NCBI GenBank assembly: GCA_946402705.1
Contig: CAMIXG010000001.1
Span: forward strand, 1 to 64,000
DNA from: an uncultured Tissierellia bacterium
Lineage (GTDB): Bacteria; Bacillota; Clostridia; Tissierellales; Tissierellaceae
Length of the DNA stretch: 64,000 nucleotides
Direction: 5' to 3'
Shown: piece by piece, positions 1 to 64,000 of the stretch
Layout of the letters: each line of letters begins with the position of its first letter
Position numbering within the stretch: position 1 is the stretch's first letter
Position numbers and translations under genes: made by a program
The notes under the pieces: model-generated
Seen by the model: the letters and a program-made list of their open reading frames with translations, nothing else
What the model was told of the DNA's origin: nothing
Database searches by the model: none

Positions 1-1034
1 AAGAAGAGTTAGAAGCTCAAAGAAAGCAAGAAGAAGCAGAAGAGCTAAAAAGACAGGAAGAGTTAGAAGCTCAAAGAAAGCAAGAAGAAGCAGAAGAAGA
101 ACCTGTTAAACTAGGTTTTTTTGAAAAGTTGAAACAGGGACTTACAAAAACTAGAGATAATTTTACAGAACAAATATCAACTATTATAAAATCCTATCAA
201 AAGGTGGATGAAGAACTTTTAGAAGAATTAGAAGAAGCTCTAATAACAGCAGATGTTGGTATGGAAACAACTATGGATTTGGTAGATAATTTAAGAGATA
301 GAATAAAAGAAGAAAAGGTTACAGAGCCAGAGCTTGTAATGGATTTACTAAAAGAAGAAATAGAAAAGCTTATGTTTAAAGATGGGCTTAGTTCAGAGAT
401 GAATATAGAACCATCACCAGCTGTGATACTAGTAGTAGGTGTAAATGGAGTTGGAAAAACTACAACTATAGGTAAAATGGCTAGTAAATATAAAAATGAA
501 GGTAAGAAAGTTTTAGTTGCAGCAGGAGATACCTTCAGGGCTGCTGCTATTGAACAATTAGAAGAGTGGGGAAATAGGGCAAATGTAGATATAATATCCC
601 AAAGTGAAGGCTCTGACCCAGCGGCAGTTATCTTTGATGGAGTTCAAGCAGCTAAATCTAGAAATGCAGACCTACTAATCTGTGATACAGCAGGTAGACT
701 TCACAATAAGGCAAACTTGATGAATGAGTTAAATAAAATTGCCAGAGTACTTGAAAAAGAATATCCAAATGCTAGTAAGGAAGTACTGCTAGTTTTAGAT
801 GCTACAACTGGTCAAAATGCCATGAGTCAAGCCAAGGTCTTTAAAGAAGCTGCAAATATAACAGGTATAGCTCTTACTAAATTAGATGGTACAGCAAAAG
901 GTGGAGTTGTAATAGCCCTTCAATCAGAATTAGGTGTACCTATTAAGTTTGTTGGAGTAGGAGAAGGTATTGACGATTTACAGCCATTTAATGCTAAAGA
1001 TTTTATAGATGCTATATTTGAAATTAAAGAATAA
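1..1034 (+). CDS. ftsY: Signal recognition particle receptor FtsY (5' partial)
   Basis: SRP receptor GTPase that docks SRP-ribosome complexes at the membrane. The frame is open from base 3 to the stop at 1032-1034, so the true start lies before the window. The visible N-terminus is an acidic, Glu/Gln/Arg-rich stretch with an 18-residue tandem repeat, followed by the usual NG-domain entry GFFEKLKQGL. G1 GVNGVGKTT lies about 146-154 visible residues in, then DTFRAAAIEQL, DTAGRLH and TKLDGTAKGG, all typical of FtsY. It is followed by ylxM and ffh, the other SRP genes. Confidence 0.97.
   Translation, partial: EELEAQRKQEEAEELKRQEELEAQRKQEEAEEEPVKLGFFEKLKQGLTKTRDNFTEQISTIIKSYQKVDEELLEELEEALITADVGMETTMDLVDNLRDRIKEEKVTEPELVMDLLKEEIEKLMFKDGLSSEMNIEPSPAVILVVGVNGVGKTTTIGKMASKYKNEGKKVLVAAGDTFRAAAIEQLEEWGNRANVDIISQSEGSDPAAVIFDGVQAAKSRNADLLICDTAGRLHNKANLMNELNKIARVLEKEYPNASKEVLLVLDATTGQNAMSQAKVFKEAANITGIALTKLDGTAKGGVVIALQSELGVPIKFVGVGEGIDDLQPFNAKDFIDAIFEIKE
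3..98 (+). repeat. 54-bp tandem repeat in the FtsY acidic domain
   Basis: The segment from base 3 recurs almost unchanged from base 57, a period of 54 bp or 18 codons. The unit encodes EELEAQRKQEEAEELKRQ and the second copy is incomplete. More copies may lie before the window. It is in-frame coding repeat in the membrane-targeting A domain, which varies in length among species. Confidence 0.85.
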
Positions 1035-1041
1035 AAAAGCA

Positions 1042-1070
1042 TTGACAAAGTGCTAAAACTATAATATTAT
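1042..1070 (+). promoter_or_regulatory. Sigma-A-type promoter for ylxM-ffh-rpsP
   Basis: TTGACA at 1042-1047 and TATTAT at 1065-1070 are separated by 17 bp, a near-consensus vegetative promoter just after the ftsY stop. The predicted start near 1077 falls inside the hairpin that follows. Confidence 0.6.
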
Positions 1071-1071
1071 T

Positions 1072-1106
1072 ATACTGTCAAGTAGAAAGCTTGACAGTAT
1101 TTTTTT
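1072..1106 (+). terminator. Intrinsic terminator after ftsY
   Basis: An 11-bp perfect stem (1072-1082 with 1090-1100), a 7-nt loop and a T-tract at 1099-1106. It is well placed to end ftsY transcription. It overlaps the start region of the ylxM promoter, so part of the stem would also appear in the new transcript. Confidence 0.75.
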
Positions 1107-1127
1107 GTTAAGGACTTGGTGATTACT

Positions 1128-1484
1128 ATGGAAAAACTAGTACAAGTTGGAATATTGTTTGATTTTTATGGGAAACTATTAACTGAAAAACAATATGAAG
1201 TAATTGATTTATACTACAACAATGATTTTTCCCTATCAGAAATAGGAGAAACCATGGGAGTTAGTAGACAGGGAGTTTTTGACAATATAAAAAGAGCTGA
1301 AAAAAAGCTGTTTGATTATGAAGTAAACTTGGGACTTGTAAATAAGTTTTCAAGAAATCAAGAAAATATAATTAAGATAATAAATCATTCTAATGATATA
1401 ATCGCATTAGAGGCTAAAGATATAGATGTTATAAAAAAACATGCAAAAGACATAAAAAATATAGGAAATAAACTAATAGAATAG
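1128..1484 (+). CDS. ylxM: YlxM/p13-like SRP-associated helix-turn-helix protein
   Basis: A 118-residue protein of the UPF0122 family, an SRP-associated factor in Gram-positive bacteria. The start ATG at 1128 gives the family beginning MEKLVQVGILFDFYG and is chosen over a TTG 12 bases upstream. Residues about 30-60 form a sigma-region-4-like helix-turn-helix (FSLSEIGETMGVSRQGV). The gene lies 10 bp before ffh and is probably co-transcribed with it. The family assignment is firm; the exact biochemical role in SRP is less settled. Confidence 0.92.
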   Translation: MEKLVQVGILFDFYGKLLTEKQYEVIDLYYNNDFSLSEIGETMGVSRQGVFDNIKRAEKKLFDYEVNLGLVNKFSRNQENIIKIINHSNDIIALEAKDIDVIKKHAKDIKNIGNKLIE

Positions 1485-1494
1485 GAGGTATAGA

Positions 1495-2835
1495 ATGTTA
1501 GAGAATTTATCAGATAAACTTCAATCAGCACTGGGGAAGCTAACAGGAAAAGGTAAAGTAACAGAAAAAGATATAGATGCAGCAATGAGAGAAGTTAGAC
1601 TTGCTTTACTTGAAGCTGATGTAAACTTTAAGGTAGTTAGAAAGTTTATCAAAGATATAAAAGAAAGAGCTTTAGGTTCGGAAGTTATGGAGAGTTTAAC
1701 TCCAGGTCAACAAATTATAAAAATCGTAAATGAAGAGTTGACTAAACTAATGGGTGAAAGCGAAGCTAAAATAAACTTTTCATCTAAACCTCCAACAGTA
1801 GTACTTATGGCAGGACTTCAAGGTGCTGGTAAAACTACTACTACTGGAAAACTTGCAAATAATATGAAGAAACTTAATAAGAGACCTTTATTGGTTGCTT
1901 GTGATGTTTACAGACCAGCTGCTATAAAACAGTTGGAAGTGGTGGGTTCGCAGGTTGGAGTTCCAGTATTTACTATGGGAGACAAGGTGGATCCAGTAGA
2001 TATAGCTAAAGCTGGTGTAGAACATGCTAAGAAAAATGGAAATGATGTAGTTTTAATAGATACGGCTGGTAGGTTACACATAGATGAGAATCTAATGGAT
2101 GAGATAAAAAATATAAGTAGTGCAGTAGAACCTGATGAGATACTTTTGGTTTTAGACGCTATGACTGGACAAGATGCAGTTAATGTGGCTGAAAGTTTTA
2201 ATAATATTTTATCTATAACAGGTGTAATTTTAACTAAACTAGATGGTGATGCAAGGGGTGGAGCTGCCTTATCAATAAGAGCAGTTACAGATAAACCTAT
2301 AAAGTTTGTAGGGGTTGGTGAGAAACTAGACCAATTAGAACCATTCCATCCAGATAGGATGGCATCTAGGATACTGGGCATGGGTGATGTTCTAAGTTTA
2401 ATAGAAAAAGCCCAACAAAATATAGATTTAAAACAGGCTAAAGAACTAGAAGATAAGATAAGAAGTCAAAGTTTTTCATTTGATGACTTTTTAAATCAAC
2501 TGGAACAAATGAAAAATTTGGGACCTTTAGATGAACTTATAAAAATGATACCAGGAATGAATTCTAAGGCTTTAAAGGGAATTAATGTAGATAATAAAGA
2601 TATAGATAGAATTCAGGCTATTATACAGTCTATGACTATGGAAGAAAGAGAAAATCCTGATGTCTTAAATAGTAGTAGAAAAACTAGGATAGCAAAGGGT
2701 AGTGGATCAACAATACAGGATGTAAATAAGCTGATAAAACAGTTTAAAGAATCTAAAAAGATGATGAAAAAATTCTCTGATATGGAGAAGAAGATGAAAA
2801 AAGGTGGGAATTTTGGATTGCCATTTTTCAAATAA
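1495..2835 (+). CDS. ffh: Signal recognition particle protein Ffh
   Basis: SRP54 homologue that binds 4.5S/scRNA and signal peptides on the ribosome and hands the complex to FtsY. It has 446 residues, the normal length. The N domain is followed by the G domain with G1 GLQGAGKTTT at about 107-116, DTAGRLH and TKLDGDARGG. The methionine-rich M domain follows, with GPLDELIKMIPGM and the RNA-binding part around SRKTRIAKGSG. AGGAGG precedes the ATG. Confidence 0.98.
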   Translation: MLENLSDKLQSALGKLTGKGKVTEKDIDAAMREVRLALLEADVNFKVVRKFIKDIKERALGSEVMESLTPGQQIIKIVNEELTKLMGESEAKINFSSKPPTVVLMAGLQGAGKTTTTGKLANNMKKLNKRPLLVACDVYRPAAIKQLEVVGSQVGVPVFTMGDKVDPVDIAKAGVEHAKKNGNDVVLIDTAGRLHIDENLMDEIKNISSAVEPDEILLVLDAMTGQDAVNVAESFNNILSITGVILTKLDGDARGGAALSIRAVTDKPIKFVGVGEKLDQLEPFHPDRMASRILGMGDVLSLIEKAQQNIDLKQAKELEDKIRSQSFSFDDFLNQLEQMKNLGPLDELIKMIPGMNSKALKGINVDNKDIDRIQAIIQSMTMEERENPDVLNSSRKTRIAKGSGSTIQDVNKLIKQFKESKKMMKKFSDMEKKMKKGGNFGLPFFK

Positions 2836-2865
2836 ATAAGATAAAATTTTAAGGAGGTGAAATAA

Positions 2866-3123
2866 ATGGCTGTAAGAATAAGATTAAAAAGAATGGGTTC
2901 TAAAAAAGCTCCTTTCTATAGAGTAGTTGTTGCGGATTCAAGAAGAGCAGTAACAGGAAAATTCATAGAAGAAATAGGATACTATAATCCATTAACTGAA
3001 CCAAAAACTATCAAAATTGATAATGAAAAAGCTCAAAAATGGATAGCTACAGGTGCAAAACCAACTGAAACTGTAAATAAACTTTTCAAAGAAAGTGGAG
3101 TTTATGCTACTGAAATAAACTAA
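2866..3123 (+). CDS. rpsP: 30S ribosomal protein S16
   Basis: Ribosomal protein S16, an early-binding 30S assembly protein of 85 residues. It opens with the family signature [19 protein letters not shown] and contains [11 protein letters not shown] very strong AAGGAGGTGA site stands 7 bases before the ATG. It follows ffh by 30 bp and leads into khpA, rimM and trmD, the conserved ribosome-maturation group. Confidence 0.98.
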
Positions 3124-3155
3124 TTTGCTTTCTGAGGTAATAGGAGGTGTTGAAA

Positions 3156-3386
3156 ATGAGAGAACTAGTAGAATTCATAGCTAAATCTCTTGTTGATAAT
3201 CCGGACCAAGTAGAAGTAAATGAAGTTGAAGGATCGCAATCATTGATTATAGAATTAAAAGTTGCAGACGAAGATATGGGTAGAGTTATTGGGAAACAGG
3301 GTAGAATAGCAAAAGCTATTAGAACTGTTGTAACTGCAGCTTCAATAAAAGAAAATAAAAAAGTGGTTGTAGAAATAATACAGTAA
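3156..3386 (+). CDS. khpA: KH-domain RNA-binding protein KhpA
   Basis: A small (76-residue) single-KH protein that binds RNA, usually as a partner of KhpB, and affects cell-wall growth and small-RNA function in Gram-positive bacteria. The KH loop GKQG is at residues 46-49, inside MGRVIGKQGRIAKAIR. The start ATG at 3156 sits after TAGGAGGTG; an in-frame GTG at 3147 lies inside that ribosome binding site and is rejected. It sits between rpsP and rimM as in most Firmicutes. Confidence 0.94.
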   Translation: MRELVEFIAKSLVDNPDQVEVNEVEGSQSLIIELKVADEDMGRVIGKQGRIAKAIRTVVTAASIKENKKVVVEIIQ

Positions 3387-3404
3387 GAACTTTTCTTACT
3401 GTAT
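3378..3404 (+). other. Intercistronic hairpin between khpA and rimM
   Basis: A 12-bp perfect inverted repeat (3378-3389 with 3393-3404, 3-nt loop) overlaps the khpA stop codon. No T-tract follows, so it looks more like an RNA processing or stabilising structure than a terminator. Confidence 0.5.
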
Positions 3405-3424
3405 CTTATTAAGTGGGTGAAATA

Positions 3425-3925
3425 GTGGAGTTTGTAATTATAGGTAGAGTTGTGAATACTCAAGGAATAAAAGGTGAAATTAAAATAGAGCCTTTGACTA
3501 ATGATTTAAATAGATTTTCTGATTTAGCAGATGTTTACCTTGGAGATAATAAGGAAAAATTAACTTATGAAAAATCAAGATTGCATAAAAATCATATTAT
3601 TATGAAGCTTAAAGAGTATAATAATATAAATGATGTATTAAGGTTTAAAGAGGAATATATTTATATACATGAAGATGATAAAGTAGAACTTGGAGAAGAT
3701 GAGTTTTTTATATCTGATTTAATAGGTTCAGTTGTATATACTATGGATAATGAAAAAATTGGCATTGTAAAAGACATATACGAAGGTATAGCTAGTGATG
3801 CCTATATAATAGAGTCTGTTGATGGTAAGGAATTTATGATTCCAGCAGTCAAAGCATTTATCAAAGAGGTCAATATTAATAATAAGACAATTTTTGTGGA
3901 CCCGATAGATGGATTGATACCATGA
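3425..3925 (+). CDS. rimM: Ribosome maturation factor RimM
   Basis: A 166-residue 16S rRNA processing factor that assists maturation of the 30S head and binds S19. The N-terminal part carries GRVVNTQGIKGEIKI; the C-terminal PRC-barrel part contains DLIGSVVYT and DAYIIESVDGKEFMIPA. The preferred start is GTG at 3425, six bases after GGGTGA. An in-frame GTG at 3413 lies within or before that site. The stop overlaps the trmD start by 4 bases (ATGA), implying translational coupling. Confidence 0.95.
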   Translation: MEFVIIGRVVNTQGIKGEIKIEPLTNDLNRFSDLADVYLGDNKEKLTYEKSRLHKNHIIMKLKEYNNINDVLRFKEEYIYIHEDDKVELGEDEFFISDLIGSVVYTMDNEKIGIVKDIYEGIASDAYIIESVDGKEFMIPAVKAFIKEVNINNKTIFVDPIDGLIP

Positions 3926-4647
3926 AGATAGACATATTAAGCATTTTTCCTGAATTTATAGACTCATACTTATCGTGGAGTATGATTAAGAAATCCATAG
4001 ATGAGGGGTTTGTAGATATTGGGAATATAAATATAAGAAAATTTTCTAAGAATAAGCACAAAAAAGTAGATGATTATCCATTTGGAGGAGGACCAGGCAT
4101 GGTTATGACTCCAGAACCAATATATGAAGCTATAAATAGTGTAAAAACAAGTCAATCTAAGGTCATATATTTATCACCTCAAGGAAATGTTTTCAATCAA
4201 AAAAAAGCTATAGAGCTTTCAAAAGAAGAACATTTAATCTTAATTTCAGGGCACTATGAAGGCATAGATAACAGAATCATTGAAAATTATGTAGATGAGG
4301 AAATATCTATTGGTGATTTTGTCCTAACTGGTGGAGAAATTCCAACTATGGCTATAGTAGATTCAATTATAAGATTAATTCCAGGTGTGCTATCTTCAAA
4401 TGACTCCTTTGAAGAAGAATCACATTATAATGGACTTTTAGAACACCCTCAATATACAAGACCTAGAGAATTTTTAGGACATATGGTGCCAGATGTATTA
4501 TTATCAGGAAACCATGCAAATATTGAGAAGTGGAAAAAAGAAAAATCTATAGAAAATACATATAGAAAAAGACCAGATTTATTAGGAGATAGAGATTTAT
4601 CCAAAGAGGAAGTAAATATTCTAAAAGAGATAAAAAAAGAGTTGTAA
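3922..4647 (+). CDS. trmD: tRNA (guanine37-N1)-methyltransferase TrmD
   Basis: SPOUT methyltransferase that makes m1G37 in tRNAs and so prevents +1 frameshifting. It has 241 residues, the normal length. The family start MKIDILSIFPEFIDSYL is present, followed by DDYPFGGGPGMVM, the knotted AdoMet-site segment LISGHYEGIDNRI and IGDFVLTGGEI. It overlaps rimM by 4 bp and precedes rplS. Confidence 0.98.
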   Translation: MKIDILSIFPEFIDSYLSWSMIKKSIDEGFVDIGNINIRKFSKNKHKKVDDYPFGGGPGMVMTPEPIYEAINSVKTSQSKVIYLSPQGNVFNQKKAIELSKEEHLILISGHYEGIDNRIIENYVDEEISIGDFVLTGGEIPTMAIVDSIIRLIPGVLSSNDSFEEESHYNGLLEHPQYTRPREFLGHMVPDVLLSGNHANIEKWKKEKSIENTYRKRPDLLGDRDLSKEEVNILKEIKKEL

Positions 4648-4670
4648 CGAACCTTATATTATGCTATAAT
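4642..4670 (+). promoter_or_regulatory. Promoter for rplS
   Basis: TTGTAA at 4642-4647 and a perfect TATAAT at 4665-4670, spaced by 17 bp. The -35 overlaps the last codons of trmD. The predicted transcript starts near 4677, giving a leader of about 75 nt before rplS. Confidence 0.65.
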
Positions 4671-4676
4671 ACCTAC

Positions 4677-4752
4677 TGTACGTACTTTGGTCGGTCCGCT
4701 ATTTTCAAATGGGTGAAGATAAGAACGGCTAGAAGAAGGGAGGGCAATTATA
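4677..4752 (+). promoter_or_regulatory. Probable L19 leader RNA
   Basis: The 76 bases between the rplS promoter and its start resemble the Firmicutes L19 leader, an autoregulatory ribosomal-protein leader. The clues are the position, the segment TTGGTCGGTCCGCTATT and a later AACGGCTAGAAG. I recognise this from memory of the motif and could not align it. Confidence 0.5.
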
Positions 4753-5100
4753 ATGGATATTATAAAAATGCTAGAAGATGAACAAAAAAGAGATGATATA
4801 CCTGAGTTTAGAGTAGGAGATACTGTTCAAGTACACTATAAAGTTGTTGAAGGTACTCGTGAAAGAATTCAGTTATTTGAAGGAACTGTTATAAAAATAC
4901 AAGGTTCTGGAATAGGCAAAGCTTTTACTGTTAGAAGAATATCTTACGGAGTTGGAGTGGAAAGAACTTTCCCAATACATTCTCCTAGAATAGCTAAACT
5001 TGTTGTTACAAGAAAAGGTAAAGTAAGAAGATCTAAACTTTATTACTTAAGAGATAGACAAGGTAAAGCAGCTAAAGTTAAAGAAAAGAAAAAATATTAA
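4753..5100 (+). CDS. rplS: 50S ribosomal protein L19
   Basis: Ribosomal protein L19, at the 30S-50S interface, 115 residues. Diagnostic stretches are [44 protein letters not shown] and the basic tail with [18 protein letters not shown]. It follows trmD as in most Firmicutes and has its own promoter and leader. Confidence 0.98.
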
Positions 5101-5105
5101 TCATT

Positions 5106-5130
5106 AGGGACTATATAGTCCCTTTTTTTA
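5106..5130 (+). terminator. Intrinsic terminator after rplS
   Basis: An 18-bp perfect palindrome (5106-5123; stem AGGGACT, loop ATAT) followed at once by seven T residues. A strong Rho-independent terminator, six bases after the rplS stop. Confidence 0.9.
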
Positions 5131-5154
5131 TTATAATAAAAAGGTTGTGAAGAA

Positions 5155-6012
5155 ATGAATATAAATTGGTATCCAGGGCATATGAAGAAGACTAGAGAGT
5201 CCATAGAAGCTAAGTTAAAGAATGTAGACATAGTAATGGAACTGCTTGATGCAAGAGTACCTATCAGTAGTAAAAACCCAATCCTAGATGATATTTTAAA
5301 GGATAAGACAAGACTTGTAATATTAACAAAGGCTGATTTGGCAGACATTCAAAAAAATGATTATTGGAGAAACTATTTTAAGAAACAATATGAATATTCA
5401 CTAGTTATAGATGCTAATGAAAGTAGAGATATAGAAAAAATCTATAAGATAGCAAATGAGATAAAAGAAGATATATTTGCAGGTGATGAAGAAAAAGGTA
5501 TAAAAAATAGACCTCTTAGAGCCATGATAGTTGGAATACCTAATGTTGGAAAATCTACTTTAATTAACGGTTTAAGTGGTAGAAAAGGTGCAAAAGTAGG
5601 AAATAGACCAGGAGTTACTAAGAGTAATCAATGGATTAAAACTACTGGTGGACTGGATTTACTAGACACACCAGGCATACTTTGGCCAAAGTTTGAAGAT
5701 CAAAATGTAGCCATGAATTTAGCCTTTATAGGTTCAATAAAAGATGAAATAATGGATATTGAAACTTTGGCTTTGAGATTGATTGAAAGACTAATTATAC
5801 TATATCCAGAAGAACTAATGTTAAGATATAAATTAGACGATATTAGTAATAGTACAGGATTAGATGTCATGGAAGAAATAGGAAGAAAAAGAGGCTGTAT
5901 AATTAGTAGGGGAGAAATTGATTATACAAGGGTTGCTTCTTTAGTCTTAGATGAGTTTAGAAAAGGTCAAATCGGAAGAATAACTTTAGATGAATATTTA
6001 GGCGGAGAGTAA
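5155..6012 (+). CDS. rbgA: Ribosome biogenesis GTPase RbgA (YlqF)
   Basis: GTPase needed for late 50S assembly, 285 residues. The order of G motifs is circularly permuted, as in the YlqF/YawG family: G4 TKAD at 58-61 comes before G1 GIPNVGKS at 127-134 and G3 DTPG at 171-174. The N-terminus INWYPGHMKKT is the family signature. The C-terminal ANTAR-like RNA-binding tail is present. It lies 2 bp before rnhB, which suggests a short operon continuing to yraN. Confidence 0.97.
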   Translation: MNINWYPGHMKKTRESIEAKLKNVDIVMELLDARVPISSKNPILDDILKDKTRLVILTKADLADIQKNDYWRNYFKKQYEYSLVIDANESRDIEKIYKIANEIKEDIFAGDEEKGIKNRPLRAMIVGIPNVGKSTLINGLSGRKGAKVGNRPGVTKSNQWIKTTGGLDLLDTPGILWPKFEDQNVAMNLAFIGSIKDEIMDIETLALRLIERLIILYPEELMLRYKLDDISNSTGLDVMEEIGRKRGCIISRGEIDYTRVASLVLDEFRKGQIGRITLDEYLGGE

Positions 6013-6014
6013 AA

Positions 6015-6629
6015 ATGTTAGAATTTGAAAATGAATACTATGAAAAAGGCTATGAATTAATAGCTGGAATAGATGAAGTTGGAAGAGGCTGTTTAGCAGG
6101 AGATGTAGTAGCTTGTGCTGTTATTATGCCAAAGGGACTTAGGATAGAAGGAGTTAAGGATTCTAAAAAACTAAGTGAGAAAAAAAGAAATGAACTATAC
6201 AAGGAGATACTTAGTCATGCCCTAGCATGTGGAATAGGCAGGGTAGATGCTAAAACTATAGATGATATAAATATAAAGCAAAGTACCCTATATGCTATGA
6301 AATTTGCTGTTGAGAACTTAAGAGACAAAGAAAATAATTTAGTGACACCAGATATGCTTTTTGTGGATGCAGAAAAAATTGATATAGATATAGATCAGTT
6401 AGCAATTATAAAAGGTGATGATAAATCCCATTCCATAGCTTGTGCGTCTATAGTTGCAAAAGTATATAGAGATAGAATGTGTCAGCAGTGGGATGAAGAT
6501 TATCCAGGCTATAATATAAAGAAACATAAAGGGTATGGAACTAAAGAGCATAGAGAAAATATACAGGAATTAGGAGCGAGTAAGATTCATAGGATGAGTT
6601 TTCTAAAAAACATATTAAAAGGTGATTAA
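6015..6629 (+). CDS. rnhB: Ribonuclease HII
   Basis: Removes RNA from RNA:DNA hybrids and initiates ribonucleotide excision. It has 204 residues. The acidic active site is visible: D20-E21 in AGIDEVGRG, D118 in MLFVDAEK and D153 in SIVAKVYRDRM. The usual Pro-Leu-Ala-Gly after the first motif reads CLAG here, a mild change. Confidence 0.97.
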   Translation: MLEFENEYYEKGYELIAGIDEVGRGCLAGDVVACAVIMPKGLRIEGVKDSKKLSEKKRNELYKEILSHALACGIGRVDAKTIDDINIKQSTLYAMKFAVENLRDKENNLVTPDMLFVDAEKIDIDIDQLAIIKGDDKSHSIACASIVAKVYRDRMCQQWDEDYPGYNIKKHKGYGTKEHRENIQELGASKIHRMSFLKNILKGD

Positions 6630-6630
6630 T

Positions 6631-8172
6631 TTGCAAATTAATAATTTATTATTTAACTTTATAAAACAAAATATGCCAAGAGAGACTTATGAGGTAAACT
6701 CTATTATAGAAGGTAAAATCGTGAGTATAGACAAGGGTGTAGTAGTTCTTGATGTAAATGGAGAAGTTATGATGGCAAAGACAGATATAGATTTGTCTGA
6801 ATTAATAGGGCAGGAAATTGACTTTGTTATTGAGGAGAAAAATGGTAACAAGATAATTATAAAACCTTTAACAGAAGAAACTATAAAAGAAATGTCCAAG
6901 GAAATGGAAACCACTATTAATAAAACTATAAAAGAATTTAATCTTCCAAAATCTGAAAAAGCTCAACAATTCATAGGAGCACTGATAGATGATAAATTAC
7001 CCTTGAGCAAGGAAAATGTAGAAAGTGGTATGAGAATCATTGGTAAACTAGAAGATTTATTGGAGAACACAGATAAGGAAGTAGAAGTTATAGAGCTAAA
7101 TAATAAAGAAACTGAAACAGTAGTTAGTGGAAAAAATACAGAGAATATTAATTTGAAAAAAGATTTGACCTTAGATAAGCTAGCAAGTGAAAATTCAAAA
7201 GCTGAAATAAGTGAAAAAATTGTATCGGAAAATACAGATAAAAACCCAATAAAAGCCGATGGAAATAATGCAGTTGTCAAGGCTGAAAAACAAGAAATAA
7301 TAGAAGGTAAAATCCATATTTTAAATAAACTAATGGACTTAGAAAAAGAGACGGGAAAAGAATTAAATGCAGACATAAAAAATATTCTTATTAAAAATGA
7401 AAATTTATCTGAAAAAGAAAATATAAATAATAAATCTAAGGATCTTATGGAATTTATAAAAAACCTAAAAAACGATATAAAAGATGAAGATATAGTTACT
7501 ATATCTAAGTTTTTTGTGAAAAATAATATAAAACCAAGTTTAAATAATATTAAATATACAATGGAGCTTATAAAAGACCCCAAACTATTTGGTGACGAGA
7601 TAAAATCCATAGTTACAAAGTTAGAAAAAAATGAATTTTTATCAAAAATACTAGGTGTAGATGTGGAAAAAACTTTAAAGGAAAAAGATGGTGATAAAAA
7701 AATATCTGATCTTATAAAGAACATAGATATACCAAAGGAAGTAAAACAAGAAATATTAGATACAAAAAATAGATTAGAATTTATAAAAGAGTTAAATAAA
7801 GAGATGTACTTCCAAAGTATCCCCTTTCAATATGGGAAAGAAAAGTTACAAGGATTTCTAAATGTTATAGAAGAAAAAGAAAATAAATTTGGAGCAAATA
7901 AGCCTGTAAGTGTATTTATAAATTTGGATACCAATAATATAGGAAATATTTCTATAGCCTGTCTTGCTTTTAGTAAAGATTTAAGTCTAAAGATAGGAAT
8001 AGATGAGCAGGATGAAGCTTTATTTAAGTCTCTAGAGACTGTTTTAAAAACTAGAATAAACAAGCTAGGTTATAGTGTTATAAAGCTGGATTATGTATTT
8101 GATAAGAATATAAAAGCGATTGAAAATATGGATAAGAGTGACTCGATTTATTTCTTAGATATAAAGGTGTGA
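6631..8172 (+). CDS. FliK-like C-terminal domain protein (YlqG position)
   Basis: About 513 residues of unknown function in the place of Bacillus ylqG. The N-terminal ~80 residues look like a small beta domain (YEVNSIIEGKIVSIDKGVVVLDVNGEV). A long, charged, low-complexity helical middle follows (about 90-390). The last ~115 residues resemble the hook-length-control (Flg_hook) domain of FliK: a stretch with QSIPFQYG, VFINLDTNNIGNISIACLAF and a closing LKTRINKLGYSVIKLDYVF. The TTG at 6631, after AAAGGTGAT, is preferred over a GTG at 6622 inside that site. It is paired with an FlhB-tail-like gene 4 bp downstream, as FliK pairs with FlhB. The FliK likeness is inferred from pattern only. Confidence 0.7.
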   Translation: MQINNLLFNFIKQNMPRETYEVNSIIEGKIVSIDKGVVVLDVNGEVMMAKTDIDLSELIGQEIDFVIEEKNGNKIIIKPLTEETIKEMSKEMETTINKTIKEFNLPKSEKAQQFIGALIDDKLPLSKENVESGMRIIGKLEDLLENTDKEVEVIELNNKETETVVSGKNTENINLKKDLTLDKLASENSKAEISEKIVSENTDKNPIKADGNNAVVKAEKQEIIEGKIHILNKLMDLEKETGKELNADIKNILIKNENLSEKENINNKSKDLMEFIKNLKNDIKDEDIVTISKFFVKNNIKPSLNNIKYTMELIKDPKLFGDEIKSIVTKLEKNEFLSKILGVDVEKTLKEKDGDKKISDLIKNIDIPKEVKQEILDTKNRLEFIKELNKEMYFQSIPFQYGKEKLQGFLNVIEEKENKFGANKPVSVFINLDTNNIGNISIACLAFSKDLSLKIGIDEQDEALFKSLETVLKTRINKLGYSVIKLDYVFDKNIKAIENMDKSDSIYFLDIKV

Positions 8173-8176
8173 TAAA

Positions 8177-8455
8177 TTGAAAAAAGAAAAGGCGGTAGCT
8201 ATATCTTATGATGAAGCTAGTGTAGCACCAGTAGTTGTAGCCAAGGGACAAGGTTTAGTAGCTAAAAATATTATAGAAAAGGCAAGACAAGAAGGTATTT
8301 TAATATATGAAGATAGTCATTTGGTAAATAGTCTTATGGAACTAAATATAAGTGATTCTATACCAGAAGATTTATATGAAGTAGTGGCAGAAATCATATA
8401 TTATGTATATTCTTTAGATATGAAAAAAGGTTTAAATAAAAAAACAAATGGATAA
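8177..8455 (+). CDS. FlhB C-terminal-like protein (YlqH/FlhX-like)
   Basis: A 92-residue protein matching only the cytoplasmic tail of FlhB. Its opening KAVAISYDE lines up with FAVAIKYDM of the true FlhB in this window (34069-35163). The rest follows: VVAKGQGLVAKNI, ARQEGILIYED, IPEDLYEVVAEIIYYVYSL. It therefore starts just after the NPTH autocleavage motif, as if it were the released FlhB fragment. TTG start with AAAGGTG upstream. In Helicobacter the homologue FlhX can replace the FlhB tail; function here is inferred. The end overlaps yraN by 8 bp. Confidence 0.87.
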   Translation: MKKEKAVAISYDEASVAPVVVAKGQGLVAKNIIEKARQEGILIYEDSHLVNSLMELNISDSIPEDLYEVVAEIIYYVYSLDMKKGLNKKTNG

Positions 8456-8807
8456 TAAGTCACTAGGAAGCTATGGTGAAGCTTTAGCTATTAAGTTTTT
8501 AAAGGATATGGGCTATAGTATTATAGAAAAAAATCTTACCAATCATATTGGTGAGATAGATATCTTGGCTGAAAATGAAAACTATCTAGTTTTCGTTGAA
8601 GTAAAAACTAGGAGAAGTTTAAACTATGGATATGCCTATGAAGCAGTGGATGAGAGAAAACAGATGAAAATCATTCAAACTTCACTTAAGTATTTGTCCA
8701 GTAATGAATCTAGGTTAGATAAGCAAATTAGATATGACATAATTGAAGTATATATAATTAATAAAAAAATAGAGATAAACCATATAGAAAATGCTTTTAT
8801 AACATAA
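8448..8807 (+). CDS. yraN: YraN family (UPF0102) endonuclease-like protein
   Basis: A 119-residue member of UPF0102, with a restriction-endonuclease-like fold and poorly defined function. The family signature is clear: GSYGEALAIKFLKDMGY near the start, then the nuclease-type core GEIDILA and YLVFVEVKTRRSLNYG, with the acidic and E-V-K residues of a PD-(D/E)XK site. It commonly follows rnhB, as here, and ends at a strong terminator. Confidence 0.92.
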   Translation: MDNKSLGSYGEALAIKFLKDMGYSIIEKNLTNHIGEIDILAENENYLVFVEVKTRRSLNYGYAYEAVDERKQMKIIQTSLKYLSSNESRLDKQIRYDIIEVYIINKKIEINHIENAFIT

Positions 8808-8808
8808 A

Positions 8809-8855
8809 ATCACCTTTATTATAGATTAATCTATAGTAAAGGTGATACTTTTTTC
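8809..8855. terminator. Long hairpin terminator shared by convergent genes
   Basis: A stem of about 19 bp (8809-8827 with 8828-8846, one G-T pair near the middle) followed on the + strand by CTTTTTTC. It ends the yraN transcript. Its right half also covers the last codons of the convergent lipoprotein gene, so it may act in both directions, though the A-tract needed on the other side is weak. Confidence 0.85.
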
Positions 8856-9260
8856 TAAATATTTATATTCATCAAGCTCTATTAGATATTCGCTTTCTAT
8901 ATTCTTAAAATTTTCTCCTAATTCCTCCATAACACTTTCTGGCTGAGCCTCTGTAACAGGTATAACTAAAGTTAAGTCATAAGTACCTGGCGCCAGTGCC
9001 TCTCCCTGATTAGAGAATACATTTGAAGAAGTTTCTTTACCATCAATTTTAAAAGAATCTTGGGCTACATAACCATCTTCTTTATTAATCATTGTAAGTG
9101 ATGCCATTGTATCCTTAGGTAGATTACTTTTTACAACAATAGTAATTTTACCATCAGTTCTTTGTGGTTTTAGTTCCAAATTAATAGTTTTTTTGTTAGA
9201 ACAAGCTGTTAGCATAAGTAGTGTGAATAATAAAACTGGTACTAATAATTTCTTTTTCAT
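8826..9260 (-). CDS. Small hypothetical lipoprotein
   Basis: The only minus-strand gene in the window, 144 residues. A classical lipoprotein signal peptide (MKKKLLVPVLLFTLLMLTAC) ends in the lipobox LTAC with C20 as the lipidated residue, so it should be anchored on the outer face of the membrane. The mature part is rich in beta-type stretches (KITIVVKSNLP, GTYDLTLVIPV) and lacks cysteine. I do not recognise the family. The start is supported by AAGGAGGAA 4 bases before the ATG on that strand. Confidence 0.85.
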   Translation of the reverse strand: MKKKLLVPVLLFTLLMLTACSNKKTINLELKPQRTDGKITIVVKSNLPKDTMASLTMINKEDGYVAQDSFKIDGKETSSNVFSNQGEALAPGTYDLTLVIPVTEAQPESVMEELGENFKNIESEYLIELDEYKYLEKSITFTID

Positions 9261-9342
9261 AATTCCTCCTTAAATATATAGGCTACATTAAATAATATCA
9301 CAAAATTAGAGGAAATGTAATATAGTTTAAAGAAAATAATGG

Positions 9343-9386
9343 TATAATAACAATTGAGAGAAAATTCTGAATAAAATTCAAGGGAG
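9343..9386 (+). promoter_or_regulatory. Possible -10 element and RBS of comM
   Basis: TATAAT at 9343-9348 lies about 45 bp before the comM ATG, and GGGAGGAG precedes the start. No convincing -35 is seen 16-18 bp upstream, so the promoter call is weak. Confidence 0.35.
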
Positions 9387-9392
9387 GAGAAA

Positions 9393-10913
9393 ATGTATTC
9401 AAAGGTTAAAGCATGTATATTACAAGGTTTAGATGGATATACTATAGAGGTTGAAACAGATTTATCCAAGGGTATGCCACAATTTAATATAGTTGGGTTA
9501 GCGGATATAGCCATAAAAGAATCAAAGGAAAGAGTTAGGACAGCTATAAATAATAGTGGATATAATTTTCCCATAAGTAGGATAACTATTAATCTAGCTC
9601 CAGCCAGTTTGAAAAAAGATGGTTCTCAAATTGACCTAGCTATAGCTGTAAGTATATTGGAAGCTAATAAGGTTATAAAAAAGAAAATAACTGAAGATAC
9701 ACTTTTTTTAGGAGAATTATTTTTAGATGGGAGGATAAATAATATATCGGGAGCTCTTCCCATGGTTATATCAATGAGAAACCAGGGTTTTAAAAAGTTT
9801 ATTGTTCCAGCAGGAAATAAAAATGAATGTGCAGTTATACCTGATATAGATATAATACCTGTAGATAATTTAAAGATGGTAGTTGAGTATTTAAATGAAG
9901 AAATAGAAATAAATCCCTATATGATAGAATTTGATAATAGTAAAGAAGCTATTTTAGATATGGACTATTCTGATATGAAGGGGCAAAATGCTCTTAAAAG
10001 AGCTCTTGAAATATCGGCTGCTGGATTTCATAATTTACTGATGATAGGGCCTCCTGGGTCTGGAAAAACTATGGCAGCAAAAAGACTACCAAGTATTTTA
10101 CCAGAACTGGACTTTGAGGAATCCATAGAAGTTACTAAGATTTATAGTGTTACAGGTCTTTTAAAAGACAATGAATTAATAAAATTTAGACCCTTTAGAT
10201 CTCCTCATCATACTGCATCTGGAGTTTCTTTAATAGGGGGAGGGAGGATACCAAAACCAGGAGAAATATCACTTGCCCATAAGGGAGTGCTGTTTTTAGA
10301 CGAGATGCCTGAGTTTAGTAAAAATGTATTAGAAGTTTTAAGACAGCCTTTAGAAGATAAAACAGTAACTATATCAAGGGCAAATGCCACTTTGACTTAC
10401 CCAGCAGACTTTATCTTAATAGGGGGCATGAACCCATGTCCTTGTGGCAATTTATCCAATCCTCTTAAGGAATGCAAGTGTTCTGAAAGAAGTATTAATA
10501 ACTATTTAAATAAGATGAGTAGTCCACTTTTAGATAGAATTGACATACATATAGAAGTATCACCAGTGAAATATAAGGACCTAGACTCAAAAGTAGCAGA
10601 AGAAAAATCTGAAACTATAAAACAAAGAGTTATAAAAGCCAGAGAGATTCAAAAGAAAAGATTTGAAGATGTAAATATAAATAGTAACTCTCAAATAAAT
10701 GATAAGGATATAAAAAAATATTGTGTTTTAGACAAGGAATGTGAGGAAATAATGAAGCTTGCTTTTGAAAAGTATAAATTTTCTGCCAGGACTTATAATA
10801 AATTATTAAAGGTGGCAAGAACCATAGCTGATATTGACAATTCTAGGGACATAGAGCGAGAACACATATTAGAATCTATAAGATACAAGACAATTGATAA
10901 AAAATATTGGTGA
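9393..10913 (+). CDS. comM: ComM/YifB family Mg-chelatase-like AAA ATPase
   Basis: A 506-residue AAA+ helicase-like protein. In naturally transformable species ComM promotes branch migration during integration of incoming DNA. The N-terminal lon-protease-like fold (about 1-170) has FNIVGLADIAIKESKERVR. Walker A is GPPGSGKT at 219-226, the Walker B region is GVLFLDEMPEF, and a cysteine group CPCGN...CKC lies in the ATPase domain. It stands directly before dprA, another transformation gene; this does not prove competence, since both are widespread in non-transformable bacteria. Confidence 0.94.
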   Translation: MYSKVKACILQGLDGYTIEVETDLSKGMPQFNIVGLADIAIKESKERVRTAINNSGYNFPISRITINLAPASLKKDGSQIDLAIAVSILEANKVIKKKITEDTLFLGELFLDGRINNISGALPMVISMRNQGFKKFIVPAGNKNECAVIPDIDIIPVDNLKMVVEYLNEEIEINPYMIEFDNSKEAILDMDYSDMKGQNALKRALEISAAGFHNLLMIGPPGSGKTMAAKRLPSILPELDFEESIEVTKIYSVTGLLKDNELIKFRPFRSPHHTASGVSLIGGGRIPKPGEISLAHKGVLFLDEMPEFSKNVLEVLRQPLEDKTVTISRANATLTYPADFILIGGMNPCPCGNLSNPLKECKCSERSINNYLNKMSSPLLDRIDIHIEVSPVKYKDLDSKVAEEKSETIKQRVIKAREIQKKRFEDVNINSNSQINDKDIKKYCVLDKECEEIMKLAFEKYKFSARTYNKLLKVARTIADIDNSRDIEREHILESIRYKTIDKKYW

Positions 10914-10919
10914 AAATAT

Positions 10920-10948
10920 TTGCTATTTATAAATAAATATGATATTAT
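10920..10948 (+). promoter_or_regulatory. Probable dprA promoter
   Basis: TTGCTA at 10920-10925, a 17-bp spacer and TATTAT at 10943-10948 with an extended TGA before it. It lies just after the comM stop. The expected start near 10955 would give a leader of about 250 nt. Confidence 0.45.
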
Positions 10949-10956
10949 ATTCACAT

Positions 10957-10971
10957 TGTTTTCAGAAAATT
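10957..10971 (+). promoter_or_regulatory. CodY-box-like operator
   Basis: The 15-mer TGTTTTCAGAAAATT matches the CodY consensus AATTTTCWGAAAATT at 13 of 15 positions. It sits on the predicted transcription start of the dprA promoter, a typical repressor position, and codY itself lies about 3.4 kb downstream. AT-rich DNA gives chance matches, so this is a candidate. Confidence 0.45.
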
Positions 10972-11206
10972 GATTAAACAATATGCACCGAGGTAGTATA
11001 ATAAAAATGAAACAAGTTTCTAGCCTTAAAATAAAGATTTTAAAATTAAAAAAATCGGAAAAAACTTGTTAAATTGTGAGAAATATTATAATATATATAA
11101 TTGTATTAAAATTTAATAAGATATTATATTAATTTGGGTAATAATCAGATGATATAAATTCAGAAAAGTGTTACTATTATAACTATTGGATTTAAGGTGA
11201 GATTAT

Positions 11207-12298
11207 ATGAAGAGTATTCCTAGTAATAGAGAGACAATCATATGGTTAAGCAGTATGGACTTTACCAGTAATTCTATAAAAACTATAATGGAAAATTTAA
11301 ATGAATTAAATGATATTTGGAATCTTAGTGATTTGGAAATAATAAACAAATTACCCATAAATTCAAATCTTCAAAATAAGATTTTAGGAAACAGAAAAAT
11401 TGAAGACTTAAAACTATATATTGAAAATGTAGGAAATTTAGGAGTTAAAATTATAACAATTTTAGATGAAAACTATCCTAAGAAATTACAGAATATACCA
11501 AATAGACCTAAAATTCTTTACACAAAGGGAAAAGATTTAGGGATGGATTTTTCAATTGGTATAGTGGGATCCAGAAAGTGTACAGATTATGGAAAATGGT
11601 CTTGCTCAAAGTTTAGTAGGGAGTTAGCTGAGGTAGGTGTTACCATTATTAGTGGTATGGCTACAGGTATTGACTCTATATCACACAGGCAGGCATTGGA
11701 ATCAAATGCTTATACAGTTGCAGTATTAGGATGTGGAGTAGACATTGTCTATCCAAAAAAACATCTAGGACTTTATAATGACATTATTGAGAATGGAACA
11801 CTGGTAAGTGAGTATCCTCTAGGGACTCCACCAAAACCACATAATTTTCCAATGAGAAACCGTATAATTTCTGGACTTTCAGATGGAGTGGTTATAGTAG
11901 AAGCTAAGGAAAAATCAGGTTCATTGATAACAGCAAATTATGCCCTAGAGCAAGGTAAGGATGTTTTTGCCATACCAGGAAATATAAATAGTATTTTTAG
12001 TAGTGGTACTAATAAGCTTATTAAGGATGGAGCGATACCACTATTAAACATAAGGGATATAATAGAAGAGTATGATGAAATAAAAAATAGATTTACCTGT
12101 AAGCTTTTAGAATCTAATGAAGGAAAATTTACAAATACAGAAATTAAACTCTTAGATATGTTAGATGAGCCTACACATTCAGATGATATAGTATATAAAA
12201 TGGAAATAGATATAGCTACTATCAATACGATATTGGTTGAGTTAGAGCTTAAGGGAGTAATTAAAGAGGTAGGAAACAATATTTTTATTAGGAATTAA
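11207..12298 (+). CDS. dprA: DNA processing protein DprA (Smf)
   Basis: Loads RecA on incoming single-stranded DNA during transformation and is conserved well beyond competent bacteria. It has 363 residues. An N-terminal helix-hairpin-like region precedes the Rossmann-type core with GIVGSRKCTDYG, SGMATGIDSISHRQAL and AVLGCGVDIVYPK. SGSLITANYALEQGKDVFAIPG follows, and a C-terminal winged-helix part ends near LKGVIKEVGNNIF. It ends 16 bp before topA. Confidence 0.96.
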   Translation: MKSIPSNRETIIWLSSMDFTSNSIKTIMENLNELNDIWNLSDLEIINKLPINSNLQNKILGNRKIEDLKLYIENVGNLGVKIITILDENYPKKLQNIPNRPKILYTKGKDLGMDFSIGIVGSRKCTDYGKWSCSKFSRELAEVGVTIISGMATGIDSISHRQALESNAYTVAVLGCGVDIVYPKKHLGLYNDIIENGTLVSEYPLGTPPKPHNFPMRNRIISGLSDGVVIVEAKEKSGSLITANYALEQGKDVFAIPGNINSIFSSGTNKLIKDGAIPLLNIRDIIEEYDEIKNRFTCKLLESNEGKFTNTEIKLLDMLDEPTHSDDIVYKMEIDIATINTILVELELKGVIKEVGNNIFIRN

Positions 12299-12314
12299 TT
12301 CGGAGGTGCAAAGT

Positions 12315-14399
12315 TTGGGTAAAAATTTAGTCATAGTTGAATCACCAGCTAAAGCAAGGACTATAGGTAATTTACTAAATAAGAAAAAATATGATGTTAT
12401 AGCATCAGTAGGACATATACGAGATTTGCCTAAGAGTACATTGGGAATAGATATTGAAGATAATTTTGAACCAAAGTATATAACTATAAGGGGAAAAGGC
12501 CCAGTTGTTAAGGAATTAAAAAGTAAGGCTAAAAAAGCTGATAAAATATATTTGGCGACTGACCCTGACAGAGAGGGAGAAGCTATTTCATGGCACTTAG
12601 CCCATATTTTAGATATAGACGAAAAAGACCCTGTCAGAATCGAATTTAACGAAATAACAAAAGATGCTGTTACAAAAGCGTTGAAAAACCCAAGAAATAT
12701 TGACTTGGATTTAGTTGATGCTCAACAAGCTAGAAGGACTTTAGATAGACTAGTTGGTTACAAGATAAGTCCTTTGTTATGGAAGAAAATAAGAAGGGGA
12801 CTTAGTGCAGGTAGAGTTCAATCAGTTGCAGTAAAACTTGTATGTGAAAGAGAAACAGAAATAGATAATTTTAAGCCAGAAGAGTATTGGAAGATAAAAC
12901 TTGACCTAGTACATGATAAGATAAAGTTTGAGGCAGAGTTTTATGGTATAGATAAAAACGGTAAAGATGAAAAGCTAAAATTAGAAAATCGTGAAGCAGT
13001 TGACAAGATACTAGATAAAATGGGTAAAAAAGAAATTGAAGTAAGAGATGTAAAAGTTGGAACTAGAAAGAGAAATCCATATTTACCTTATACAACTAGT
13101 ACTCTACAACAAGATGCTCATAGAAGATTGAATTTTAGCAGTAAGAAAACCATGGCTGTAGCTCAGCAACTATATGAAGGAATATCTATAGATAGCCAAG
13201 GCACAGAAGGTTTAATAACTTATATGAGAACTGATTCTACTAGATTATCTAAAGAGGCAGTTGATAGTACAAAAGAATACCTTATTAACAAATATGGAGA
13301 TAAATATACTAATGGTGGTAAAACATATGATGGTAAAAAAAGCAAAGAGTCTCAAGATGCTCATGAAGCTGTGAGACCAACATCTGTTTTAAAAGAGCCA
13401 ATCAATATAAAGGAGTATCTGACAAGTGATCAATATAAGCTTTATAAACTTATCTGGGAAAGATTTGTTAGTTCTCAAATGCCAGCAGCGGTATATGACA
13501 CATTAACTGTAAATCTTAATGATAATGATATTGTATTTAGAACTAGTGGATCCAAGCTTAAATTTGATGGATTTTTAAAAGTTTATGGAAATACAGAAGG
13601 TGAAAATGAAAATGATATACCAATGCTAGAGGAAAGGGAAAAAATTAAGATATCTAAAATCAATCCAAAGCAACATTTTACACAACCACCAGCAAGATAT
13701 ACTGAGGCATCTCTGATAAAAATATTAGAGGAACTAGGTATAGGTAGGCCAAGTACATTTTCTCCAACTATAGGTACTATTTTATCAAGAGAATATGTGA
13801 AACTTGAGAATAAGGCTTTTATGCCGACTGAATTAGGTAAACTAGTGAATGAGTTGTTAGATGAATATTTTGGTAAAGTAATTAATGAAGAGTTTACAGC
13901 AAATTTAGAAAAAAAATTAGATGATATAGCTCAGGGAGATGTAGAGTGGAAAAATGTAGTATCTAATTTTTATGATGATTTTCATGTATTATTAGAAAAA
14001 GCAGAAGAAGAGATAAAAGAAATTGAGATAAAAGATGAAGAAACTGATGAAATATGTGAAAAATGTGGACGAAACATGGTTATAAAACATGGTAGATTTG
14101 GAAAGTTCTTAGCCTGTCCAGGATATCCTGAATGTAAAAATACAAAGGCTATAGTAAAAAGCTTAGGGGTTCAATGTCCTAAGTGTGGAAAAGATATCAT
14201 AAAGAGAAAGTCCAAAAAGGGTAGAGTGTTTTATGGCTGCAGTGGATATCCAGATTGTGATTTTGTTTCTTGGAATGAGCCAATAAAAGAACCATGTCCT
14301 AAATGTAATGGATTAGTTACAAAAAAAGTTACTAAGAATAAAGAAACGTTGAAATGTTTAAATGAGAAATGCGACTACGAAGAAATTAAAAGCTTATAA
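12315..14399 (+). CDS. topA: DNA topoisomerase I
   Basis: Type IA topoisomerase that relaxes negative supercoils, 694 residues. The TOPRIM domain starts at [15 protein letters not shown] and holds [13 protein letters not shown]. The catalytic tyrosine is Y303 in [11 protein letters not shown]. The C-terminus carries three four-cysteine zinc elements (CEKCGRNM..., CPKCGKDI..., CPKCNGLV...). The TTG at 12315, six bases after GGAGGTG, gives the family start [10 protein letters not shown]; a GTG at 12306 lies inside that ribosome site. Confidence 0.97.
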
Positions 14400-14415
14400 T
14401 GGGGGTAACATAATT

Positions 14416-15195
14416 ATGGAACAATTATTAAGAAAGACTAGAAAATTAAACAGTGCAATACAATCTTACGGGAGCGAGGATGTATCTTTTTCAGAACTAA
14501 GTGAAATACTAAGTAAAATTTTAGAATCTAATGTTTACATTGCTAGTAAAAGAGGAAAGATACTTGGATATGAGTTCCAAGATGGATTTGATTGCGAAGT
14601 AGTAAATGAAGTAGTAATAAAGGATAGAAAGTTTCCTGATGAATATAATGAAAAATTATTAGAAATCAAAGAAACTAGAGAAAATATAGAAAACAAAGAG
14701 TACTGTGTGTATTTAAAAGATGAAAAATGTACACATCAAAATAAGGTTTTAACAATAATTCCTATAATAAGTGCTGGAAGTAGATTAGGAACTCTTATGG
14801 TTTCAAGATTTGATAAGGCATTTACTGAAGAAGATTTAATACTTGGTGAGTATAGTGCAACTATAGTAGGTATGGAAATACTAAGATCAAAAAGTAATGA
14901 AAAAGAAGAAGAAACAAGAAAAAGATCAGTAGTTCAAATGGCTATAGGAACTTTATCTTATTCAGAACTTGAAGCTATGGAGCATATATTTAACGAATTA
15001 GATGGTAATGAAGGACTTTTAGTAGCTAGTAAGATAGCCGATAGAGTAGGAATAACTAGATCAGTTATCGTAAATGCTCTTAGAAAATTTGAAAGTGCTG
15101 GAGTTATAGAATCTAGATCATTGGGAATGAAGGGTACTCATATAAAAATTTTAAATGATAAATTAATGGAAGGCTTGAAAAAGGCTAGAGAATAA
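14416..15195 (+). CDS. codY: GTP/branched-chain-amino-acid sensing regulator CodY
   Basis: Global repressor that senses GTP and branched-chain amino acids, 259 residues. The start [12 protein letters not shown] (ATG 14416 after GGGGGT) fits the family; the frame is open upstream into topA but that is overlap only. The N-terminal GAF ligand domain contains [16 protein letters not shown] and [10 protein letters not shown]. The C-terminal winged helix-turn-helix [20 protein letters not shown] is nearly invariant. The usual trmFO, xerC, hslV and hslU genes between topA and codY are missing. CodY controls motility and competence genes in relatives, both of which flank it here. Confidence 0.97.
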
Positions 15196-15202
15196 TAAAT
15201 AT

Positions 15203-15242
15203 AAAAAAAGACTATTTTAACACCATAAAATAGTCTTTTTTT
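15203..15242 (+). terminator. Intrinsic terminator after codY
   Basis: Stem AGACTATTTT (15209-15218) with AAAATAGTCT (15227-15236), an 8-nt loop, an A-tract before and seven T residues after. It separates the topA-codY unit from the fla/che operon. Confidence 0.88.
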
Positions 15243-15619
15243 ATGTTTTATTTTTGTGATTTATGGGAAATAAATGAATTTATTTGAAAAAATATTTACA
15301 ATAAAAAATAAAAAAATACGAAACAATTTACATATAAAAATAAAAAATGGGTAAAGCTAGATAGTAAGCCATTTCATGATAGAAATATAATAAAAAAAAT
15401 CTAGATATTTTTAGAAAAATAAAATATAGAGTGGCAAATTAAAAGAAAATGGAAGAAAAAGGAAAAATAAACGAAAAAATAGGGTGATTTATATATTAAA
15501 ATATATTAATATATGATATATTATATATGGTGCGATAAGTTAATGTACATAGAATATAATATAAACTTATAATTAAAAGGATGCATAATATAAAAATAAT
15601 ATAGAGAAGAGGTAGATTG
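15243..15619 (+). other. AT-rich upstream region of the fla/che operon
   Basis: A 377-bp gap without a gene, extremely A+T-rich. It holds a small hairpin (AAATGG 15345-15350 with CCATTT 15369-15374), a CodY-box-like 15-mer (15406-15420, 12 of 15), a run of overlapping TA palindromes (15488-15529, including ATATATTAATATAT), a GCGATAA (15532-15538) faintly like a sigma-D -10, and a perfect TATAAT (15555-15560) without a clear -35. The operon promoter must lie here, but I cannot fix it. Confidence 0.6.
15406..15420 (+). promoter_or_regulatory. Weak CodY-box-like site before flgB
   Basis: TATTTTTAGAAAAAT agrees with AATTTTCWGAAAATT at 12 of 15 positions. In Bacillus subtilis CodY represses the fla/che operon, so a site here makes sense. 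In DNA this AT-rich the match could be chance. Confidence 0.3.
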
Positions 15620-16024
15620 ATGTTAAAAGGGTTGTATAATTCTGTTGATTTCTACAAAAAAGCTTTAGATGGAACATGGGCTAGGAATAACGCAATAGCT
15701 AGTAATATTGCCAATGTGAATACGCCAAATTACAAGAGAAAATATGTTACTTTTGAAGAACAGCTTAGAAATCAAATAAACAGAGATGATAATTTGAAGA
15801 TACAAACTACAAATATTAAGCATATAGGCCATTTAGATGATGTGTTTGAACCTAAGACTTTAGTAGATAATTCAGGTTCATACAGATTGGATGGAAATAA
15901 TGTAAATATTGATACTGAGTCTGCAGAATCAGCTAAGAATAGTATAATGTATGATGCTATAACAAGACATATGTCTTCAGAATTTGATAAAATAAAAAGC
16001 GTTATAACGGAGGGTAGTAAATAA
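15620..16024 (+). CDS. flgB: Flagellar basal-body rod protein FlgB
   Basis: Proximal rod protein, 134 residues, first gene of the fla/che operon. The N-terminal rod signature is present (ARNNAIASNIANVNTPNYKRK) and the C-terminal segment fits the FlgB family. The ATG at 15620 follows GAAGAGGTAG; an in-frame TTG immediately before is less likely. flgC starts 2 bp after the stop. Confidence 0.96.
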   Translation: MLKGLYNSVDFYKKALDGTWARNNAIASNIANVNTPNYKRKYVTFEEQLRNQINRDDNLKIQTTNIKHIGHLDDVFEPKTLVDNSGSYRLDGNNVNIDTESAESAKNSIMYDAITRHMSSEFDKIKSVITEGSK

Positions 16025-16026
16025 TT

Positions 16027-16476
16027 ATGAATATTTTTAGAGCCATAGACATATCAACAACAGGTTTGACAGCAGAAAAGTCTAGGATAGATGTTATAAG
16101 TAAAAATATAGCAAATGTAAATACAACTAGAACAGCAGGCGGAGAGCCTTATAGAAAACAGATGCCAGTTTTTCAGGAAATCAAAAATGGAAATAGTAAG
16201 TTCCATGGTGTTTTGATGAGTAAATATGGAAAACAAGAAGTAGATGGTGGAGTAAAAATCAGTGAAATCAAAGAAGATCAAACAGATTTTACACTAAGAT
16301 ATGAGCCAGGACATCCTGATGCAAATGAAGATGGATATGTTAAGTATCCAAATGTAAATATAGTTACAGAGATGGTAGACATGATAAGTGCTCAAAGAGC
16401 ATATGATGCCAATGTAACTAGCATAAACACGTCTAAATCGATGATGATGAAAGCTTTAGATATAGGAAGGAGATAA
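16027..16476 (+). CDS. flgC: Flagellar basal-body rod protein FlgC
   Basis: Rod protein built between FlgB and FlgG, 149 residues, normal length. The N-terminus has the rod/hook signature ISTTGLTAEKSRIDVISKNIANVNT; the C-terminus has VTEMVDMISAQRAYDANVTSINTSKSM, the matching coiled-coil end. The start follows the flgB stop by 2 bp, suggesting coupled translation. Confidence 0.97.
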   Translation: MNIFRAIDISTTGLTAEKSRIDVISKNIANVNTTRTAGGEPYRKQMPVFQEIKNGNSKFHGVLMSKYGKQEVDGGVKISEIKEDQTDFTLRYEPGHPDANEDGYVKYPNVNIVTEMVDMISAQRAYDANVTSINTSKSMMMKALDIGRR

Positions 16477-16479
16477 TAA

Positions 16480-16782
16480 ATGAACATTAATAATATAAAT
16501 AGCATAAATAATATACTAGACACAAAACAATCTCCTGTAAAAACTATAAAGGGAGAAAATGCATTAAGCTTTGGCGACTTGTTAAAGCAAAGCTTAAATC
16601 AAGTTAATGAACTTCAATTGAACAGTGAAGATATGAAGAAAAAGATGATACTTGGAGAAGTTGAGAATCTTCATGACGTTTCCGTTGCAGGAGAAAAAGC
16701 AAATATAGCTTTACAAGTTACTATGAGTGTTAGAACTAAAATACTTGAGGCTTATAAAGATATAATAAGGCTACAAATTTAA
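16480..16782 (+). CDS. fliE: Flagellar hook-basal body protein FliE
   Basis: Links the MS ring to the rod and is the first exported subunit. It has 100 residues. FGDLLKQSLNQVNELQ and the C-terminal VSVAGEKANIALQVTMSVRTKILEAYKDIIRLQI are typical FliE. Located between flgC and fliF, the conserved order. Confidence 0.95.
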   Translation: MNINNINSINNILDTKQSPVKTIKGENALSFGDLLKQSLNQVNELQLNSEDMKKKMILGEVENLHDVSVAGEKANIALQVTMSVRTKILEAYKDIIRLQI

Positions 16783-16813
16783 TAAATAATGTAATGGGGA
16801 ACGAGGTGTAATA

Positions 16814-18343
16814 TTGAAAGAAAAAGTCGAAGAAGCCAAATTAAAGATACAGAATTTGTGGCAGGAAACAAATAAGAATAAGAAAATTGGATTTATAGTT
16901 GGAATTGTAGTGTTTTTATTGGTAACAACCTTATTAATATTAAAAATAACTACACCAAAGTATACAACTTTATATAGTGATTTAAGTTTAAAAGATGTAT
17001 CAGAAGTAACTAAGAAATTAGATGAACTTAGTATTCCTTGGAAAAGTGGGAAAAGAGAGAATGTCATATTGGTTCAAGAAGATATGTCAACTAAGGCTAA
17101 AATTGAACTTGCTGCTGAAGGTATTCCAAAAGAAGGCTATAGTTTCATAGATGCATTTAATGATAGTAGCTGGACTATGACAGATTTTGATAAAAAACAG
17201 AGGATGAAACAAGCACTTCAATCTGAACTATCAAAAACTATATCTGAAATAGATGGTGTAAAAAGTGCCAAGGTATATATAGAAGAAAATGAAAAGACGA
17301 ATTTTGTACTAAATGATGAAAGTGCAAAAAGTACAGCATCAGTATTTATAGTAAAAGATACAAATGATAGTTTGACAAATGAAAAAGTTATAGCTATTAA
17401 AAATTTAGTAGCGGGGTCGGCTTCAATGGATCCTGAAAATGTAATTATAACAGATAATCAGGGAAGACTTTTAGATGGTCAAAATAAGGATTTAACTTCA
17501 CCTGAAAACCAATTTGTGGTTAAGCAAAACTTAGAAACTAGAATAAATGATAGTATAAGAAATTTCTTAGCTAATATATATGGATATGAAAATGTAGATG
17601 TACTTTCAAGTGTAAAAATAAACTTAGATAGTGAAAAAAGAACAGAGAAAATATTCTCTCCACCTGTTGAGGGAACAGAAGAGGGTATTGTAAGATCTAC
17701 AGAACAAATGGAAGAAGACTTCCTAGGTCAAAGTCCAATGGGAATACCAGGAGAAAGACCTAACACAGAAGACTATGATTTTCCAGAAGAAAGTAGAGAA
17801 AGACAAAGCAGGGCAAGTAAAATAATTAATTATGAAATAAATGAAATCAATAGAGAAATAAATAAAACTCCAGGACAAGTAGAAGATATAACAGTAGCAG
17901 TACTGATAAATGAAAAAAGCTTACCAGATGGAGAACTTACAACACAAAAATCAGAAGAAATCAGCAATTTAATTTATGCAGCTACAGGACTCGACACTAA
18001 AAATGTAAAAGTTATTGCAGAACAATTTAATAACAACATATCTGAGACTGACAGCTCGCAAAATAAAATCCAAATGAATAGTAGTATTTTAATACCTATA
18101 ATTATATTAATAGTTTTAGTGGCTATTGGTGTATTTGTAATGTTAAAGAGACGAAAAGAAGAAGAAGAGAGAATTGAGTTGGAAAATAGACTTAACGAAG
18201 AACTTAATGAAGTTGAAGAAGAGGATTTAAATATATTAAACTTTGAACAAGAAGAGTCGCAAATGAAAAAACAAATAGACAAATTTATAGATGAAAAACC
18301 AGAAGATGTAGCACAGTTATTAAGAAATTGGTTAAAAGAATAG
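16814..18343 (+). CDS. fliF: Flagellar MS-ring protein FliF
   Basis: Forms the membrane MS ring that houses the export gate. It has 509 residues with two membrane segments, about 24-46 (KIGFIVGIVVFLLVTTLLIL) and about 425-445 (ILIPIIILIVLVAIGVFVML). Between them lie the ring-building motifs, including YTTLYSDLSLKDVSEVTKKL and the low-complexity loop typical of the beta-collar. The acidic C-terminal tail is the FliG-binding end. TTG start, five bases after GAGGTG. Confidence 0.96.
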   Translation: MKEKVEEAKLKIQNLWQETNKNKKIGFIVGIVVFLLVTTLLILKITTPKYTTLYSDLSLKDVSEVTKKLDELSIPWKSGKRENVILVQEDMSTKAKIELAAEGIPKEGYSFIDAFNDSSWTMTDFDKKQRMKQALQSELSKTISEIDGVKSAKVYIEENEKTNFVLNDESAKSTASVFIVKDTNDSLTNEKVIAIKNLVAGSASMDPENVIITDNQGRLLDGQNKDLTSPENQFVVKQNLETRINDSIRNFLANIYGYENVDVLSSVKINLDSEKRTEKIFSPPVEGTEEGIVRSTEQMEEDFLGQSPMGIPGERPNTEDYDFPEESRERQSRASKIINYEINEINREINKTPGQVEDITVAVLINEKSLPDGELTTQKSEEISNLIYAATGLDTKNVKVIAEQFNNNISETDSSQNKIQMNSSILIPIIILIVLVAIGVFVMLKRRKEEEERIELENRLNEELNEVEEEDLNILNFEQEESQMKKQIDKFIDEKPEDVAQLLRNWLKE

Positions 18344-18353
18344 GAGAGATATA

Positions 18354-19358
18354 ATGTTCTCAAAAGATGCAAAGGGCAGAGAGAAAGTTGCCATACTTTT
18401 AATCGCACTTGGACCTGAAAAATCAGCTGAAATATTTAAACATTTAACAGAGGAAGAGATAGAGGAAATAACTCTTCAAATTGCAAACATGAGGATGGTA
18501 TCTCCGGAAGAGAAAAGTCAAATAATTGAGGAGTTTTATCAACTATGTTTGGCTAAAGAATATATTTCTGAGGGTGGAGTTGGATATGCAAGAGATGTAC
18601 TCCAAAGAGCTTTAGGAGATGAAGAGGCTTATAGCATTTTAAATAAGCTTACTTCATCCTTGCATGTTAAACCATTTGAATTTATAAGAAAAACAGATCC
18701 ACAAAATATATTGAATTATATACAAAATGAGCATCCTCAAACCATAGCCTTAATACTTTCTTATTTAGAACCATCACAAGCTGGGCAGATTTTAGCCAAT
18801 CTACCAGATGAGGTTCAGGCGGATATTACTAAGAGAATAGGACTTATGGATAGGACATCACCAGAGATAATTAGAGAAATTGAATCAGTACTTGAGAGTA
18901 AATTCTCTAATATGATACAAGAAGATTACACTACAACAGGTGGAGTTGAAAATGTAGTAGCTATTCTTAATTCTGTAGATAGAAGTACAGAAAAATATAT
19001 AATGAATGAACTTAGCCAAAAAGATTTAGAACTTAGTGAAGAAATTAAGAAGAGAATGTTTGTGTTTGAAGATGTAGTTGGATTAGATGATAGATCAATT
19101 CAAAGAATAATCAGGGAAGTTGACAACTCTAAATGGGCAGTAGCACTTAAAAATGCAAGTGAAGAAGTTAAAGATACGATATTTAGAAATATGTCATCAA
19201 GATTAACTGAAATGATTAAAGAAGATATTGAATTTATGGGACCAGTTAGGATAAAAGATATAGAAGAAGCACAGCAAGAGATTGTTAATATAATAAGAAG
19301 ATTAGAAGATGAAGGTGAAATATTAACACCAAGAGGAGGAGATGATGTAGTTGTCTAA
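18354..19358 (+). CDS. fliG: Flagellar motor switch protein FliG
   Basis: Rotor protein that transmits torque and switches direction. It has 334 residues. KVAILLIALGPEKSAEIFKHL marks the N domain. The middle domain carries the EHPQTIALILSYL motif. The C-terminal torque helix has the charged pattern VGLDDRSIQRIIREVDNSKW, meeting MotA. Its stop overlaps the fliH start by 8 bp. Confidence 0.97.
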   Translation: MFSKDAKGREKVAILLIALGPEKSAEIFKHLTEEEIEEITLQIANMRMVSPEEKSQIIEEFYQLCLAKEYISEGGVGYARDVLQRALGDEEAYSILNKLTSSLHVKPFEFIRKTDPQNILNYIQNEHPQTIALILSYLEPSQAGQILANLPDEVQADITKRIGLMDRTSPEIIREIESVLESKFSNMIQEDYTTTGGVENVVAILNSVDRSTEKYIMNELSQKDLELSEEIKKRMFVFEDVVGLDDRSIQRIIREVDNSKWAVALKNASEEVKDTIFRNMSSRLTEMIKEDIEFMGPVRIKDIEEAQQEIVNIIRRLEDEGEILTPRGGDDVVV

Positions 19359-20121
19359 TATCATTAAATCTTTTAGGGTTATAGAAAAAGAGTCTGAGGA
19401 TGATTTGGAAATTGAACCAAGTGTAAATGTTCAGGAAAATCAGTACAAGGAAAAATATCTGGAAATCATCAGTGATGCAAAGAAGCAAGCAGATATTTTA
19501 ATAAACAAAGCTTTGGAAGAAGAGATACAAATTATAAATAGGGCTAATGCAAATGCTAATAATATAGTAGAAGAAACTGAAAAAAAATCAAAAAAAATAT
19601 TAGAAGATAGTAAAAAAAGTGGGTATAAGGTAGGAGAAGAAGAAGGCTATAAAGAAGGTTATAAGATTGGACATCAAGAAGGTAGAGAACAAGCAGATAA
19701 TATAATCAAAGAAGCTATGGATATAAAGAATAAAAACATAGTTACTAGAGAAGAAATAGCCAAAGAATTAGAACCGGAAATTATAAATATGATTATAACC
19801 ATATATGAAAAAATAATAGGAGATAGGATTAAAGAAGAAGACTTTATAATAGATTTAGTGAAAAAAGGTATATCTAGTTTAGATCCAACTGATGAATTAA
19901 CTATTATAGTTTCAAAGGATGATTATGAAAAAGTTTTAGAAAACAAGGAGCAAATTTTAGCAGGAGCAAGTTTTATAAATAAGTTAAATATAAAATATGA
20001 CATAAATTTTAAACAAAGAGATTGTATATTTGAAATGGATAAGGGAAGTATTGATCTAAGCTTGGATGATCAGTTAGAAGAGCTAAAGAAGACCATTTTA
20101 AAAATATTAGATAATGAGTGA
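19351..20121 (+). CDS. fliH: Flagellar export regulator FliH
   Basis: Stator-like partner of the FliI ATPase, 256 residues. It has a coiled, charged N-terminal half with the GxxxG-type run GYKVGEEEGYKEGYKIG. The C-terminal half resembles V-ATPase subunit E/FliH. A TTG start at 19351 lies inside the end of fliG, about 10 bases after GAGGAGG. The start is the least certain part. It overlaps fliI by 8 bp. Confidence 0.9.
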   Translation: MSNIIKSFRVIEKESEDDLEIEPSVNVQENQYKEKYLEIISDAKKQADILINKALEEEIQIINRANANANNIVEETEKKSKKILEDSKKSGYKVGEEEGYKEGYKIGHQEGREQADNIIKEAMDIKNKNIVTREEIAKELEPEIINMIITIYEKIIGDRIKEEDFIIDLVKKGISSLDPTDELTIIVSKDDYEKVLENKEQILAGASFINKLNIKYDINFKQRDCIFEMDKGSIDLSLDDQLEELKKTILKILDNE

Positions 20122-21454
20122 TTCTATGAGTATAGATTTAAATAAGTATGTTGAAACAATTGAAAATAAAAGATTTGAAAAATATACTGGAGAGATTACT
20201 AAAGTTGCAGGTTTAACCATTGAATCTAGAGGACCTATAGCTACTATAGGAGAACTTTGTAAAATTTATCCCAACAAAAATGATAGTAAGTATATAATGT
20301 CAGAAGTTGTTGGTTTTAAGGAAGATAATATTTTACTGATGCCTCTTGGAAATATGGAGGGAATAGCAAATGGTAGTAAGGTTGTGGGAACTGGTAGAAC
20401 CTTGGAAGTTAATGTTGGTTCGCATATGAAGGGGAGAGTTTTAAATGGTCTTGGAGAACCTATAGATGGTAAGGGACCGATTAATTCACCTAAATTTTAT
20501 CCAGTTCAAGAAATGCCTCCAAACCCTTTAGATAGAGTTATAATAGATGAGCCCTTATCAGTGGGAGTAAAAGCCATAGATGGACTTTTAACATGTGGTA
20601 AAGGACAAAGGGTTGGAATATTTGCAGGATCAGGAGTTGGAAAATCAACTTTACTAGGTATGATATCCAGAAATAGTACAGCAGATATAAATGTTATAGC
20701 ACTTATAGGAGAGCGTGGCCGTGAAGTAAATGAATTCTTGGAGAAAGATTTGGCTGCTGAAGGATTAGAAAAATCTGTAGTAGTTGTAGTTACTTCAGAC
20801 CAACCAGCTCTTATAAGGGTAAAAGGAGCCCTAGTGGCAACTGCCATAGCTGAATACTTTAGGGACCAGGGATTAAATGTAATGTTATTGATGGACTCAT
20901 TAACAAGGTTTTCCATGGCCCAAAGAGAAATAGGACTTGCTATAGGGGAACCACCAGTTACAAGAGGATTTCCGCCTTCAGTATTTGCCATGATGCCTAG
21001 ACTTCTTGAAAGGGCAGGAACTTCAAAAAAAGGTACAATAACAGGACTATATACAGTGCTAGTTGATGGTGATGATCTTAATGAACCTATAACAGATACT
21101 GCTAGGGGGATTTTAGATGGTCATATAGTATTATCACGTGCAATTGCAAACTCAAATCACTATCCAGCAATAGATGTTTTGGCTAGTGTTAGTAGGGTTA
21201 TGTCAAATGTGGCAACTGAAGAGCATATAAATAATGCCAATGTTATAAAAGGGACTATGGCTGTTTATAAGGATGCAGAAGACCTTATAAATATAGGTGC
21301 CTATAAGAATGGTTCTAATCCTAAGATTGATAAGGCTATAGGGAGTATTAATGATATAAATGATTTTCTAAGACAAAAGACTAATGAATCACCATCTTAC
21401 GAATATACACTGAAAATGATGAGTGATATTTGTGGGAGTATAGATAATAAATAG
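20114..21454 (+). CDS. fliI: Flagellum-specific ATP synthase FliI
   Basis: Export ATPase related to F1-beta, 446 residues. Walker A AGSGVGKST is at 171-179. ALIGERGREVNEFLE, the Walker B segment VMLLMDSLTRFSMAQREIGLA and GSITGLYTVLVDGDD-like export-ATPase sequence follow. An alternative ATG lies four codons downstream. The partner genes fliH and fliJ flank it. Confidence 0.97.
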   Translation: MSDSMSIDLNKYVETIENKRFEKYTGEITKVAGLTIESRGPIATIGELCKIYPNKNDSKYIMSEVVGFKEDNILLMPLGNMEGIANGSKVVGTGRTLEVNVGSHMKGRVLNGLGEPIDGKGPINSPKFYPVQEMPPNPLDRVIIDEPLSVGVKAIDGLLTCGKGQRVGIFAGSGVGKSTLLGMISRNSTADINVIALIGERGREVNEFLEKDLAAEGLEKSVVVVVTSDQPALIRVKGALVATAIAEYFRDQGLNVMLLMDSLTRFSMAQREIGLAIGEPPVTRGFPPSVFAMMPRLLERAGTSKKGTITGLYTVLVDGDDLNEPITDTARGILDGHIVLSRAIANSNHYPAIDVLASVSRVMSNVATEEHINNANVIKGTMAVYKDAEDLINIGAYKNGSNPKIDKAIGSINDINDFLRQKTNESPSYEYTLKMMSDICGSIDNK

Positions 21455-21463
21455 GAGGTTTTT

Positions 21464-21895
21464 ATGAAGTATAAGTACAAATTTCAAAATTTATTAAACT
21501 ATAAGGATACTGTGGAAACTTTGAAAAAAAGTGAATATGGTAAAGCGATTAATATCTTAAGAGAAGAAGAAAACATATTAGAAGCATATAGCTTGGAAAA
21601 AGAGAAAGTCTTAGAACAAATTGAAGATAAAAATAGGATGAGTATAAGAGATTTAAGGATGTATAATAATTATCTATATAAGGTAAATAATGACATAGAA
21701 AATCAAAATGTCATAGTCTTAAATTCTCGTAGAGATGTGGAAAAAGCACAAGAGAATTTGATTTTGGCAACTCAAGAAAAAAAGACTTTTGAGAAACTTA
21801 AAGAAAAGCATTTCGAAGAATTTTTGATAGAAGAAAAGAAAAAAGAAGATAAATTAATAGATGAGATAGTAACTTTTAAGATGAGAACCCAATAA
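21464..21895 (+). CDS. fliJ: Flagellar export chaperone FliJ
   Basis: Central coiled-coil stalk of the export ATPase, 143 residues. It is almost entirely charged helix, starting YKYKFQNLLNYKDTVE, which is the family opening. Identity rests on this start, the length and the position after fliI, since FliJ diverges quickly. Preceded by AGGAGG. Confidence 0.9.
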   Translation: MKYKYKFQNLLNYKDTVETLKKSEYGKAINILREEENILEAYSLEKEKVLEQIEDKNRMSIRDLRMYNNYLYKVNNDIENQNVIVLNSRRDVEKAQENLILATQEKKTFEKLKEKHFEEFLIEEKKKEDKLIDEIVTFKMRTQ

Positions 21896-21907
21896 GGGGG
21901 TGTAAGA

Positions 21908-23197
21908 TTGGAAACATCCGATATAAATATGGACGAGGATATAGAAATACAAGAGAAAAAGCCAAGAAAGATAAAAAAAATAATAATTACTGCAATAATA
22001 GTTCTACCAATTGTTACTTTTGGGATTCTTTATACAACTAGTCCAACTGTTAAAAAGTCAACGAATAAGATACTAGCTAAGCTTCCAGGAGGAGCAGGAG
22101 ATTATTTTAAAAATATGCCAACAGAGTCGGATAATGCTCAAAAGATAGAATATCTATCAGATTATTATCTAGGGCTGGACAAAGATGTGGCTGCAGACAA
22201 GATGTATATAATAAAGACTGAGGATGAGAAAATATACAAAGAAGTAGTAAAAAGCATGAATTTAAAATCGCCAGAACAAACTGAAGAGATAATAATAAAA
22301 ATTAGAGACTTAGACTTGAGGAAAAACACCTTAACTTCAGTATTTGATCAGGTGGAGCAAGATCAAAAAAATCAATTTAATTCAGAAGTTTCTAGGATTG
22401 AGAGTCAAGATATTTTGGAAAGCAAACTTGAAATTGAAAGAAAATTTTCAAGCAAGGAGTTCCAAAAGGTGTTAAAGGCTATGAATCCTGCAAGTTTAGG
22501 TGGAATATTATATTATACAGATTCAGATATAAGTGGGTATATAATTAACTTGTTAGAGCCAAAAAGTAAGTTAATTGTAAATGCAGAAATGAATAAGATA
22601 AGTAATGAAATCGATAATCTTAAGAATCTGGCTAAATATTATGAAACAAAGCCAATAACAGAGGCATTAAAATCCATAGGAAACACTGATGTATATAATA
22701 TGGAACAATTAGCAGTTATTTATGCAAATATGTCTATATCAAAATCATCTCAAATATTATCAAAAGTTGAAGATGATAAATTTATACAGGACTTATTTGT
22801 TGAAATAAAAAAACAAGAAGAACTTTCAGACACAACACTTAGCATATCTAGTGACATAGGTAGAAGCATAGAATTTTTCACTGAATACAATGGAAAACTT
22901 GCAAAACTTAGAAAGGTATATGAAGATATGCAACCCAAAAAAGTAGCAGAAATAGCAGAGACTATGCTTAAAAATGATAAGACCATAACTATATTTAACT
23001 TAGATATGGATGAAGTATATGACTTATCAGATAAAACTATTATAGTTGATATCTTATCAGGACTTAAGAAAGAACAACTTTCAAAGGTCATATCTGCTAT
23101 GAAAACAGAAAATGCAGTAGAAGTAACAGAACTTTTGGCTAAGCCAAGTGAGAAAACATTTAAAGGAGGTGAGAATATAAATGATACAAAACAATAG
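21908..23197 (+). CDS. MotE/YlxF-like flagellar protein with MgtE-N-like repeats
   Basis: A 429-residue membrane-anchored protein at the position of Bacillus ylxF. After a basic cytoplasmic stretch comes a single membrane segment (about 24-43, IIITAIIVLPIVTFGILYTT). The long outer part is helical and carries MgtE-N-like pieces around EFQKVLKAMNPASLGGILYYTD and near the end KKEQLSKVISAMKTENAVEV. Homologues are MotE-type chaperones that stabilise the stator protein MotB. It is about twice the length I expect, apparently by repetition of helical units. TTG start after GGGGGTG. It overlaps fliK by 17 bp. Confidence 0.78.
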   Translation: METSDINMDEDIEIQEKKPRKIKKIIITAIIVLPIVTFGILYTTSPTVKKSTNKILAKLPGGAGDYFKNMPTESDNAQKIEYLSDYYLGLDKDVAADKMYIIKTEDEKIYKEVVKSMNLKSPEQTEEIIIKIRDLDLRKNTLTSVFDQVEQDQKNQFNSEVSRIESQDILESKLEIERKFSSKEFQKVLKAMNPASLGGILYYTDSDISGYIINLLEPKSKLIVNAEMNKISNEIDNLKNLAKYYETKPITEALKSIGNTDVYNMEQLAVIYANMSISKSSQILSKVEDDKFIQDLFVEIKKQEELSDTTLSISSDIGRSIEFFTEYNGKLAKLRKVYEDMQPKKVAEIAETMLKNDKTITIFNLDMDEVYDLSDKTIIVDILSGLKKEQLSKVISAMKTENAVEVTELLAKPSEKTFKGGENINDTKQ

Positions 23198-24473
23198 TAT
23201 ATTTAATTTTAAAGCTGATAATTTTACAAAAGTTGATAATCAAGCAAACTTTACAAAGGTTGAAAATGCAAAAGAAGCTAATAAGTTTGAAAAAATGCTT
23301 TCAAAAGAAGTGGATAAAAATACAAACTTCGAAGATAAAAAAGTTACAGTAAAAGAGGTAAAAGAAAAACTAATTGAAGAATTGGAAGCCATGAAAAATG
23401 AAGGTGATACAAAAGAAAACTTAGAAACTTTGAGTTTAATTTTATCCTTATTAAATAAGATTAGTTTAGATAATGATGATACTCAGGTTAAAGTGAAACT
23501 TGAAGACATAAAAATAGAAGTGGATAACCTATTAGATGGTGAGATATCTACTATGATAGATATGGATCCAGAAGTGATGACTTCTAAAATTGAAAAATTA
23601 TTTGCTAAGATTGGACTTGAAGTAGAGAAAAATACTGAGAATCAAAATGAAACAGTTAAACTAGAAGAGGTTATCAAGTTTGATGATAATGAAGAAACTA
23701 AAGAGGTAAAAGAAGCTGTTAAACCTATAGTAGAGAAAACTATGGACTCAGAAAAGCCAGAGCTTGTAGAAAATCTTGTTGTGCAAAAAGAACCAGAACT
23801 TAAAGAACAAGTAAAAGTGGCTGAAAAAGAAAGCCCTAAAGCTGAAAAAGTGGACTTAAAATCAGAAAATCTAGTTGAAGAAGTTGAAGTTGAAACAGAG
23901 ACAGAATCTGATGATACAACAAATAATTCTTCAAAATTTGCTAATGTTGATACAAAAGTTTCTTTTGATAAAGAGTTTAAATTGGAGCCAGAAATAAAAT
24001 CTAATTTTACTACAGAAGTTCAGATACCAGAAAAAGATGTTATAAAACAAGTTGTTTCAAAAATGGAGTTTAAACTTTCAGAAGGAAAAAATGAAGTAAC
24101 TGTTCAACTAAAACCAGAAATTCTGGGTAACTTAAAAATGGACATTGAAGTTGAAAAAGGTACTATCACAGCAAAAATCCTAGTTGATAACTATAGAACA
24201 AAAGAAATCCTTGAAAATAATATAGGGGTTTTACAAAATAAAATAGAAGAAAATGGTATGGAAATAAAAACTGTAGAAGTTTCAGTTGGTAACAATGCAG
24301 ACTTTGAAAAAGAGAATCAAGAAAGACAGTTTGAAAACTTTAATAGACATACTAAGAAACTTAAATCGAAAAAAGACAAAATGGTAATATCTCAAAACTA
24401 TGAGGCTAGCATATCTGTAAATGATAGATATGAAAATCAGACTATAGAAGAGGGAATGAACTTATTTGTATAG
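23181..24473 (+). CDS. fliK: Flagellar hook-length control protein FliK
   Basis: Molecular ruler that sets hook length and triggers the FlhB substrate switch. It has 430 residues. The N-terminal two-thirds are disordered, Glu/Lys/Val-rich. The C-terminal Flg_hook domain (about 285-380) shows the core VTVQLKPEILGNLKMDIEVE and IGVLQNKIEENGMEIKTVEV. A strong AAAGGAGGTGAG site lies in the end of the preceding gene. Confidence 0.92.
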   Translation: MIQNNSIFNFKADNFTKVDNQANFTKVENAKEANKFEKMLSKEVDKNTNFEDKKVTVKEVKEKLIEELEAMKNEGDTKENLETLSLILSLLNKISLDNDDTQVKVKLEDIKIEVDNLLDGEISTMIDMDPEVMTSKIEKLFAKIGLEVEKNTENQNETVKLEEVIKFDDNEETKEVKEAVKPIVEKTMDSEKPELVENLVVQKEPELKEQVKVAEKESPKAEKVDLKSENLVEEVEVETETESDDTTNNSSKFANVDTKVSFDKEFKLEPEIKSNFTTEVQIPEKDVIKQVVSKMEFKLSEGKNEVTVQLKPEILGNLKMDIEVEKGTITAKILVDNYRTKEILENNIGVLQNKIEENGMEIKTVEVSVGNNADFEKENQERQFENFNRHTKKLKSKKDKMVISQNYEASISVNDRYENQTIEEGMNLFV

Positions 24474-24482
24474 GAGGTTAAT

Positions 24483-25124
24483 ATGTCAAAAATAGACGGA
24501 AACAATATATTTCAATCTATGAATTATAATACTCAAGTTAAAAGTAATGCTGCTGATAAAAAAGTAAATGATAATAAGGCAGATGATACTAAAACTGGAG
24601 AAACTAAAACTAATTTTTGGGAAGAACTAGAAAATGCTAGTAAACCAAAACAAACTAATAAAAATGATCTTGGAAAAGATGCTTTCTTAAATCTTTTAAC
24701 AACACAGCTTGCAAATCAAGATCCACTTGATCCAATGGATGATAAAGAATTTATAGCCCAGCTTGCACAGTTTAGTTCATTAGAACAATTAAATAATTTA
24801 ACTGAAATTACAAAGCATATGTCTAAAGACTTAGCAGAAGCTATTGATTATTTAAATATCAATCAAATTCAAGCTAACTTATCAATACTTGAGATACTAA
24901 AAGCACTTAGTGAAAAACTAGGTATAGAGTTTGATGAAGATGGAAATGTGATTAAAGATAAAGAGGATGATAAGGTAGAGAAACCTGAAAAACCTGAAGA
25001 ACCAAAGGAACCAGAAGAAAAAGTTGAAGCTAAAAACCTTGAAGTAAACAAGGATATAGTAACAAATGCTACTAAAGCTGGCCTAGTAAATAATTATAGT
25101 GGGTGGAGTACAAAAAACAACTAG
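24483..25124 (+). CDS. flgD: Flagellar hook cap protein FlgD
   Basis: Scaffold that caps the growing hook. It has 213 residues. The signature is [44 protein letters not shown]. The C-terminal part is a short charged tail rich in Pro, Glu and Lys and lacks the Ig/tudor domains of enterobacterial FlgD, as in many Firmicutes. Confidence 0.95.
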
Positions 25125-25147
25125 ATTACTAATAAAGGATTGATAAT

Positions 25148-25528
25148 ATGACAAATTTTAATATTAAATCTTTAGAAAGTAGATTAATAAATAACTCCAA
25201 TGGCATAAAGAGCAAACCACATCAAGGGACGAAAAACTTTAATCAAATACTAGAACAAGTCTCTAGCCAAACAAAAGAAATAAAATTTTCTAAACATGCA
25301 AAAGAGAGATTGGATTCTAGAAATATAAACTTAGAAAATAAAGATATTGATAGATTAAATGAAGCTTTTAATAAAGCTGAAGATAAGGGTGTCAAAGAAG
25401 CCTTGATTTTAATGGATAATCAAGCATTCATAGCAAATATAAAAAATAAGACAGTTATAACAGCTATGGAAAAAGATAGTTTAGAGCAGAATGTTTTTAC
25501 GAATATTGACGGAGCAGTAATAATATAG
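25148..25528 (+). CDS. Flagellar operon protein, TIGR02530 type
   Basis: A 126-residue protein of the family found between flgD and flgE in many Firmicutes and spirochaetes. The core reads IKFSKHAKERLDSRNINL, then ALILMDNQAFIANIKNKTVITAM, which match the family as I recall it. No biochemical function is established to my knowledge; a role in hook assembly is inferred from context. It ends 73 bp before flgE. Confidence 0.85.
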   Translation: MTNFNIKSLESRLINNSNGIKSKPHQGTKNFNQILEQVSSQTKEIKFSKHAKERLDSRNINLENKDIDRLNEAFNKAEDKGVKEALILMDNQAFIANIKNKTVITAMEKDSLEQNVFTNIDGAVII

Positions 25529-25601
25529 CTGGACCTTAGGGAAGCTAGTAGACTTGAATGATAGATAGTCTAGCTCTGTAAGATTATGGAGGAATGTAAT
25601 T

Positions 25602-26975
25602 ATGATGAGATCAATGTATACGGCAGTATCTGGACTTAGAACCCATCAAGGTAAGATGGATACAATAGGTCATAATATTGCCAATGTAAATACAGTTGGA
25701 TATAAAAAATCCCAAGTAACTTTCAAAGAAGCCTTTAGTCAAATGATGTCAGGTGCATCAGGACCACAAGGAGGAAAAGGGGGTACTAACCCTCAACAAA
25801 TCGGTTTGGGAGTAGGTACTGGTGGTATAGCAGTAGTGCATACACAAGGTAATACTCAAAGAACAGAAAAACCAACAGACTTAATGATAAATGGAGAAGG
25901 TTTTTTCACGGTATCAGATGATCCAGGATTTGCAAATAGATTTTATACTAGAGATGGAAGTTTTGGTGTGGATACTGCAGGAAACTTGGTAAGTTCTGAA
26001 GGATATAAGGTTCTTGGATATAGATTTGATAAGGATGGAAAAAGAACTGATGAACCAGGAAATATAGTTATCAATAAATCTGAAACTATAGCTCCAACTT
26101 CAACTAAGGGAATAACATTTAAGGGTAACTTAAATGCCAACTCTAAAGAACTTAAAGAAACTATGACAACTTTTGTATATGACTCTTTAGGTAATCAATA
26201 TGAGCTTAGTTTTGAAGCTAAGGATAAGACAACTGATCCAGCTACAAAAGATACAACTTGGACTATGGGACTTACAAGAATTAAGGATGTTAAAACAGGA
26301 AATTATAAAGCTTTATCAGAGGCAGAAGGAAAAGCTATATTTGATACTCAATTAACATTTAATGATAAGGGAAATTTAATTGGTTCAAAGGCTAATCCAG
26401 CAGCTATAGAAAATGTAAATATAGATGGAACTGCTCTTGGAGCTATTAAGTTTGATAAGAACAAGGAAGATGAAGCCATAACACCAGTTGGAATGACAGG
26501 TTCTTTTGATGCTACTATCAAGGTTATAGATAAGGCAAATGCTGATTCATATTCAAATATAACTCAGTATGCTAATGAAACAACTTTAAAACCATTTAAA
26601 AATGATGGTAACTCATCAGGTACACTAGATGGTTTTACCATAGATCCTTCAGGAATCATTATGGGTAAATTCACAAATGGTGAACAAAGGCCACTTGGAC
26701 AAGTAATGCTTACTAAATTTGATAACCCTATGGGTCTTGAAAAATTAGGTGGTAATGTATTTACTGAAACTAGAAACTCTGGAGAACCACAAAATGGAGT
26801 GGCTAACACTAGAGGCTTTGGTTCTATACAAGGTGGATCATTAGAGATGTCCAATGTAGATATATCATTTGAGTTTACTGAAATGATAACTACACAAAGA
26901 GGGTTCCAAGCTAATTCAAGAGTTATAACAACATCAGATGAAATGCTACAAGAGTTAGTTAATATTAAGAGATAA
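25602..26975 (+). CDS. flgE: Flagellar hook protein FlgE
   Basis: Hook subunit, 457 residues. It opens with the SMYTAVSGLRTHQGKMDTIGHNIANVNTVGYK-type rod/hook motif (about 4-37). The variable middle holds the surface domains. It ends with the partner helix FTEMITTQRGFQANSRVITTSDEMLQEL. Two ATG codons stand side by side (25602 and 25605); TGGAGG lies 8 bases before the first. Confidence 0.97.
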   Translation: MMRSMYTAVSGLRTHQGKMDTIGHNIANVNTVGYKKSQVTFKEAFSQMMSGASGPQGGKGGTNPQQIGLGVGTGGIAVVHTQGNTQRTEKPTDLMINGEGFFTVSDDPGFANRFYTRDGSFGVDTAGNLVSSEGYKVLGYRFDKDGKRTDEPGNIVINKSETIAPTSTKGITFKGNLNANSKELKETMTTFVYDSLGNQYELSFEAKDKTTDPATKDTTWTMGLTRIKDVKTGNYKALSEAEGKAIFDTQLTFNDKGNLIGSKANPAAIENVNIDGTALGAIKFDKNKEDEAITPVGMTGSFDATIKVIDKANADSYSNITQYANETTLKPFKNDGNSSGTLDGFTIDPSGIIMGKFTNGEQRPLGQVMLTKFDNPMGLEKLGGNVFTETRNSGEPQNGVANTRGFGSIQGGSLEMSNVDISFEFTEMITTQRGFQANSRVITTSDEMLQELVNIKR

Positions 26976-26980
26976 TTACT

Positions 26981-27010
26981 AGTTATATAGGGGTTATCCC
27001 CTATATAACT
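26981..27010 (+). other. Perfect stem-loop between flgE and flbD
   Basis: A 13-bp perfect stem (26981-26993 with 26998-27010) and a TTAT loop, five bases after the flgE stop. No proper T-tract follows (TTATAAATAA), so full termination is doubtful. It could protect the upstream mRNA end or lower the dose of downstream genes. Confidence 0.7.
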
Positions 27011-27037
27011 TTATAAATAAAAAAGAGGTGATTATAT

Positions 27038-27232
27038 ATGATAAAGGTAAAAAGACTAAACGGCAAAGAATTTGTAGTTAATGGTGAACTTATTATGTAC
27101 ATAGAAGAGACACCAGATACAGTTATTACTCTTACAAATGGACAAAAAATAGTAGTACAACAATCAGTAGATGAAGTAATAGATGAAGTAATAGGTTATA
27201 AATCAAAAATAAACAATTTTAAAAATATGTAG
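27038..27232 (+). CDS. flbD: Flagellar protein FlbD family
   Basis: A 64-residue protein of the FlbD/SwrD family, found before motA in Clostridia. The signature is MIKVKRLNGKEFVVNGELIMYIEETPDTVITLTNGQKIVV. The Bacillus homologue SwrD raises motor power; a similar effect on the adjacent stator genes is inferred. RBS AAAAGAGGTG. It is not the FlbD transcription factor of Caulobacter. Confidence 0.93.
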   Translation: MIKVKRLNGKEFVVNGELIMYIEETPDTVITLTNGQKIVVQQSVDEVIDEVIGYKSKINNFKNM

Positions 27233-27266
27233 TATACATAAATTTAAATAGTAGGAGGTAAAGCTA

Positions 27267-28028
27267 GTGGATATAAGTACAGTAATTGGTCTAGTCATGG
27301 TAGTGACGCTGACTGTAGGGAGTATACTCCTTTCTGGAGATTTGGGATCATTTATAGACATTCCGTCAGTAATAATCGTTTTTGGAGGTACTCTAGCTTC
27401 AACTTTAATAGCCTTTCCAATAGATGAGGTTAAAAATCTTGGAAAGTTATTCAAAAAAGCATTTTTCTACAAAAGTGTAGAGCCAGAAGAGATAATAGAA
27501 CAGATAATAGAACTTGCCAATATAGCAAGAAAGGATGGACTACTTGCTTTGGAGGAGTTCGGTACTAAGACAGATGATGAATTTATGAAGAAAAGTGTAA
27601 TGTTAATAGTTGATGGAACAGATCCAGAACTAGTTAGAAATATCTTGGAGACAGAATTATCTTTCTTGGAAGATAGACATGGGCAAGGCCAAAATGTAAT
27701 GGCTACTCTAGGAACTTATGCTCCTGCTTATGGAATGATTGGTACACTTATAGGTCTTGTAAATTTATTAAAAGACTTAGACGACCCTAGTAGTATAGGG
27801 CCGAACATGTCAGTTGCCTTAATAACAACTTTTTATGGTTCGTTTTTAGCAAATGCCATATTTACACCTTTATCACAAAAACTTAAGGTTAGAAGTGGTG
27901 AAGAAATTTTAGTGAAAGAATTGGTACTTGAAGGATTACTATCTATTCAAGCTGGGGAAAATCCTAGAATAATAGAAGAAAAACTTAAAACTTTCGTACC
28001 ACCTGTTATAAGAAATAGAATAGGATAG
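27267..28028 (+). CDS. motA: Flagellar stator protein MotA
   Basis: Ion-channel stator subunit that drives rotation. It has 253 residues and four membrane segments. GTYAPAYGMIGTLIGLVNLL and MSVALITTFYGSFLANAIF form the channel-lining third and fourth segments, with the conserved proline. The cytoplasmic loop between segments 2 and 3 carries the charged rotor-contact residues. GTG start after AGGAGG. It is paired with motB 15 bp downstream. Confidence 0.96.
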   Translation: MDISTVIGLVMVVTLTVGSILLSGDLGSFIDIPSVIIVFGGTLASTLIAFPIDEVKNLGKLFKKAFFYKSVEPEEIIEQIIELANIARKDGLLALEEFGTKTDDEFMKKSVMLIVDGTDPELVRNILETELSFLEDRHGQGQNVMATLGTYAPAYGMIGTLIGLVNLLKDLDDPSSIGPNMSVALITTFYGSFLANAIFTPLSQKLKVRSGEEILVKELVLEGLLSIQAGENPRIIEEKLKTFVPPVIRNRIG

Positions 28029-28043
28029 AAATGGAGGGAGAAT

Positions 28044-28799
28044 ATGTCTAGGAGAGATAAGAAAAGATCATCAGATGAGTCACCAGCTGGAGAATGGCTT
28101 ACCACTTATTCTGACCTTGTAACATTATTATTGTGCTTCTTTGTATTACTATTCTCATTTTCAGAGGTGGATGCTAATAAGTTTAGGCAGATATCACAAA
28201 GTTTCAAAATTGGATTCGAAGGTAGTAATGGTATATTAAATGGTGGAGAAGCCATAGATATAGAAGAACCACCAATAGGAGGAGAATCCAAGCCAGAAAT
28301 CGAAGATGAACTTATGGATTTATATAAACAACTTAAAAAATATGCTTCTGATCAAGATTTAGAAGATGAGTTAAGTGTTCAATTAGATGAAAGAGGAGTT
28401 CTTCTTAGTTTTGCAGATAATGTATTTTTTGACTCAGGTAGTGCAGATATAAAACCTGAATCAAGGGAGATACTTGATGCAACTGCATCTATATTAAAAC
28501 AAGATGAGTTTTCAAAGAGACAAATAAAAATAGAGGGTCATACAGATTCAGATAGAATAGTTTATTCTACAAAATATGCAACAAACTGGGAACTATCCTC
28601 TGCAAGGGCAACAAATGTTTTGAGATACTTGGTAGAGGTAGACAGAGTTGAAGCGGATAGAATTTCTTCTGCTGGATACAGTGAATACAGACCAGTCGCA
28701 GAAAATGATACAGTTGAAAATAAGGCAAAAAATAGAAGAGTAGACATAGTAATATTAAAAGATGTATACGAAAAATTTGAACCAGGAGGGGTGAAATAA
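28044..28799 (+). CDS. motB: Flagellar stator protein MotB
   Basis: Partner of MotA that anchors the stator to peptidoglycan. It has 251 residues. The single N-terminal membrane segment contains the ion-carrying aspartate in TTYSDLVTLLLCFFVLLFSF. The C-terminal OmpA-like domain holds FDSGSADIKPESREIL and IKIEGHTDSDRI. I cannot tell proton from sodium use with confidence. The stop overlaps the fliL start (TAATG). Confidence 0.96.
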   Translation: MSRRDKKRSSDESPAGEWLTTYSDLVTLLLCFFVLLFSFSEVDANKFRQISQSFKIGFEGSNGILNGGEAIDIEEPPIGGESKPEIEDELMDLYKQLKKYASDQDLEDELSVQLDERGVLLSFADNVFFDSGSADIKPESREILDATASILKQDEFSKRQIKIEGHTDSDRIVYSTKYATNWELSSARATNVLRYLVEVDRVEADRISSAGYSEYRPVAENDTVENKAKNRRVDIVILKDVYEKFEPGGVK

Positions 28800-29206
28800 T
28801 GAGTAAAAAAGTACTTGGTGTTGTTGCTATAGTAATAATAGCAGTGGCAGTATCAGTTGGAGTTAGTTTTTCACTTTTTTCAAAAGCTGGAAATGGAAGT
28901 AAACCTTCAGAAGTATATAGTTTAGAAACAGCAGATATGTATTCCAATGTAAAAGACAGTAGAAGAATTGTTAAAATAAAAATTGTAGTAGAAACTAATA
29001 ATGAAAAAGATTTAGCTGAATTGGACAAAAAGAAATATCAAATCAGAGATATATCTAATGAAATAATAAGAGCTACACCAGAAAAAGACTTAGTAGATGT
29101 TGATTCACAAAATAAACTTAGAGAAAAAATTAAGAAACAACTAATAGAGGAAATGGGAATTAATTCCATAACTAATGTAAGATTTAATGATTTTGTTATA
29201 CAATAA
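28799..29206 (+). CDS. fliL: Flagellar basal body-associated protein FliL
   Basis: Small membrane protein that sits around the stator and supports torque. It has 135 residues with an N-terminal membrane segment (about 5-27, VLGVVAIVIIAVAVSVGVSF). The stomatin-like outer part ends in the family tail INSITNVRFNDFVIQ. It is translationally coupled to motB. Confidence 0.93.
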   Translation: MSKKVLGVVAIVIIAVAVSVGVSFSLFSKAGNGSKPSEVYSLETADMYSNVKDSRRIVKIKIVVETNNEKDLAELDKKKYQIRDISNEIIRATPEKDLVDVDSQNKLREKIKKQLIEEMGINSITNVRFNDFVIQ

Positions 29207-29219
29207 GGAGGGGTTTTAA

Positions 29220-30212
29220 TTGTCTGAAGTAATGTCACAGAGCGAAATAGATGCCCTTCTTAATGCTGTTAGCTCAGGAGAACTAGATGTAGAGGAAATA
29301 AAGGAAGATGACAAGAACAAGAAAGTAAAAAAATATGACTTTAGAAATCCGCAAAAAATTTCAAAGGATCAGCTTAGAACTTTACAAGTGATACATGAAA
29401 ATTTTGGAAGATATATGCAGACCTTTTTAACAGGTTATTTGAGAACTAATGTAAATACAGAAATATTAACAGTGGATCAATTTGCCTATAGTGAATTTAG
29501 TAATGCTGTATCAACACCAGCCTTTTTAGCAATAGTTGATTTTTCACCATTAAATGGGGAAATACTAATGGAATTATCCAATAATATAATTTATACTATA
29601 ATAGATAGATTGTTAGGAGGAGATGGTAAATCTAAGGCGGAAGTGAGATCTCTTACAGAAATAGAACTAAGTTTGCTAACAAACATGATGGAAAAACTTA
29701 TTTTAGACTTAAGAGCTGCTTGGGAAAATGTTATAGACCTAGATCCTCATTTAGTTAAGATTGAAACTAATCCACAGTTTGCACAAATTGTAGCTCCTAG
29801 TGAGACAATAGCACTTATAACTATGAATTTAGAGATAGGTCAAACAGAAGGTATGCTAAATATATGTATTCCATATATTTTACTAGAACCTGTAATGAAC
29901 AAACTAAATACCAAGTTCTGGTTCTCGTCTAGCAGAAAAGAAAAAACATCTGGAGATAGAGATAAAATAAAAAATAGAATATTAAATACAATAATACCAG
30001 TGGTGGCTGAACTTGGAAAGACTAAGATAACTATTAATGATATAAGAAATTTAGAAGCAGGAGATATCTTGAAACTAGATAGTCAATCAAGCGAAATAGG
30101 TCTTAGAATAGGAAGCAATGTTAAGTTTACTGGTGAAATGGGACAGAAAAATAAAAAAATAGCAATTAAGATAAATAAAGTTATAGAGGAAGGTGAAGAG
30201 GCAAATGACTGA
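29220..30212 (+). CDS. fliM: Flagellar motor switch protein FliM
   Basis: C-ring component that binds CheY-P. It has 330 residues. The N-terminal CheY-binding peptide is MSQSEIDALLNAV. The CheC-like middle domain runs from about 45 to 225 and the C-terminal SpoA/FliN-like domain has INDIRNLEAGDILKLD. TTG start after AAGGAGGGG. It overlaps fliY by 8 bp. Confidence 0.97.
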   Translation: MSEVMSQSEIDALLNAVSSGELDVEEIKEDDKNKKVKKYDFRNPQKISKDQLRTLQVIHENFGRYMQTFLTGYLRTNVNTEILTVDQFAYSEFSNAVSTPAFLAIVDFSPLNGEILMELSNNIIYTIIDRLLGGDGKSKAEVRSLTEIELSLLTNMMEKLILDLRAAWENVIDLDPHLVKIETNPQFAQIVAPSETIALITMNLEIGQTEGMLNICIPYILLEPVMNKLNTKFWFSSSRKEKTSGDRDKIKNRILNTIIPVVAELGKTKITINDIRNLEAGDILKLDSQSSEIGLRIGSNVKFTGEMGQKNKKIAIKINKVIEEGEEAND

Positions 30213-31398
30213 TGATATACTATCTCAAGAAGAGCTTGATGCACTTCTTAAAAATGCAGTTGGTGAAACTAGTGATGTAGAATCTGATGATAGTGAAGAA
30301 AAAGCTCTTACAGATATGGAAAAAGATACACTGGGAGAAATTGGAAATATAAGCATGGGGACAGCAGCAACAACATTATCAACTTTGCTTGGTAAAAAAG
30401 TTGATATAACTACTCCAACAGTAGAGGTTACAAACTCTGATGAGTTGGCAAGTTTTTATAAGACTCCTTTAGTAGCAGTAGATGTTAAATATAAAGAAGG
30501 TCTAGAAGGTTCTAATATAATGATACTTAGGACTGATGATGTAAAGGTTATAACAGACCTAATGATGGGAAGAGATGAAGTAGATTTAGAAAGAGACTTA
30601 ACAGATTTAGACTTAAGTGCAGTAAGTGAAGCTATGAATCAAATGATGGGCTCATCTTCAACATCTTTATCTGAAATGTTAGGTATGAGAATAGATATAC
30701 TTCCACCAGAATCTAAAAAAGTTACTTTAGAAGAAGGTAAAAAAACTATTGATATTTTAAAAGGTAGTAAAGATTTAATCAAAATATCTTTTAAAATGGT
30801 AATAGAAGATTATTTGGATAGTAATATTCTTCAAATAATTCCATTGGACTTTGGAAAAGAAATGGTTCAAAGAATAATAGGGATTTATTCTTCAGGAAGT
30901 GATACTCCAGTAGAAGTAAAAGAGGAACAAAAACCTGAAGAAAAACCAGTAGCAAAACAAGAAGTTCAAAAACCAGTAGCACAAGAGCCTGTTGTAGAAT
31001 ATACAGTTGAAACTAATAGTAATGTTGATAGAAGACAGGAAATGAATTATAATAACAATGTAAATAATACTGTGAAAGCAACTCAACCAGTAGAAGTTCA
31101 AAGACCAACTATACCAAGTTTTGATAATATAGGGTCTTCAACTAATGGGGGAACTATAGATTTAGTAAGCGATATACCAGTTGAAATAACAGTTGAACTT
31201 GGAAGAACTCACAAAAAAATAGATGAAATATTAGAGTTTGGAGTAGGAACTGTTGTAGAATTAGATAAACTAGTAGGAGAACCTTTAAATCTATTTGCAA
31301 ATGGTAGATACATTGCTAGTGGAGAAGTTGTTGTTATAGATGATAATTTTGGTATTAGGGTAACAGAAATAGATACAAATAAACAAAAGATGATTTAA
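30205..31398 (+). CDS. fliY: Flagellar switch/CheY-P phosphatase FliY
   Basis: C-ring protein that also dephosphorylates CheY-P. It has 397 residues. The N-terminal peptide is LSQEELDALLKNAVG. Two CheC-type phosphatase motifs follow: EKDTLGEIGNISMGTAATTL and LSAVSEAMNQMMGSSSTSL. A Pro/Glu/Val-rich linker then leads to the FliN domain (VEITVELGRTHKKIDEIL, LVGEPLNLFANGRYIASGEVV). The ATG at 30205 is chosen over an upstream codon in the fliM end. The phosphatase call rests on the E-x2-N motifs. Confidence 0.95.
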   Translation: MTDDILSQEELDALLKNAVGETSDVESDDSEEKALTDMEKDTLGEIGNISMGTAATTLSTLLGKKVDITTPTVEVTNSDELASFYKTPLVAVDVKYKEGLEGSNIMILRTDDVKVITDLMMGRDEVDLERDLTDLDLSAVSEAMNQMMGSSSTSLSEMLGMRIDILPPESKKVTLEEGKKTIDILKGSKDLIKISFKMVIEDYLDSNILQIIPLDFGKEMVQRIIGIYSSGSDTPVEVKEEQKPEEKPVAKQEVQKPVAQEPVVEYTVETNSNVDRRQEMNYNNNVNNTVKATQPVEVQRPTIPSFDNIGSSTNGGTIDLVSDIPVEITVELGRTHKKIDEILEFGVGTVVELDKLVGEPLNLFANGRYIASGEVVVIDDNFGIRVTEIDTNKQKMI

Positions 31399-31418
31399 AT
31401 ATCAGGAGGTAGGAATAA

Positions 31419-31781
31419 ATGGCAAATGGAATATTAGTTGTAGATGATGCATCGTTTATGAGAATGATGGTTAAGGATATATTAACAAAAAATAATTATG
31501 AAGTAGTTGGAGAGGCTGAAAATGGTCTAGAAGCAGTAGAAAAATATAAAGAATTAAGTCCAGCTTTAGTAATAATGGATATAACTATGCCTGAAATGGA
31601 TGGTATAGAAGCAGTTAGAGAAATCAAAAAGGAAAATCCTAGTGCAGCTATAATAATGTGTTCTGCTATGGGACAACAAGCAATGGTAATTGAAGCTATA
31701 CAAGCAGGAGCAAAAGACTTTATAGTTAAACCATTCCAACCAGAAAGAGTTTTAGAAGCAGTTGCAAAGGCTTTAAGTTAA
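31419..31781 (+). CDS. cheY: Chemotaxis response regulator CheY
   Basis: Single-domain receiver that carries the signal from CheA to the switch. It has 120 residues. Acidic pair D9-D10 (LVVDDASFMR), phospho-acceptor D54 (VIMDITMPEMDG), the switch serine in IIMCSAMGQ and the lysine in FIVKPFQ are all intact. Its position after fliY is the usual fla/che order. Confidence 0.97.
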   Translation: MANGILVVDDASFMRMMVKDILTKNNYEVVGEAENGLEAVEKYKELSPALVIMDITMPEMDGIEAVREIKKENPSAAIIMCSAMGQQAMVIEAIQAGAKDFIVKPFQPERVLEAVAKALS

Positions 31782-31782
31782 G

Positions 31783-32259
31783 ATGGAAAGAGTTAAAAGG
31801 GTATTGTTAATGGTAACTAGCTTTGTACTAATATCAAGTAGGGGATATGCAGCTTCAGGAGCTGGCATATCAGATACCTCAAGTGTATTTTTAGGTGTAT
31901 TAAAGGCTATATTTTATACAATAGTATTTGTAGCAGTAATATTTTTAACTCTATATGGAACAAAATATATAGCAAAGAATTTCAATAGATTGGCTAATAG
32001 TAAATATATTGATAATATAGATGCTATTAGTCTTTCTAATAATACACAAATAAACATTGTAAAAATAGATAAGTATATCTATGTTTTATGTGTGGGAGAG
32101 GGAAAATCTTTTTTAATAGATAAGATATTAGAAACAGAATTTAGCTATGAAACTATTGATAGAGATTATAATCCTAGTGTTATTGGAGTAGATAATGAGA
32201 TGCTTAATAAAATAAAGAAATTTTTAAATAAGGAAGACAAAAATGAAAAAGGTAATTAA
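31783..32259 (+). CDS. fliO: Flagellar export protein FliO (FliZ)
   Basis: Small membrane protein that assists assembly of the FliP ring. It has 158 residues. An N-terminal hydrophobic segment, a second membrane segment (about 38-60, AIFYTIVFVAVIFLTLYGTKYIA) and a cytoplasmic beta-rich part (INIVKIDKYIYVLCVGEGKSFLI) are typical. No clear ribosome site precedes the ATG, which lies one base after the cheY stop, suggesting coupled translation. The end overlaps fliP by 17 bp. Confidence 0.9.
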   Translation: MERVKRVLLMVTSFVLISSRGYAASGAGISDTSSVFLGVLKAIFYTIVFVAVIFLTLYGTKYIAKNFNRLANSKYIDNIDAISLSNNTQINIVKIDKYIYVLCVGEGKSFLIDKILETEFSYETIDRDYNPSVIGVDNEMLNKIKKFLNKEDKNEKGN

Positions 32260-33004
32260 GATAACAACAATAATAATTTTAATAATGGTAGTTATGTCAT
32301 CTATTACATACGCTCAAGAACCAATGGCGTCAATGTTTGGTAAGGATATAAGTATAACAAATAGTAGTAATCCAGAAAACTATGTATTTTCTCTACAATT
32401 ACTATTTTTATTAACTATATTAACTTTAGCGCCATCTATTTTAATAATGATGACAAGTTTTACAAGGATTCTTATAGTTCTATCTTTTATTAGGAGTGCT
32501 ATAGGTCTTCAGCAAACACCACCTAATCATGTAATAATAGGTCTATCTTTATTTTTGACATTTTTTATAATGACACCAATAGCTACTCAGGTTCAAACAC
32601 AGGCAATAGAACCCTATCTTGCCTCAGAGATAAGTCAAGATGTAGCAATAAAAAATGCAATGGATCCAATTAGAGAATTCATGTTTAAGCAGACAAGAGA
32701 TAAAGATTTATCTCTTTTTTTGGATATTAAAGGATTATCAGATGTTACAAAATTAGATGATATACCAACTCATGTCTTAATTCCAGGATTCATAATATCA
32801 GAGCTTAAAACTGCATTTCAGATAGGCTTTGTTATTTATATTCCATTTTTGGTAATAGACATGATTGTGGCGAGTACACTTATGGCAATGGGTATGATGA
32901 TGTTACCTCCAGTAATAATCTCATTACCTTTTAAGATTCTACTCTTTATTTTAGTTGATGGGTGGAATATCGTCATTAAATCATTAGTGCTCGGGTTTAA
33001 GTAG
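32243..33004 (+). CDS. fliP: Flagellar export gate protein FliP
   Basis: Core ring subunit of the export gate. It has 253 residues, with a cleavable-type signal peptide (about 1-24, ending SITYAQ). Then comes the conserved LTLAPSILIMMTSFTRILIVLSFIRSA block. The C-terminal FQIGFVIYIPFLVIDMIVASTLMAMGMMMLPP is diagnostic. Confidence 0.97.
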   Translation: MKKVIKITTIIILIMVVMSSITYAQEPMASMFGKDISITNSSNPENYVFSLQLLFLLTILTLAPSILIMMTSFTRILIVLSFIRSAIGLQQTPPNHVIIGLSLFLTFFIMTPIATQVQTQAIEPYLASEISQDVAIKNAMDPIREFMFKQTRDKDLSLFLDIKGLSDVTKLDDIPTHVLIPGFIISELKTAFQIGFVIYIPFLVIDMIVASTLMAMGMMMLPPVIISLPFKILLFILVDGWNIVIKSLVLGFK

Positions 33005-33013
33005 GAGGTTATT

Positions 33014-33280
33014 ATGCAGGTAGATATGATGAAATTAGCACAAGATGCAATAAGAACAGTTCTCTTTGTTTCTGCACCAATGCTAATAATAAGTTTGGTT
33101 ATAGGATTGATAGTTAGTGTCATTCAAGCTGTTACTCAAATTCAAGAAGCTACACTTGCCTTTGTACCTAAGATAGCAGGTGTATTTATTTCTATGCTTA
33201 TATTTGGGCCATGGATATTAAAAACAGTTGTTGGATTTGCCAGCAACTTATTTGCTAATTTAAACCTATATATATATTAG
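33014..33280 (+). CDS. fliQ: Flagellar export gate protein FliQ
   Basis: Two-helix hairpin subunit of the export gate, 88 residues. It has two membrane segments (about 16-40 and 52-75) with LVIGLIVSVIQAVTQIQEATLAFVPKI between and into the second. AGGAGG precedes the ATG. Located between fliP and fliR. Confidence 0.96.
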   Translation: MQVDMMKLAQDAIRTVLFVSAPMLIISLVIGLIVSVIQAVTQIQEATLAFVPKIAGVFISMLIFGPWILKTVVGFASNLFANLNLYIY

Positions 33281-33290
33281 GTGATTGTTC

Positions 33291-34058
33291 ATGGATACAA
33301 TAGACCTTATATTTAAAAGTTATGAAGTATTTCTAATTGTTTTTATTAGAACTTCTGGCATTTTTGTATTTTCACCATTATTTAATTCTGAGAATATACC
33401 TAATGTATTCAAGGTTGGTTTATCTCTAGCTTTATCAGGTTTAATAACTTTGACTTTACCAAGTAGTATAGACCTATCAAATCAAATTTTATTGATTTTA
33501 ATATTTAAAGAATTGATGGTTGGAATAATAATAGGTTTTATAGCCTATATATTTTTTACAGCTTTTTATGTTATGGGACAAATAATAGATATGAAGATAG
33601 GTTTTAGTATGGTGAGTGTTGTTGATCCACAAAGTAAAATCCAAGTGCCTCTAACAGGTAATTTGTTTTATATGTTAGCCTTTTTACTATTACTTGGTAT
33701 AAATGGTCATCATGTCATAATACATTCATTGATAGATAGTTTTACACTTATTCCAATAGGTACTTTTGTCTATAGTGAAGAAGTATTTCAGATAATATTA
33801 AAGGCTTTTATATCTAGTTTTGAAATTGGATTTAAACTTAGTACTCCAATAATAGCTGTAATATTTTTAACTGATATAGTTTTGGGAGTCTTGGCTAGAA
33901 CGATACCACAGATGAATGTTTTTGTGGTGGGTATGCCACTTAAAATACTAATTGGTGTTTTTATATTAATGATAGCTTTACCAATATTCTTCTCAGGAGT
34001 AGGAAGTATATTTGATATGATAATTACATATTTAGATATGTTTTTAAAAATAGGTTAG
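33291..34058 (+). CDS. fliR: Flagellar export gate protein FliR
   Basis: Gate subunit that completes the FliP/Q/R complex. It has 255 residues with several membrane helices. RTSGIFVFSPLFNSENIPNVFK and IDMKIGFSMVSVVDPQSKIQVPLTGNL are family features. The ATG at 33291 follows AGGTGA; an upstream in-frame TTG at 33285 overlaps that site. Confidence 0.95.
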   Translation: MDTIDLIFKSYEVFLIVFIRTSGIFVFSPLFNSENIPNVFKVGLSLALSGLITLTLPSSIDLSNQILLILIFKELMVGIIIGFIAYIFFTAFYVMGQIIDMKIGFSMVSVVDPQSKIQVPLTGNLFYMLAFLLLLGINGHHVIIHSLIDSFTLIPIGTFVYSEEVFQIILKAFISSFEIGFKLSTPIIAVIFLTDIVLGVLARTIPQMNVFVVGMPLKILIGVFILMIALPIFFSGVGSIFDMIITYLDMFLKIG

Positions 34059-34068
34059 GAATGATGTA

Positions 34069-35163
34069 ATGCCAATAGAATTAAATCTACAATTATTTGC
34101 AAGTGAAGGTGGAGAAAAAACAGAATTACCAACACCCAAGAAAAGAAGAGATGCCAGAGAAGAAGGACAGATTGTCCAGAGTAAAGAAGTAAATACAGTT
34201 GTAATCTTGGCAGCTTGTTTTTTGGGACTTAAATTTTTTGGAAAGTATATAGTAACTCAACTAAATCAGTTTATGATTTTTATATTTAGTCAAATTGAAA
34301 ATACAGATGCTTTTTTAGATGAAACAAATCTAATGTTAAATATTTTAAAGGTGGTTGTATATTTTGCAGCTATGCTTATGCCCATTTTAATTGTGGCATT
34401 TGTATCAGCTTTACTTGTAAACTATGCACAAGTTGGATTTCTCTTTACTACTAAGACCTTAAAAATAAAGTTGGATAGATTAAGCCCAGTAGAAGGCTTT
34501 AAGAGATTGTTTTCTAAAAGAGCCCTTATGGAACTTGTAAAATCTATTTTAAAACTTGTCTTGGTTGGATTTATAACTTATAAATATGCTTATAGTCAGA
34601 TAAATCGAATAGTAAAATATCCGAATATGGAAATAACATATTTTTTTATAAATTATTCTAATTTGCTATTAGAGTTTATGAAAAGAATGCTGGGTATTTT
34701 ACTAGTTCTTGCCCTTATGGATTATTTTTTCCAGTGGAGAAGTCATGAGAAAAATTTAAAGATGAGTAAGCAGGAAGTAAAAGAAGAGTACAAGCAAACA
34801 GAGGGAGACCCCTTTATAAAAGGTAAGATAAAGGAAAGACAAAGACAAATGGCAATGGGTAGAATGATGCAGGATATACCAAAAGCAGATGTTATTATAA
34901 CAAATCCTACTCACTTTGCAGTTGCAATAAAATATGATATGGAAATAGCAGAAGCACCCTATGTATTAGGAAAAGGTGCAGATGATATAGCACAAAAAAT
35001 AAAAGAAATAGCAAAAGAAAATGATGTCCCAATAGTGGAAAATAAAATTTTAGCTAGAAAAATGTATGCAGACTTAAATATTAATGATGTTATACCAGAA
35101 GAGCTATTTGAAGCAGTAGCTGAGGTATTAGCATATGTATATAATTTAAAGGACTCATTCTAG
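34069..35163 (+). CDS. flhB: Flagellar export switch protein FlhB
   Basis: Export apparatus protein that changes substrate class when the hook is complete. It has 364 residues, with four membrane segments between about 45 and 220. The autocleavage motif N279-P280-T281-H282 is intact in VIITNPTHFAVAIKYD. The conserved opening GEKTELPTPKKRRDAREEGQI is present. Its tail, after the cleavage point, is the region copied by the separate gene at 8177-8455. Confidence 0.97.
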   Translation: MPIELNLQLFASEGGEKTELPTPKKRRDAREEGQIVQSKEVNTVVILAACFLGLKFFGKYIVTQLNQFMIFIFSQIENTDAFLDETNLMLNILKVVVYFAAMLMPILIVAFVSALLVNYAQVGFLFTTKTLKIKLDRLSPVEGFKRLFSKRALMELVKSILKLVLVGFITYKYAYSQINRIVKYPNMEITYFFINYSNLLLEFMKRMLGILLVLALMDYFFQWRSHEKNLKMSKQEVKEEYKQTEGDPFIKGKIKERQRQMAMGRMMQDIPKADVIITNPTHFAVAIKYDMEIAEAPYVLGKGADDIAQKIKEIAKENDVPIVENKILARKMYADLNINDVIPEELFEAVAEVLAYVYNLKDSF

Positions 35164-35173
35164 GAGGAGAAGC

Positions 35174-37204
35174 ATGAAGTTAGGAGATATATTAATAGCC
35201 ATAGCTGTTATTGGTATGGTAATACTAATAATAGTACCAATACCAACAGGGGTAATAGATTTTTTATTAAGCTTTAATATAGCGATATCTATATTAATAC
35301 TATTAATTTCAATGTATTCAGCAGATGCTCTTGAAATTACTGTATTCCCTTCGTTATTATTATTAACAACTTTATTAAGATTATCTTTAAATCTATCTAC
35401 AACAAAAGGTATATTACTAAATGGAGATGCAGGTAGAGTAGTAGAAGCTTTTGGACATTTTGTAATTGGTGGAAATGCAGTAGTAGGTTTTGTAATATTT
35501 TTTATAATTGTTTTAATAAACTTTTTAGTAATTACAAAAGGTGCCGAAAGGGTTGCTGAAGTAGCAGCTAGATTTACACTGGATGCTATGCCAGGTAAAC
35601 AGATGGCAATAGATGCAGATTTAAATGCAGGACTTATAACAGAAGAAGATGCGAGAAAAAGAAGGAAAGATGTACAAAGATATGCCGACTTTTATGGAGC
35701 AATGGATGGGGCAACAAAATTTGTAAAGGGGGATGCTATAGCAGGTATAGTAATTACCTTTATAAATATTTCAGCAGGTTTTGTAATTGGTATGGTAACT
35801 TTTGGATTACCATTTCAAGAAGCCATCTATAAATATACAATACTTACAGTAGGGGATGGTCTAGTAGGACAGATTCCAGCACTCTTAATATCTACAGCTA
35901 CAGGTTTAGTTGTAACAAGATCAGCCTCAGAAGCCAATCTAGGAGAAGATTTAAGGGTACAGATATTTGGTACAAATGGTACAATTCTCTACATAGTTGG
36001 AGGATTTCTTATCCTACTTGGAGTGTTTACACCACTTCCAGGTATAATAAACTTTGTGCTAGGTGGAGTATTTATATTCTTTGGTTATAGATCTAGTAGT
36101 GTAATAAAAGAAACGGAAGTAGAAGAAGAGCTTGGTTCACCAAGTGAAGCAGAAGATATGAGAAGACCTGAAAATGTTTTAGAACTATTAAAGGTTGATG
36201 ATATAGAACTAGAATTTGGATATGGACTTATACCCCTTGCAGATACTTCACAGGGTGGAGACTTATTAGATAGGATTGTAATGATTAGAAGACAGGTTGC
36301 CATGGAACTAGGATTAGTTGTTCCAGTGGTTAGACTTAGAGATAATATACAGTTAAATCCAAATGAATATATAATAAAGGTTAAGGGGGTAGTTGTTTCA
36401 AAGGGAGAAGTATACTTTGATCACTACTTAGCTATGGATTCTGGTATGGGAGATGGAGATATAGAGGGTATAGATACAGTAGAACCAGCTTTTGGACTTC
36501 CTGCTAAATGGATTACTGAAAGTGAAAGGGAAAAAGCTGAAATTTATGGTTATACAGTAGTAGATCCACCATCTGTAATAGCTACACACTTAACTGAAAT
36601 AATAAAGAGAAAATCTTATGAATTACTTGGCAGACAGGATGTTGACTTGTTAGTACAAAATGTTAGGGAAGAATATCCGGTAGTAGTAGATGAGCTTATA
36701 CCAAAACTACTTAGCCTAGGAGAGGTTCAAAAAGTTTTAGCTAATCTTCTTAGGGAACAAGTTAGTATAAGAGATATGGTTTCTATTTTAGAAACTCTAG
36801 CAGACTATGCTCCAGTAACTCATGATACAGACTTATTAACAGAGTATGTGAGACAAAGACTAGCTGGATATATCACAGAAAAATATGTTAGTAATAATGT
36901 TATAAAGGTAGTAACACTTAGTAACAATCTTGAAGAGCTAGTGATGAATTCTATAAATAAAACAGAGACAGGATCATATGTAAATTTAGATCCAAATAAT
37001 GTTCAAATGATATTAAATAATACTTTTAAGGCTTTAGAGTCCTTAACTTCAATAGGAGAACAACCAATAATATTGACATCTCCAATAGTTAGGTTTTATT
37101 TTAAAAAGCTAACTGAACAAATGACGGAAGATATAATAGTATTATCCTATAATGAAATAGAAGCAAGTGTTGAAATTCAATCAGTAGGGGTGGTGAACTT
37201 ATAA
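35174..37204 (+). CDS. flhA: Flagellar export gate protein FlhA
   Basis: Largest export-gate subunit, 676 residues. Eight membrane helices fill about the first 310 residues, including the conserved GDAGRVVEAFGHFVIGGN and the FHIPEP-type loop RFTLDAMPGKQMAIDADLNAGLI. The cytoplasmic half forms the nonameric docking ring for chaperones. The stop overlaps flhF (TAATG). Confidence 0.98.
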   Translation: MKLGDILIAIAVIGMVILIIVPIPTGVIDFLLSFNIAISILILLISMYSADALEITVFPSLLLLTTLLRLSLNLSTTKGILLNGDAGRVVEAFGHFVIGGNAVVGFVIFFIIVLINFLVITKGAERVAEVAARFTLDAMPGKQMAIDADLNAGLITEEDARKRRKDVQRYADFYGAMDGATKFVKGDAIAGIVITFINISAGFVIGMVTFGLPFQEAIYKYTILTVGDGLVGQIPALLISTATGLVVTRSASEANLGEDLRVQIFGTNGTILYIVGGFLILLGVFTPLPGIINFVLGGVFIFFGYRSSSVIKETEVEEELGSPSEAEDMRRPENVLELLKVDDIELEFGYGLIPLADTSQGGDLLDRIVMIRRQVAMELGLVVPVVRLRDNIQLNPNEYIIKVKGVVVSKGEVYFDHYLAMDSGMGDGDIEGIDTVEPAFGLPAKWITESEREKAEIYGYTVVDPPSVIATHLTEIIKRKSYELLGRQDVDLLVQNVREEYPVVVDELIPKLLSLGEVQKVLANLLREQVSIRDMVSILETLADYAPVTHDTDLLTEYVRQRLAGYITEKYVSNNVIKVVTLSNNLEELVMNSINKTETGSYVNLDPNNVQMILNNTFKALESLTSIGEQPIILTSPIVRFYFKKLTEQMTEDIIVLSYNEIEASVEIQSVGVVNL

Positions 37205-38262
37205 TGAAAATAAAAAAATATACTGGTGATACAATAGAAGAGACTATGAGTATGTTTAGATCTGAGATGGGAAATTCTGGAGTTATACTAAATACCAGAA
37301 CCATTAGAGAACCTGGGTTTCTAGGGATTTTTAAAAAACATAAATTTGAAATCACAGCAGCCTATGAGGATAAATCAGAAGAAAAAAATGATGAAAATCT
37401 AAAAGAAGTAAGAGAAGATTTAATGGATTTAAAGACTATAGTTTCAGAACTTAATGTTAATATGACTAAAAATGATGAGCTACCAGAGGAAATAAAGAAA
37501 TACCATAGAATTTTAGTTAAAAACGGAGTAGATTATAATTTTGCATTTAGTTTACTATCAGAAATCTCTCAAGAAATAAATTTGAAGAATAAAGATGAAA
37601 ATACTGTGATTGAGTTAATAAAATATAAGTTAAATGAAGTTTTAAGTACAAATATACCAATAGAGATTGGAGATATGCGAAAATCTCTTTTCTTTATTGG
37701 ACCAACTGGAGTTGGAAAGACAACAACTTTGGCGAAAATAGCATCTAGCCTAGTAATGGAGCAAAAGTATAATATAGGACTTATAACTTCAGATACATAT
37801 AGGATAGGTGCTGTAGACCAGCTTAAAATTTATAGTGAAATACTAGAGTTGCCAATAGAAATATCCTACGATAAAGAAGATTTAATAAAGGCATTTGAAG
37901 TTTTTCAGGATAAGGATGTTTTATTAATAGATACAGCAGGTAGAAATTATAATGATGAAGAGCATATAAGTCAACTAAATGATGTCCTTGAAATCGAAGG
38001 AGAGAAAAGTATATTTTTGCTGATAAGTGCTACTTCAGATATGAAACTATTAGAAAAACTGGCTAATAGATATAATTTTTTAGGAGATTATAAAATAATT
38101 GTCACTAAGGTTGATGAAGCTAATGATTTAGGAAGTATTTTTAACATTAAATATCTATTTGATAAAGAAATAGCATATTATACAACAGGTCAAAGTGTAC
38201 CAGAAGACATTTCTATAATAGATAATGATTATATAATAGAATATTTGATTAAGGAGATATAA
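37204..38262 (+). CDS. flhF: SRP-like GTPase FlhF
   Basis: Third SRP-family GTPase, which sets the site and number of flagella. It has 352 residues. A basic N-terminal B domain (MKIKKYTGDTIEETMSMFRS) precedes the NG domain with G1 GPTGVGKTTT at 166-175, the TSDTYRIGAVDQLKIY motif and DTAGRN. It overlaps flhA by one base and is followed by its regulator flhG. Confidence 0.97.
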   Translation: MKIKKYTGDTIEETMSMFRSEMGNSGVILNTRTIREPGFLGIFKKHKFEITAAYEDKSEEKNDENLKEVREDLMDLKTIVSELNVNMTKNDELPEEIKKYHRILVKNGVDYNFAFSLLSEISQEINLKNKDENTVIELIKYKLNEVLSTNIPIEIGDMRKSLFFIGPTGVGKTTTLAKIASSLVMEQKYNIGLITSDTYRIGAVDQLKIYSEILELPIEISYDKEDLIKAFEVFQDKDVLLIDTAGRNYNDEEHISQLNDVLEIEGEKSIFLLISATSDMKLLEKLANRYNFLGDYKIIVTKVDEANDLGSIFNIKYLFDKEIAYYTTGQSVPEDISIIDNDYIIEYLIKEI

Positions 38263-38264
38263 TC

Positions 38265-39161
38265 ATGGATCAAGCTAAAAAACTTAGGGAAATAATGGAT
38301 GGACTTAATAAAAAACATGAAAATTCAGCTCAAGAAGTAACTGAAACTTATGAAAACATAAACAAGGGAAAGGTTATATCTGTATCCAGTGGGAAGGGTG
38401 GAGTTGGAAAAACAAATTTTGCTTTAAATTTATCAATTGCATTGAAGAAAAGTGGGTATAAGGTAATTGTTCTTGATGCAGATATAGGACTTGGAAATAT
38501 TGAAATCCTATCTGGTATAAGTGTCTCTGGAAGTATCTTAGATATTATAGAAAAGAATAAAACCATAGAAGAAATAATAAGTACAGGCCCTGGAGGTATT
38601 CATATCATATCAGGAGGATCTGGACTTAAGGAACTGACTTTAACAAATAAATATAATCTTAGCATAATCTTACAAGAGCTAGTTAAATTACAGGAAAAAT
38701 ATGATTATATAGTTATAGATACGGGTGCAGGAATATCAGATGCAGTTTTGGATTTTGCCCTAGCTGCAGATGAAACATTGGTAGTTGGAACACCAGACCC
38801 AACAGCCATAATGGATGCCTATGTATTAATAAAGTCTCTTAAGATAAAAGGTTATGAAGGAAGAATAAAATTAGTCGTGAATATGGTTAAAAATAGTAAA
38901 GAAGGTTTAGATACATATTCAAGAATTAATGGGGTTGTTTCAGAATTTTTAAAAATGGATATTGATTACCTAGGCTCTATAAATAAAGATGAACTAGTTA
39001 CAAAATCTATTAGGATGCAAACACCATTTTTAATTGGATATCCAAATAAAAAAGTATCATTACAGGTTATAGATATAATGAATAACCTGATTAAAGATAG
39101 AGATGAAGACATACAGGGAGAAGGTTTTGCTAAAAAACTTATGAAGTTCTTCATGTCATAA
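38265..39161 (+). CDS. flhG: MinD-like ATPase FlhG (YlxH)
   Basis: Partner of FlhF that controls flagellum number. It has 298 residues. The N-terminal activator helix DQAKKLR at 2-8 is the motif known to stimulate FlhF GTPase activity. Deviant Walker A SGKGGVGKT is at 42-50, with the MinD-type DADIGLGNIEILSG following. The C-terminus has an amphipathic, membrane-binding-type end (GEGFAKKLMKFFMS). Confidence 0.96.
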   Translation: MDQAKKLREIMDGLNKKHENSAQEVTETYENINKGKVISVSSGKGGVGKTNFALNLSIALKKSGYKVIVLDADIGLGNIEILSGISVSGSILDIIEKNKTIEEIISTGPGGIHIISGGSGLKELTLTNKYNLSIILQELVKLQEKYDYIVIDTGAGISDAVLDFALAADETLVVGTPDPTAIMDAYVLIKSLKIKGYEGRIKLVVNMVKNSKEGLDTYSRINGVVSEFLKMDIDYLGSINKDELVTKSIRMQTPFLIGYPNKKVSLQVIDIMNNLIKDRDEDIQGEGFAKKLMKFFMS

Positions 39162-39189
39162 GAAGAAAAACAAAGACTAGGTGAGATAA

Positions 39190-40113
39190 ATGTTAAAGGT
39201 AGTAATAATAGACAATACTTTAAGAAATAAAGCTTTATATGAAAAGATATTTAATTTGGATAGAGATGTAGAATTAGTAGATGTTGTAGATAACTTTAAT
39301 GATTTAAAAGTAGTATTATCTACTAAAAAAGTTGAACTATTAGCCATAAACTCTAATTTAATTCCCAATGATGAGATGATTAGATTTAAAGAGATATCTA
39401 AAGAATTTTCTTTAAATTTAATGATATTAAACAGTAGAATAACTTTTAATGAAGAAGAAAAAGTAAAGGAACAATTACAAAAGGTAAAAGAATATTTTTA
39501 CGGAGAATGTTCCATAATAAATGAAGATAATATAGTAGCTATAGCAAGTTCAACTGGAGGACCAAAGGCGTTACAGGAGATAATTCCTAAACTTCCAAGT
39601 AGTCTTAATGCCATAGTACTTATTGTTCAGCATATGCCAGCGAGTTTTACTGCGGGATTTGCAGAGAGGCTTAATTCGATTTCAGCCATTTCGGTAAAAG
39701 AAGCTGTAAATGGTGAGAAACTTATAAATGGGACAGCTTATATTGCCCCTGGTGATTATCATATGCTTATAAAAGAGAAAAATGGAGACCTATTTGTAGA
39801 ACTGACAAAGGGTGAAAAATATAAGGGTGTAAGACCTGCAGCAGATATACTTATGGAATCTGTTTCAGGGATAAATAAATATAAGAAAATGGGTATAGTT
39901 TTAACTGGTATGGGTTCTGATGGAGCAGTAGGCATAGAATCCCTGAAAAAAACTGGTGCTCATAATATAGCACAAGATGAAAAAACGTCAACAATATTTG
40001 GCATGCCAAAGGCAGCTATTGATACTGGATGCATAGATGAGGTATTGCCGCTTGAAAATATATGGAGAAATATAATATTAAAGGTAGGGTGTAAAAATGG
40101 ATATAGATATTAA
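39190..40113 (+). CDS. cheB: CheB-type methylesterase with degenerate receiver
   Basis: Protein-glutamate methylesterase/deamidase that resets chemoreceptors. It has 307 residues, shorter than the usual ~350. The esterase domain (from about 114) is complete: catalytic S121 in ASSTGGP, H148 in VQHMP and D244 in TGMGSDGA. The N-terminal receiver is eroded. The acidic pair is IIDNT (D8 only), the segment where the phospho-aspartate belongs reads LLAINSNLIP with no Asp, and the Lys-Pro end is missing. It may therefore not be controlled by CheA phosphorylation. It overlaps cheA by 17 bp. Confidence 0.92.
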   Translation: MLKVVIIDNTLRNKALYEKIFNLDRDVELVDVVDNFNDLKVVLSTKKVELLAINSNLIPNDEMIRFKEISKEFSLNLMILNSRITFNEEEKVKEQLQKVKEYFYGECSIINEDNIVAIASSTGGPKALQEIIPKLPSSLNAIVLIVQHMPASFTAGFAERLNSISAISVKEAVNGEKLINGTAYIAPGDYHMLIKEKNGDLFVELTKGEKYKGVRPAADILMESVSGINKYKKMGIVLTGMGSDGAVGIESLKKTGAHNIAQDEKTSTIFGMPKAAIDTGCIDEVLPLENIWRNIILKVGCKNGYRY

Positions 40114-42163
40114 TCAATATTTAAGCATATTTGTAGAGGAGTCTAAAGAACACTTGCAACTTATGAATGATGTTATGCTTGAATTAGAAAAAAATCCTGA
40201 TGACTTAGATCATGTAAATGAAATATTCCGAGTTGCTCATACTTTAAAGGGAATGTCAGGAACAATGGGATTCCAAAATATGGCTACATTGACACATCAG
40301 ATGGAAAATTTACTACAAGCAGTTAGAAGCCATGAAAAAGATTTAACAAATGATATAGTAGATATCCTATTTGAATGTTTTGATGAATTAGAAGCATATG
40401 TAGAACATATTGTAGAAGAGGGTGTAGAACAGGATAGTATCAATAAAGAACTTTTAGCTAAGATAGAAAAGTCTTTAAATGGAGAAGTGGCAGTAGAGAA
40501 AAATGAAACAAAAGAAGAGGTTAAAGCTGAACCTAAAAAAAGTGGACTTGTAGTTGATGAATATGTATTGGACTTAGTGCAAAAAGCTAAGAGTGAATCA
40601 CTTAACATATATGAAATCAAGTTTGTATTAGAAGAAACTACAATGCTAAAGGCTGCTAGAGCCTTTATAATATTTAATGCCTTGGAAGAAGAGGGTGAAA
40701 TAATATTCTCTGAACCAACTACAGAAGATATTGAAGATGAAAAATTTGATAGAGAATTTAGTGTTTTATATGTAACAGTTAAGGATCAGACTAGCTTAGA
40801 AGAAATATTAAACAGTATATCAGAAGTTGAAAAAATAGTAATAAATGAATATAATTTGCCAGAGACACAAGCAGCTGAAAAAGTTGAAACTAAACAAAGG
40901 GCAAAAATAGAAGAAAAAGTTACTACAAAAAAAGCAGAAATAGAGATAAAGCAAGAAACAACTAAGGAAAAGGTAGTTAAACCTAAAGAAAACAATGGTG
41001 GAGCACCTAAGATTGCAAAAACAGTTAGAGTTGATATAGATAGACTTGATAATTTAATGAATCTAGTTAGTGAGCTTATAATAATAAAAACTAGAATGGA
41101 TGGAATAGCAATAGAAAATCAAGTTAAAAATTCTATGACCGAAACTATAGAATATTTAGATAGAATAACATCTAATCTACATGATGCAGTTATGAAGGTT
41201 AGAATGGTACCTATTGAAAGAGTATTTAATAGGTTCCCAAGATTGGTAAGAGATTTATCGAGAGATTTAAATAAAGATATTAAACTAGAAATGTCTGGTG
41301 AAGAAACAGAAGTTGATAGAACTATAATAGATGAGATTGGAGATCCTTTAATCCATTTAATTAGAAATTCTCTTGACCATGGTATAGAACTACCTGAAAA
41401 GAGGGTAGCACTAGGTAAATCTGCTGAAGGAACAGTAATTTTAAAGGCTTATCCAGATGGAAACAATGTAGTTATAGAAGTGGCTGATGATGGTGCTGGT
41501 ATAAATACAGAGATTATAAAGGCTAAGGCTATTGAAAAAGGTATAGCAACAGAAGAAGAAATTAGATATATGAATGATGAAGATGCTGTTATGCTTTTAT
41601 TTAGAGCTGGATTTAGTACAGCTGATACCATATCAGATGTATCTGGTAGAGGCGTTGGGCTAGATGTTGTAAAGAGTAAGATAGAATCTATAAATGGTAG
41701 TATAGAAGTAGATACTAAGATGGGTAAGGGAAGTAAATTTATAATTAGAATTCCTTTAACTCTAGCTATAATACAGGCATTAATGGTTAAACTCGGTGAT
41801 GAAATTTATGCTATACCATTAAATTCTGTAACAGAAATAACAACAATAGAAAAGCAATTAATCAATAAAGTTCAAGGACAAGAAGTTGTTGTATTTAGAG
41901 AAAATACAATACCTGTTGTTAGACTTGGAAAAATACTGGGAGTTAGTGACACTAGAGAAGAAGAAAGTGATGAATATCTAGTTGTAATAGTTAATAAAGG
42001 TGAAAAACAAGCTGGTATAATAGTTGATGAATTAATAGTTCAGCAAGAAATTGTTATAAAATCTTTAGGAAGCTATTTAAACACTATAAAACATATGTCG
42101 GGTGCAACTATTTTAGGAGATGGAAGTATATCCTTAATAGTAGATGTTAACTCTTTGATATAG
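40097..42163 (+). CDS. cheA: Chemotaxis histidine kinase CheA
   Basis: Central kinase of chemotaxis, 688 residues. P1 carries the phosphorylated H48 in FRVAHTLKGMSG. A P2-like CheY/CheB-docking domain follows (about 155-265), then a linker, P3 dimer helices and P4 ATPase with LIRNSLDHGIE, DDGAGI and GRGVGLDVVKSKI. P5 (from about 550) is the CheW-like coupling domain. All key residues appear intact. Confidence 0.97.
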   Translation: MDIDINQYLSIFVEESKEHLQLMNDVMLELEKNPDDLDHVNEIFRVAHTLKGMSGTMGFQNMATLTHQMENLLQAVRSHEKDLTNDIVDILFECFDELEAYVEHIVEEGVEQDSINKELLAKIEKSLNGEVAVEKNETKEEVKAEPKKSGLVVDEYVLDLVQKAKSESLNIYEIKFVLEETTMLKAARAFIIFNALEEEGEIIFSEPTTEDIEDEKFDREFSVLYVTVKDQTSLEEILNSISEVEKIVINEYNLPETQAAEKVETKQRAKIEEKVTTKKAEIEIKQETTKEKVVKPKENNGGAPKIAKTVRVDIDRLDNLMNLVSELIIIKTRMDGIAIENQVKNSMTETIEYLDRITSNLHDAVMKVRMVPIERVFNRFPRLVRDLSRDLNKDIKLEMSGEETEVDRTIIDEIGDPLIHLIRNSLDHGIELPEKRVALGKSAEGTVILKAYPDGNNVVIEVADDGAGINTEIIKAKAIEKGIATEEEIRYMNDEDAVMLLFRAGFSTADTISDVSGRGVGLDVVKSKIESINGSIEVDTKMGKGSKFIIRIPLTLAIIQALMVKLGDEIYAIPLNSVTEITTIEKQLINKVQGQEVVVFRENTIPVVRLGKILGVSDTREEESDEYLVVIVNKGEKQAGIIVDELIVQQEIVIKSLGSYLNTIKHMSGATILGDGSISLIVDVNSLI

Positions 42164-42170
42164 GGGGTCT

Positions 42171-42602
42171 ATGATGGATAGTAGAGATAATATGTATGTA
42201 ACATTTAAATTAGATGAGGAGTATTGTGCTTTTCCAATTGAAAATGTTATATCAATAGAAAAAATACAAGCTAGAACTAGAGTACCAAATTCACCAAATT
42301 TTTTAGAAGGTGTTATAAATCTAAGAGGAGATGTGATAGCACTTATAAATCTTAGAAAAAAATTAGGGATACCAGAAATTCCTCTAGATAAAGATACTAG
42401 AGTTATAATAGTAAATTGTGGAGATATAGCAGCAGGTATAATAGTTGATGCTTCATCAGAAGTTATGGAAATAGATGACTCAAAAATAGATGATGCTCAG
42501 CTTACAGAAGAAAATAAAAACCACAATTATATAAAGGGAATTGGAAAGACTGATACAGGTATTATTACGATTTTAAAAGTGGAAGAAATTTTTAAAAATT
42601 AA
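42171..42602 (+). CDS. cheW: Chemotaxis coupling protein CheW
   Basis: Adapter joining receptors and CheA. It has 143 residues. MYVTFKLDEEYCAFPIENVISIEKIQ, then VPNSPNFLEGVINLRGDVIALINLRKKLG are canonical. A second ATG directly follows the first. AGGGGG precedes the start. Confidence 0.96.
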   Translation: MMDSRDNMYVTFKLDEEYCAFPIENVISIEKIQARTRVPNSPNFLEGVINLRGDVIALINLRKKLGIPEIPLDKDTRVIIVNCGDIAAGIIVDASSEVMEIDDSKIDDAQLTEENKNHNYIKGIGKTDTGIITILKVEEIFKN

Positions 42603-42614
42603 AGGGTGAAAGTC

Positions 42615-43223
42615 GTGCGTATTATAAAAGAAGATGATTATTCGTTAGATGTTTTAAAAGAAGTTAGTAATATAGGTGCAGGTAATGCAGTTACAGCATT
42701 ATCTAAGATGATATCTGGAAAAATATCTATGGATGTTCCAGATATTAAGGTGTTAGATTTTAATGAAGTTGCAGAAGTGCTTGGTGGAGAAGAGCAAATA
42801 ATAGTTGGAATCTATATAGGATTTGAAGAAGACTTACAGGGTAATATGATGTTTGCCTTGGATTTAGATTCAGCTCAAAACTTAAGTAAATTATTATATC
42901 CTAGAGAAAGAGATAGTGATGAATTTGATGATATGGATGTTTCAGTATTATCAGAAGTTGGTAATATCTTAGCATCTTCTTATGTAAATTCTTTATCAAC
43001 ACTTACAAATCTTAAAATAGCAATAACGATTCCTTCATTGGCAGTTGATATGGCGGGTGCAATATTGTCTGTACCAGCTATACAATTTGGTATGATATCA
43101 GATAAGGCGCTAATGATAGAAACAATGTTTTCGCAAGATGAAGACTCTGTTAGTGGTAAATTCTTTTTATTACCAGATTTGGAATCTTATGATAAATTAC
43201 TAAATGCGTTAGGAGTAATATAG
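42615..43223 (+). CDS. cheC: CheY-P phosphatase CheC
   Basis: Dephosphorylates CheY-P and binds CheD. It has about 202 residues. Two phosphatase motifs are present: LKEVSNIGAGNAVTALSKM (E16, N19) and VLSEVGNILASSYVNSLSTL. GTG at 42615 is preferred, five bases after AAAGGGTGA; a GTG at 42606 is inside that site. cheD starts 2 bp downstream, and the two proteins act together. Confidence 0.95.
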   Translation: MRIIKEDDYSLDVLKEVSNIGAGNAVTALSKMISGKISMDVPDIKVLDFNEVAEVLGGEEQIIVGIYIGFEEDLQGNMMFALDLDSAQNLSKLLYPRERDSDEFDDMDVSVLSEVGNILASSYVNSLSTLTNLKIAITIPSLAVDMAGAILSVPAIQFGMISDKALMIETMFSQDEDSVSGKFFLLPDLESYDKLLNALGVI

Positions 43224-43224
43224 T

Positions 43225-43713
43225 ATGATAGATGATATCGTTAAAGTAGGAATGGCTGATTTAAATACTGCCAAACCACCAATGAAGCTAAGAACTCTAG
43301 GTTTAGGTTCATGTGTGGGTATAATCTTATATGATAACAAACTAAAGGTAGGAGGACTTGCCCATGCAATGCTTCCTTCTAGCTTAGAGCTTAAGGACAA
43401 TAAAAATAGAGCTAAGTTTGTAGATACAAGTATAGATCAGCTTATATCAGATATGAAGGAAAAAGGAGCTAATGTGAACAACTTGGTTGCTAAACTTGCA
43501 GGAGGAGCTCAAATGTTTAAATTTACTTCAAATAGTGAGATTCTAAACATAGGGGAAAGAAATGCTAAGGCAGCTAGGGAAAAATTAAGTTCTCTAAATA
43601 TAAAATTAATAGCAGAAGATACTGGAGGAAACTTTGGTAGGACTATAACATTTAATCCAGAAGACGGAACACTACATGTGAGAACAGTAGGACATGGAGA
43701 AAAAACAATTTAA
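43225..43713 (+). CDS. cheD: Chemoreceptor glutamine deamidase CheD
   Basis: Deamidates receptors and, when bound by CheC, helps adaptation. It has 162 residues. The catalytic pair is visible: C30 in LGLGSCVGIILYD and H47 in GGLAHAML. KLAGGAQMF and the C-terminal TGGNFGRTITF support the family. The start follows AGGAG. Confidence 0.95.
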   Translation: MIDDIVKVGMADLNTAKPPMKLRTLGLGSCVGIILYDNKLKVGGLAHAMLPSSLELKDNKNRAKFVDTSIDQLISDMKEKGANVNNLVAKLAGGAQMFKFTSNSEILNIGERNAKAAREKLSSLNIKLIAEDTGGNFGRTITFNPEDGTLHVRTVGHGEKTI

Positions 43714-43730
43714 GTTCCTTGGAGGTTTAT

Positions 43731-44459
43731 ATGGAAACTGTTTGGAAAAATTACAAAGAGACTGGAGATAAAGAGCTTAGAAATCAGTTGATAGAAAACT
43801 ATGTCTATTTAGTAAAAATTGTTGCTGGTAGGATGTATAATTTTTATGGAAGTAGAGTGGACTATGATGATTTAGTGGGCTATGGAGTATTGGGACTCAT
43901 TGACAGTATAGATAAGTTTGATATAAATAAGGATATAAAATTTTCAACCTATGCTCAGATACGCATAAGGGGAGAAATGATAGATAACATTAGAAAACTA
44001 GATTGGATACCAAGAACTTTAAGGAGTAAATCTAAAGAAGTGCAAGAAGCCATTTCAAAGCTTGAGAATAAATATGGTAGGAAACCAACTAACCAAGAAA
44101 TTGCAGAATTATTGGATATGTCTGTTAAAAATCTAGAAGAAGTTTTGGCAGATATGTCTAGTTTTAATGTGTATTCTTTAGAAGAAACCATTTTTGACGG
44201 TGGAGAGGCTGGGATAGATAATTCTAAAATTGAAACACCGGAGATGATTCTTGAAGAAGAAGGATTAAAGGAAAATCTAGCAGGAGCTATAGATGCTCTA
44301 TCAGAAAATGAAAAAATGGTAATATCGCTATATTATTATGAAGAATTAACCTATAAAGAGATTGGAAAAATCTTAGATTTATCAGAATCTAGAATTTCTC
44401 AAATTCATAGTAAATCTATATTAAATATGAAAAATTATATGGAAAAAGTAAATAACTAA
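43731..44459 (+). CDS. sigD: Flagellar sigma factor SigD (FliA, sigma-28)
   Basis: Sigma factor for late flagellar, chemotaxis and autolysin genes. It has 242 residues. Region 2 has YDDLVGYGVLGLIDSIDKFD and FSTYAQIRIRGEMIDNIRK. Region 3 is present, and region 4 has LTYKEIGKILDLSESRISQIHS. The ATG at 43731 follows GGAGG by five bases; an upstream in-frame start is rejected. Its place near the end of the fla/che operon ties its level to completion of operon transcription. Confidence 0.97.
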   Translation: METVWKNYKETGDKELRNQLIENYVYLVKIVAGRMYNFYGSRVDYDDLVGYGVLGLIDSIDKFDINKDIKFSTYAQIRIRGEMIDNIRKLDWIPRTLRSKSKEVQEAISKLENKYGRKPTNQEIAELLDMSVKNLEEVLADMSSFNVYSLEETIFDGGEAGIDNSKIETPEMILEEEGLKENLAGAIDALSENEKMVISLYYYEELTYKEIGKILDLSESRISQIHSKSILNMKNYMEKVNN

Positions 44460-44478
44460 ATTAAAAAGAGGTGTTATT

Positions 44479-44766
44479 ATGACTATTAGACCTATAGACC
44501 AAGTAACTATGATAAATAAAGTTCAGAAGGTAGCTGGAGAGAAACAAGCAGAAAAATCAAAGGGTGAAATGATTAATCATAATACATTTGCAGACATACA
44601 GAAGGAAGTTATTGAAAAAAGAAAAAAAGTAAATAATATAGAAAAATCAGCTCATAAAAAAGTGAGTAGGGATAATGAAAAAGAGTCAAAACAAAATAAA
44701 GAGAACAAAAAAGATGATGATGATAAGGATAAAAAAAGAGGAAGTAATATTGATATACGCATATAA
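44479..44766 (+). CDS. Small charged flagellar-operon protein of unknown function
   Basis: A 95-residue, very Lys/Asp/Glu-rich protein with no membrane segment. The opening TIRPIDQVTMINKVQKVAG resembles small proteins seen after the motility sigma gene in other Clostridia. The rest is low-complexity charged helix. It has a good GAGGTG ribosome site. Possible cytoplasmic adapter; function unknown. Confidence 0.7.
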   Translation: MTIRPIDQVTMINKVQKVAGEKQAEKSKGEMINHNTFADIQKEVIEKRKKVNNIEKSAHKKVSRDNEKESKQNKENKKDDDDKDKKRGSNIDIRI

Positions 44767-44778
44767 TAGAGGTGTATA

Positions 44779-45273
44779 ATGCTGAATATAATATTTAATA
44801 TAGTTGGTATATTGTTTATAGGCTATGGTATTTTTATTCTGAGAACAAATAATAAAAATAAAGTTAGTAGTGCAAGTAATCCTGTAGATATGAATGATAT
44901 TAAGAATTTCAAAGAGGTACTAGAAGAAAAAACAACTAAAGAAGAGAGAAAAAAAGAAGAAAAAATGGTAGAAAGTAATATCTATACTGCAAATGTACTT
45001 AGGACAAACAAGCCAAGTGATATAGAAAAAACTGCTGATGAAGATAAAGCAGAAAATCTGGTAGATGAAAGCCACATAAAAACAGAATACAAGCCTAAGA
45101 GTATAATTATAGATACTAAGAGTAAACCAAATCTGCCAACTAAAGAAAAAAGCTTTAAAGATGAAGTTTTGTCTCTACATAAATTAGGTATAACTAGTGG
45201 AGAGATAGCTAAAAAAACTGGAAAATCAGTAAGAGAGATAGAAATAATCTTAAAAGTGAATAAAAGTATATAA
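44779..45273 (+). CDS. SwrB-like membrane protein with C-terminal helix-turn-helix
   Basis: A 164-residue protein in the place of Bacillus swrB, the last gene of fla/che. One N-terminal membrane segment (about 2-22, LNIIFNIVGILFIGYGIFIL), a charged disordered middle and a short C-terminal helix-turn-helix (VLSLHKLGITSGEIAKKTGKSVREIEII). SwrB promotes assembly of the flagellar export apparatus; equivalent function is inferred from position and layout, since the sequence itself is poorly conserved. Confidence 0.72.
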   Translation: MLNIIFNIVGILFIGYGIFILRTNNKNKVSSASNPVDMNDIKNFKEVLEEKTTKEERKKEEKMVESNIYTANVLRTNKPSDIEKTADEDKAENLVDESHIKTEYKPKSIIIDTKSKPNLPTKEKSFKDEVLSLHKLGITSGEIAKKTGKSVREIEIILKVNKSI

Positions 45274-45278
45274 AGTAT

Positions 45279-45307
45279 TTGAAAAAAATTTTTAATTATG
45301 GTAGAAT
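45279..45307 (+). promoter_or_regulatory. Promoter and leader of rpsB
   Basis: TTGAAA at 45279-45284, a 17-bp spacer and TAGAAT at 45302-45307. It lies directly after the fla/che operon, with no terminator between. The leader (about 45314-45413) has weak pairing options (CACA/TGTG and TTTAC/GTAAA) and may hold an S2 autoregulatory site, but I cannot show one. Confidence 0.65.
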
Positions 45308-45413
45308 AGTAAAGGTGATTAATACACACACTTTATGAGGTAAGTAGTTTGTGCCTATTAGGTTCTATTTACTAGAGAGTAAAGTGGAGGAAAAAAACAT
45401 GGAGGTGAAGGTA

Positions 45414-46151
45414 ATGTCAGTAATATCAATGAAAAATTTATTAGAAGCTGGTGTTCACTTTGGACATCAAACTAGAAGATGGAATCCTAAAATGGCTCCG
45501 TATATATTTACAGAGAGAAATGGGATATACATTATTGACTTACAAAAAACAGTTAAAGAGGTAAACAATGCTTATGATTTCTTAAGAGAAGTTTCAGCAG
45601 AAGGTGGAGAAATCCTTTTCGTAGGAACTAAAAAACAAGCTCAAGAAGCTATAGAAAGCGAAGCAAAAAGATCAGGAATGCATTATGTAAATCAAAGATG
45701 GTTAGGTGGAATGTTAACTAACTATAAAACTATTAGAAAAAGAATAGACAGATTACATGAAATAGGAAGAATGGAAGAAGAAGGTCTTTTTGAAGTTCTA
45801 CCAAAATTTGAAGTTCTTGAATTAAAAAGAGAAGAAGAAAGATTAGAAAAATTCCTAGGCGGAATTAAAAACATGGAACGTGTACCAGATGCACTTTTCG
45901 TAGTTGACCCTAGAAAAGAGAAAATCGCTGTAAGAGAAGCTCAAATTTTAGGTATACCTGTAGTAGCTATAGTAGATACAAATTGTGATCCAGATCCAGT
46001 AGATTATGTTATACCAGGAAATGATGATGCAATTAGAGCTGTAAAATTACTTACAGAAACAATGGCAAATGCAGTTATAGAAGGTAAACAAGGCGAACAA
46101 ATGGCTGCAGCTGATGAAGCTGAAGTTAAAATAGAAGAAACAGTAGAGTAG
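45414..46151 (+). CDS. rpsB: 30S ribosomal protein S2
   Basis: Ribosomal protein S2, 245 residues. The start [27 protein letters not shown] is the family beginning, at ATG 45414 six bases after GGAGGTG. The frame stays open 63 bases upstream, including an ATG at 45399, but that part is leader. [24 protein letters not shown] is diagnostic. tsf follows, the universal pair. Confidence 0.98.
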
Positions 46152-46160
46152 TAAAAAACC

Positions 46161-46212
46161 AAGGTAAGAGTTCAAAAAAGTTAAGAAAACACTTTTTACT
46201 CTTACCTTTTTT
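46161..46212 (+). terminator. Terminator-like hairpin between rpsB and tsf
   Basis: An 11-bp perfect outer stem (46161-46171 with 46198-46208) and a 7-bp inner stem (46175-46181 with 46191-46197), then six T residues. It looks like a real intrinsic terminator or attenuator inside the rpsB-tsf unit, probably setting less tsf than rpsB. Confidence 0.75.
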
Positions 46213-46235
46213 AAAGAAAATAGGAGGAATGAAAG

Positions 46236-46886
46236 ATGAGTTTTGGAGCAGCAGAAGTAAAAGAATTGAGAGAAAAAACAGGAGCAGGAATGTTAGCATG
46301 TAGAAATGCTCTTAATGAAACAGATGGTAATATAGAAAAAGCAGTAGATTTATTAAGAGAAAAAGGTTTATCTACAGCAGCTAAAAAATCAAGCAGAGTT
46401 GCAGCTGAAGGTTTAGTAGAAGCTTATATACATGGTGGTAGAATAGGTGCTTTAGTTGAAGTTAACTCTGAAACTGATTATGTAGCTAAAAATGAAGAGT
46501 TTATACAATTTGTTAAAGATGTAGCTATGCATGTTGCAGCAGCTAATCCACAATATGTTTCAAGAAACGAAGTTCCAGCAGACGTTGTTGCTAGAGAAAG
46601 AGAAGTGTTAATACAACAAACTGTAAACGAAGGAAAACCTGAACATATAGCAGAAAAAATCGTTGAAGGAAGAATGGATAAATTCTTTGAACAAATTTGT
46701 TTATTAGAACAAGACTTCATAAAAGATCCTGATAAAACTATACAAGAACTTTTAAATGATAAAATAGCTAAAATCGGAGAAAACTTAGTAATAAGAAGAT
46801 TCTCAAGATTTGAAGTTGGAGAAGGTATAGAAGTAGAAGAAGAAGACTTTGCAGCAGAAGTTGCAAAACAAATGTCAGGAAACTAA
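46236..46886 (+). CDS. tsf: Elongation factor Ts
   Basis: Nucleotide exchange factor for EF-Tu, 216 residues. This is the short form with a single core subdomain, common in Clostridia. [37 protein letters not shown] and [14 protein letters not shown] are canonical. AGGAGG precedes the ATG. Confidence 0.98.
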
Positions 46887-46906
46887 TTAAAAATAGAAAT
46901 AAAAAT

Positions 46907-46936
46907 AATAGGAGAACTTTAATGAGTTCTCCTATT
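46907..46936 (+). other. Stem-loop between tsf and pyrH
   Basis: A 12-bp perfect stem (46907-46918 with 46925-46936), a 6-nt loop, and only TATTTAATA after it. It is a weak terminator or an mRNA end-protecting structure. A TATAAT at 46945-46950 just downstream could serve pyrH, but lacks a clear -35. Confidence 0.6.
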
Positions 46937-46974
46937 TAATAGTATATAATAGTATTTAGAGTGGGAGTGATTTA

Positions 46975-47688
46975 ATGGAGCCAGTATTTAAAAGAGTGGT
47001 CTTAAAAATTAGTGGAGAAGCATTAGCAGGAAGTAAAAAAACAGGTATAGATATAGAAACAGTGAACAAAATGGCACAAGAAGTAAAAAAAGCAGTAGAC
47101 CTTGGAGTTCAGGTTGCCATAGTTGTAGGTGGAGGTAATTTTTGGAGGGGCAGATCTTCTGAAGATTTAAGTAGAACTACATCTGATTATATAGGAATGC
47201 TTGGAACAGTGATGAATGGACTAGCTCTTAAAGATACTCTAGAAAATATTGGTGTTAAAACAAAGGTACAATCTGCAATAAATGTTAGCCAAGTTGCAGA
47301 ATTTTACACAAAATCTAATTGTATAGATTACTTAGAAAATGGAAATGTTGTAGTTTTTGCAGCTGGAACAGGTAATCCATATTTTTCTACAGATACAGCA
47401 GCAGCTCTTAGAGCAGCAGAAATAGGTGCTGAAGTTATATTATCTGGAAAAACTGGAGTGGATGGAGTATATGATGCAGATCCAAATCTTGTTGATGGTG
47501 CAAAGAAATTTGATGAATTGACATATATGGAAGTTTTAAATAAAGAGTTAAAAATAATGGATTCAACAGCTACATCACTTTGTATGGAAAATCATATTCC
47601 CCTATTGGTTTTTGGGATAGATGACCCAAATAATATAAATAGAGTTATATTGGGAGAAAAAATAGGAACAATTATTAAGGAGGGTTAA
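46975..47688 (+). CDS. pyrH: UMP kinase
   Basis: Phosphorylates UMP to UDP for pyrimidine nucleotide supply, 237 residues. [23 protein letters not shown], the [13 protein letters not shown] region and the uridine-site [17 protein letters not shown] are typical. It sits between tsf and frr in the conserved order. Confidence 0.98.
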
Positions 47689-47690
47689 TT

Positions 47691-48248
47691 ATGTATTTAG
47701 ATGCACATAAAGATGCTGAGTCTAGAATGCAGTCATCAATAGAATCTTTTAAAATGGAAATACAATCTATTAGAGCAGGAAGAGCTAATCCTACCATATT
47801 AGATAGGGTTACAGTTGATTACTTTGGTCAACAAACTCCACTTAATCAAACTGCTAACATATCAGCTCCAGAGCCAAGAATGTTAGTTATACAACCATGG
47901 GATGTAAACCTAATACCTGATATTGAAAAAAGTATACTACAATCAGATTTAGGACTTAATCCTTCAAATGATGGTAAGTTAATTAGAATAGCAATACCAG
48001 CCCTTACTGAAGAGAGAAGAAAAGACTTAATAAAAGTAGTTGGTAAGGATAGTGAAGGTGCTAAAATAGCAATAAGAAATATTCGTAGAGATCAAATGGA
48101 TGTTCTTAAAAAAATGGAAAAAGATAAAGAGTTAAGTGAAGATGAACTTAAAAAAGCAGAAGATAAAATGCAAGATATTACAAATAAATTCATAAAAGAA
48201 GTAGAAAATATCACAGCTCAAAAAGAAGCAGAATTAACAGAGATATAA
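47691..48248 (+). CDS. frr: Ribosome recycling factor
   Basis: Splits post-termination ribosomes with EF-G. It has 185 residues. IRAGRANPTILDRVTVDYFG, MLVIQPWDV and IPALTEERRKDLIKVV are family marks. It begins 2 bp after pyrH and ends at a terminator. Confidence 0.98.
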   Translation: MYLDAHKDAESRMQSSIESFKMEIQSIRAGRANPTILDRVTVDYFGQQTPLNQTANISAPEPRMLVIQPWDVNLIPDIEKSILQSDLGLNPSNDGKLIRIAIPALTEERRKDLIKVVGKDSEGAKIAIRNIRRDQMDVLKKMEKDKELSEDELKKAEDKMQDITNKFIKEVENITAQKEAELTEI

Positions 48249-48253
48249 AACTT

Positions 48254-48282
48254 ACCCTTCATATTTTGTGGAGGGTTTTTTT
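48254..48282 (+). terminator. Intrinsic terminator after frr
   Basis: A stem of nine pairs (48254-48262 with 48268-48276, including two G-T pairs), a 5-nt loop and seven T residues (48276-48282). Confidence 0.8.
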
Positions 48283-48298
48283 GATAAAGAGGTGAAGT

Positions 48299-49024
48299 AT
48301 GGAAAATTATAATTTGCTAGATAAGGATTTAATGCCTAAACATGTAGGTATAATAATGGATGGAAATGGTAGATGGGCTAAAAAAAGAGGTCTTGCTAGA
48401 AGTTTTGGACATAAAGAAGGTATGAAAAGGGTAATAGATATAGTAGAGGCATCTGTAGAACTAGATATAAAATCTCTGACTTTATATGCTTTTTCAACAG
48501 AAAACTGGAAGAGACCAGAAGAAGAAGTAAGTGGTATAATGAATCTACTAGTTATATTTATTAATAATGAATTAAGTAGATTAGTAAATAATAATGTTAA
48601 ACTAAATGTTATGGGTGATATATCTAGGCTTCCAGACTTATCCAGAAATTCAGTTGAAAAAGCCTTACTCAAAACCAGTAAAAATACTGGACTTATTTTA
48701 AATATAGCACTTAATTATGGAGGACAAACTGAGATTGTAAGGGCAGCTAAAGCCATAGCAGAGGAATATAAAGAGGGAAAGCTAGATTTAGATAAACTAG
48801 ATGAAGATAGTTTTGCAGATTATTTATATACAAAAGGACAGTTTATGCCAGATTTAATAATTAGACCAAGTGGAGAACTTAGAATAAGTAATTTTATGTT
48901 GTATCAAATAGCCTATAGTGAGTTTTATTTTGCAGATGTACTTTGGCCTGATTTTTCTAAAGATGAGTATGTAAAAGCCATACTTGGCTTTCAAAAAAGA
49001 GATAGAAGATATGGAGGTGTATAA
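48299..49024 (+). CDS. uppS: Undecaprenyl diphosphate synthase
   Basis: Makes the C55 carrier lipid for cell-wall synthesis. It has 241 residues. D21 in IIMDGNGRWA is the catalytic aspartate. SFGHKEGMKRV, LYAFSTENWKRP and the C-terminal RPSGELRISNFMLYQIAYSE are cis-prenyltransferase motifs. The stop overlaps the cdsA start by one base. Confidence 0.98.
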   Translation: MENYNLLDKDLMPKHVGIIMDGNGRWAKKRGLARSFGHKEGMKRVIDIVEASVELDIKSLTLYAFSTENWKRPEEEVSGIMNLLVIFINNELSRLVNNNVKLNVMGDISRLPDLSRNSVEKALLKTSKNTGLILNIALNYGGQTEIVRAAKAIAEEYKEGKLDLDKLDEDSFADYLYTKGQFMPDLIIRPSGELRISNFMLYQIAYSEFYFADVLWPDFSKDEYVKAILGFQKRDRRYGGV

Positions 49025-49812
49025 TGAAAGACTTAAAAGTTAGGGTCACTAGTGGAGTTATAGGGACTATTTTAATGATTTTAGTCGTTAAGATGGGTAA
49101 TCCTATTTTATCTATAGCAGTTGCTCTATTTTCCTTGATAGGGATGAAAGAGCTATTTAATGCCTTTGAAAACAAGGGATTAAAACCATTAAGAGTTAGT
49201 GCTTATACCATAGTTGTTTTATCTTATGCTTTTGGTATGATGACAAAATTACCTAATAATAATTTACATATGCAATTATTTATAACTATAATATCTATGT
49301 ATTTTTTAATTATGCTATTAACTAAGAAATATAAGGTTGAAGACGTTGGAGTTACAATGTTAAGCTTATTTTATATTCCATTTTTATTTTCATATCTAGC
49401 TAGACTGGGTGGAAGTATATATATATGGTTAATATTCTTAGTAGCATTTGGAACAGACACTTTTGCCTATTTTGCTGGAAATTTATTTGGAAAACATAAA
49501 TTATGTCCAGAAATAAGTCCTAATAAAACTGTAGAAGGATTTGTAGGTGGTATAGTTGGAAGTGTTTTACTAACTATGATATATTGTTATTTAGTTGGTG
49601 TAACTAATATAATGTTGTATATACCAATGGCAATTATAGCATCTATGATATCTCAATCAGGAGATTTAGTAGCATCAGTTATAAAGAGATATACAGGAAT
49701 AAAAGATTATGGAAAATTAATACCAGGACATGGTGGAATACTTGATAGGTTTGATAGTGTAATATTTACATCACCTGTAATATTCTACTATATAGAATTA
49801 ATAATAAAATAA
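49024..49812 (+). CDS. cdsA: Phosphatidate cytidylyltransferase
   Basis: Makes CDP-diacylglycerol for phospholipids. It has 262 residues with many membrane segments. The family signature lies near the C-terminus: SQSGDLVASVIKRYTGIKDYGKLIPGHGGILDRFDS. TFAYFAGNLFGKHKLCPEISPNKTVEGFVGG is also typical. It is followed directly by rseP; dxr is not between them. Confidence 0.97.
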   Translation: MKDLKVRVTSGVIGTILMILVVKMGNPILSIAVALFSLIGMKELFNAFENKGLKPLRVSAYTIVVLSYAFGMMTKLPNNNLHMQLFITIISMYFLIMLLTKKYKVEDVGVTMLSLFYIPFLFSYLARLGGSIYIWLIFLVAFGTDTFAYFAGNLFGKHKLCPEISPNKTVEGFVGGIVGSVLLTMIYCYLVGVTNIMLYIPMAIIASMISQSGDLVASVIKRYTGIKDYGKLIPGHGGILDRFDSVIFTSPVIFYYIELIIK

Positions 49813-49823
49813 GGTGGTGACAT

Positions 49824-50804
49824 ATGTTAACTGCAATTGCATCAATTTGTATTTTTTTAGTAGTTGTTTTAATACATGAGGCAGGTCATTTTTTCATGGC
49901 TAAATCTGTTGGAATAAGGGTTAATGAGTTTTCAATAGGTATGGGGCCTAAGGTGTATCAAAAGGAAAAGAATGAAACAAAATACTCTTTAAGACTTTTG
50001 CCAATAGGCGGTTATGTAAGTATGGAGGGTGAAGATGAAGAATCAACAGATCCTAATAGTTTCAATAATGCATCTGTTTGGAGTAGAATAAAGGTTATTG
50101 TAGCTGGTGCCTTAATGAATTTTGTACTTGCTATAGTGCTACTTACAATAGTATCCTTTGCCATTGGAACACCTACTACAGAAATAGAGAAGTCTTTTAA
50201 TGAGAAACTGATGGCTGGAGATAAGATTGTTTCAATTAATCAGGTTGAAATAAAAAAATGGGAAGATATAACAAAAACTATCTCTAAATCAGATAAAAAT
50301 AAGAATTTACAATTTGTCGTTAATAGGGACAAAGAAAATATAAATATAGATATAGAACCAAAAATAGAAGATGGTAAAATAATAGTTGGTATACAGCCAA
50401 AGATGGAAAAAAATATTTTAACGGCAATAAAAAATGGTTTTATGCAGACAAAAATGTTCTTAATGGCCATGTTTGAGTTTATTGGAAATGTATTTCAAGG
50501 ACAGGTTAAGACAAATGATATTTCTGGACCTGTAGGTGTGGTGAAAGAGATAGGAAATGCAACAAAAATGGGAGTCTTTAATGTACTTTTACTTGCTGCA
50601 TTCATATCTGTTAACCTAGGATTTTTTAATCTACTACCTATACCAGCACTTGATGGTGGAAGATTATTATTTTTAATAATAGAACTTGTTAGGGGAAAAC
50701 CTATAGACTCAAATAAGGAAGGCATGGTTCATTTTGTTGGTTTTATAGTTTTAATGAGTTTAATTTTATTTATAACCTATAAGGATATAGTGAAGCTGTT
50801 TTAA
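49824..50804 (+). CDS. rseP: RseP/RasP site-2 intramembrane metalloprotease
   Basis: Cleaves membrane-bound anti-sigma factors and signal peptide remnants. It has 326 residues. The zinc motif is H18-E19-A-G-H22 in the first membrane helix. A single PDZ domain lies at about 125-195, and the second metal motif NLLPIPALDGGR is near residue 275. GGYVSMEGEDE follows the first helix as in the family. Confidence 0.97.
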   Translation: MLTAIASICIFLVVVLIHEAGHFFMAKSVGIRVNEFSIGMGPKVYQKEKNETKYSLRLLPIGGYVSMEGEDEESTDPNSFNNASVWSRIKVIVAGALMNFVLAIVLLTIVSFAIGTPTTEIEKSFNEKLMAGDKIVSINQVEIKKWEDITKTISKSDKNKNLQFVVNRDKENINIDIEPKIEDGKIIVGIQPKMEKNILTAIKNGFMQTKMFLMAMFEFIGNVFQGQVKTNDISGPVGVVKEIGNATKMGVFNVLLLAAFISVNLGFFNLLPIPALDGGRLLFLIIELVRGKPIDSNKEGMVHFVGFIVLMSLILFITYKDIVKLF

Positions 50805-50818
50805 TAAAGGAGAAATCT

Positions 50819-51859
50819 ATGAATACAAGAGTTATAACAGTTGGTGATGTAAAAGTTGGAGGAGATAATCCAATAGCTATTCAATCCATGACCAACACAA
50901 AAACTAAAGATATAGAAGCAACAATAAAACAAATCAAAGAACTTGAAAAAGAAGGTTGCAATATAGTAAGGATGGCTATAACTGACTTAGAAGATGCCAA
51001 AGCCATTCCAGAGATAAAAAAAGAAATTACTATACCAATAATAGCAGATGTGCAATTTGATTATAAATTAGCCCTATATGCCATAGAAAACGGAGTTGAT
51101 GGACTTAGATTAAATCCAGGTAATATTGGAGCTAAGGAGAGAGTAGAAGAAGTGGTAGCTGCTTGTAAGGCGAAAAATATATCTATTAGGGTTGGAGTAA
51201 ATGCAGGTTCCATAAAGCAAGAGTTTTTAGATAGGTATAAGGGTGTAAATGAGGATTCTATGGTTTACTCTGCCCTAGAACAAGTTGAAATTCTAGAAGA
51301 TTTAGGTTTTTATGATATAAAGATATCCTTAAAAGCCAGTAATGTGGATTTAACTGTAAAGGCAAATAGAAAGATGAGAGAGCTTAGAGACTACCCTTTA
51401 CATTTGGGAATAACAGAATCTGGACCCATATTTCAAGGTAGTATAAAATCGTCAGTTGGACTTGGGATTTTACTATATGAAAATATAGGAGAGACTATAA
51501 GGGTTTCTCTTACAGGAAATCCAGTAGATGAGATTAAGGTAGCTAAGGAGATACTTCGTTCTCTAGGACTCTATAAAAAAGGTATAGAAATCATATCTTG
51601 CCCTACTTGTGCCAGAACAAATATAGATTTAATGAAGATAGTAAATAAGGCTGATGAAATATTTAAGGATATAGATAAAAACATAAAGGTTGCCATTATG
51701 GGGTGTGTTGTTAATGGACCTGGAGAGGCAAGGGAAGCAGATATTGGAATAGCTGGAGGAAATGGAGAAGGAATTATATTTAAAAAAGGTGAAATCCTTA
51801 GAAAAGTAAGAGAAGAAGATTTATTAGAAGCTCTAGTAGAAGAAATAGAAAGCTTATAG
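50819..51859 (+). CDS. ispG: 4-hydroxy-3-methylbut-2-en-1-yl diphosphate synthase
   Basis: Iron-sulfur enzyme of the MEP isoprenoid pathway, converting MEcPP to HMBPP. It has 346 residues. The N-terminal TIM barrel has PIAIQSMTNTKTKD. The C-terminal cluster cysteines lie in ISCPTCARTNID and IMGCVVNGPGEAREADIGIAGG. Its presence shows the MEP pathway, although dxr is missing nearby. Confidence 0.97.
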   Translation: MNTRVITVGDVKVGGDNPIAIQSMTNTKTKDIEATIKQIKELEKEGCNIVRMAITDLEDAKAIPEIKKEITIPIIADVQFDYKLALYAIENGVDGLRLNPGNIGAKERVEEVVAACKAKNISIRVGVNAGSIKQEFLDRYKGVNEDSMVYSALEQVEILEDLGFYDIKISLKASNVDLTVKANRKMRELRDYPLHLGITESGPIFQGSIKSSVGLGILLYENIGETIRVSLTGNPVDEIKVAKEILRSLGLYKKGIEIISCPTCARTNIDLMKIVNKADEIFKDIDKNIKVAIMGCVVNGPGEAREADIGIAGGNGEGIIFKKGEILRKVREEDLLEALVEEIESL

Positions 51860-51871
51860 GTAAGGGATATT

Positions 51872-54800
51872 ATGAACAATGATATGAAAAATTCAAAACT
51901 AAATTTAACTATGATCAAACTTGGAATATCTATAGAAAAAGTATTATTAGATAAAACTAATAAATCTTTATCTATAGATTTTTTAGCTGAAAAATTAATA
52001 ATGAATGAAAATTATATGGAATTAAGAGAACTTTTTAGAGAAGAACTAGATGGCATGGAAATAGAATTTAATACTTTTTATTCAGTAGGTGGAACAGAAG
52101 AAGATAAGATAAACTTTTATCTACCTAAAATAAGAGAGATAATAATGCTGTATATGACTTCTAGTAAGGCTTGGATAGAAGAGCTTGAGATAAAACTGGA
52201 AAATAATAAACTTATGGTCTACTCTCCAAATAATATAGCTTATGAAATGCTTTGCAGAAATGGACTGGGGAAAAAAATATCAACAAGTATTGCCAAGGAA
52301 ATAAATATGAACTTGGAAGTGGAGTTCTCAAATGAAAAGATAGTTGTGAATAAGGACTTTTTAGAAGAAGCTATAGAAGAGGAAAAAGAACTTGCAGCCA
52401 AGGCTATGGCAGAATTACCTAAGGTTATTGAGAAAAAAGATGGAGATAGGGAAATAAAAATCTCTAAAAACTACAAATTTGGTAAGTATGTAGATAGGGA
52501 GATAACACCAGTTAAGGAAATTAGCCTACAATCTGGAAGTGTATCCATACAAGGCTTTATTTTTGATATAGAAGTAAAAGAAATAAAAAATAATAAGAAG
52601 ATAATAACTTATAACATAACAGACTTGCAGGATTCCATAGGTATGAAAATTTTCCTTAAAAATGAAGATGCAGATGAATTTTTAGCAAATGTTAAGGAAG
52701 ATGCTTATGTTCTAGTTCAGGGTGACGTGGTTTATGATGATTTTTCTAGAAGAACCTTAATAATGCTCAAACACTTACAACTAAAAGTAGAGGAAAAGAA
52801 GATAGATACTTCTGATGAGAAGAGGGTGGAACTTCACCTTCATACAAAGATGAGTTCTATGGATGGAATTGTAAGTATAAAAAAACTAGTTAAGACCTTA
52901 GAAGCTTGGGGACATAAGTCTATTGCCATAACAGATCATGGTGTGGTTCAAGGTTTTCCAGAGATGCTAAATGAAACTAGAAATAGTGATATAAAGGTTA
53001 TCTATGGTGTTGAAGGATATTTAATCAATGACAGAAAGGAAATAGTTATTAATTATACAGATAAATTTAATAACTATGTTATTTTTGATATTGAAACAAC
53101 TGGACTTTCCAATAAGAATAATAAGATAACAGAAATAGGAGCTATAAAGCTTGATGAGAATGGAAATATAATAGATAATTTTAGCCAATTGGTAAATCCA
53201 GAAGTTGAAATACCAGAGTTTATAACAGAACTTACAGGGATAACAGATGCAATGGTGGCAGATGAACCTACTATAGAACCAGTTATAAAAGAATTTTATG
53301 ATTTTATAGAGGATTCTGTTTTAGTTGCTCATAACTCAACTTTCGATATAGGATTTATTAGGGAAAACCTTAAAAAGGTAAAATTGAGTATAGATAATCC
53401 TGTTTTAGATACCTTGGAACTTTCCAGAGCAAGTTTTCCAAGTCTTAAAAACCACAAGCTAAATACTCTGGCTAAATATTTAAATGTATCCTTAGAAAAT
53501 CACCATAGGGCTGTAGATGATGCCAAGGCTACAACTGATATATTTCTTAAGATATTAGAGATACATAATGTAACTAATATTAAAAATATAAAACAGTTAA
53601 ATAGTATAGACTCAGGAGATAGTGCTTTAAAAGATAGACCTTATCATGTGGTTATTTTAGCCAAAGATTTAGAAGGTCTTAAAAACCTTTATAAACTAAT
53701 ATCTAAATCGCATATGGACTACTTCTATAGACAGCCTAGAATACCAAAATCACTTTTACAAGAGTATCGAAAGGGCCTTATGATTAGTAATGCCTGTAGC
53801 TCAGGTGAATTATTTCAAGCCATATTAAATAACAAGGTAGATGAAGAAATAGAAAAGATAGCCAAATTTTATGATTATTTAGAGATACAGCCTATTGAAA
53901 ATAATGACTATTTATTAAGAGAAGGAATAATGACTAGGGAACAACTTCAAGATGTAAATAGAAAAATTATACAGCTGGCTGATAAGTTTGGAAAATTAGT
54001 CGTGGCAACTGGAGATGTTCACTTCTTAAATCCAGAGGATGAAATCTATAGAAGGATACTTATGGCAGGACAGGGATTCAAAGATGCAGAAGATCAAGCA
54101 CCTTTATACTTAAAAACAACAGAAGAGATGCTAGATGATTTTGCGTATTTAGGTGAAGATTTAGCTAGGAAGGTTGTCATAGAAAATACCAATAAAATTA
54201 GTGACATGATAGAAAAAATTGTGCCTATACCTAGTGGAACCTATCCTCCTATAATAGAAGGCTCAGAAGATGAACTGAAAAAAATAACCTATGAAAAGGC
54301 CTATGAAATGTATGGGAATCCTTTGCCAGAAATAGTTGAGAAAAGGCTTGATAGGGAGTTGACATCTATAATTAAAAATGGATATTCTGTCATGTATATA
54401 ATAGCTCAAAAATTAGTGTGGAAATCTTTGGCAGATGGATATTTAGTTGGGTCAAGGGGATCTGTAGGATCATCTTTTGCTGCAACTATGAGTGGTATAA
54501 CAGAGATAAATCCATTAGCTCCCCACTATTTATGTAAAAAATGTAGGTATAGTGAGTTTTTTGATAGTGCAGATGTAGCATCTGGAGCAGATTTACCTGA
54601 TAAAAAATGTCCAGATTGTGGAGAAGAGTTAACTAAGGACGGACATGATATACCCTTTGAAGTATTTTTAGGTTTTGATGGAGATAAGGAACCAGATATA
54701 GATTTAAACTTTGCGGGAGAATATCAAAGTGTTGCCCATCAGTATACAGAAGAGCTTTTTGGTAAGGGTTATGTTTTTAGGGCTGGAACTATAGGTACTA

Positions 54801-56119
54801 TAGCAGATAAAACTGCCTATGGATTTGTGAAAAAATACTTTGAAGGTATAGGCCAATCAGTAAATCCAGCAGAGATAAATAGGCTGGTAAGGGGATGTGC
54901 AGGAGTAAAAAGAACATCAGGACAACATCCAGGCGGTGTAATGATTGTTCCTGACTATAAGGATATACATGATTTCAGTCCTATACAGTATCCAGCTAAT
55001 GATGCCAGCTCCGGTGTTGTAACAACTCATTTTGATTACAATGCCATAAGTTCTAATATTTTAAAACTAGATATACTTGGACATGATGTTCCCACTATAA
55101 TTAGAATGCTTGAAGATATTACAGGGGTTGACCCACAGACCATAGCCCTTGATGAGAAAAAAACTATGGAATTATTCTCTAATACTGACAGTTTAGGAGT
55201 TACGGAGCAGGAGATAAATTCTAAAGTGGGAACTTTGGGAATACCAGAGTTTGGTACAAAATTTGTTAGGCAAATGCTGGTTGATACTAATCCGACAACC
55301 TTTTCAGAATTGGTTAGGATAAGTGGATTATCCCATGGTACAGATGTTTGGATGAATAATGCCCAAGATTTGGTTCGTAGTAACGTAGCTCCTCTTAGCA
55401 AGGTTATATCTACGAGAGAGGATATAATGGTTGGGCTTATAAACATAGGAATGGATAAATCTCAAGCATTTAACATAATGGAAAAGGTTAGAAAGGGCAA
55501 GGGGCTTCCAGAGGGAGCAGAAGAAAATATGAAGGCTCTAGGTGTTGAAAATTGGTATATAGAATCTTGCAAAAAGATAAAATATATGTTCCCTAAGGCC
55601 CATGCTGCTGCCTATGTTATGATGTCCTTCAGGATAGCATACTTTAAGGTCTACTACCCAGAAGCTTTTTATGCAACCTACTTTACAACAAAGGCTGCGG
55701 ACTTTGATGCAGACCTGATTATCCAAGGTTTAGATAAGATAAAGCAGAGCATAAAAGAGCTGGAACAAAAGGGCTTTGATATAACAACTAAGGAGAAGGG
55801 TCTATTAACAGTTTTAGAGGTGGCTCTTGAAATGTATGCCAGAGGTTATAAGATATCTAGGGTAGACCTATATAAATCGGATAGTGATGTATTTAAGGTG
55901 GGAGAGGACGGACTTATACCACCACTTAAGTGCTTGGATGGACTTGGAGGCAATGCAGCTAAAAACATTGTTATCGAAAGGGAGAAGAGTAAATTTATAT
56001 CAAAAGAGGATTTAATAAAGAGGGCTGGAGTAAGTAGACCAACAATTGAGGTCTTAACAAATCATGGTTGCCTAAATGATTTGCCAGACAGTAATCAGAT
56101 GAATTTATTTAATCTTTGA
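51872..56119 (+). CDS. polC: DNA polymerase III alpha subunit, PolC type
   Basis: Replicative polymerase with proofreading, typical of low-GC Gram-positives. It has 1415 residues. An N-terminal region and OB fold come first. The PHP domain is split by the exonuclease, whose first acidic motif is in VIFDIETTGLS near residue 405. PHP motifs include ELHLHTKMSSMDG and AITDHGVVQGFPE. A zinc element (CKKC...CPDC near 888-925) is followed by the polymerase aspartates in DKEPDIDLNF. The terminal helix-hairpin-helix region is present. It follows ispG by 12 bp. Confidence 0.98.
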   Translation: MNNDMKNSKLNLTMIKLGISIEKVLLDKTNKSLSIDFLAEKLIMNENYMELRELFREELDGMEIEFNTFYSVGGTEEDKINFYLPKIREIIMLYMTSSKAWIEELEIKLENNKLMVYSPNNIAYEMLCRNGLGKKISTSIAKEINMNLEVEFSNEKIVVNKDFLEEAIEEEKELAAKAMAELPKVIEKKDGDREIKISKNYKFGKYVDREITPVKEISLQSGSVSIQGFIFDIEVKEIKNNKKIITYNITDLQDSIGMKIFLKNEDADEFLANVKEDAYVLVQGDVVYDDFSRRTLIMLKHLQLKVEEKKIDTSDEKRVELHLHTKMSSMDGIVSIKKLVKTLEAWGHKSIAITDHGVVQGFPEMLNETRNSDIKVIYGVEGYLINDRKEIVINYTDKFNNYVIFDIETTGLSNKNNKITEIGAIKLDENGNIIDNFSQLVNPEVEIPEFITELTGITDAMVADEPTIEPVIKEFYDFIEDSVLVAHNSTFDIGFIRENLKKVKLSIDNPVLDTLELSRASFPSLKNHKLNTLAKYLNVSLENHHRAVDDAKATTDIFLKILEIHNVTNIKNIKQLNSIDSGDSALKDRPYHVVILAKDLEGLKNLYKLISKSHMDYFYRQPRIPKSLLQEYRKGLMISNACSSGELFQAILNNKVDEEIEKIAKFYDYLEIQPIENNDYLLREGIMTREQLQDVNRKIIQLADKFGKLVVATGDVHFLNPEDEIYRRILMAGQGFKDAEDQAPLYLKTTEEMLDDFAYLGEDLARKVVIENTNKISDMIEKIVPIPSGTYPPIIEGSEDELKKITYEKAYEMYGNPLPEIVEKRLDRELTSIIKNGYSVMYIIAQKLVWKSLADGYLVGSRGSVGSSFAATMSGITEINPLAPHYLCKKCRYSEFFDSADVASGADLPDKKCPDCGEELTKDGHDIPFEVFLGFDGDKEPDIDLNFAGEYQSVAHQYTEELFGKGYVFRAGTIGTIADKTAYGFVKKYFEGIGQSVNPAEINRLVRGCAGVKRTSGQHPGGVMIVPDYKDIHDFSPIQYPANDASSGVVTTHFDYNAISSNILKLDILGHDVPTIIRMLEDITGVDPQTIALDEKKTMELFSNTDSLGVTEQEINSKVGTLGIPEFGTKFVRQMLVDTNPTTFSELVRISGLSHGTDVWMNNAQDLVRSNVAPLSKVISTREDIMVGLINIGMDKSQAFNIMEKVRKGKGLPEGAEENMKALGVENWYIESCKKIKYMFPKAHAAAYVMMSFRIAYFKVYYPEAFYATYFTTKAADFDADLIIQGLDKIKQSIKELEQKGFDITTKEKGLLTVLEVALEMYARGYKISRVDLYKSDSDVFKVGEDGLIPPLKCLDGLGGNAAKNIVIEREKSKFISKEDLIKRAGVSRPTIEVLTNHGCLNDLPDSNQMNLFNL

Positions 56120-56143
56120 TTTTTAAATATATTGTGATATAAT
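56116..56143 (+). promoter_or_regulatory. Promoter for rimP-nusA-infB
   Basis: TTGATT at 56116-56121, a 16-bp spacer and TATAAT at 56138-56143 with an extended TGA. The start would be near 56150, upstream of the hairpin described next, so that hairpin lies inside the leader. Confidence 0.55.
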
Positions 56144-56179
56144 TGTTGTAGAAAATAATTTTTAGAAGACTTGTGGAAA

Positions 56180-56208
56180 AAAGAGTGGGCTTGCCCACTC
56201 TTTGATTT
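56180..56208 (+). terminator. Terminator or attenuator before rimP
   Basis: A 10-bp perfect stem (56180-56189 with 56194-56203), loop CTTG, then GATTTTTATT. It ends polC transcription. Since a promoter lies just upstream, it may also attenuate the rimP-nusA-infB operon. Confidence 0.78.
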
Positions 56209-56241
56209 TTATTGTAAAGAAATAGTTTTGGAGGTGATTAA

Positions 56242-56709
56242 GTGTCAAATAATTTTGGAATACTAGCTATAGCAAAAAATAGTGCACAAGAGATAGCAGA
56301 AAATTTGGGTTATGAACTAGTAGATGTTGAGTATATTAAAGAAGGAGATTACTTTTTTCTAAGAATATTTATCCATAAAGATGGTGGTATAACTTTAGAT
56401 GATTGTCAGATATTCACTCAAAAAATCAGTAGTGAATTAGATGAAAAAGATTCATCAGATCAGCAATATTACTTAGAAGTGTCTTCACCAGGCCTTGATA
56501 GACCTTTAAAAACAGATAAGGATTACAATAGGAACTTAGGAAAAGAAGTAGAATTAAAGCTATATAAAGCTTTTGAAAATAGAAAAAAGATAGAGGGAAT
56601 ATTGAAATCTTTTAATGAGGAAACTTTCGAAATAGAATCTGAAGATGGGAAAATCTTAAATATTCCGAGAGAAACAGTATCACTAATGAAGTTAGTGATT
56701 AAATTTTAG
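56242..56709 (+). CDS. rimP: Ribosome maturation factor RimP
   Basis: Needed for 30S maturation. It has 155 residues. LGYELVDVEYIKEGDYFFLRIFIHKDGGITLDDC and YYLEVSSPGLDRPLKTDKDYNRN are diagnostic. GTG start, after GGAGGTGATT. First gene of the nusA operon, the standard position. Confidence 0.97.
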   Translation: MSNNFGILAIAKNSAQEIAENLGYELVDVEYIKEGDYFFLRIFIHKDGGITLDDCQIFTQKISSELDEKDSSDQQYYLEVSSPGLDRPLKTDKDYNRNLGKEVELKLYKAFENRKKIEGILKSFNEETFEIESEDGKILNIPRETVSLMKLVIKF

Positions 56710-56722
56710 GGAGGTAAAACTA

Positions 56723-57889
56723 ATGAATCAAGAGTTTATACAAGCTCTTTATGAGATTGAAAAAGATAAAGGAATATCTAAAGATGTAATTTTAGATGCT
56801 ATAGAGGCAGCTTTAATATCTAGTTATAAGAAAAACTTTGGATCATCAACAAATGCAGAAGTAGATATGAATAGGGATAATGGAGAAATAAAAGTATTTT
56901 CCATAAGAGATGTAGTTGAAGAAGTTATGGATGAAGCAGTGGAAATATCCTTAGAAGAAGCTAAAGAAATTGATCCAGTATATGAAATCGGAGATAAGGT
57001 AAGACTTGAAGCAACACCACTTGACTTTGGTAGAATAGCAGCTCAAACAGCTAAACAAGTAGTTATACAAAGAATAAAAGATGCTGAAAGAGATGTAATC
57101 TATGACGAATTTGTAGATAGGGAAAACGAAGTTATAACAGGTGTTATTCAAAGGATAAATAGAAATAATCTATATGTAGATTTGGGAAAAATAGAGGCTA
57201 TACTTCCACCTAGTGAACAAATACCAGAAGAAGAGTATAATCAAGGTGATAGGATGAAGATGTTAGTTTTAGAAGTTAAGAAAACTAATAAGGGACCTCA
57301 AATAATACTTTCTAGATCACATCCAAACTTGGTAAAAAGATTATTTGAATTAGAAGTACCTGAGATTCAAAATGGAATAGTTGATATACATTCTATATCA
57401 AGAGAAGCTGGTTCCAGAACAAAGATAGCAGTACACTCTAAAGACCCAGATGTAGATCCACTTGGAGCATGTGTAGGATTTAAGGGAAGCAGAGTTAAAC
57501 TTATAGTAGATGAGTTGAATGGAGAAAAAATTGATATAATTATTTGGAACAATGATATGGCAGAGTTTATTGCAAACAGCTTAAGCCCATCAAAAGTAGT
57601 AGATGTACAAATAAATGAAGTTGAAAAAACAGCTTTAGTAATAGTGCCTGATTATCAATTATCTTTGGCAATAGGAAAAGAAGGTCAAAATGCAAGATTA
57701 GCAGCAAAATTAACTAATTGGAAAATTGACATAAAATCAGAATCTCAATACGCAGAAGACTTAGAAAAGGGAATAGAAAATAGTATAGAAGAAGATGTTG
57801 AAAAAACTATTAATATTAGCGAGGATGATGATTCATTAGAAGATAATTCGGAATATAATGATGAAAATATTGAAATAATAGAGTCGTAA
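56723..57889 (+). CDS. nusA: Transcription termination/antitermination factor NusA
   Basis: Binds RNA polymerase and modulates pausing, termination and antitermination. It has 388 residues. The N-terminal domain (about 1-130) is followed by an S1 domain (GVIQRINRNNLYVDLGKIEAILP) and two KH domains (GACVGFKGSRVKLIVDELNGEKIDI, AIGKEGQNARLAAKLTNWKID). The tail is short and acidic, without the extra C-terminal repeats of Proteobacteria. Confidence 0.97.
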   Translation: MNQEFIQALYEIEKDKGISKDVILDAIEAALISSYKKNFGSSTNAEVDMNRDNGEIKVFSIRDVVEEVMDEAVEISLEEAKEIDPVYEIGDKVRLEATPLDFGRIAAQTAKQVVIQRIKDAERDVIYDEFVDRENEVITGVIQRINRNNLYVDLGKIEAILPPSEQIPEEEYNQGDRMKMLVLEVKKTNKGPQIILSRSHPNLVKRLFELEVPEIQNGIVDIHSISREAGSRTKIAVHSKDPDVDPLGACVGFKGSRVKLIVDELNGEKIDIIIWNNDMAEFIANSLSPSKVVDVQINEVEKTALVIVPDYQLSLAIGKEGQNARLAAKLTNWKIDIKSESQYAEDLEKGIENSIEEDVEKTINISEDDDSLEDNSEYNDENIEIIES

Positions 57890-57939
57890 AGGTAATTTTA
57901 TTTGAATAAACATCGTCTATTAATATAGGAGGTGCTTTA

Positions 57940-60180
57940 ATGAAGAAAATAAGAATATATGAGTTAGCAAAAGAGATGGATATGACAAGCAAGGATTTGA
58001 TGGAAATGGTAGCCAAAGAATTCGATATGGAAATCGCAAGTCATATGAGTACATTAGAAGCTGAACAAGCAGAAATAATAAAGGCTATAATGTTAGGCGA
58101 AGATGAAGAAGTTAAAGAAGAAAAGGTAGAAGTAAAAAAACAAGAACAAGCTAAAAAAGAAATAAAACAAGAGCCTAAGAAAAAGTCAGAAGAAAAACCA
58201 GTAAAAAAAGAAGTAGTAGAACAAGTTAAAAAAGAAGAAGTAAAAACTGAGCAAAAAGAAGAAGTGAAAACTGACACTAAAAAAGAAGCTCAAGAAGAAA
58301 AGTCTCATAACAAGAAAAATAAGAATAAAAAAGATAAGAAACACAAAAATAAGGCTAAAAACTCTAAGATTGAGACAGAAGAAATTAAGCCAAAAGAGAC
58401 TAATCAAGAAGGAGATGAGTTAGCTATAGAAATCGGAGAAAGCATAATAGTAAAAGATTTAGCGGAAAAATTGGGTGTTAATGCATCTGAATTAATTAAA
58501 AAACTAATATTTTTAGGTGTAATGGCCAACCAAAATCAAAGTATAGATTTTGATACAGCTAGTATAGTGGCTGGAGAATTTGGTGTAGAACTTATAAAAA
58601 TAGAATCGGAAGAAGTAGAAGAAGATGAGTTAGAAGAAGAATTTAACTTAGATTTTGAAGATGATGAAAAAGATTTACAATCAAGACCTCCAATAGTAAC
58701 TGTAATGGGACATGTAGACCATGGTAAAACATCCTTATTAGATGCTATTAAAAAAACAAATGTAACAGGTGGAGAAGCTGGTGGAATAACTCAGCATATG
58801 GGAGCTTATATAGTTGAGGCAGCAGGTAGAAAAATATCTTTCTTAGATACTCCAGGGCATGAGGCGTTTACAGCAATGCGTGCTAGGGGTACACAAATAA
58901 CAGATATAGTTATACTTGTAGTAGCAGCAGATGATGGTGTAATGCCACAAACAATCGAGGCTATAAACCATGTAAAAGCAGCAAATGTACCACTTATAGT
59001 AGCGATAAACAAGGTTGATTTAGAAACAGCAAATGTTGAAAAAGTAAAACAAGAATTAGCTGAAAATAATTTAATCGCAGAAGACTGGGGTGGAGATACT
59101 ATAGTTGTTCCAATCTCAGCTAAAACTAGACAAGGTCTAGATGAACTACTTGAAATGGTATTATTAGTATCTGAAATGGAAGATTTAAAAGCTAATCCAA
59201 ATAGAACAATAGTAGGATCAGTAGTTGAAGCAAAATTAGACACTGGAAAAGGACCAATGGCTACAATCTTAGTTCAAAAGGGAACACTTAGAGTTGGAGA
59301 TACAGTTGTATCTGGAAAAGCTATAGGTAGAGTTAGAGCTATGTTTGATGATAAGGGTAATAAAATCAAAGAGGCAGGTCCATCTATACCGGCTGTAGTT
59401 CTTGGATTATCAGAAACTCCAAATGCAGGAGATTTTATATATTCAGTAGAAAACGAAAAAATTGCAAAAACTTATATAGATAAGAAAAAAGTTCAAGTTA
59501 GAGAATCTGAAATAAGATCTGACCATAAGGTTTCTTTGGAAGACTTATTTGACAGAATAAAACTTGGAGAATTAAAAGATTTAAATATAATAATCAAGGC
59601 AGATGTTAAGGGTTCTATAGAAGCTTTAGGTCAATCTCTTGAAAAACTAGATACAGATGAAGTAAGAATTAACATACTTCATGGTGGAGTTGGTGGTATA
59701 ACTGAGGGAGACATAATGTTAGCATCAGCATCAAATGCCATTGTAATAGGATTTAACGTTAGACCTAATCTAAATGCTATGGATGCTGCTAAGAGAGAGA
59801 AAGTAGATGTTAAAACATATAGAGTAATCTATGAAGCAATAGAAGATATACAAGCAGCAGTAAAAGGTATGCATGCTCCAAAAATAGTTGAAGAAGTAAC
59901 TGGTAGAGCAGAAGTTAGAGATACTTTCAAATTACCTTCAGGAACAATAGTTGCGGGAATTTATGTAGTAAATGGAAAAATCCTTAGAAAAGGTATGATT
60001 AGATTATTGAGAGATGATGTAGTTATCCATGAAGGAGACATAGCATCACTTAGAAGATTTAAAGATGATGTTGCAGAAGTTGCTAATGGTTATGAAGCAG
60101 GACTTGGGGTAGATGGATATAACGATATAAAAGTAGGAGACTTTATAGAAGCTTATATTGAAAAAGAAGTAAAAAACTAG
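57940..60180 (+). CDS. infB: Translation initiation factor IF-2
   Basis: GTPase that brings initiator tRNA to the 30S subunit. It has 746 residues. The N-terminal IF2-N subdomain (IRIYELAKEMDMTSKDLM) is followed by a Lys/Glu-rich low-complexity stretch (about 50-160) and a second IF2-N. The G domain begins at VTVMGHVDHGKTSLLD (about 250), with DTPGHEAFTAMRARG and NKVD. ylxR and the L7Ae-like gene usual between nusA and infB are absent; the gap is 50 bp. Confidence 0.98.
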   Translation: MKKIRIYELAKEMDMTSKDLMEMVAKEFDMEIASHMSTLEAEQAEIIKAIMLGEDEEVKEEKVEVKKQEQAKKEIKQEPKKKSEEKPVKKEVVEQVKKEEVKTEQKEEVKTDTKKEAQEEKSHNKKNKNKKDKKHKNKAKNSKIETEEIKPKETNQEGDELAIEIGESIIVKDLAEKLGVNASELIKKLIFLGVMANQNQSIDFDTASIVAGEFGVELIKIESEEVEEDELEEEFNLDFEDDEKDLQSRPPIVTVMGHVDHGKTSLLDAIKKTNVTGGEAGGITQHMGAYIVEAAGRKISFLDTPGHEAFTAMRARGTQITDIVILVVAADDGVMPQTIEAINHVKAANVPLIVAINKVDLETANVEKVKQELAENNLIAEDWGGDTIVVPISAKTRQGLDELLEMVLLVSEMEDLKANPNRTIVGSVVEAKLDTGKGPMATILVQKGTLRVGDTVVSGKAIGRVRAMFDDKGNKIKEAGPSIPAVVLGLSETPNAGDFIYSVENEKIAKTYIDKKKVQVRESEIRSDHKVSLEDLFDRIKLGELKDLNIIIKADVKGSIEALGQSLEKLDTDEVRINILHGGVGGITEGDIMLASASNAIVIGFNVRPNLNAMDAAKREKVDVKTYRVIYEAIEDIQAAVKGMHAPKIVEEVTGRAEVRDTFKLPSGTIVAGIYVVNGKILRKGMIRLLRDDVVIHEGDIASLRRFKDDVAEVANGYEAGLGVDGYNDIKVGDFIEAYIEKEVKN

Positions 60181-60190
60181 AGGTGAGACT

Positions 60191-60556
60191 ATGAATAAAA
60201 ATAGAGTTGGAAGAATTTCAGAAGAAATAAGAAAAGTAGTTTCAGAATTATTATTAACAGATTTAAAAGACCCAAGAATCAGTAGTATGACTAGTGTTAC
60301 AGAAGTAGAAGTTACTAATGATTTAAGTTTTGCAAAAATCTATATATCAGTACTAGGTAGTGATAAAGAAAAGAAAAGTACTATAGATGGATTAAATAGT
60401 GCAAAGGGTTTTGTAAGAAAAGAAATCAGTAAAAAATTAGAGATAAGACATACTCCTCAGCCCTTATTCTTATTAGATGAATCAATAGAAAGAGGCGTTA
60501 ACTTATCTAAGTTAATTGATGAAGTGAGTAAGTCAGCAGATGATAAAAATGAATAA
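60191..60556 (+). CDS. rbfA: Ribosome-binding factor A
   Basis: Binds 30S precursors and helps 16S processing and cold adaptation. It has 121 residues. RVGRISEEIRKVVSELLLTDLKDPRI and VTNDLSFAKIYISVLG are canonical. Its end overlaps the next gene by 17 bp. Confidence 0.97.
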   Translation: MNKNRVGRISEEIRKVVSELLLTDLKDPRISSMTSVTEVEVTNDLSFAKIYISVLGSDKEKKSTIDGLNSAKGFVRKEISKKLEIRHTPQPLFLLDESIERGVNLSKLIDEVSKSADDKNE

Positions 60557-61502
60557 TTATTTTGAAATCAAAGAAGCTATAACTAGATCTAAGGATATAG
60601 TTATAGCTTCACATGTAAGTCCTGATGGAGATAATCTTGGCTCTACTTTAGGATTATATCTTGCCCTTAAAAAGATAGGCAAGAATGTTAAAATCTTGAA
60701 AGTAGATACAATACCAGAAAACTATTTATTTATGGATGGTCTTGATGAAATAGTAGAATTAGAGGAAGATACTAAGGTTGAAACCTTTATAGCTCTTGAC
60801 TGTGCAGATATAAATAGATTAGGGATAAATAAAAATATAGCCTTAAATGCAGATCAAATAATTAATATTGATCACCATATTAGCAATACAAAATATGGGC
60901 ATCTAAACTTAATTGAATCAGATTCAAGCTCTACTGGAGAACTTATATATAATCTATTAGTAGAAATGAAGATTGAGTTAGATCAAGCTATAGCAAACTG
61001 TATATATATTGCGATTTCTTCAGATACAGGTAGCTTTAGATATAGTAATACAACAGCTAGAACCCATGAAATAGTTGGAAAACTATATGAAGTTGGTGTG
61101 GATGCAGCAAATATAAATATTGAACTCTACCAAAGTACCAGTTTAAATAAGTTTAATTTATTTAATAGGGCTATGAGTGAAATTGAATTTTGCTTTGATA
61201 ATAAGGTTGGTATAGTTTTAGTTACAGAAGAAATGGTGGAAAAAGCTGGAGCTAGCATGGAAGATACAGAAGGGCTTGTAGAGAGTGTAAGAGATATCAA
61301 ATGTGTTGAGCTTGCCATTTTATTAAAAGAAAAAGAAAATGAAACAAAAATCAGTATGAGAAGTAAGAAAGTGGTTAATGTATCAGAATTATGTTCAGAG
61401 TTTGGTGGTGGAGGACATATAAGAGCCTCAGGAGCTACAATAAAAGCTAATATAAGAGATGCAAAAGTTCAAGTTATGGAAAAGGTTGAAAAATATATAT
61501 GA
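60540..61502 (+). CDS. nrnA: DHH/DHHA1 phosphoesterase, NrnA type
   Basis: Bifunctional oligoribonuclease and pAp phosphatase in Gram-positives. It has 320 residues. The DHH motifs are visible: ASHVSPDGDNLGS, ALDCAD, NIDHHISNTKYG. The C-terminal DHHA1 RNA-binding part has FGGGGHIRASGA. It starts inside rbfA; a second ATG three codons on is also possible. It overlaps truB by 4 bp. Confidence 0.94.
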   Translation: MIKMNNYFEIKEAITRSKDIVIASHVSPDGDNLGSTLGLYLALKKIGKNVKILKVDTIPENYLFMDGLDEIVELEEDTKVETFIALDCADINRLGINKNIALNADQIINIDHHISNTKYGHLNLIESDSSSTGELIYNLLVEMKIELDQAIANCIYIAISSDTGSFRYSNTTARTHEIVGKLYEVGVDAANINIELYQSTSLNKFNLFNRAMSEIEFCFDNKVGIVLVTEEMVEKAGASMEDTEGLVESVRDIKCVELAILLKEKENETKISMRSKKVVNVSELCSEFGGGGHIRASGATIKANIRDAKVQVMEKVEKYI

Positions 61503-62386
61503 ATGGAATAGTGAATTTTTTTAAACCCAAAGGCATGACATCACATCAGGCTGTCAATTTTCTAAGAAAAAAACTAGATATGAAAAAGATTGGACATACA
61601 GGTACTCTTGATCCAGAGGTTTCAGGAGTACTTCCCCTGTGTGTAGGTAAGGCTACCAGAGTATCGGAGTATTTATTAGAGTCGGATAAAGAATACATTG
61701 GAGAGTTAACTCTTGGTATAAAAACTAGTACAGGAGACTCACAGGGTGAAGTTATAGAAACTTCAGACAAGGAAGTTAGCCAAAGTGAAATAGAGGCTGT
61801 CTTTAAAAAATATCTAGGTGAAATAGAGCAGATACCACCTATGCACTCGGCTCTTAAACATAAGGGGCAAAAGCTTTATGATCTTGCCAGAGCAGGTATA
61901 GAAGTTGAGAGAAAACCTAGGAGAATAACAGTCTATGAAAATGAGATACTAGATATAATAGATAATAAAAAGATTCTATTTAGGATAAAGTGTTCTAAGG
62001 GTACATATATAAGAACTATATGTGAAGATATAGGTGAAGACCTTGGAACTCTAGGCTATATGTCCTATTTAATCAGGACTGAATCTGATATATTTAAAAT
62101 AGAAGATGCAATTGGAAAAGAAACTATAGAAAATATGTCTTTAGAAGACTTTGAAAAAGCTATGTATTCTATAGATACAGGGGCTTTAAAGTTTGAAAAA
62201 ATAGAAATAGCAGATAAGTATTTTAATGAGCTTTGCCATGGGATAAAGATAGATATATCAGACTATGACATGGAAATGGAAGTTGATTATAGGATTTATT
62301 GTAAAAATATATTTATAGGTGTAGCTAGCCCTATATATCTTGATGATAAGAAATTACTAAAAATGAAAAAAGTTTTAATGGTGTAG
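61499..62386 (+). CDS. truB: tRNA pseudouridine(55) synthase TruB
   Basis: Makes pseudouridine 55 in the T-loop. It has 295 residues. The catalytic D38 is in IGHTGTLDPEVSGVLPLCVGKATR. The N-terminal MNGIVNFFKPKGMTSHQAV and the IPPMHSALKHKGQKLYDLAR motif match. The ATGA overlap with nrnA implies coupled translation. Confidence 0.97.
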   Translation: MNGIVNFFKPKGMTSHQAVNFLRKKLDMKKIGHTGTLDPEVSGVLPLCVGKATRVSEYLLESDKEYIGELTLGIKTSTGDSQGEVIETSDKEVSQSEIEAVFKKYLGEIEQIPPMHSALKHKGQKLYDLARAGIEVERKPRRITVYENEILDIIDNKKILFRIKCSKGTYIRTICEDIGEDLGTLGYMSYLIRTESDIFKIEDAIGKETIENMSLEDFEKAMYSIDTGALKFEKIEIADKYFNELCHGIKIDISDYDMEMEVDYRIYCKNIFIGVASPIYLDDKKLLKMKKVLMV

Positions 62387-62394
62387 GTGATTAA

Positions 62395-63306
62395 ATGCAA
62401 ATAATTGATTTGGATAAAACAACTAATAAAGAGTTTGAAGTGGGAATAGCTTTGGGAAACTTTGATGGTTTCCATAAAGGACACATGTCCATAATAACAG
62501 ATATGATAAAAGAGTCTAAAGCAAGAGGACTCAAGTCTGCACTTTTATTATTTAAGAATCATACAAAATCTGTAATAGTAGAGAATACTCCACTGATGCT
62601 AACTAGCAATGAACAAAAGTATAAACTGGCAGAAGAGCTAGGTATTGATATAGTTTTTACCTTGGAGTTTTCAAAAGAAGTAATGTCCTTGTCAGCTAGT
62701 GACTTTATAGAGAAAATTTTAAAGAACAAGATTAATGCCAAGTTAGCAGTGGTAGGTTTTGATTATAAGTTTGGCCATAAGGCAAGTGGGCATGCAGATG
62801 ATTTAGTTACTATTGGAAAGAAACTTGGAATTGAGACTAAAATTATGGATGCAGTTATAGTTGATGGGGAAGTTATTAGTAGTACCATAATTAGAAAACT
62901 AATAACTGAAGGTGAATTTGAAAAAGTATACAAACTTTTAGGAAGAAAATATGAAATTATAGGTAGGGTTATAGATGGTGAAAAAAGAGGCAGAAAAATG
63001 GGAATACCAACTGCCAATTTAGACCTTGTCTATAATTATGCACTCCCAGAAAATGGTGTATATGCAACAGATACTATAATAGATGGCGAAACTTATAAAT
63101 CCATAACAGATATAGGAACTAATCCAACTTTTGGTGGAGATAAGAGAAAGATAGAAGTTCATATTTTTGACTTTGCCAGAGAAATATATGGGGAAGAGAT
63201 TACAATTGTATTTAAATCCTTTATGAGAAGAGATATTAAATTTGAAAATAAAGAACTTTTAGTAGAGCAGATGGAGAAGGATTTAGAGATAGCTAGAAAT
63301 CTCTAA
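62395..63306 (+). CDS. ribF: Bifunctional riboflavin kinase/FMN adenylyltransferase
   Basis: Converts riboflavin to FMN and FAD. It has 303 residues. The N-terminal nucleotidyltransferase carries GNFDGFHKGH (about 21-30). The C-terminal kinase has GRVIDGEKRGRKMGIPTANL, then the YATDTIIDGETYKSITDIGTNPTF segment. It follows truB by 8 bp, the usual arrangement. Confidence 0.97.
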   Translation: MQIIDLDKTTNKEFEVGIALGNFDGFHKGHMSIITDMIKESKARGLKSALLLFKNHTKSVIVENTPLMLTSNEQKYKLAEELGIDIVFTLEFSKEVMSLSASDFIEKILKNKINAKLAVVGFDYKFGHKASGHADDLVTIGKKLGIETKIMDAVIVDGEVISSTIIRKLITEGEFEKVYKLLGRKYEIIGRVIDGEKRGRKMGIPTANLDLVYNYALPENGVYATDTIIDGETYKSITDIGTNPTFGGDKRKIEVHIFDFAREIYGEEITIVFKSFMRRDIKFENKELLVEQMEKDLEIARNL

Positions 63307-63382
63307 TAAGCCAATTGAGTTAATAATTTAAAAGAGTAGAATTTTAGTTGATAAAATATATAACTTATCTTAAATCATTAAC

Positions 63383-63411
63383 TTTACAATTTTTATAGGC
63401 AATGATATAAT
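63383..63411 (+). promoter_or_regulatory. Promoter for rpsO
   Basis: TTTACA at 63383-63388 and a perfect TATAAT at 63406-63411, spaced by exactly 17 bp with an extended TGA. The start is expected near 63418. Confidence 0.75.
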
Positions 63412-63417
63412 TACTAA

Positions 63418-63493
63418 AGTGCCTGCTACTATGTTAAACAGTTCCTCATTGTTTTACGTGGTGTATGGCGAATAAAATTAGGAGGTGTTCGTT
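63418..63493 (+). promoter_or_regulatory. Structured leader of rpsO, possible S15 operator
   Basis: About 76 nt between the promoter and the start. GTTAAACA can pair with TGTTTTAC across the loop around TTCCTCA with one mismatch, and an outer pairing of GCC (near 63422) with GGC (near 63468) is possible. S15 autoregulates its own leader in several bacteria; I cannot match a specific known structure. Confidence 0.4.
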
Positions 63494-63766
63494 TTGTTAA
63501 CAAAAGAACAAAAAGAAGAAATAATAAAAAGATTTCAACAACATGAAGGGGATACTGGTTCTCCAGAGGTACAAATAGCTATTTTAACTTATAGAATAAA
63601 TGGCCTTAATGAGCATTTAAAAGCTCATAAAAAAGATCACCATTCAAGAAGAGGACTTTTAAAAATGGTAGGTCAAAGAAGAGGATTATTAAAATACCTA
63701 CAAAAATCTGATATAGAAAGATATCGTGCTTTAATCAAAGAATTAGGTATAAGAGAATCTAAATAA
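63494..63766 (+). CDS. rpsO: 30S ribosomal protein S15
   Basis: Primary 16S-binding protein S15, 90 residues. [38 protein letters not shown] is diagnostic. The TTG at 63494, six bases after GGAGGTG, gives MLTKEQK, the family beginning; the GTG at 63485 lies inside the ribosome site. pnp follows, the universal pair. Confidence 0.97.
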
Positions 63767-63777
63767 TAATGACAATA

Positions 63778-63799
63778 AGAGCGGGATAATCCCCGCTCT
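63778..63799 (+). other. Hairpin between rpsO and pnp
   Basis: An 8-bp GC-rich stem (AGAGCGGG 63778-63785 with CCCGCTCT 63792-63799) without a T-tract. It is probably an RNase processing or stability structure of the rpsO-pnp message, or a weak terminator. Confidence 0.6.
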
Positions 63800-63843
63800 A
63801 TTAATTTATAATAAATTTTAAATAAATAAGGAGGTATTTGTAG

Positions 63844-64000
63844 ATGGAAAGAGACATGGAAAGAATTTATGAATACGCTCTAAATGGAGAAATGTTAAAA
63901 GTTAGTATTGGAAAGGTTGCGGAACAAGCTGGTGGCGCATGTTTAGTTACTTATGGTGACACAGTTGTATTAGTTACAGCAACAGCTTCTAAAACACCAA
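63844..64000 (+). CDS. pnp: Polyribonucleotide nucleotidyltransferase (3' partial)
   Basis: Start of PNPase, the phosphorolytic 3'-5' exonuclease. 52 full codons are visible. [20 protein letters not shown] and [13 protein letters not shown] are the first RNase PH domain of the family. AAGGAGGT stands 8 bases before ATG 63844; an ATG at 63856 is also possible. The gene runs off the window. Confidence 0.95.

Follow-up and report, generated by a model that had tools for sequence, protein, structure and literature searches.

Textbooks describe a feedback loop in which CheA phosphorylates CheB. The stretch of DNA that we have analyzed (the window, 64,000 nucleotides of a contig from an uncultured Tissierellia bacterium, genome G000) carries a cheB gene in which the N-terminal half hardly reads as a working receiver. 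Hence the questions of what this half is, whether CheA could still act on the enzyme and how the cell would adapt if it could not. The gene order is cheB-cheA-cheW-cheC-cheD behind flagellar genes, and the window contains the following parts of the pathway:

30193..31398, + strand: fliY-like gene (open reading frame, named from its sequence).
31419..31781, + strand: cheY, with D9, D10, D54 and the KP pair (Lys 104) intact (direct reading).
38265..39161, + strand: flhG/minD-type gene directly upstream of cheB.
39190..40113, + strand: cheB, 307 aa, a pseudo-receiver remnant plus an intact methylesterase domain (open reading frame, PF01339).
40097..42163, + strand: cheA, with Hpt (H48), P2, kinase and CheW-like domains (Pfam).
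42171..42602, + strand: cheW (Pfam).
42606..43223, + strand: cheC (Pfam).
43225..43713, + strand: cheD (Pfam).

The preliminary description had taken CheY (D54) and CheA (H48) as intact, and both are, CheY by D9, D10, D54 and Lys 104 and CheA by H48, the P2 domain and the kinase motifs. The genome, 87% complete, contains one CheB, one CheR and ten MCPs, several of the latter with methylation-type E/Q motifs located ~93-107 residues ahead of the hairpin; the ~13% not covered by the assembly might hold a second, canonical CheB. CheA and CheW are the only CheW-domain proteins in this 87%-complete genome, and no CheV was found in it. Six MCP genes, ~2 kb apart, form a tandem array at another locus of the genome (L107, G000:C12:9000-28000).

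The cheB frame (39190-40113, + strand) starts with ATG and codes for 307 aa. PF01339 (CheB_methylest, Pfam) covers residues 116-294 with an E value of 6.1e-62 and 208.9 bits against a cut-off of 24, phmmer matched CheB catalytic domains among PDB chains from residue 108-116 onwards, and the alignments to NCBIfam CheB models begin no earlier than residue 95. A Foldseek search with the full model retrieved CheB structures, 3sft with a TM score of 0.92 on the target and an rmsd of 1.9. The catalytic residues S121, H148 and D244, already proposed in the preliminary description, fall on S164, H190 and D286 of the Salmonella enzyme, whose numbers were obtained by counting through the phmmer alignment to 1chd:

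39535..40071, + strand: CheB methylesterase domain, residues 116-294 (PF01339, Foldseek to 3sft).
39550..39552, + strand: S121, catalytic, equivalent to Salmonella S164 (phmmer alignment to 1chd).
39631..39633, + strand: H148, catalytic, equivalent to Salmonella H190 (phmmer alignment to 1chd).
39919..39921, + strand: D244, catalytic, equivalent to Salmonella D286 (phmmer alignment to 1chd).

Judged by its domain, its Ser-His-Asp triad and its chemotaxis gene context, the product is a CheB methylesterase with a predicted activity on receptors.

The N-terminal half is very different. Direct reading of residues 8, 9, 54, 81, 121, 122, 148 and 244 gave D, N, N, N, S, T, H and D, so that only D8 is left of the five switch residues (DD, D, S/T, K), with Asn at the Ser/Thr position 81. 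The main features are listed here together with the state in G006, a genome of the same family but of a different genus:

39190..39525, + strand: N-terminal receiver remnant, residues 1-112, predicted (beta-alpha)4 (hhalign, AlphaFold, Foldseek).
39214..39216, + strand: codon 9, AAT (Asn), where the metal site has lost its second acidic residue; G006 and canonical relatives have Asp.
39349..39351, + strand: codon 54, AAC (Asn), replaces the phosphoacceptor Asp; also AAC (Asn) in G006.
39442..39462, + strand: residues 85-91 (approximate), site of the missing alpha4-beta5 and conserved Lys compared with canonical CheB (MAFFT, AlphaFold).

These losses had been suspected from the reading of the sequence, and the comparison bears them out. 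The acidic pair is reduced (IIDNT), with D8 kept and Asn at position 9. The acceptor Asp is gone from LLAINSNLIP, and here the description can be refined to a clean D54N common to both genomes, the conserved LDIEMP block of canonical CheBs of the same order being INSNLIP in the MAFFT alignment. Finally, the last beta-strand and Lys-Pro segment are missing and the linker is short: the alignment to these canonical CheBs has a gap at canonical residues ~85-112 (alpha4, beta5 and Lys-Pro, GAVDFIxKP) that also takes most of the linker, and the AlphaFold model is devoid of beta5.

No receiver family was detected by Pfam at E<=1, either with the whole protein or with its N-terminal 117 aa. A profile of the two remnant sequences was nevertheless aligned by hhalign to canonical CheB receivers (probability 96%, E 2.6e-9) from beta1 to beta4, with N54 on D54. 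AlphaFold, run on shallow alignments (3 and 2 rows), predicted beta1 at 2-7, alpha1 at 11-22, beta2 at 27-33, alpha2 at 36-45, beta3 at 50-54, alpha3 at 60-72, beta4 at 76-80 and a long helix at 86-104, with pLDDT of 80-94 across much of the remnant. The model is not a complete (beta-alpha)5 fold: it has four strands and no beta5, and the long final helix leads to the catalytic domain at 114. Foldseek with the N-terminal model gave mostly receiver domains as top matches, including the Thermotoga CheB receiver 3t8y, all of them weak (E 2e-3 or worse). An Asp at the acceptor site, which would have contradicted the preliminary description, was looked for; hhalign puts Asn there, and so does AlphaFold, with residue 54 at the end of beta3. 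By profile alignment and predicted fold, the N-terminus appears to derive from a receiver. Without the DD, D, S/T and K set, it is not that of a canonical phosphorylation-controlled CheB, nor is the protein a receiver-less CheB of the Campylobacter F3 type, since a receiver-derived remnant of ~112 aa is present. With N9, N54, N81 and no Lys it corresponds to the pseudo-receivers or aspartate-less receivers, defined as lacking one or more of the five residues or the acceptor Asp (PMC12632262).

A canonical cheB spoiled by misassembly or by sequencing errors would be another explanation, and the assembly does consist of 32 contigs and is 87% complete. Against this, the frame is open and separated from flhG by only 28 bp, and the independent genome G006 has the same architecture, the same D54N and the same deletion, so that we consider the chance of such an error practically negligible. 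The survey of close relatives suggested in the preliminary description thus located the same loss in a second genus, and for this reason the loss is old and fixed rather than an assembly defect. The G006 CheB has 310 aa, is 46% identical over its full length and occupies the same operon position; it keeps D9, has N54 (codon AAC) and is without alpha4-beta5 and most of the linker. One more feature is common to both loci:

40097..40113, + strand: the final 17 bp of cheB, which overlap the beginning of cheA; overlap and KNG(Y/F)RY tail shared with G006.

In the tree of the catalytic domains both proteins are sisters (SH-aLRT 94, by a quick method). Their catalytic domains are 60% identical and their receivers only 21%; canonical pairs with 60-65% identity in the catalytic domain had receivers 64+/-5.6% identical, with a minimum of 45% (444 pairs). 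G006 has two more CheB-domain genes; one stands alone, the other is fused to CheR, and both are without an N-terminal receiver.

We have examined 249 genomes of the order, 97 of them with CheB. Not one of the ~79 other full-length CheBs read had lost the switch residues; all keep DD and the acceptor Asp. As none of these proteins with a recognizable receiver has lost the acceptor, D54N is not due to chance. In six more cases the receiver is wholly absent, at the flhG...cheA locus in G067, G239 and G229, in a cheD-cheB-cheR cluster in G005 and in cheR-cheB clusters in G205 and G210. The genus mates of G229 possess receivers. A receiver hidden upstream in another frame was ruled out, tblastn with canonical receivers giving no match in any frame upstream of the receiver-less loci. 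In G239 (L092, G239:C91, 1872-2558) the first strand stub MKVLMVDDS is followed directly by linker and catalytic domain, i.e., a near-complete in-frame deletion of the receiver. Parsimony on the CheB tree gave seven changes, G000 and G006 counted once and G220, with a gene that reaches the end of its contig, excluded. By this sequence-based count, the CheB receiver has been lost independently at least seven times in the order, the state in the two genera being one of these cases, and therefore the feedback through this switch appears to be dispensable there.

A class-wide sample (393 genomes) contained further short CheB frames; eight of the nine read have unrelated short N-termini and the ninth is truncated at the end of its contig. 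Among the matches listed and these nine frames we saw no further partial receiver. The receiver-free CheBs have no clear parallel signal on the catalytic surface, only scattered changes at residues 156-158, and a nucleotide-pattern scan of genome contigs retrieved one distant canonical CheB only.

Some other observations were made along the way. A contig of a viral collection (L153, 1941-2561) carries a stand-alone CheB catalytic domain adjoining a ParA-like gene. At L101 (G002:C21:335500-338800) a cheB with a canonical receiver is split over two frames in its catalytic domain, by a frameshift or a sequencing error. Four genomes of a genus of the same family (g12: G011, G018, G024 and G027) have no CheB domain. 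A PilZ (YcgR-like) gene is located directly upstream of cheB in G003, G008, G019, G239, G229 and, by sequence only, G002; none is found between flhG and cheB here (39161-39190) or at the G006 locus, and no PilZ domain was found in the 87%-complete G000 assembly.

What, then, would such a CheB do? It resembles the canonical enzymes (Salmonella 1A2O, Thermotoga 3SFT/3T8Y, Pectobacterium 6YMZ) in methylesterase fold, triad, chemotaxis-operon position and receiver-derived N-terminus, and differs from them by its short linker and by the lack of the acceptor Asp, the second acidic residue, the Lys and alpha4-beta5. We think it likely that the cell has its main chemotaxis CheB here, and that the control of this enzyme by CheA has been lost. 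CheA would be unable to phosphorylate it and, with no full receiver over the active site, the enzyme would be a constitutive methylesterase/deamidase and behave like the CheB catalytic domain on its own. The cell could then adapt via activity-dependent methylation of receptors by CheR and their demethylation by CheB, and the CheC/CheD/CheY-P branch would add feedback alongside the receptor state. The suggestion that demethylation is constitutive or otherwise controlled, with CheC, CheD and FliY carrying the feedback, is reasonable because CheR, CheC, CheD, CheW and receptors with methylation motifs are present and neither CheV nor a second CheB was found in the 87%-complete genome. The enzyme is probably constitutively active, unless contacts between the remnant and the catalytic domain persist. 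Control in trans, in which a stand-alone receiver such as CheY, or CheC or CheD, binds and regulates the enzyme, could be imagined with CheY, CheC and CheD co-encoded; we regard it as improbable, as G006, with the same eroded CheB, and the canonical relatives have comparable operons.

In Escherichia coli phosphorylation activates CheB, and strains with CheBc (no receiver) or CheB-D56E have no phospho-feedback and can still adapt precisely, by means of receptor modification that depends on activity; individual cells then differ more from one another (PMC5809149). The same lack of feedback would apply here, as a natural state rather than in laboratory constructs. For pathways of the Bacillus subtilis type, a 2004 paper described the function of phosphorylating CheB as unknown (PMC340952).

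If the enzyme has been freed from CheA, the remnant might be a decaying N-terminal module, perhaps still structurally useful. It is quite possible that it has no function left and is carried along only by its position behind the start codon: the receivers of G000 and G006 have lost most of their identity, no good in-frame start is found near the catalytic domain (the G000 ATG codons are at 78 and then at 149), and G239 keeps only its MKVLMVDDS stub. A catalytic-only product from an internal start was ruled out in G000, where no suitable codon lies near the domain border. A dead relic is harder to reconcile with a remnant predicted to be folded, and with a divergence that, for a loss older than the split of both lineages, is slower than neutral. 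At the fourfold-degenerate sites of the catalytic part 32 of 48 differ (0.67, the saturation expectation being 0.65). The remnant pair nonetheless scores 72, against 13-17 in a neutral simulation with at least 1 event per site and lineage, and none of 200 replicates was as high; the simulation used a stop-free stretch of 84 codons and takes the loss to be older than the separation of G000 and G006. The data are matched just as well with ~0.5 events per site under a later loss of constraint in each lineage. The early date is favored by the D54N and the deletion common to both, and a weak residual constraint on the remnant is therefore plausible; being slower than neutral in that case, it may still do something.

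Such a role, a phosphate-independent job in folding, in docking to receptors or kinase, or in binding a ligand or partner that controls the esterase, is possible, if still tentative. Both lineages have kept ~112 in-frame residues whereas relatives deleted the domain, the similarity of the remnants exceeds the neutral simulation although fourfold sites are saturated, and the prediction has the high pLDDT mentioned above. On the other hand, the remnants are only 21% identical, share no new motif beyond the hydrophobic core and N54, and the simulation presumes an early loss and compares two sequences only. The most specific version, a phosphorylation-independent (beta-alpha)4 module maintained for another role in CheB and weakly constrained since a time before the divergence of the two genera, in an order where other lineages have deleted the domain again and again, seems to us rather unlikely.

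Receiver-less CheB and aspartate-less receivers are both already known. CheB of Campylobacter jejuni has no receiver (PMC340952; F3 class, PMC9321776) and, as here, the esterase domain is kept and phosphorylation control is missing; unlike it, our CheB still encodes a degenerate remnant of ~112 residues. Aspartate-less or pseudo-receivers (PMC4395418, PMC12632262), e.g., RitR with Asn53, have likewise changed Asp to Asn at the acceptor and lost other switch residues; unlike them, the remnant is without one strand-helix unit, is missed by Pfam and has CheB as output domain, and the main text of neither paper mentions CheB. In the literature outside subscription we found no CheB with a degenerate receiver remnant fixed in two genera beside repeated full losses. 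The new part is this eroded intermediate and its apparent weak residual constraint. The pair of genera stands between an intact receiver and none, and the repeated natural loss at the main flagellar che locus within a single order, where near relatives keep the loop, provides ready comparisons for finding out what the loop is for.
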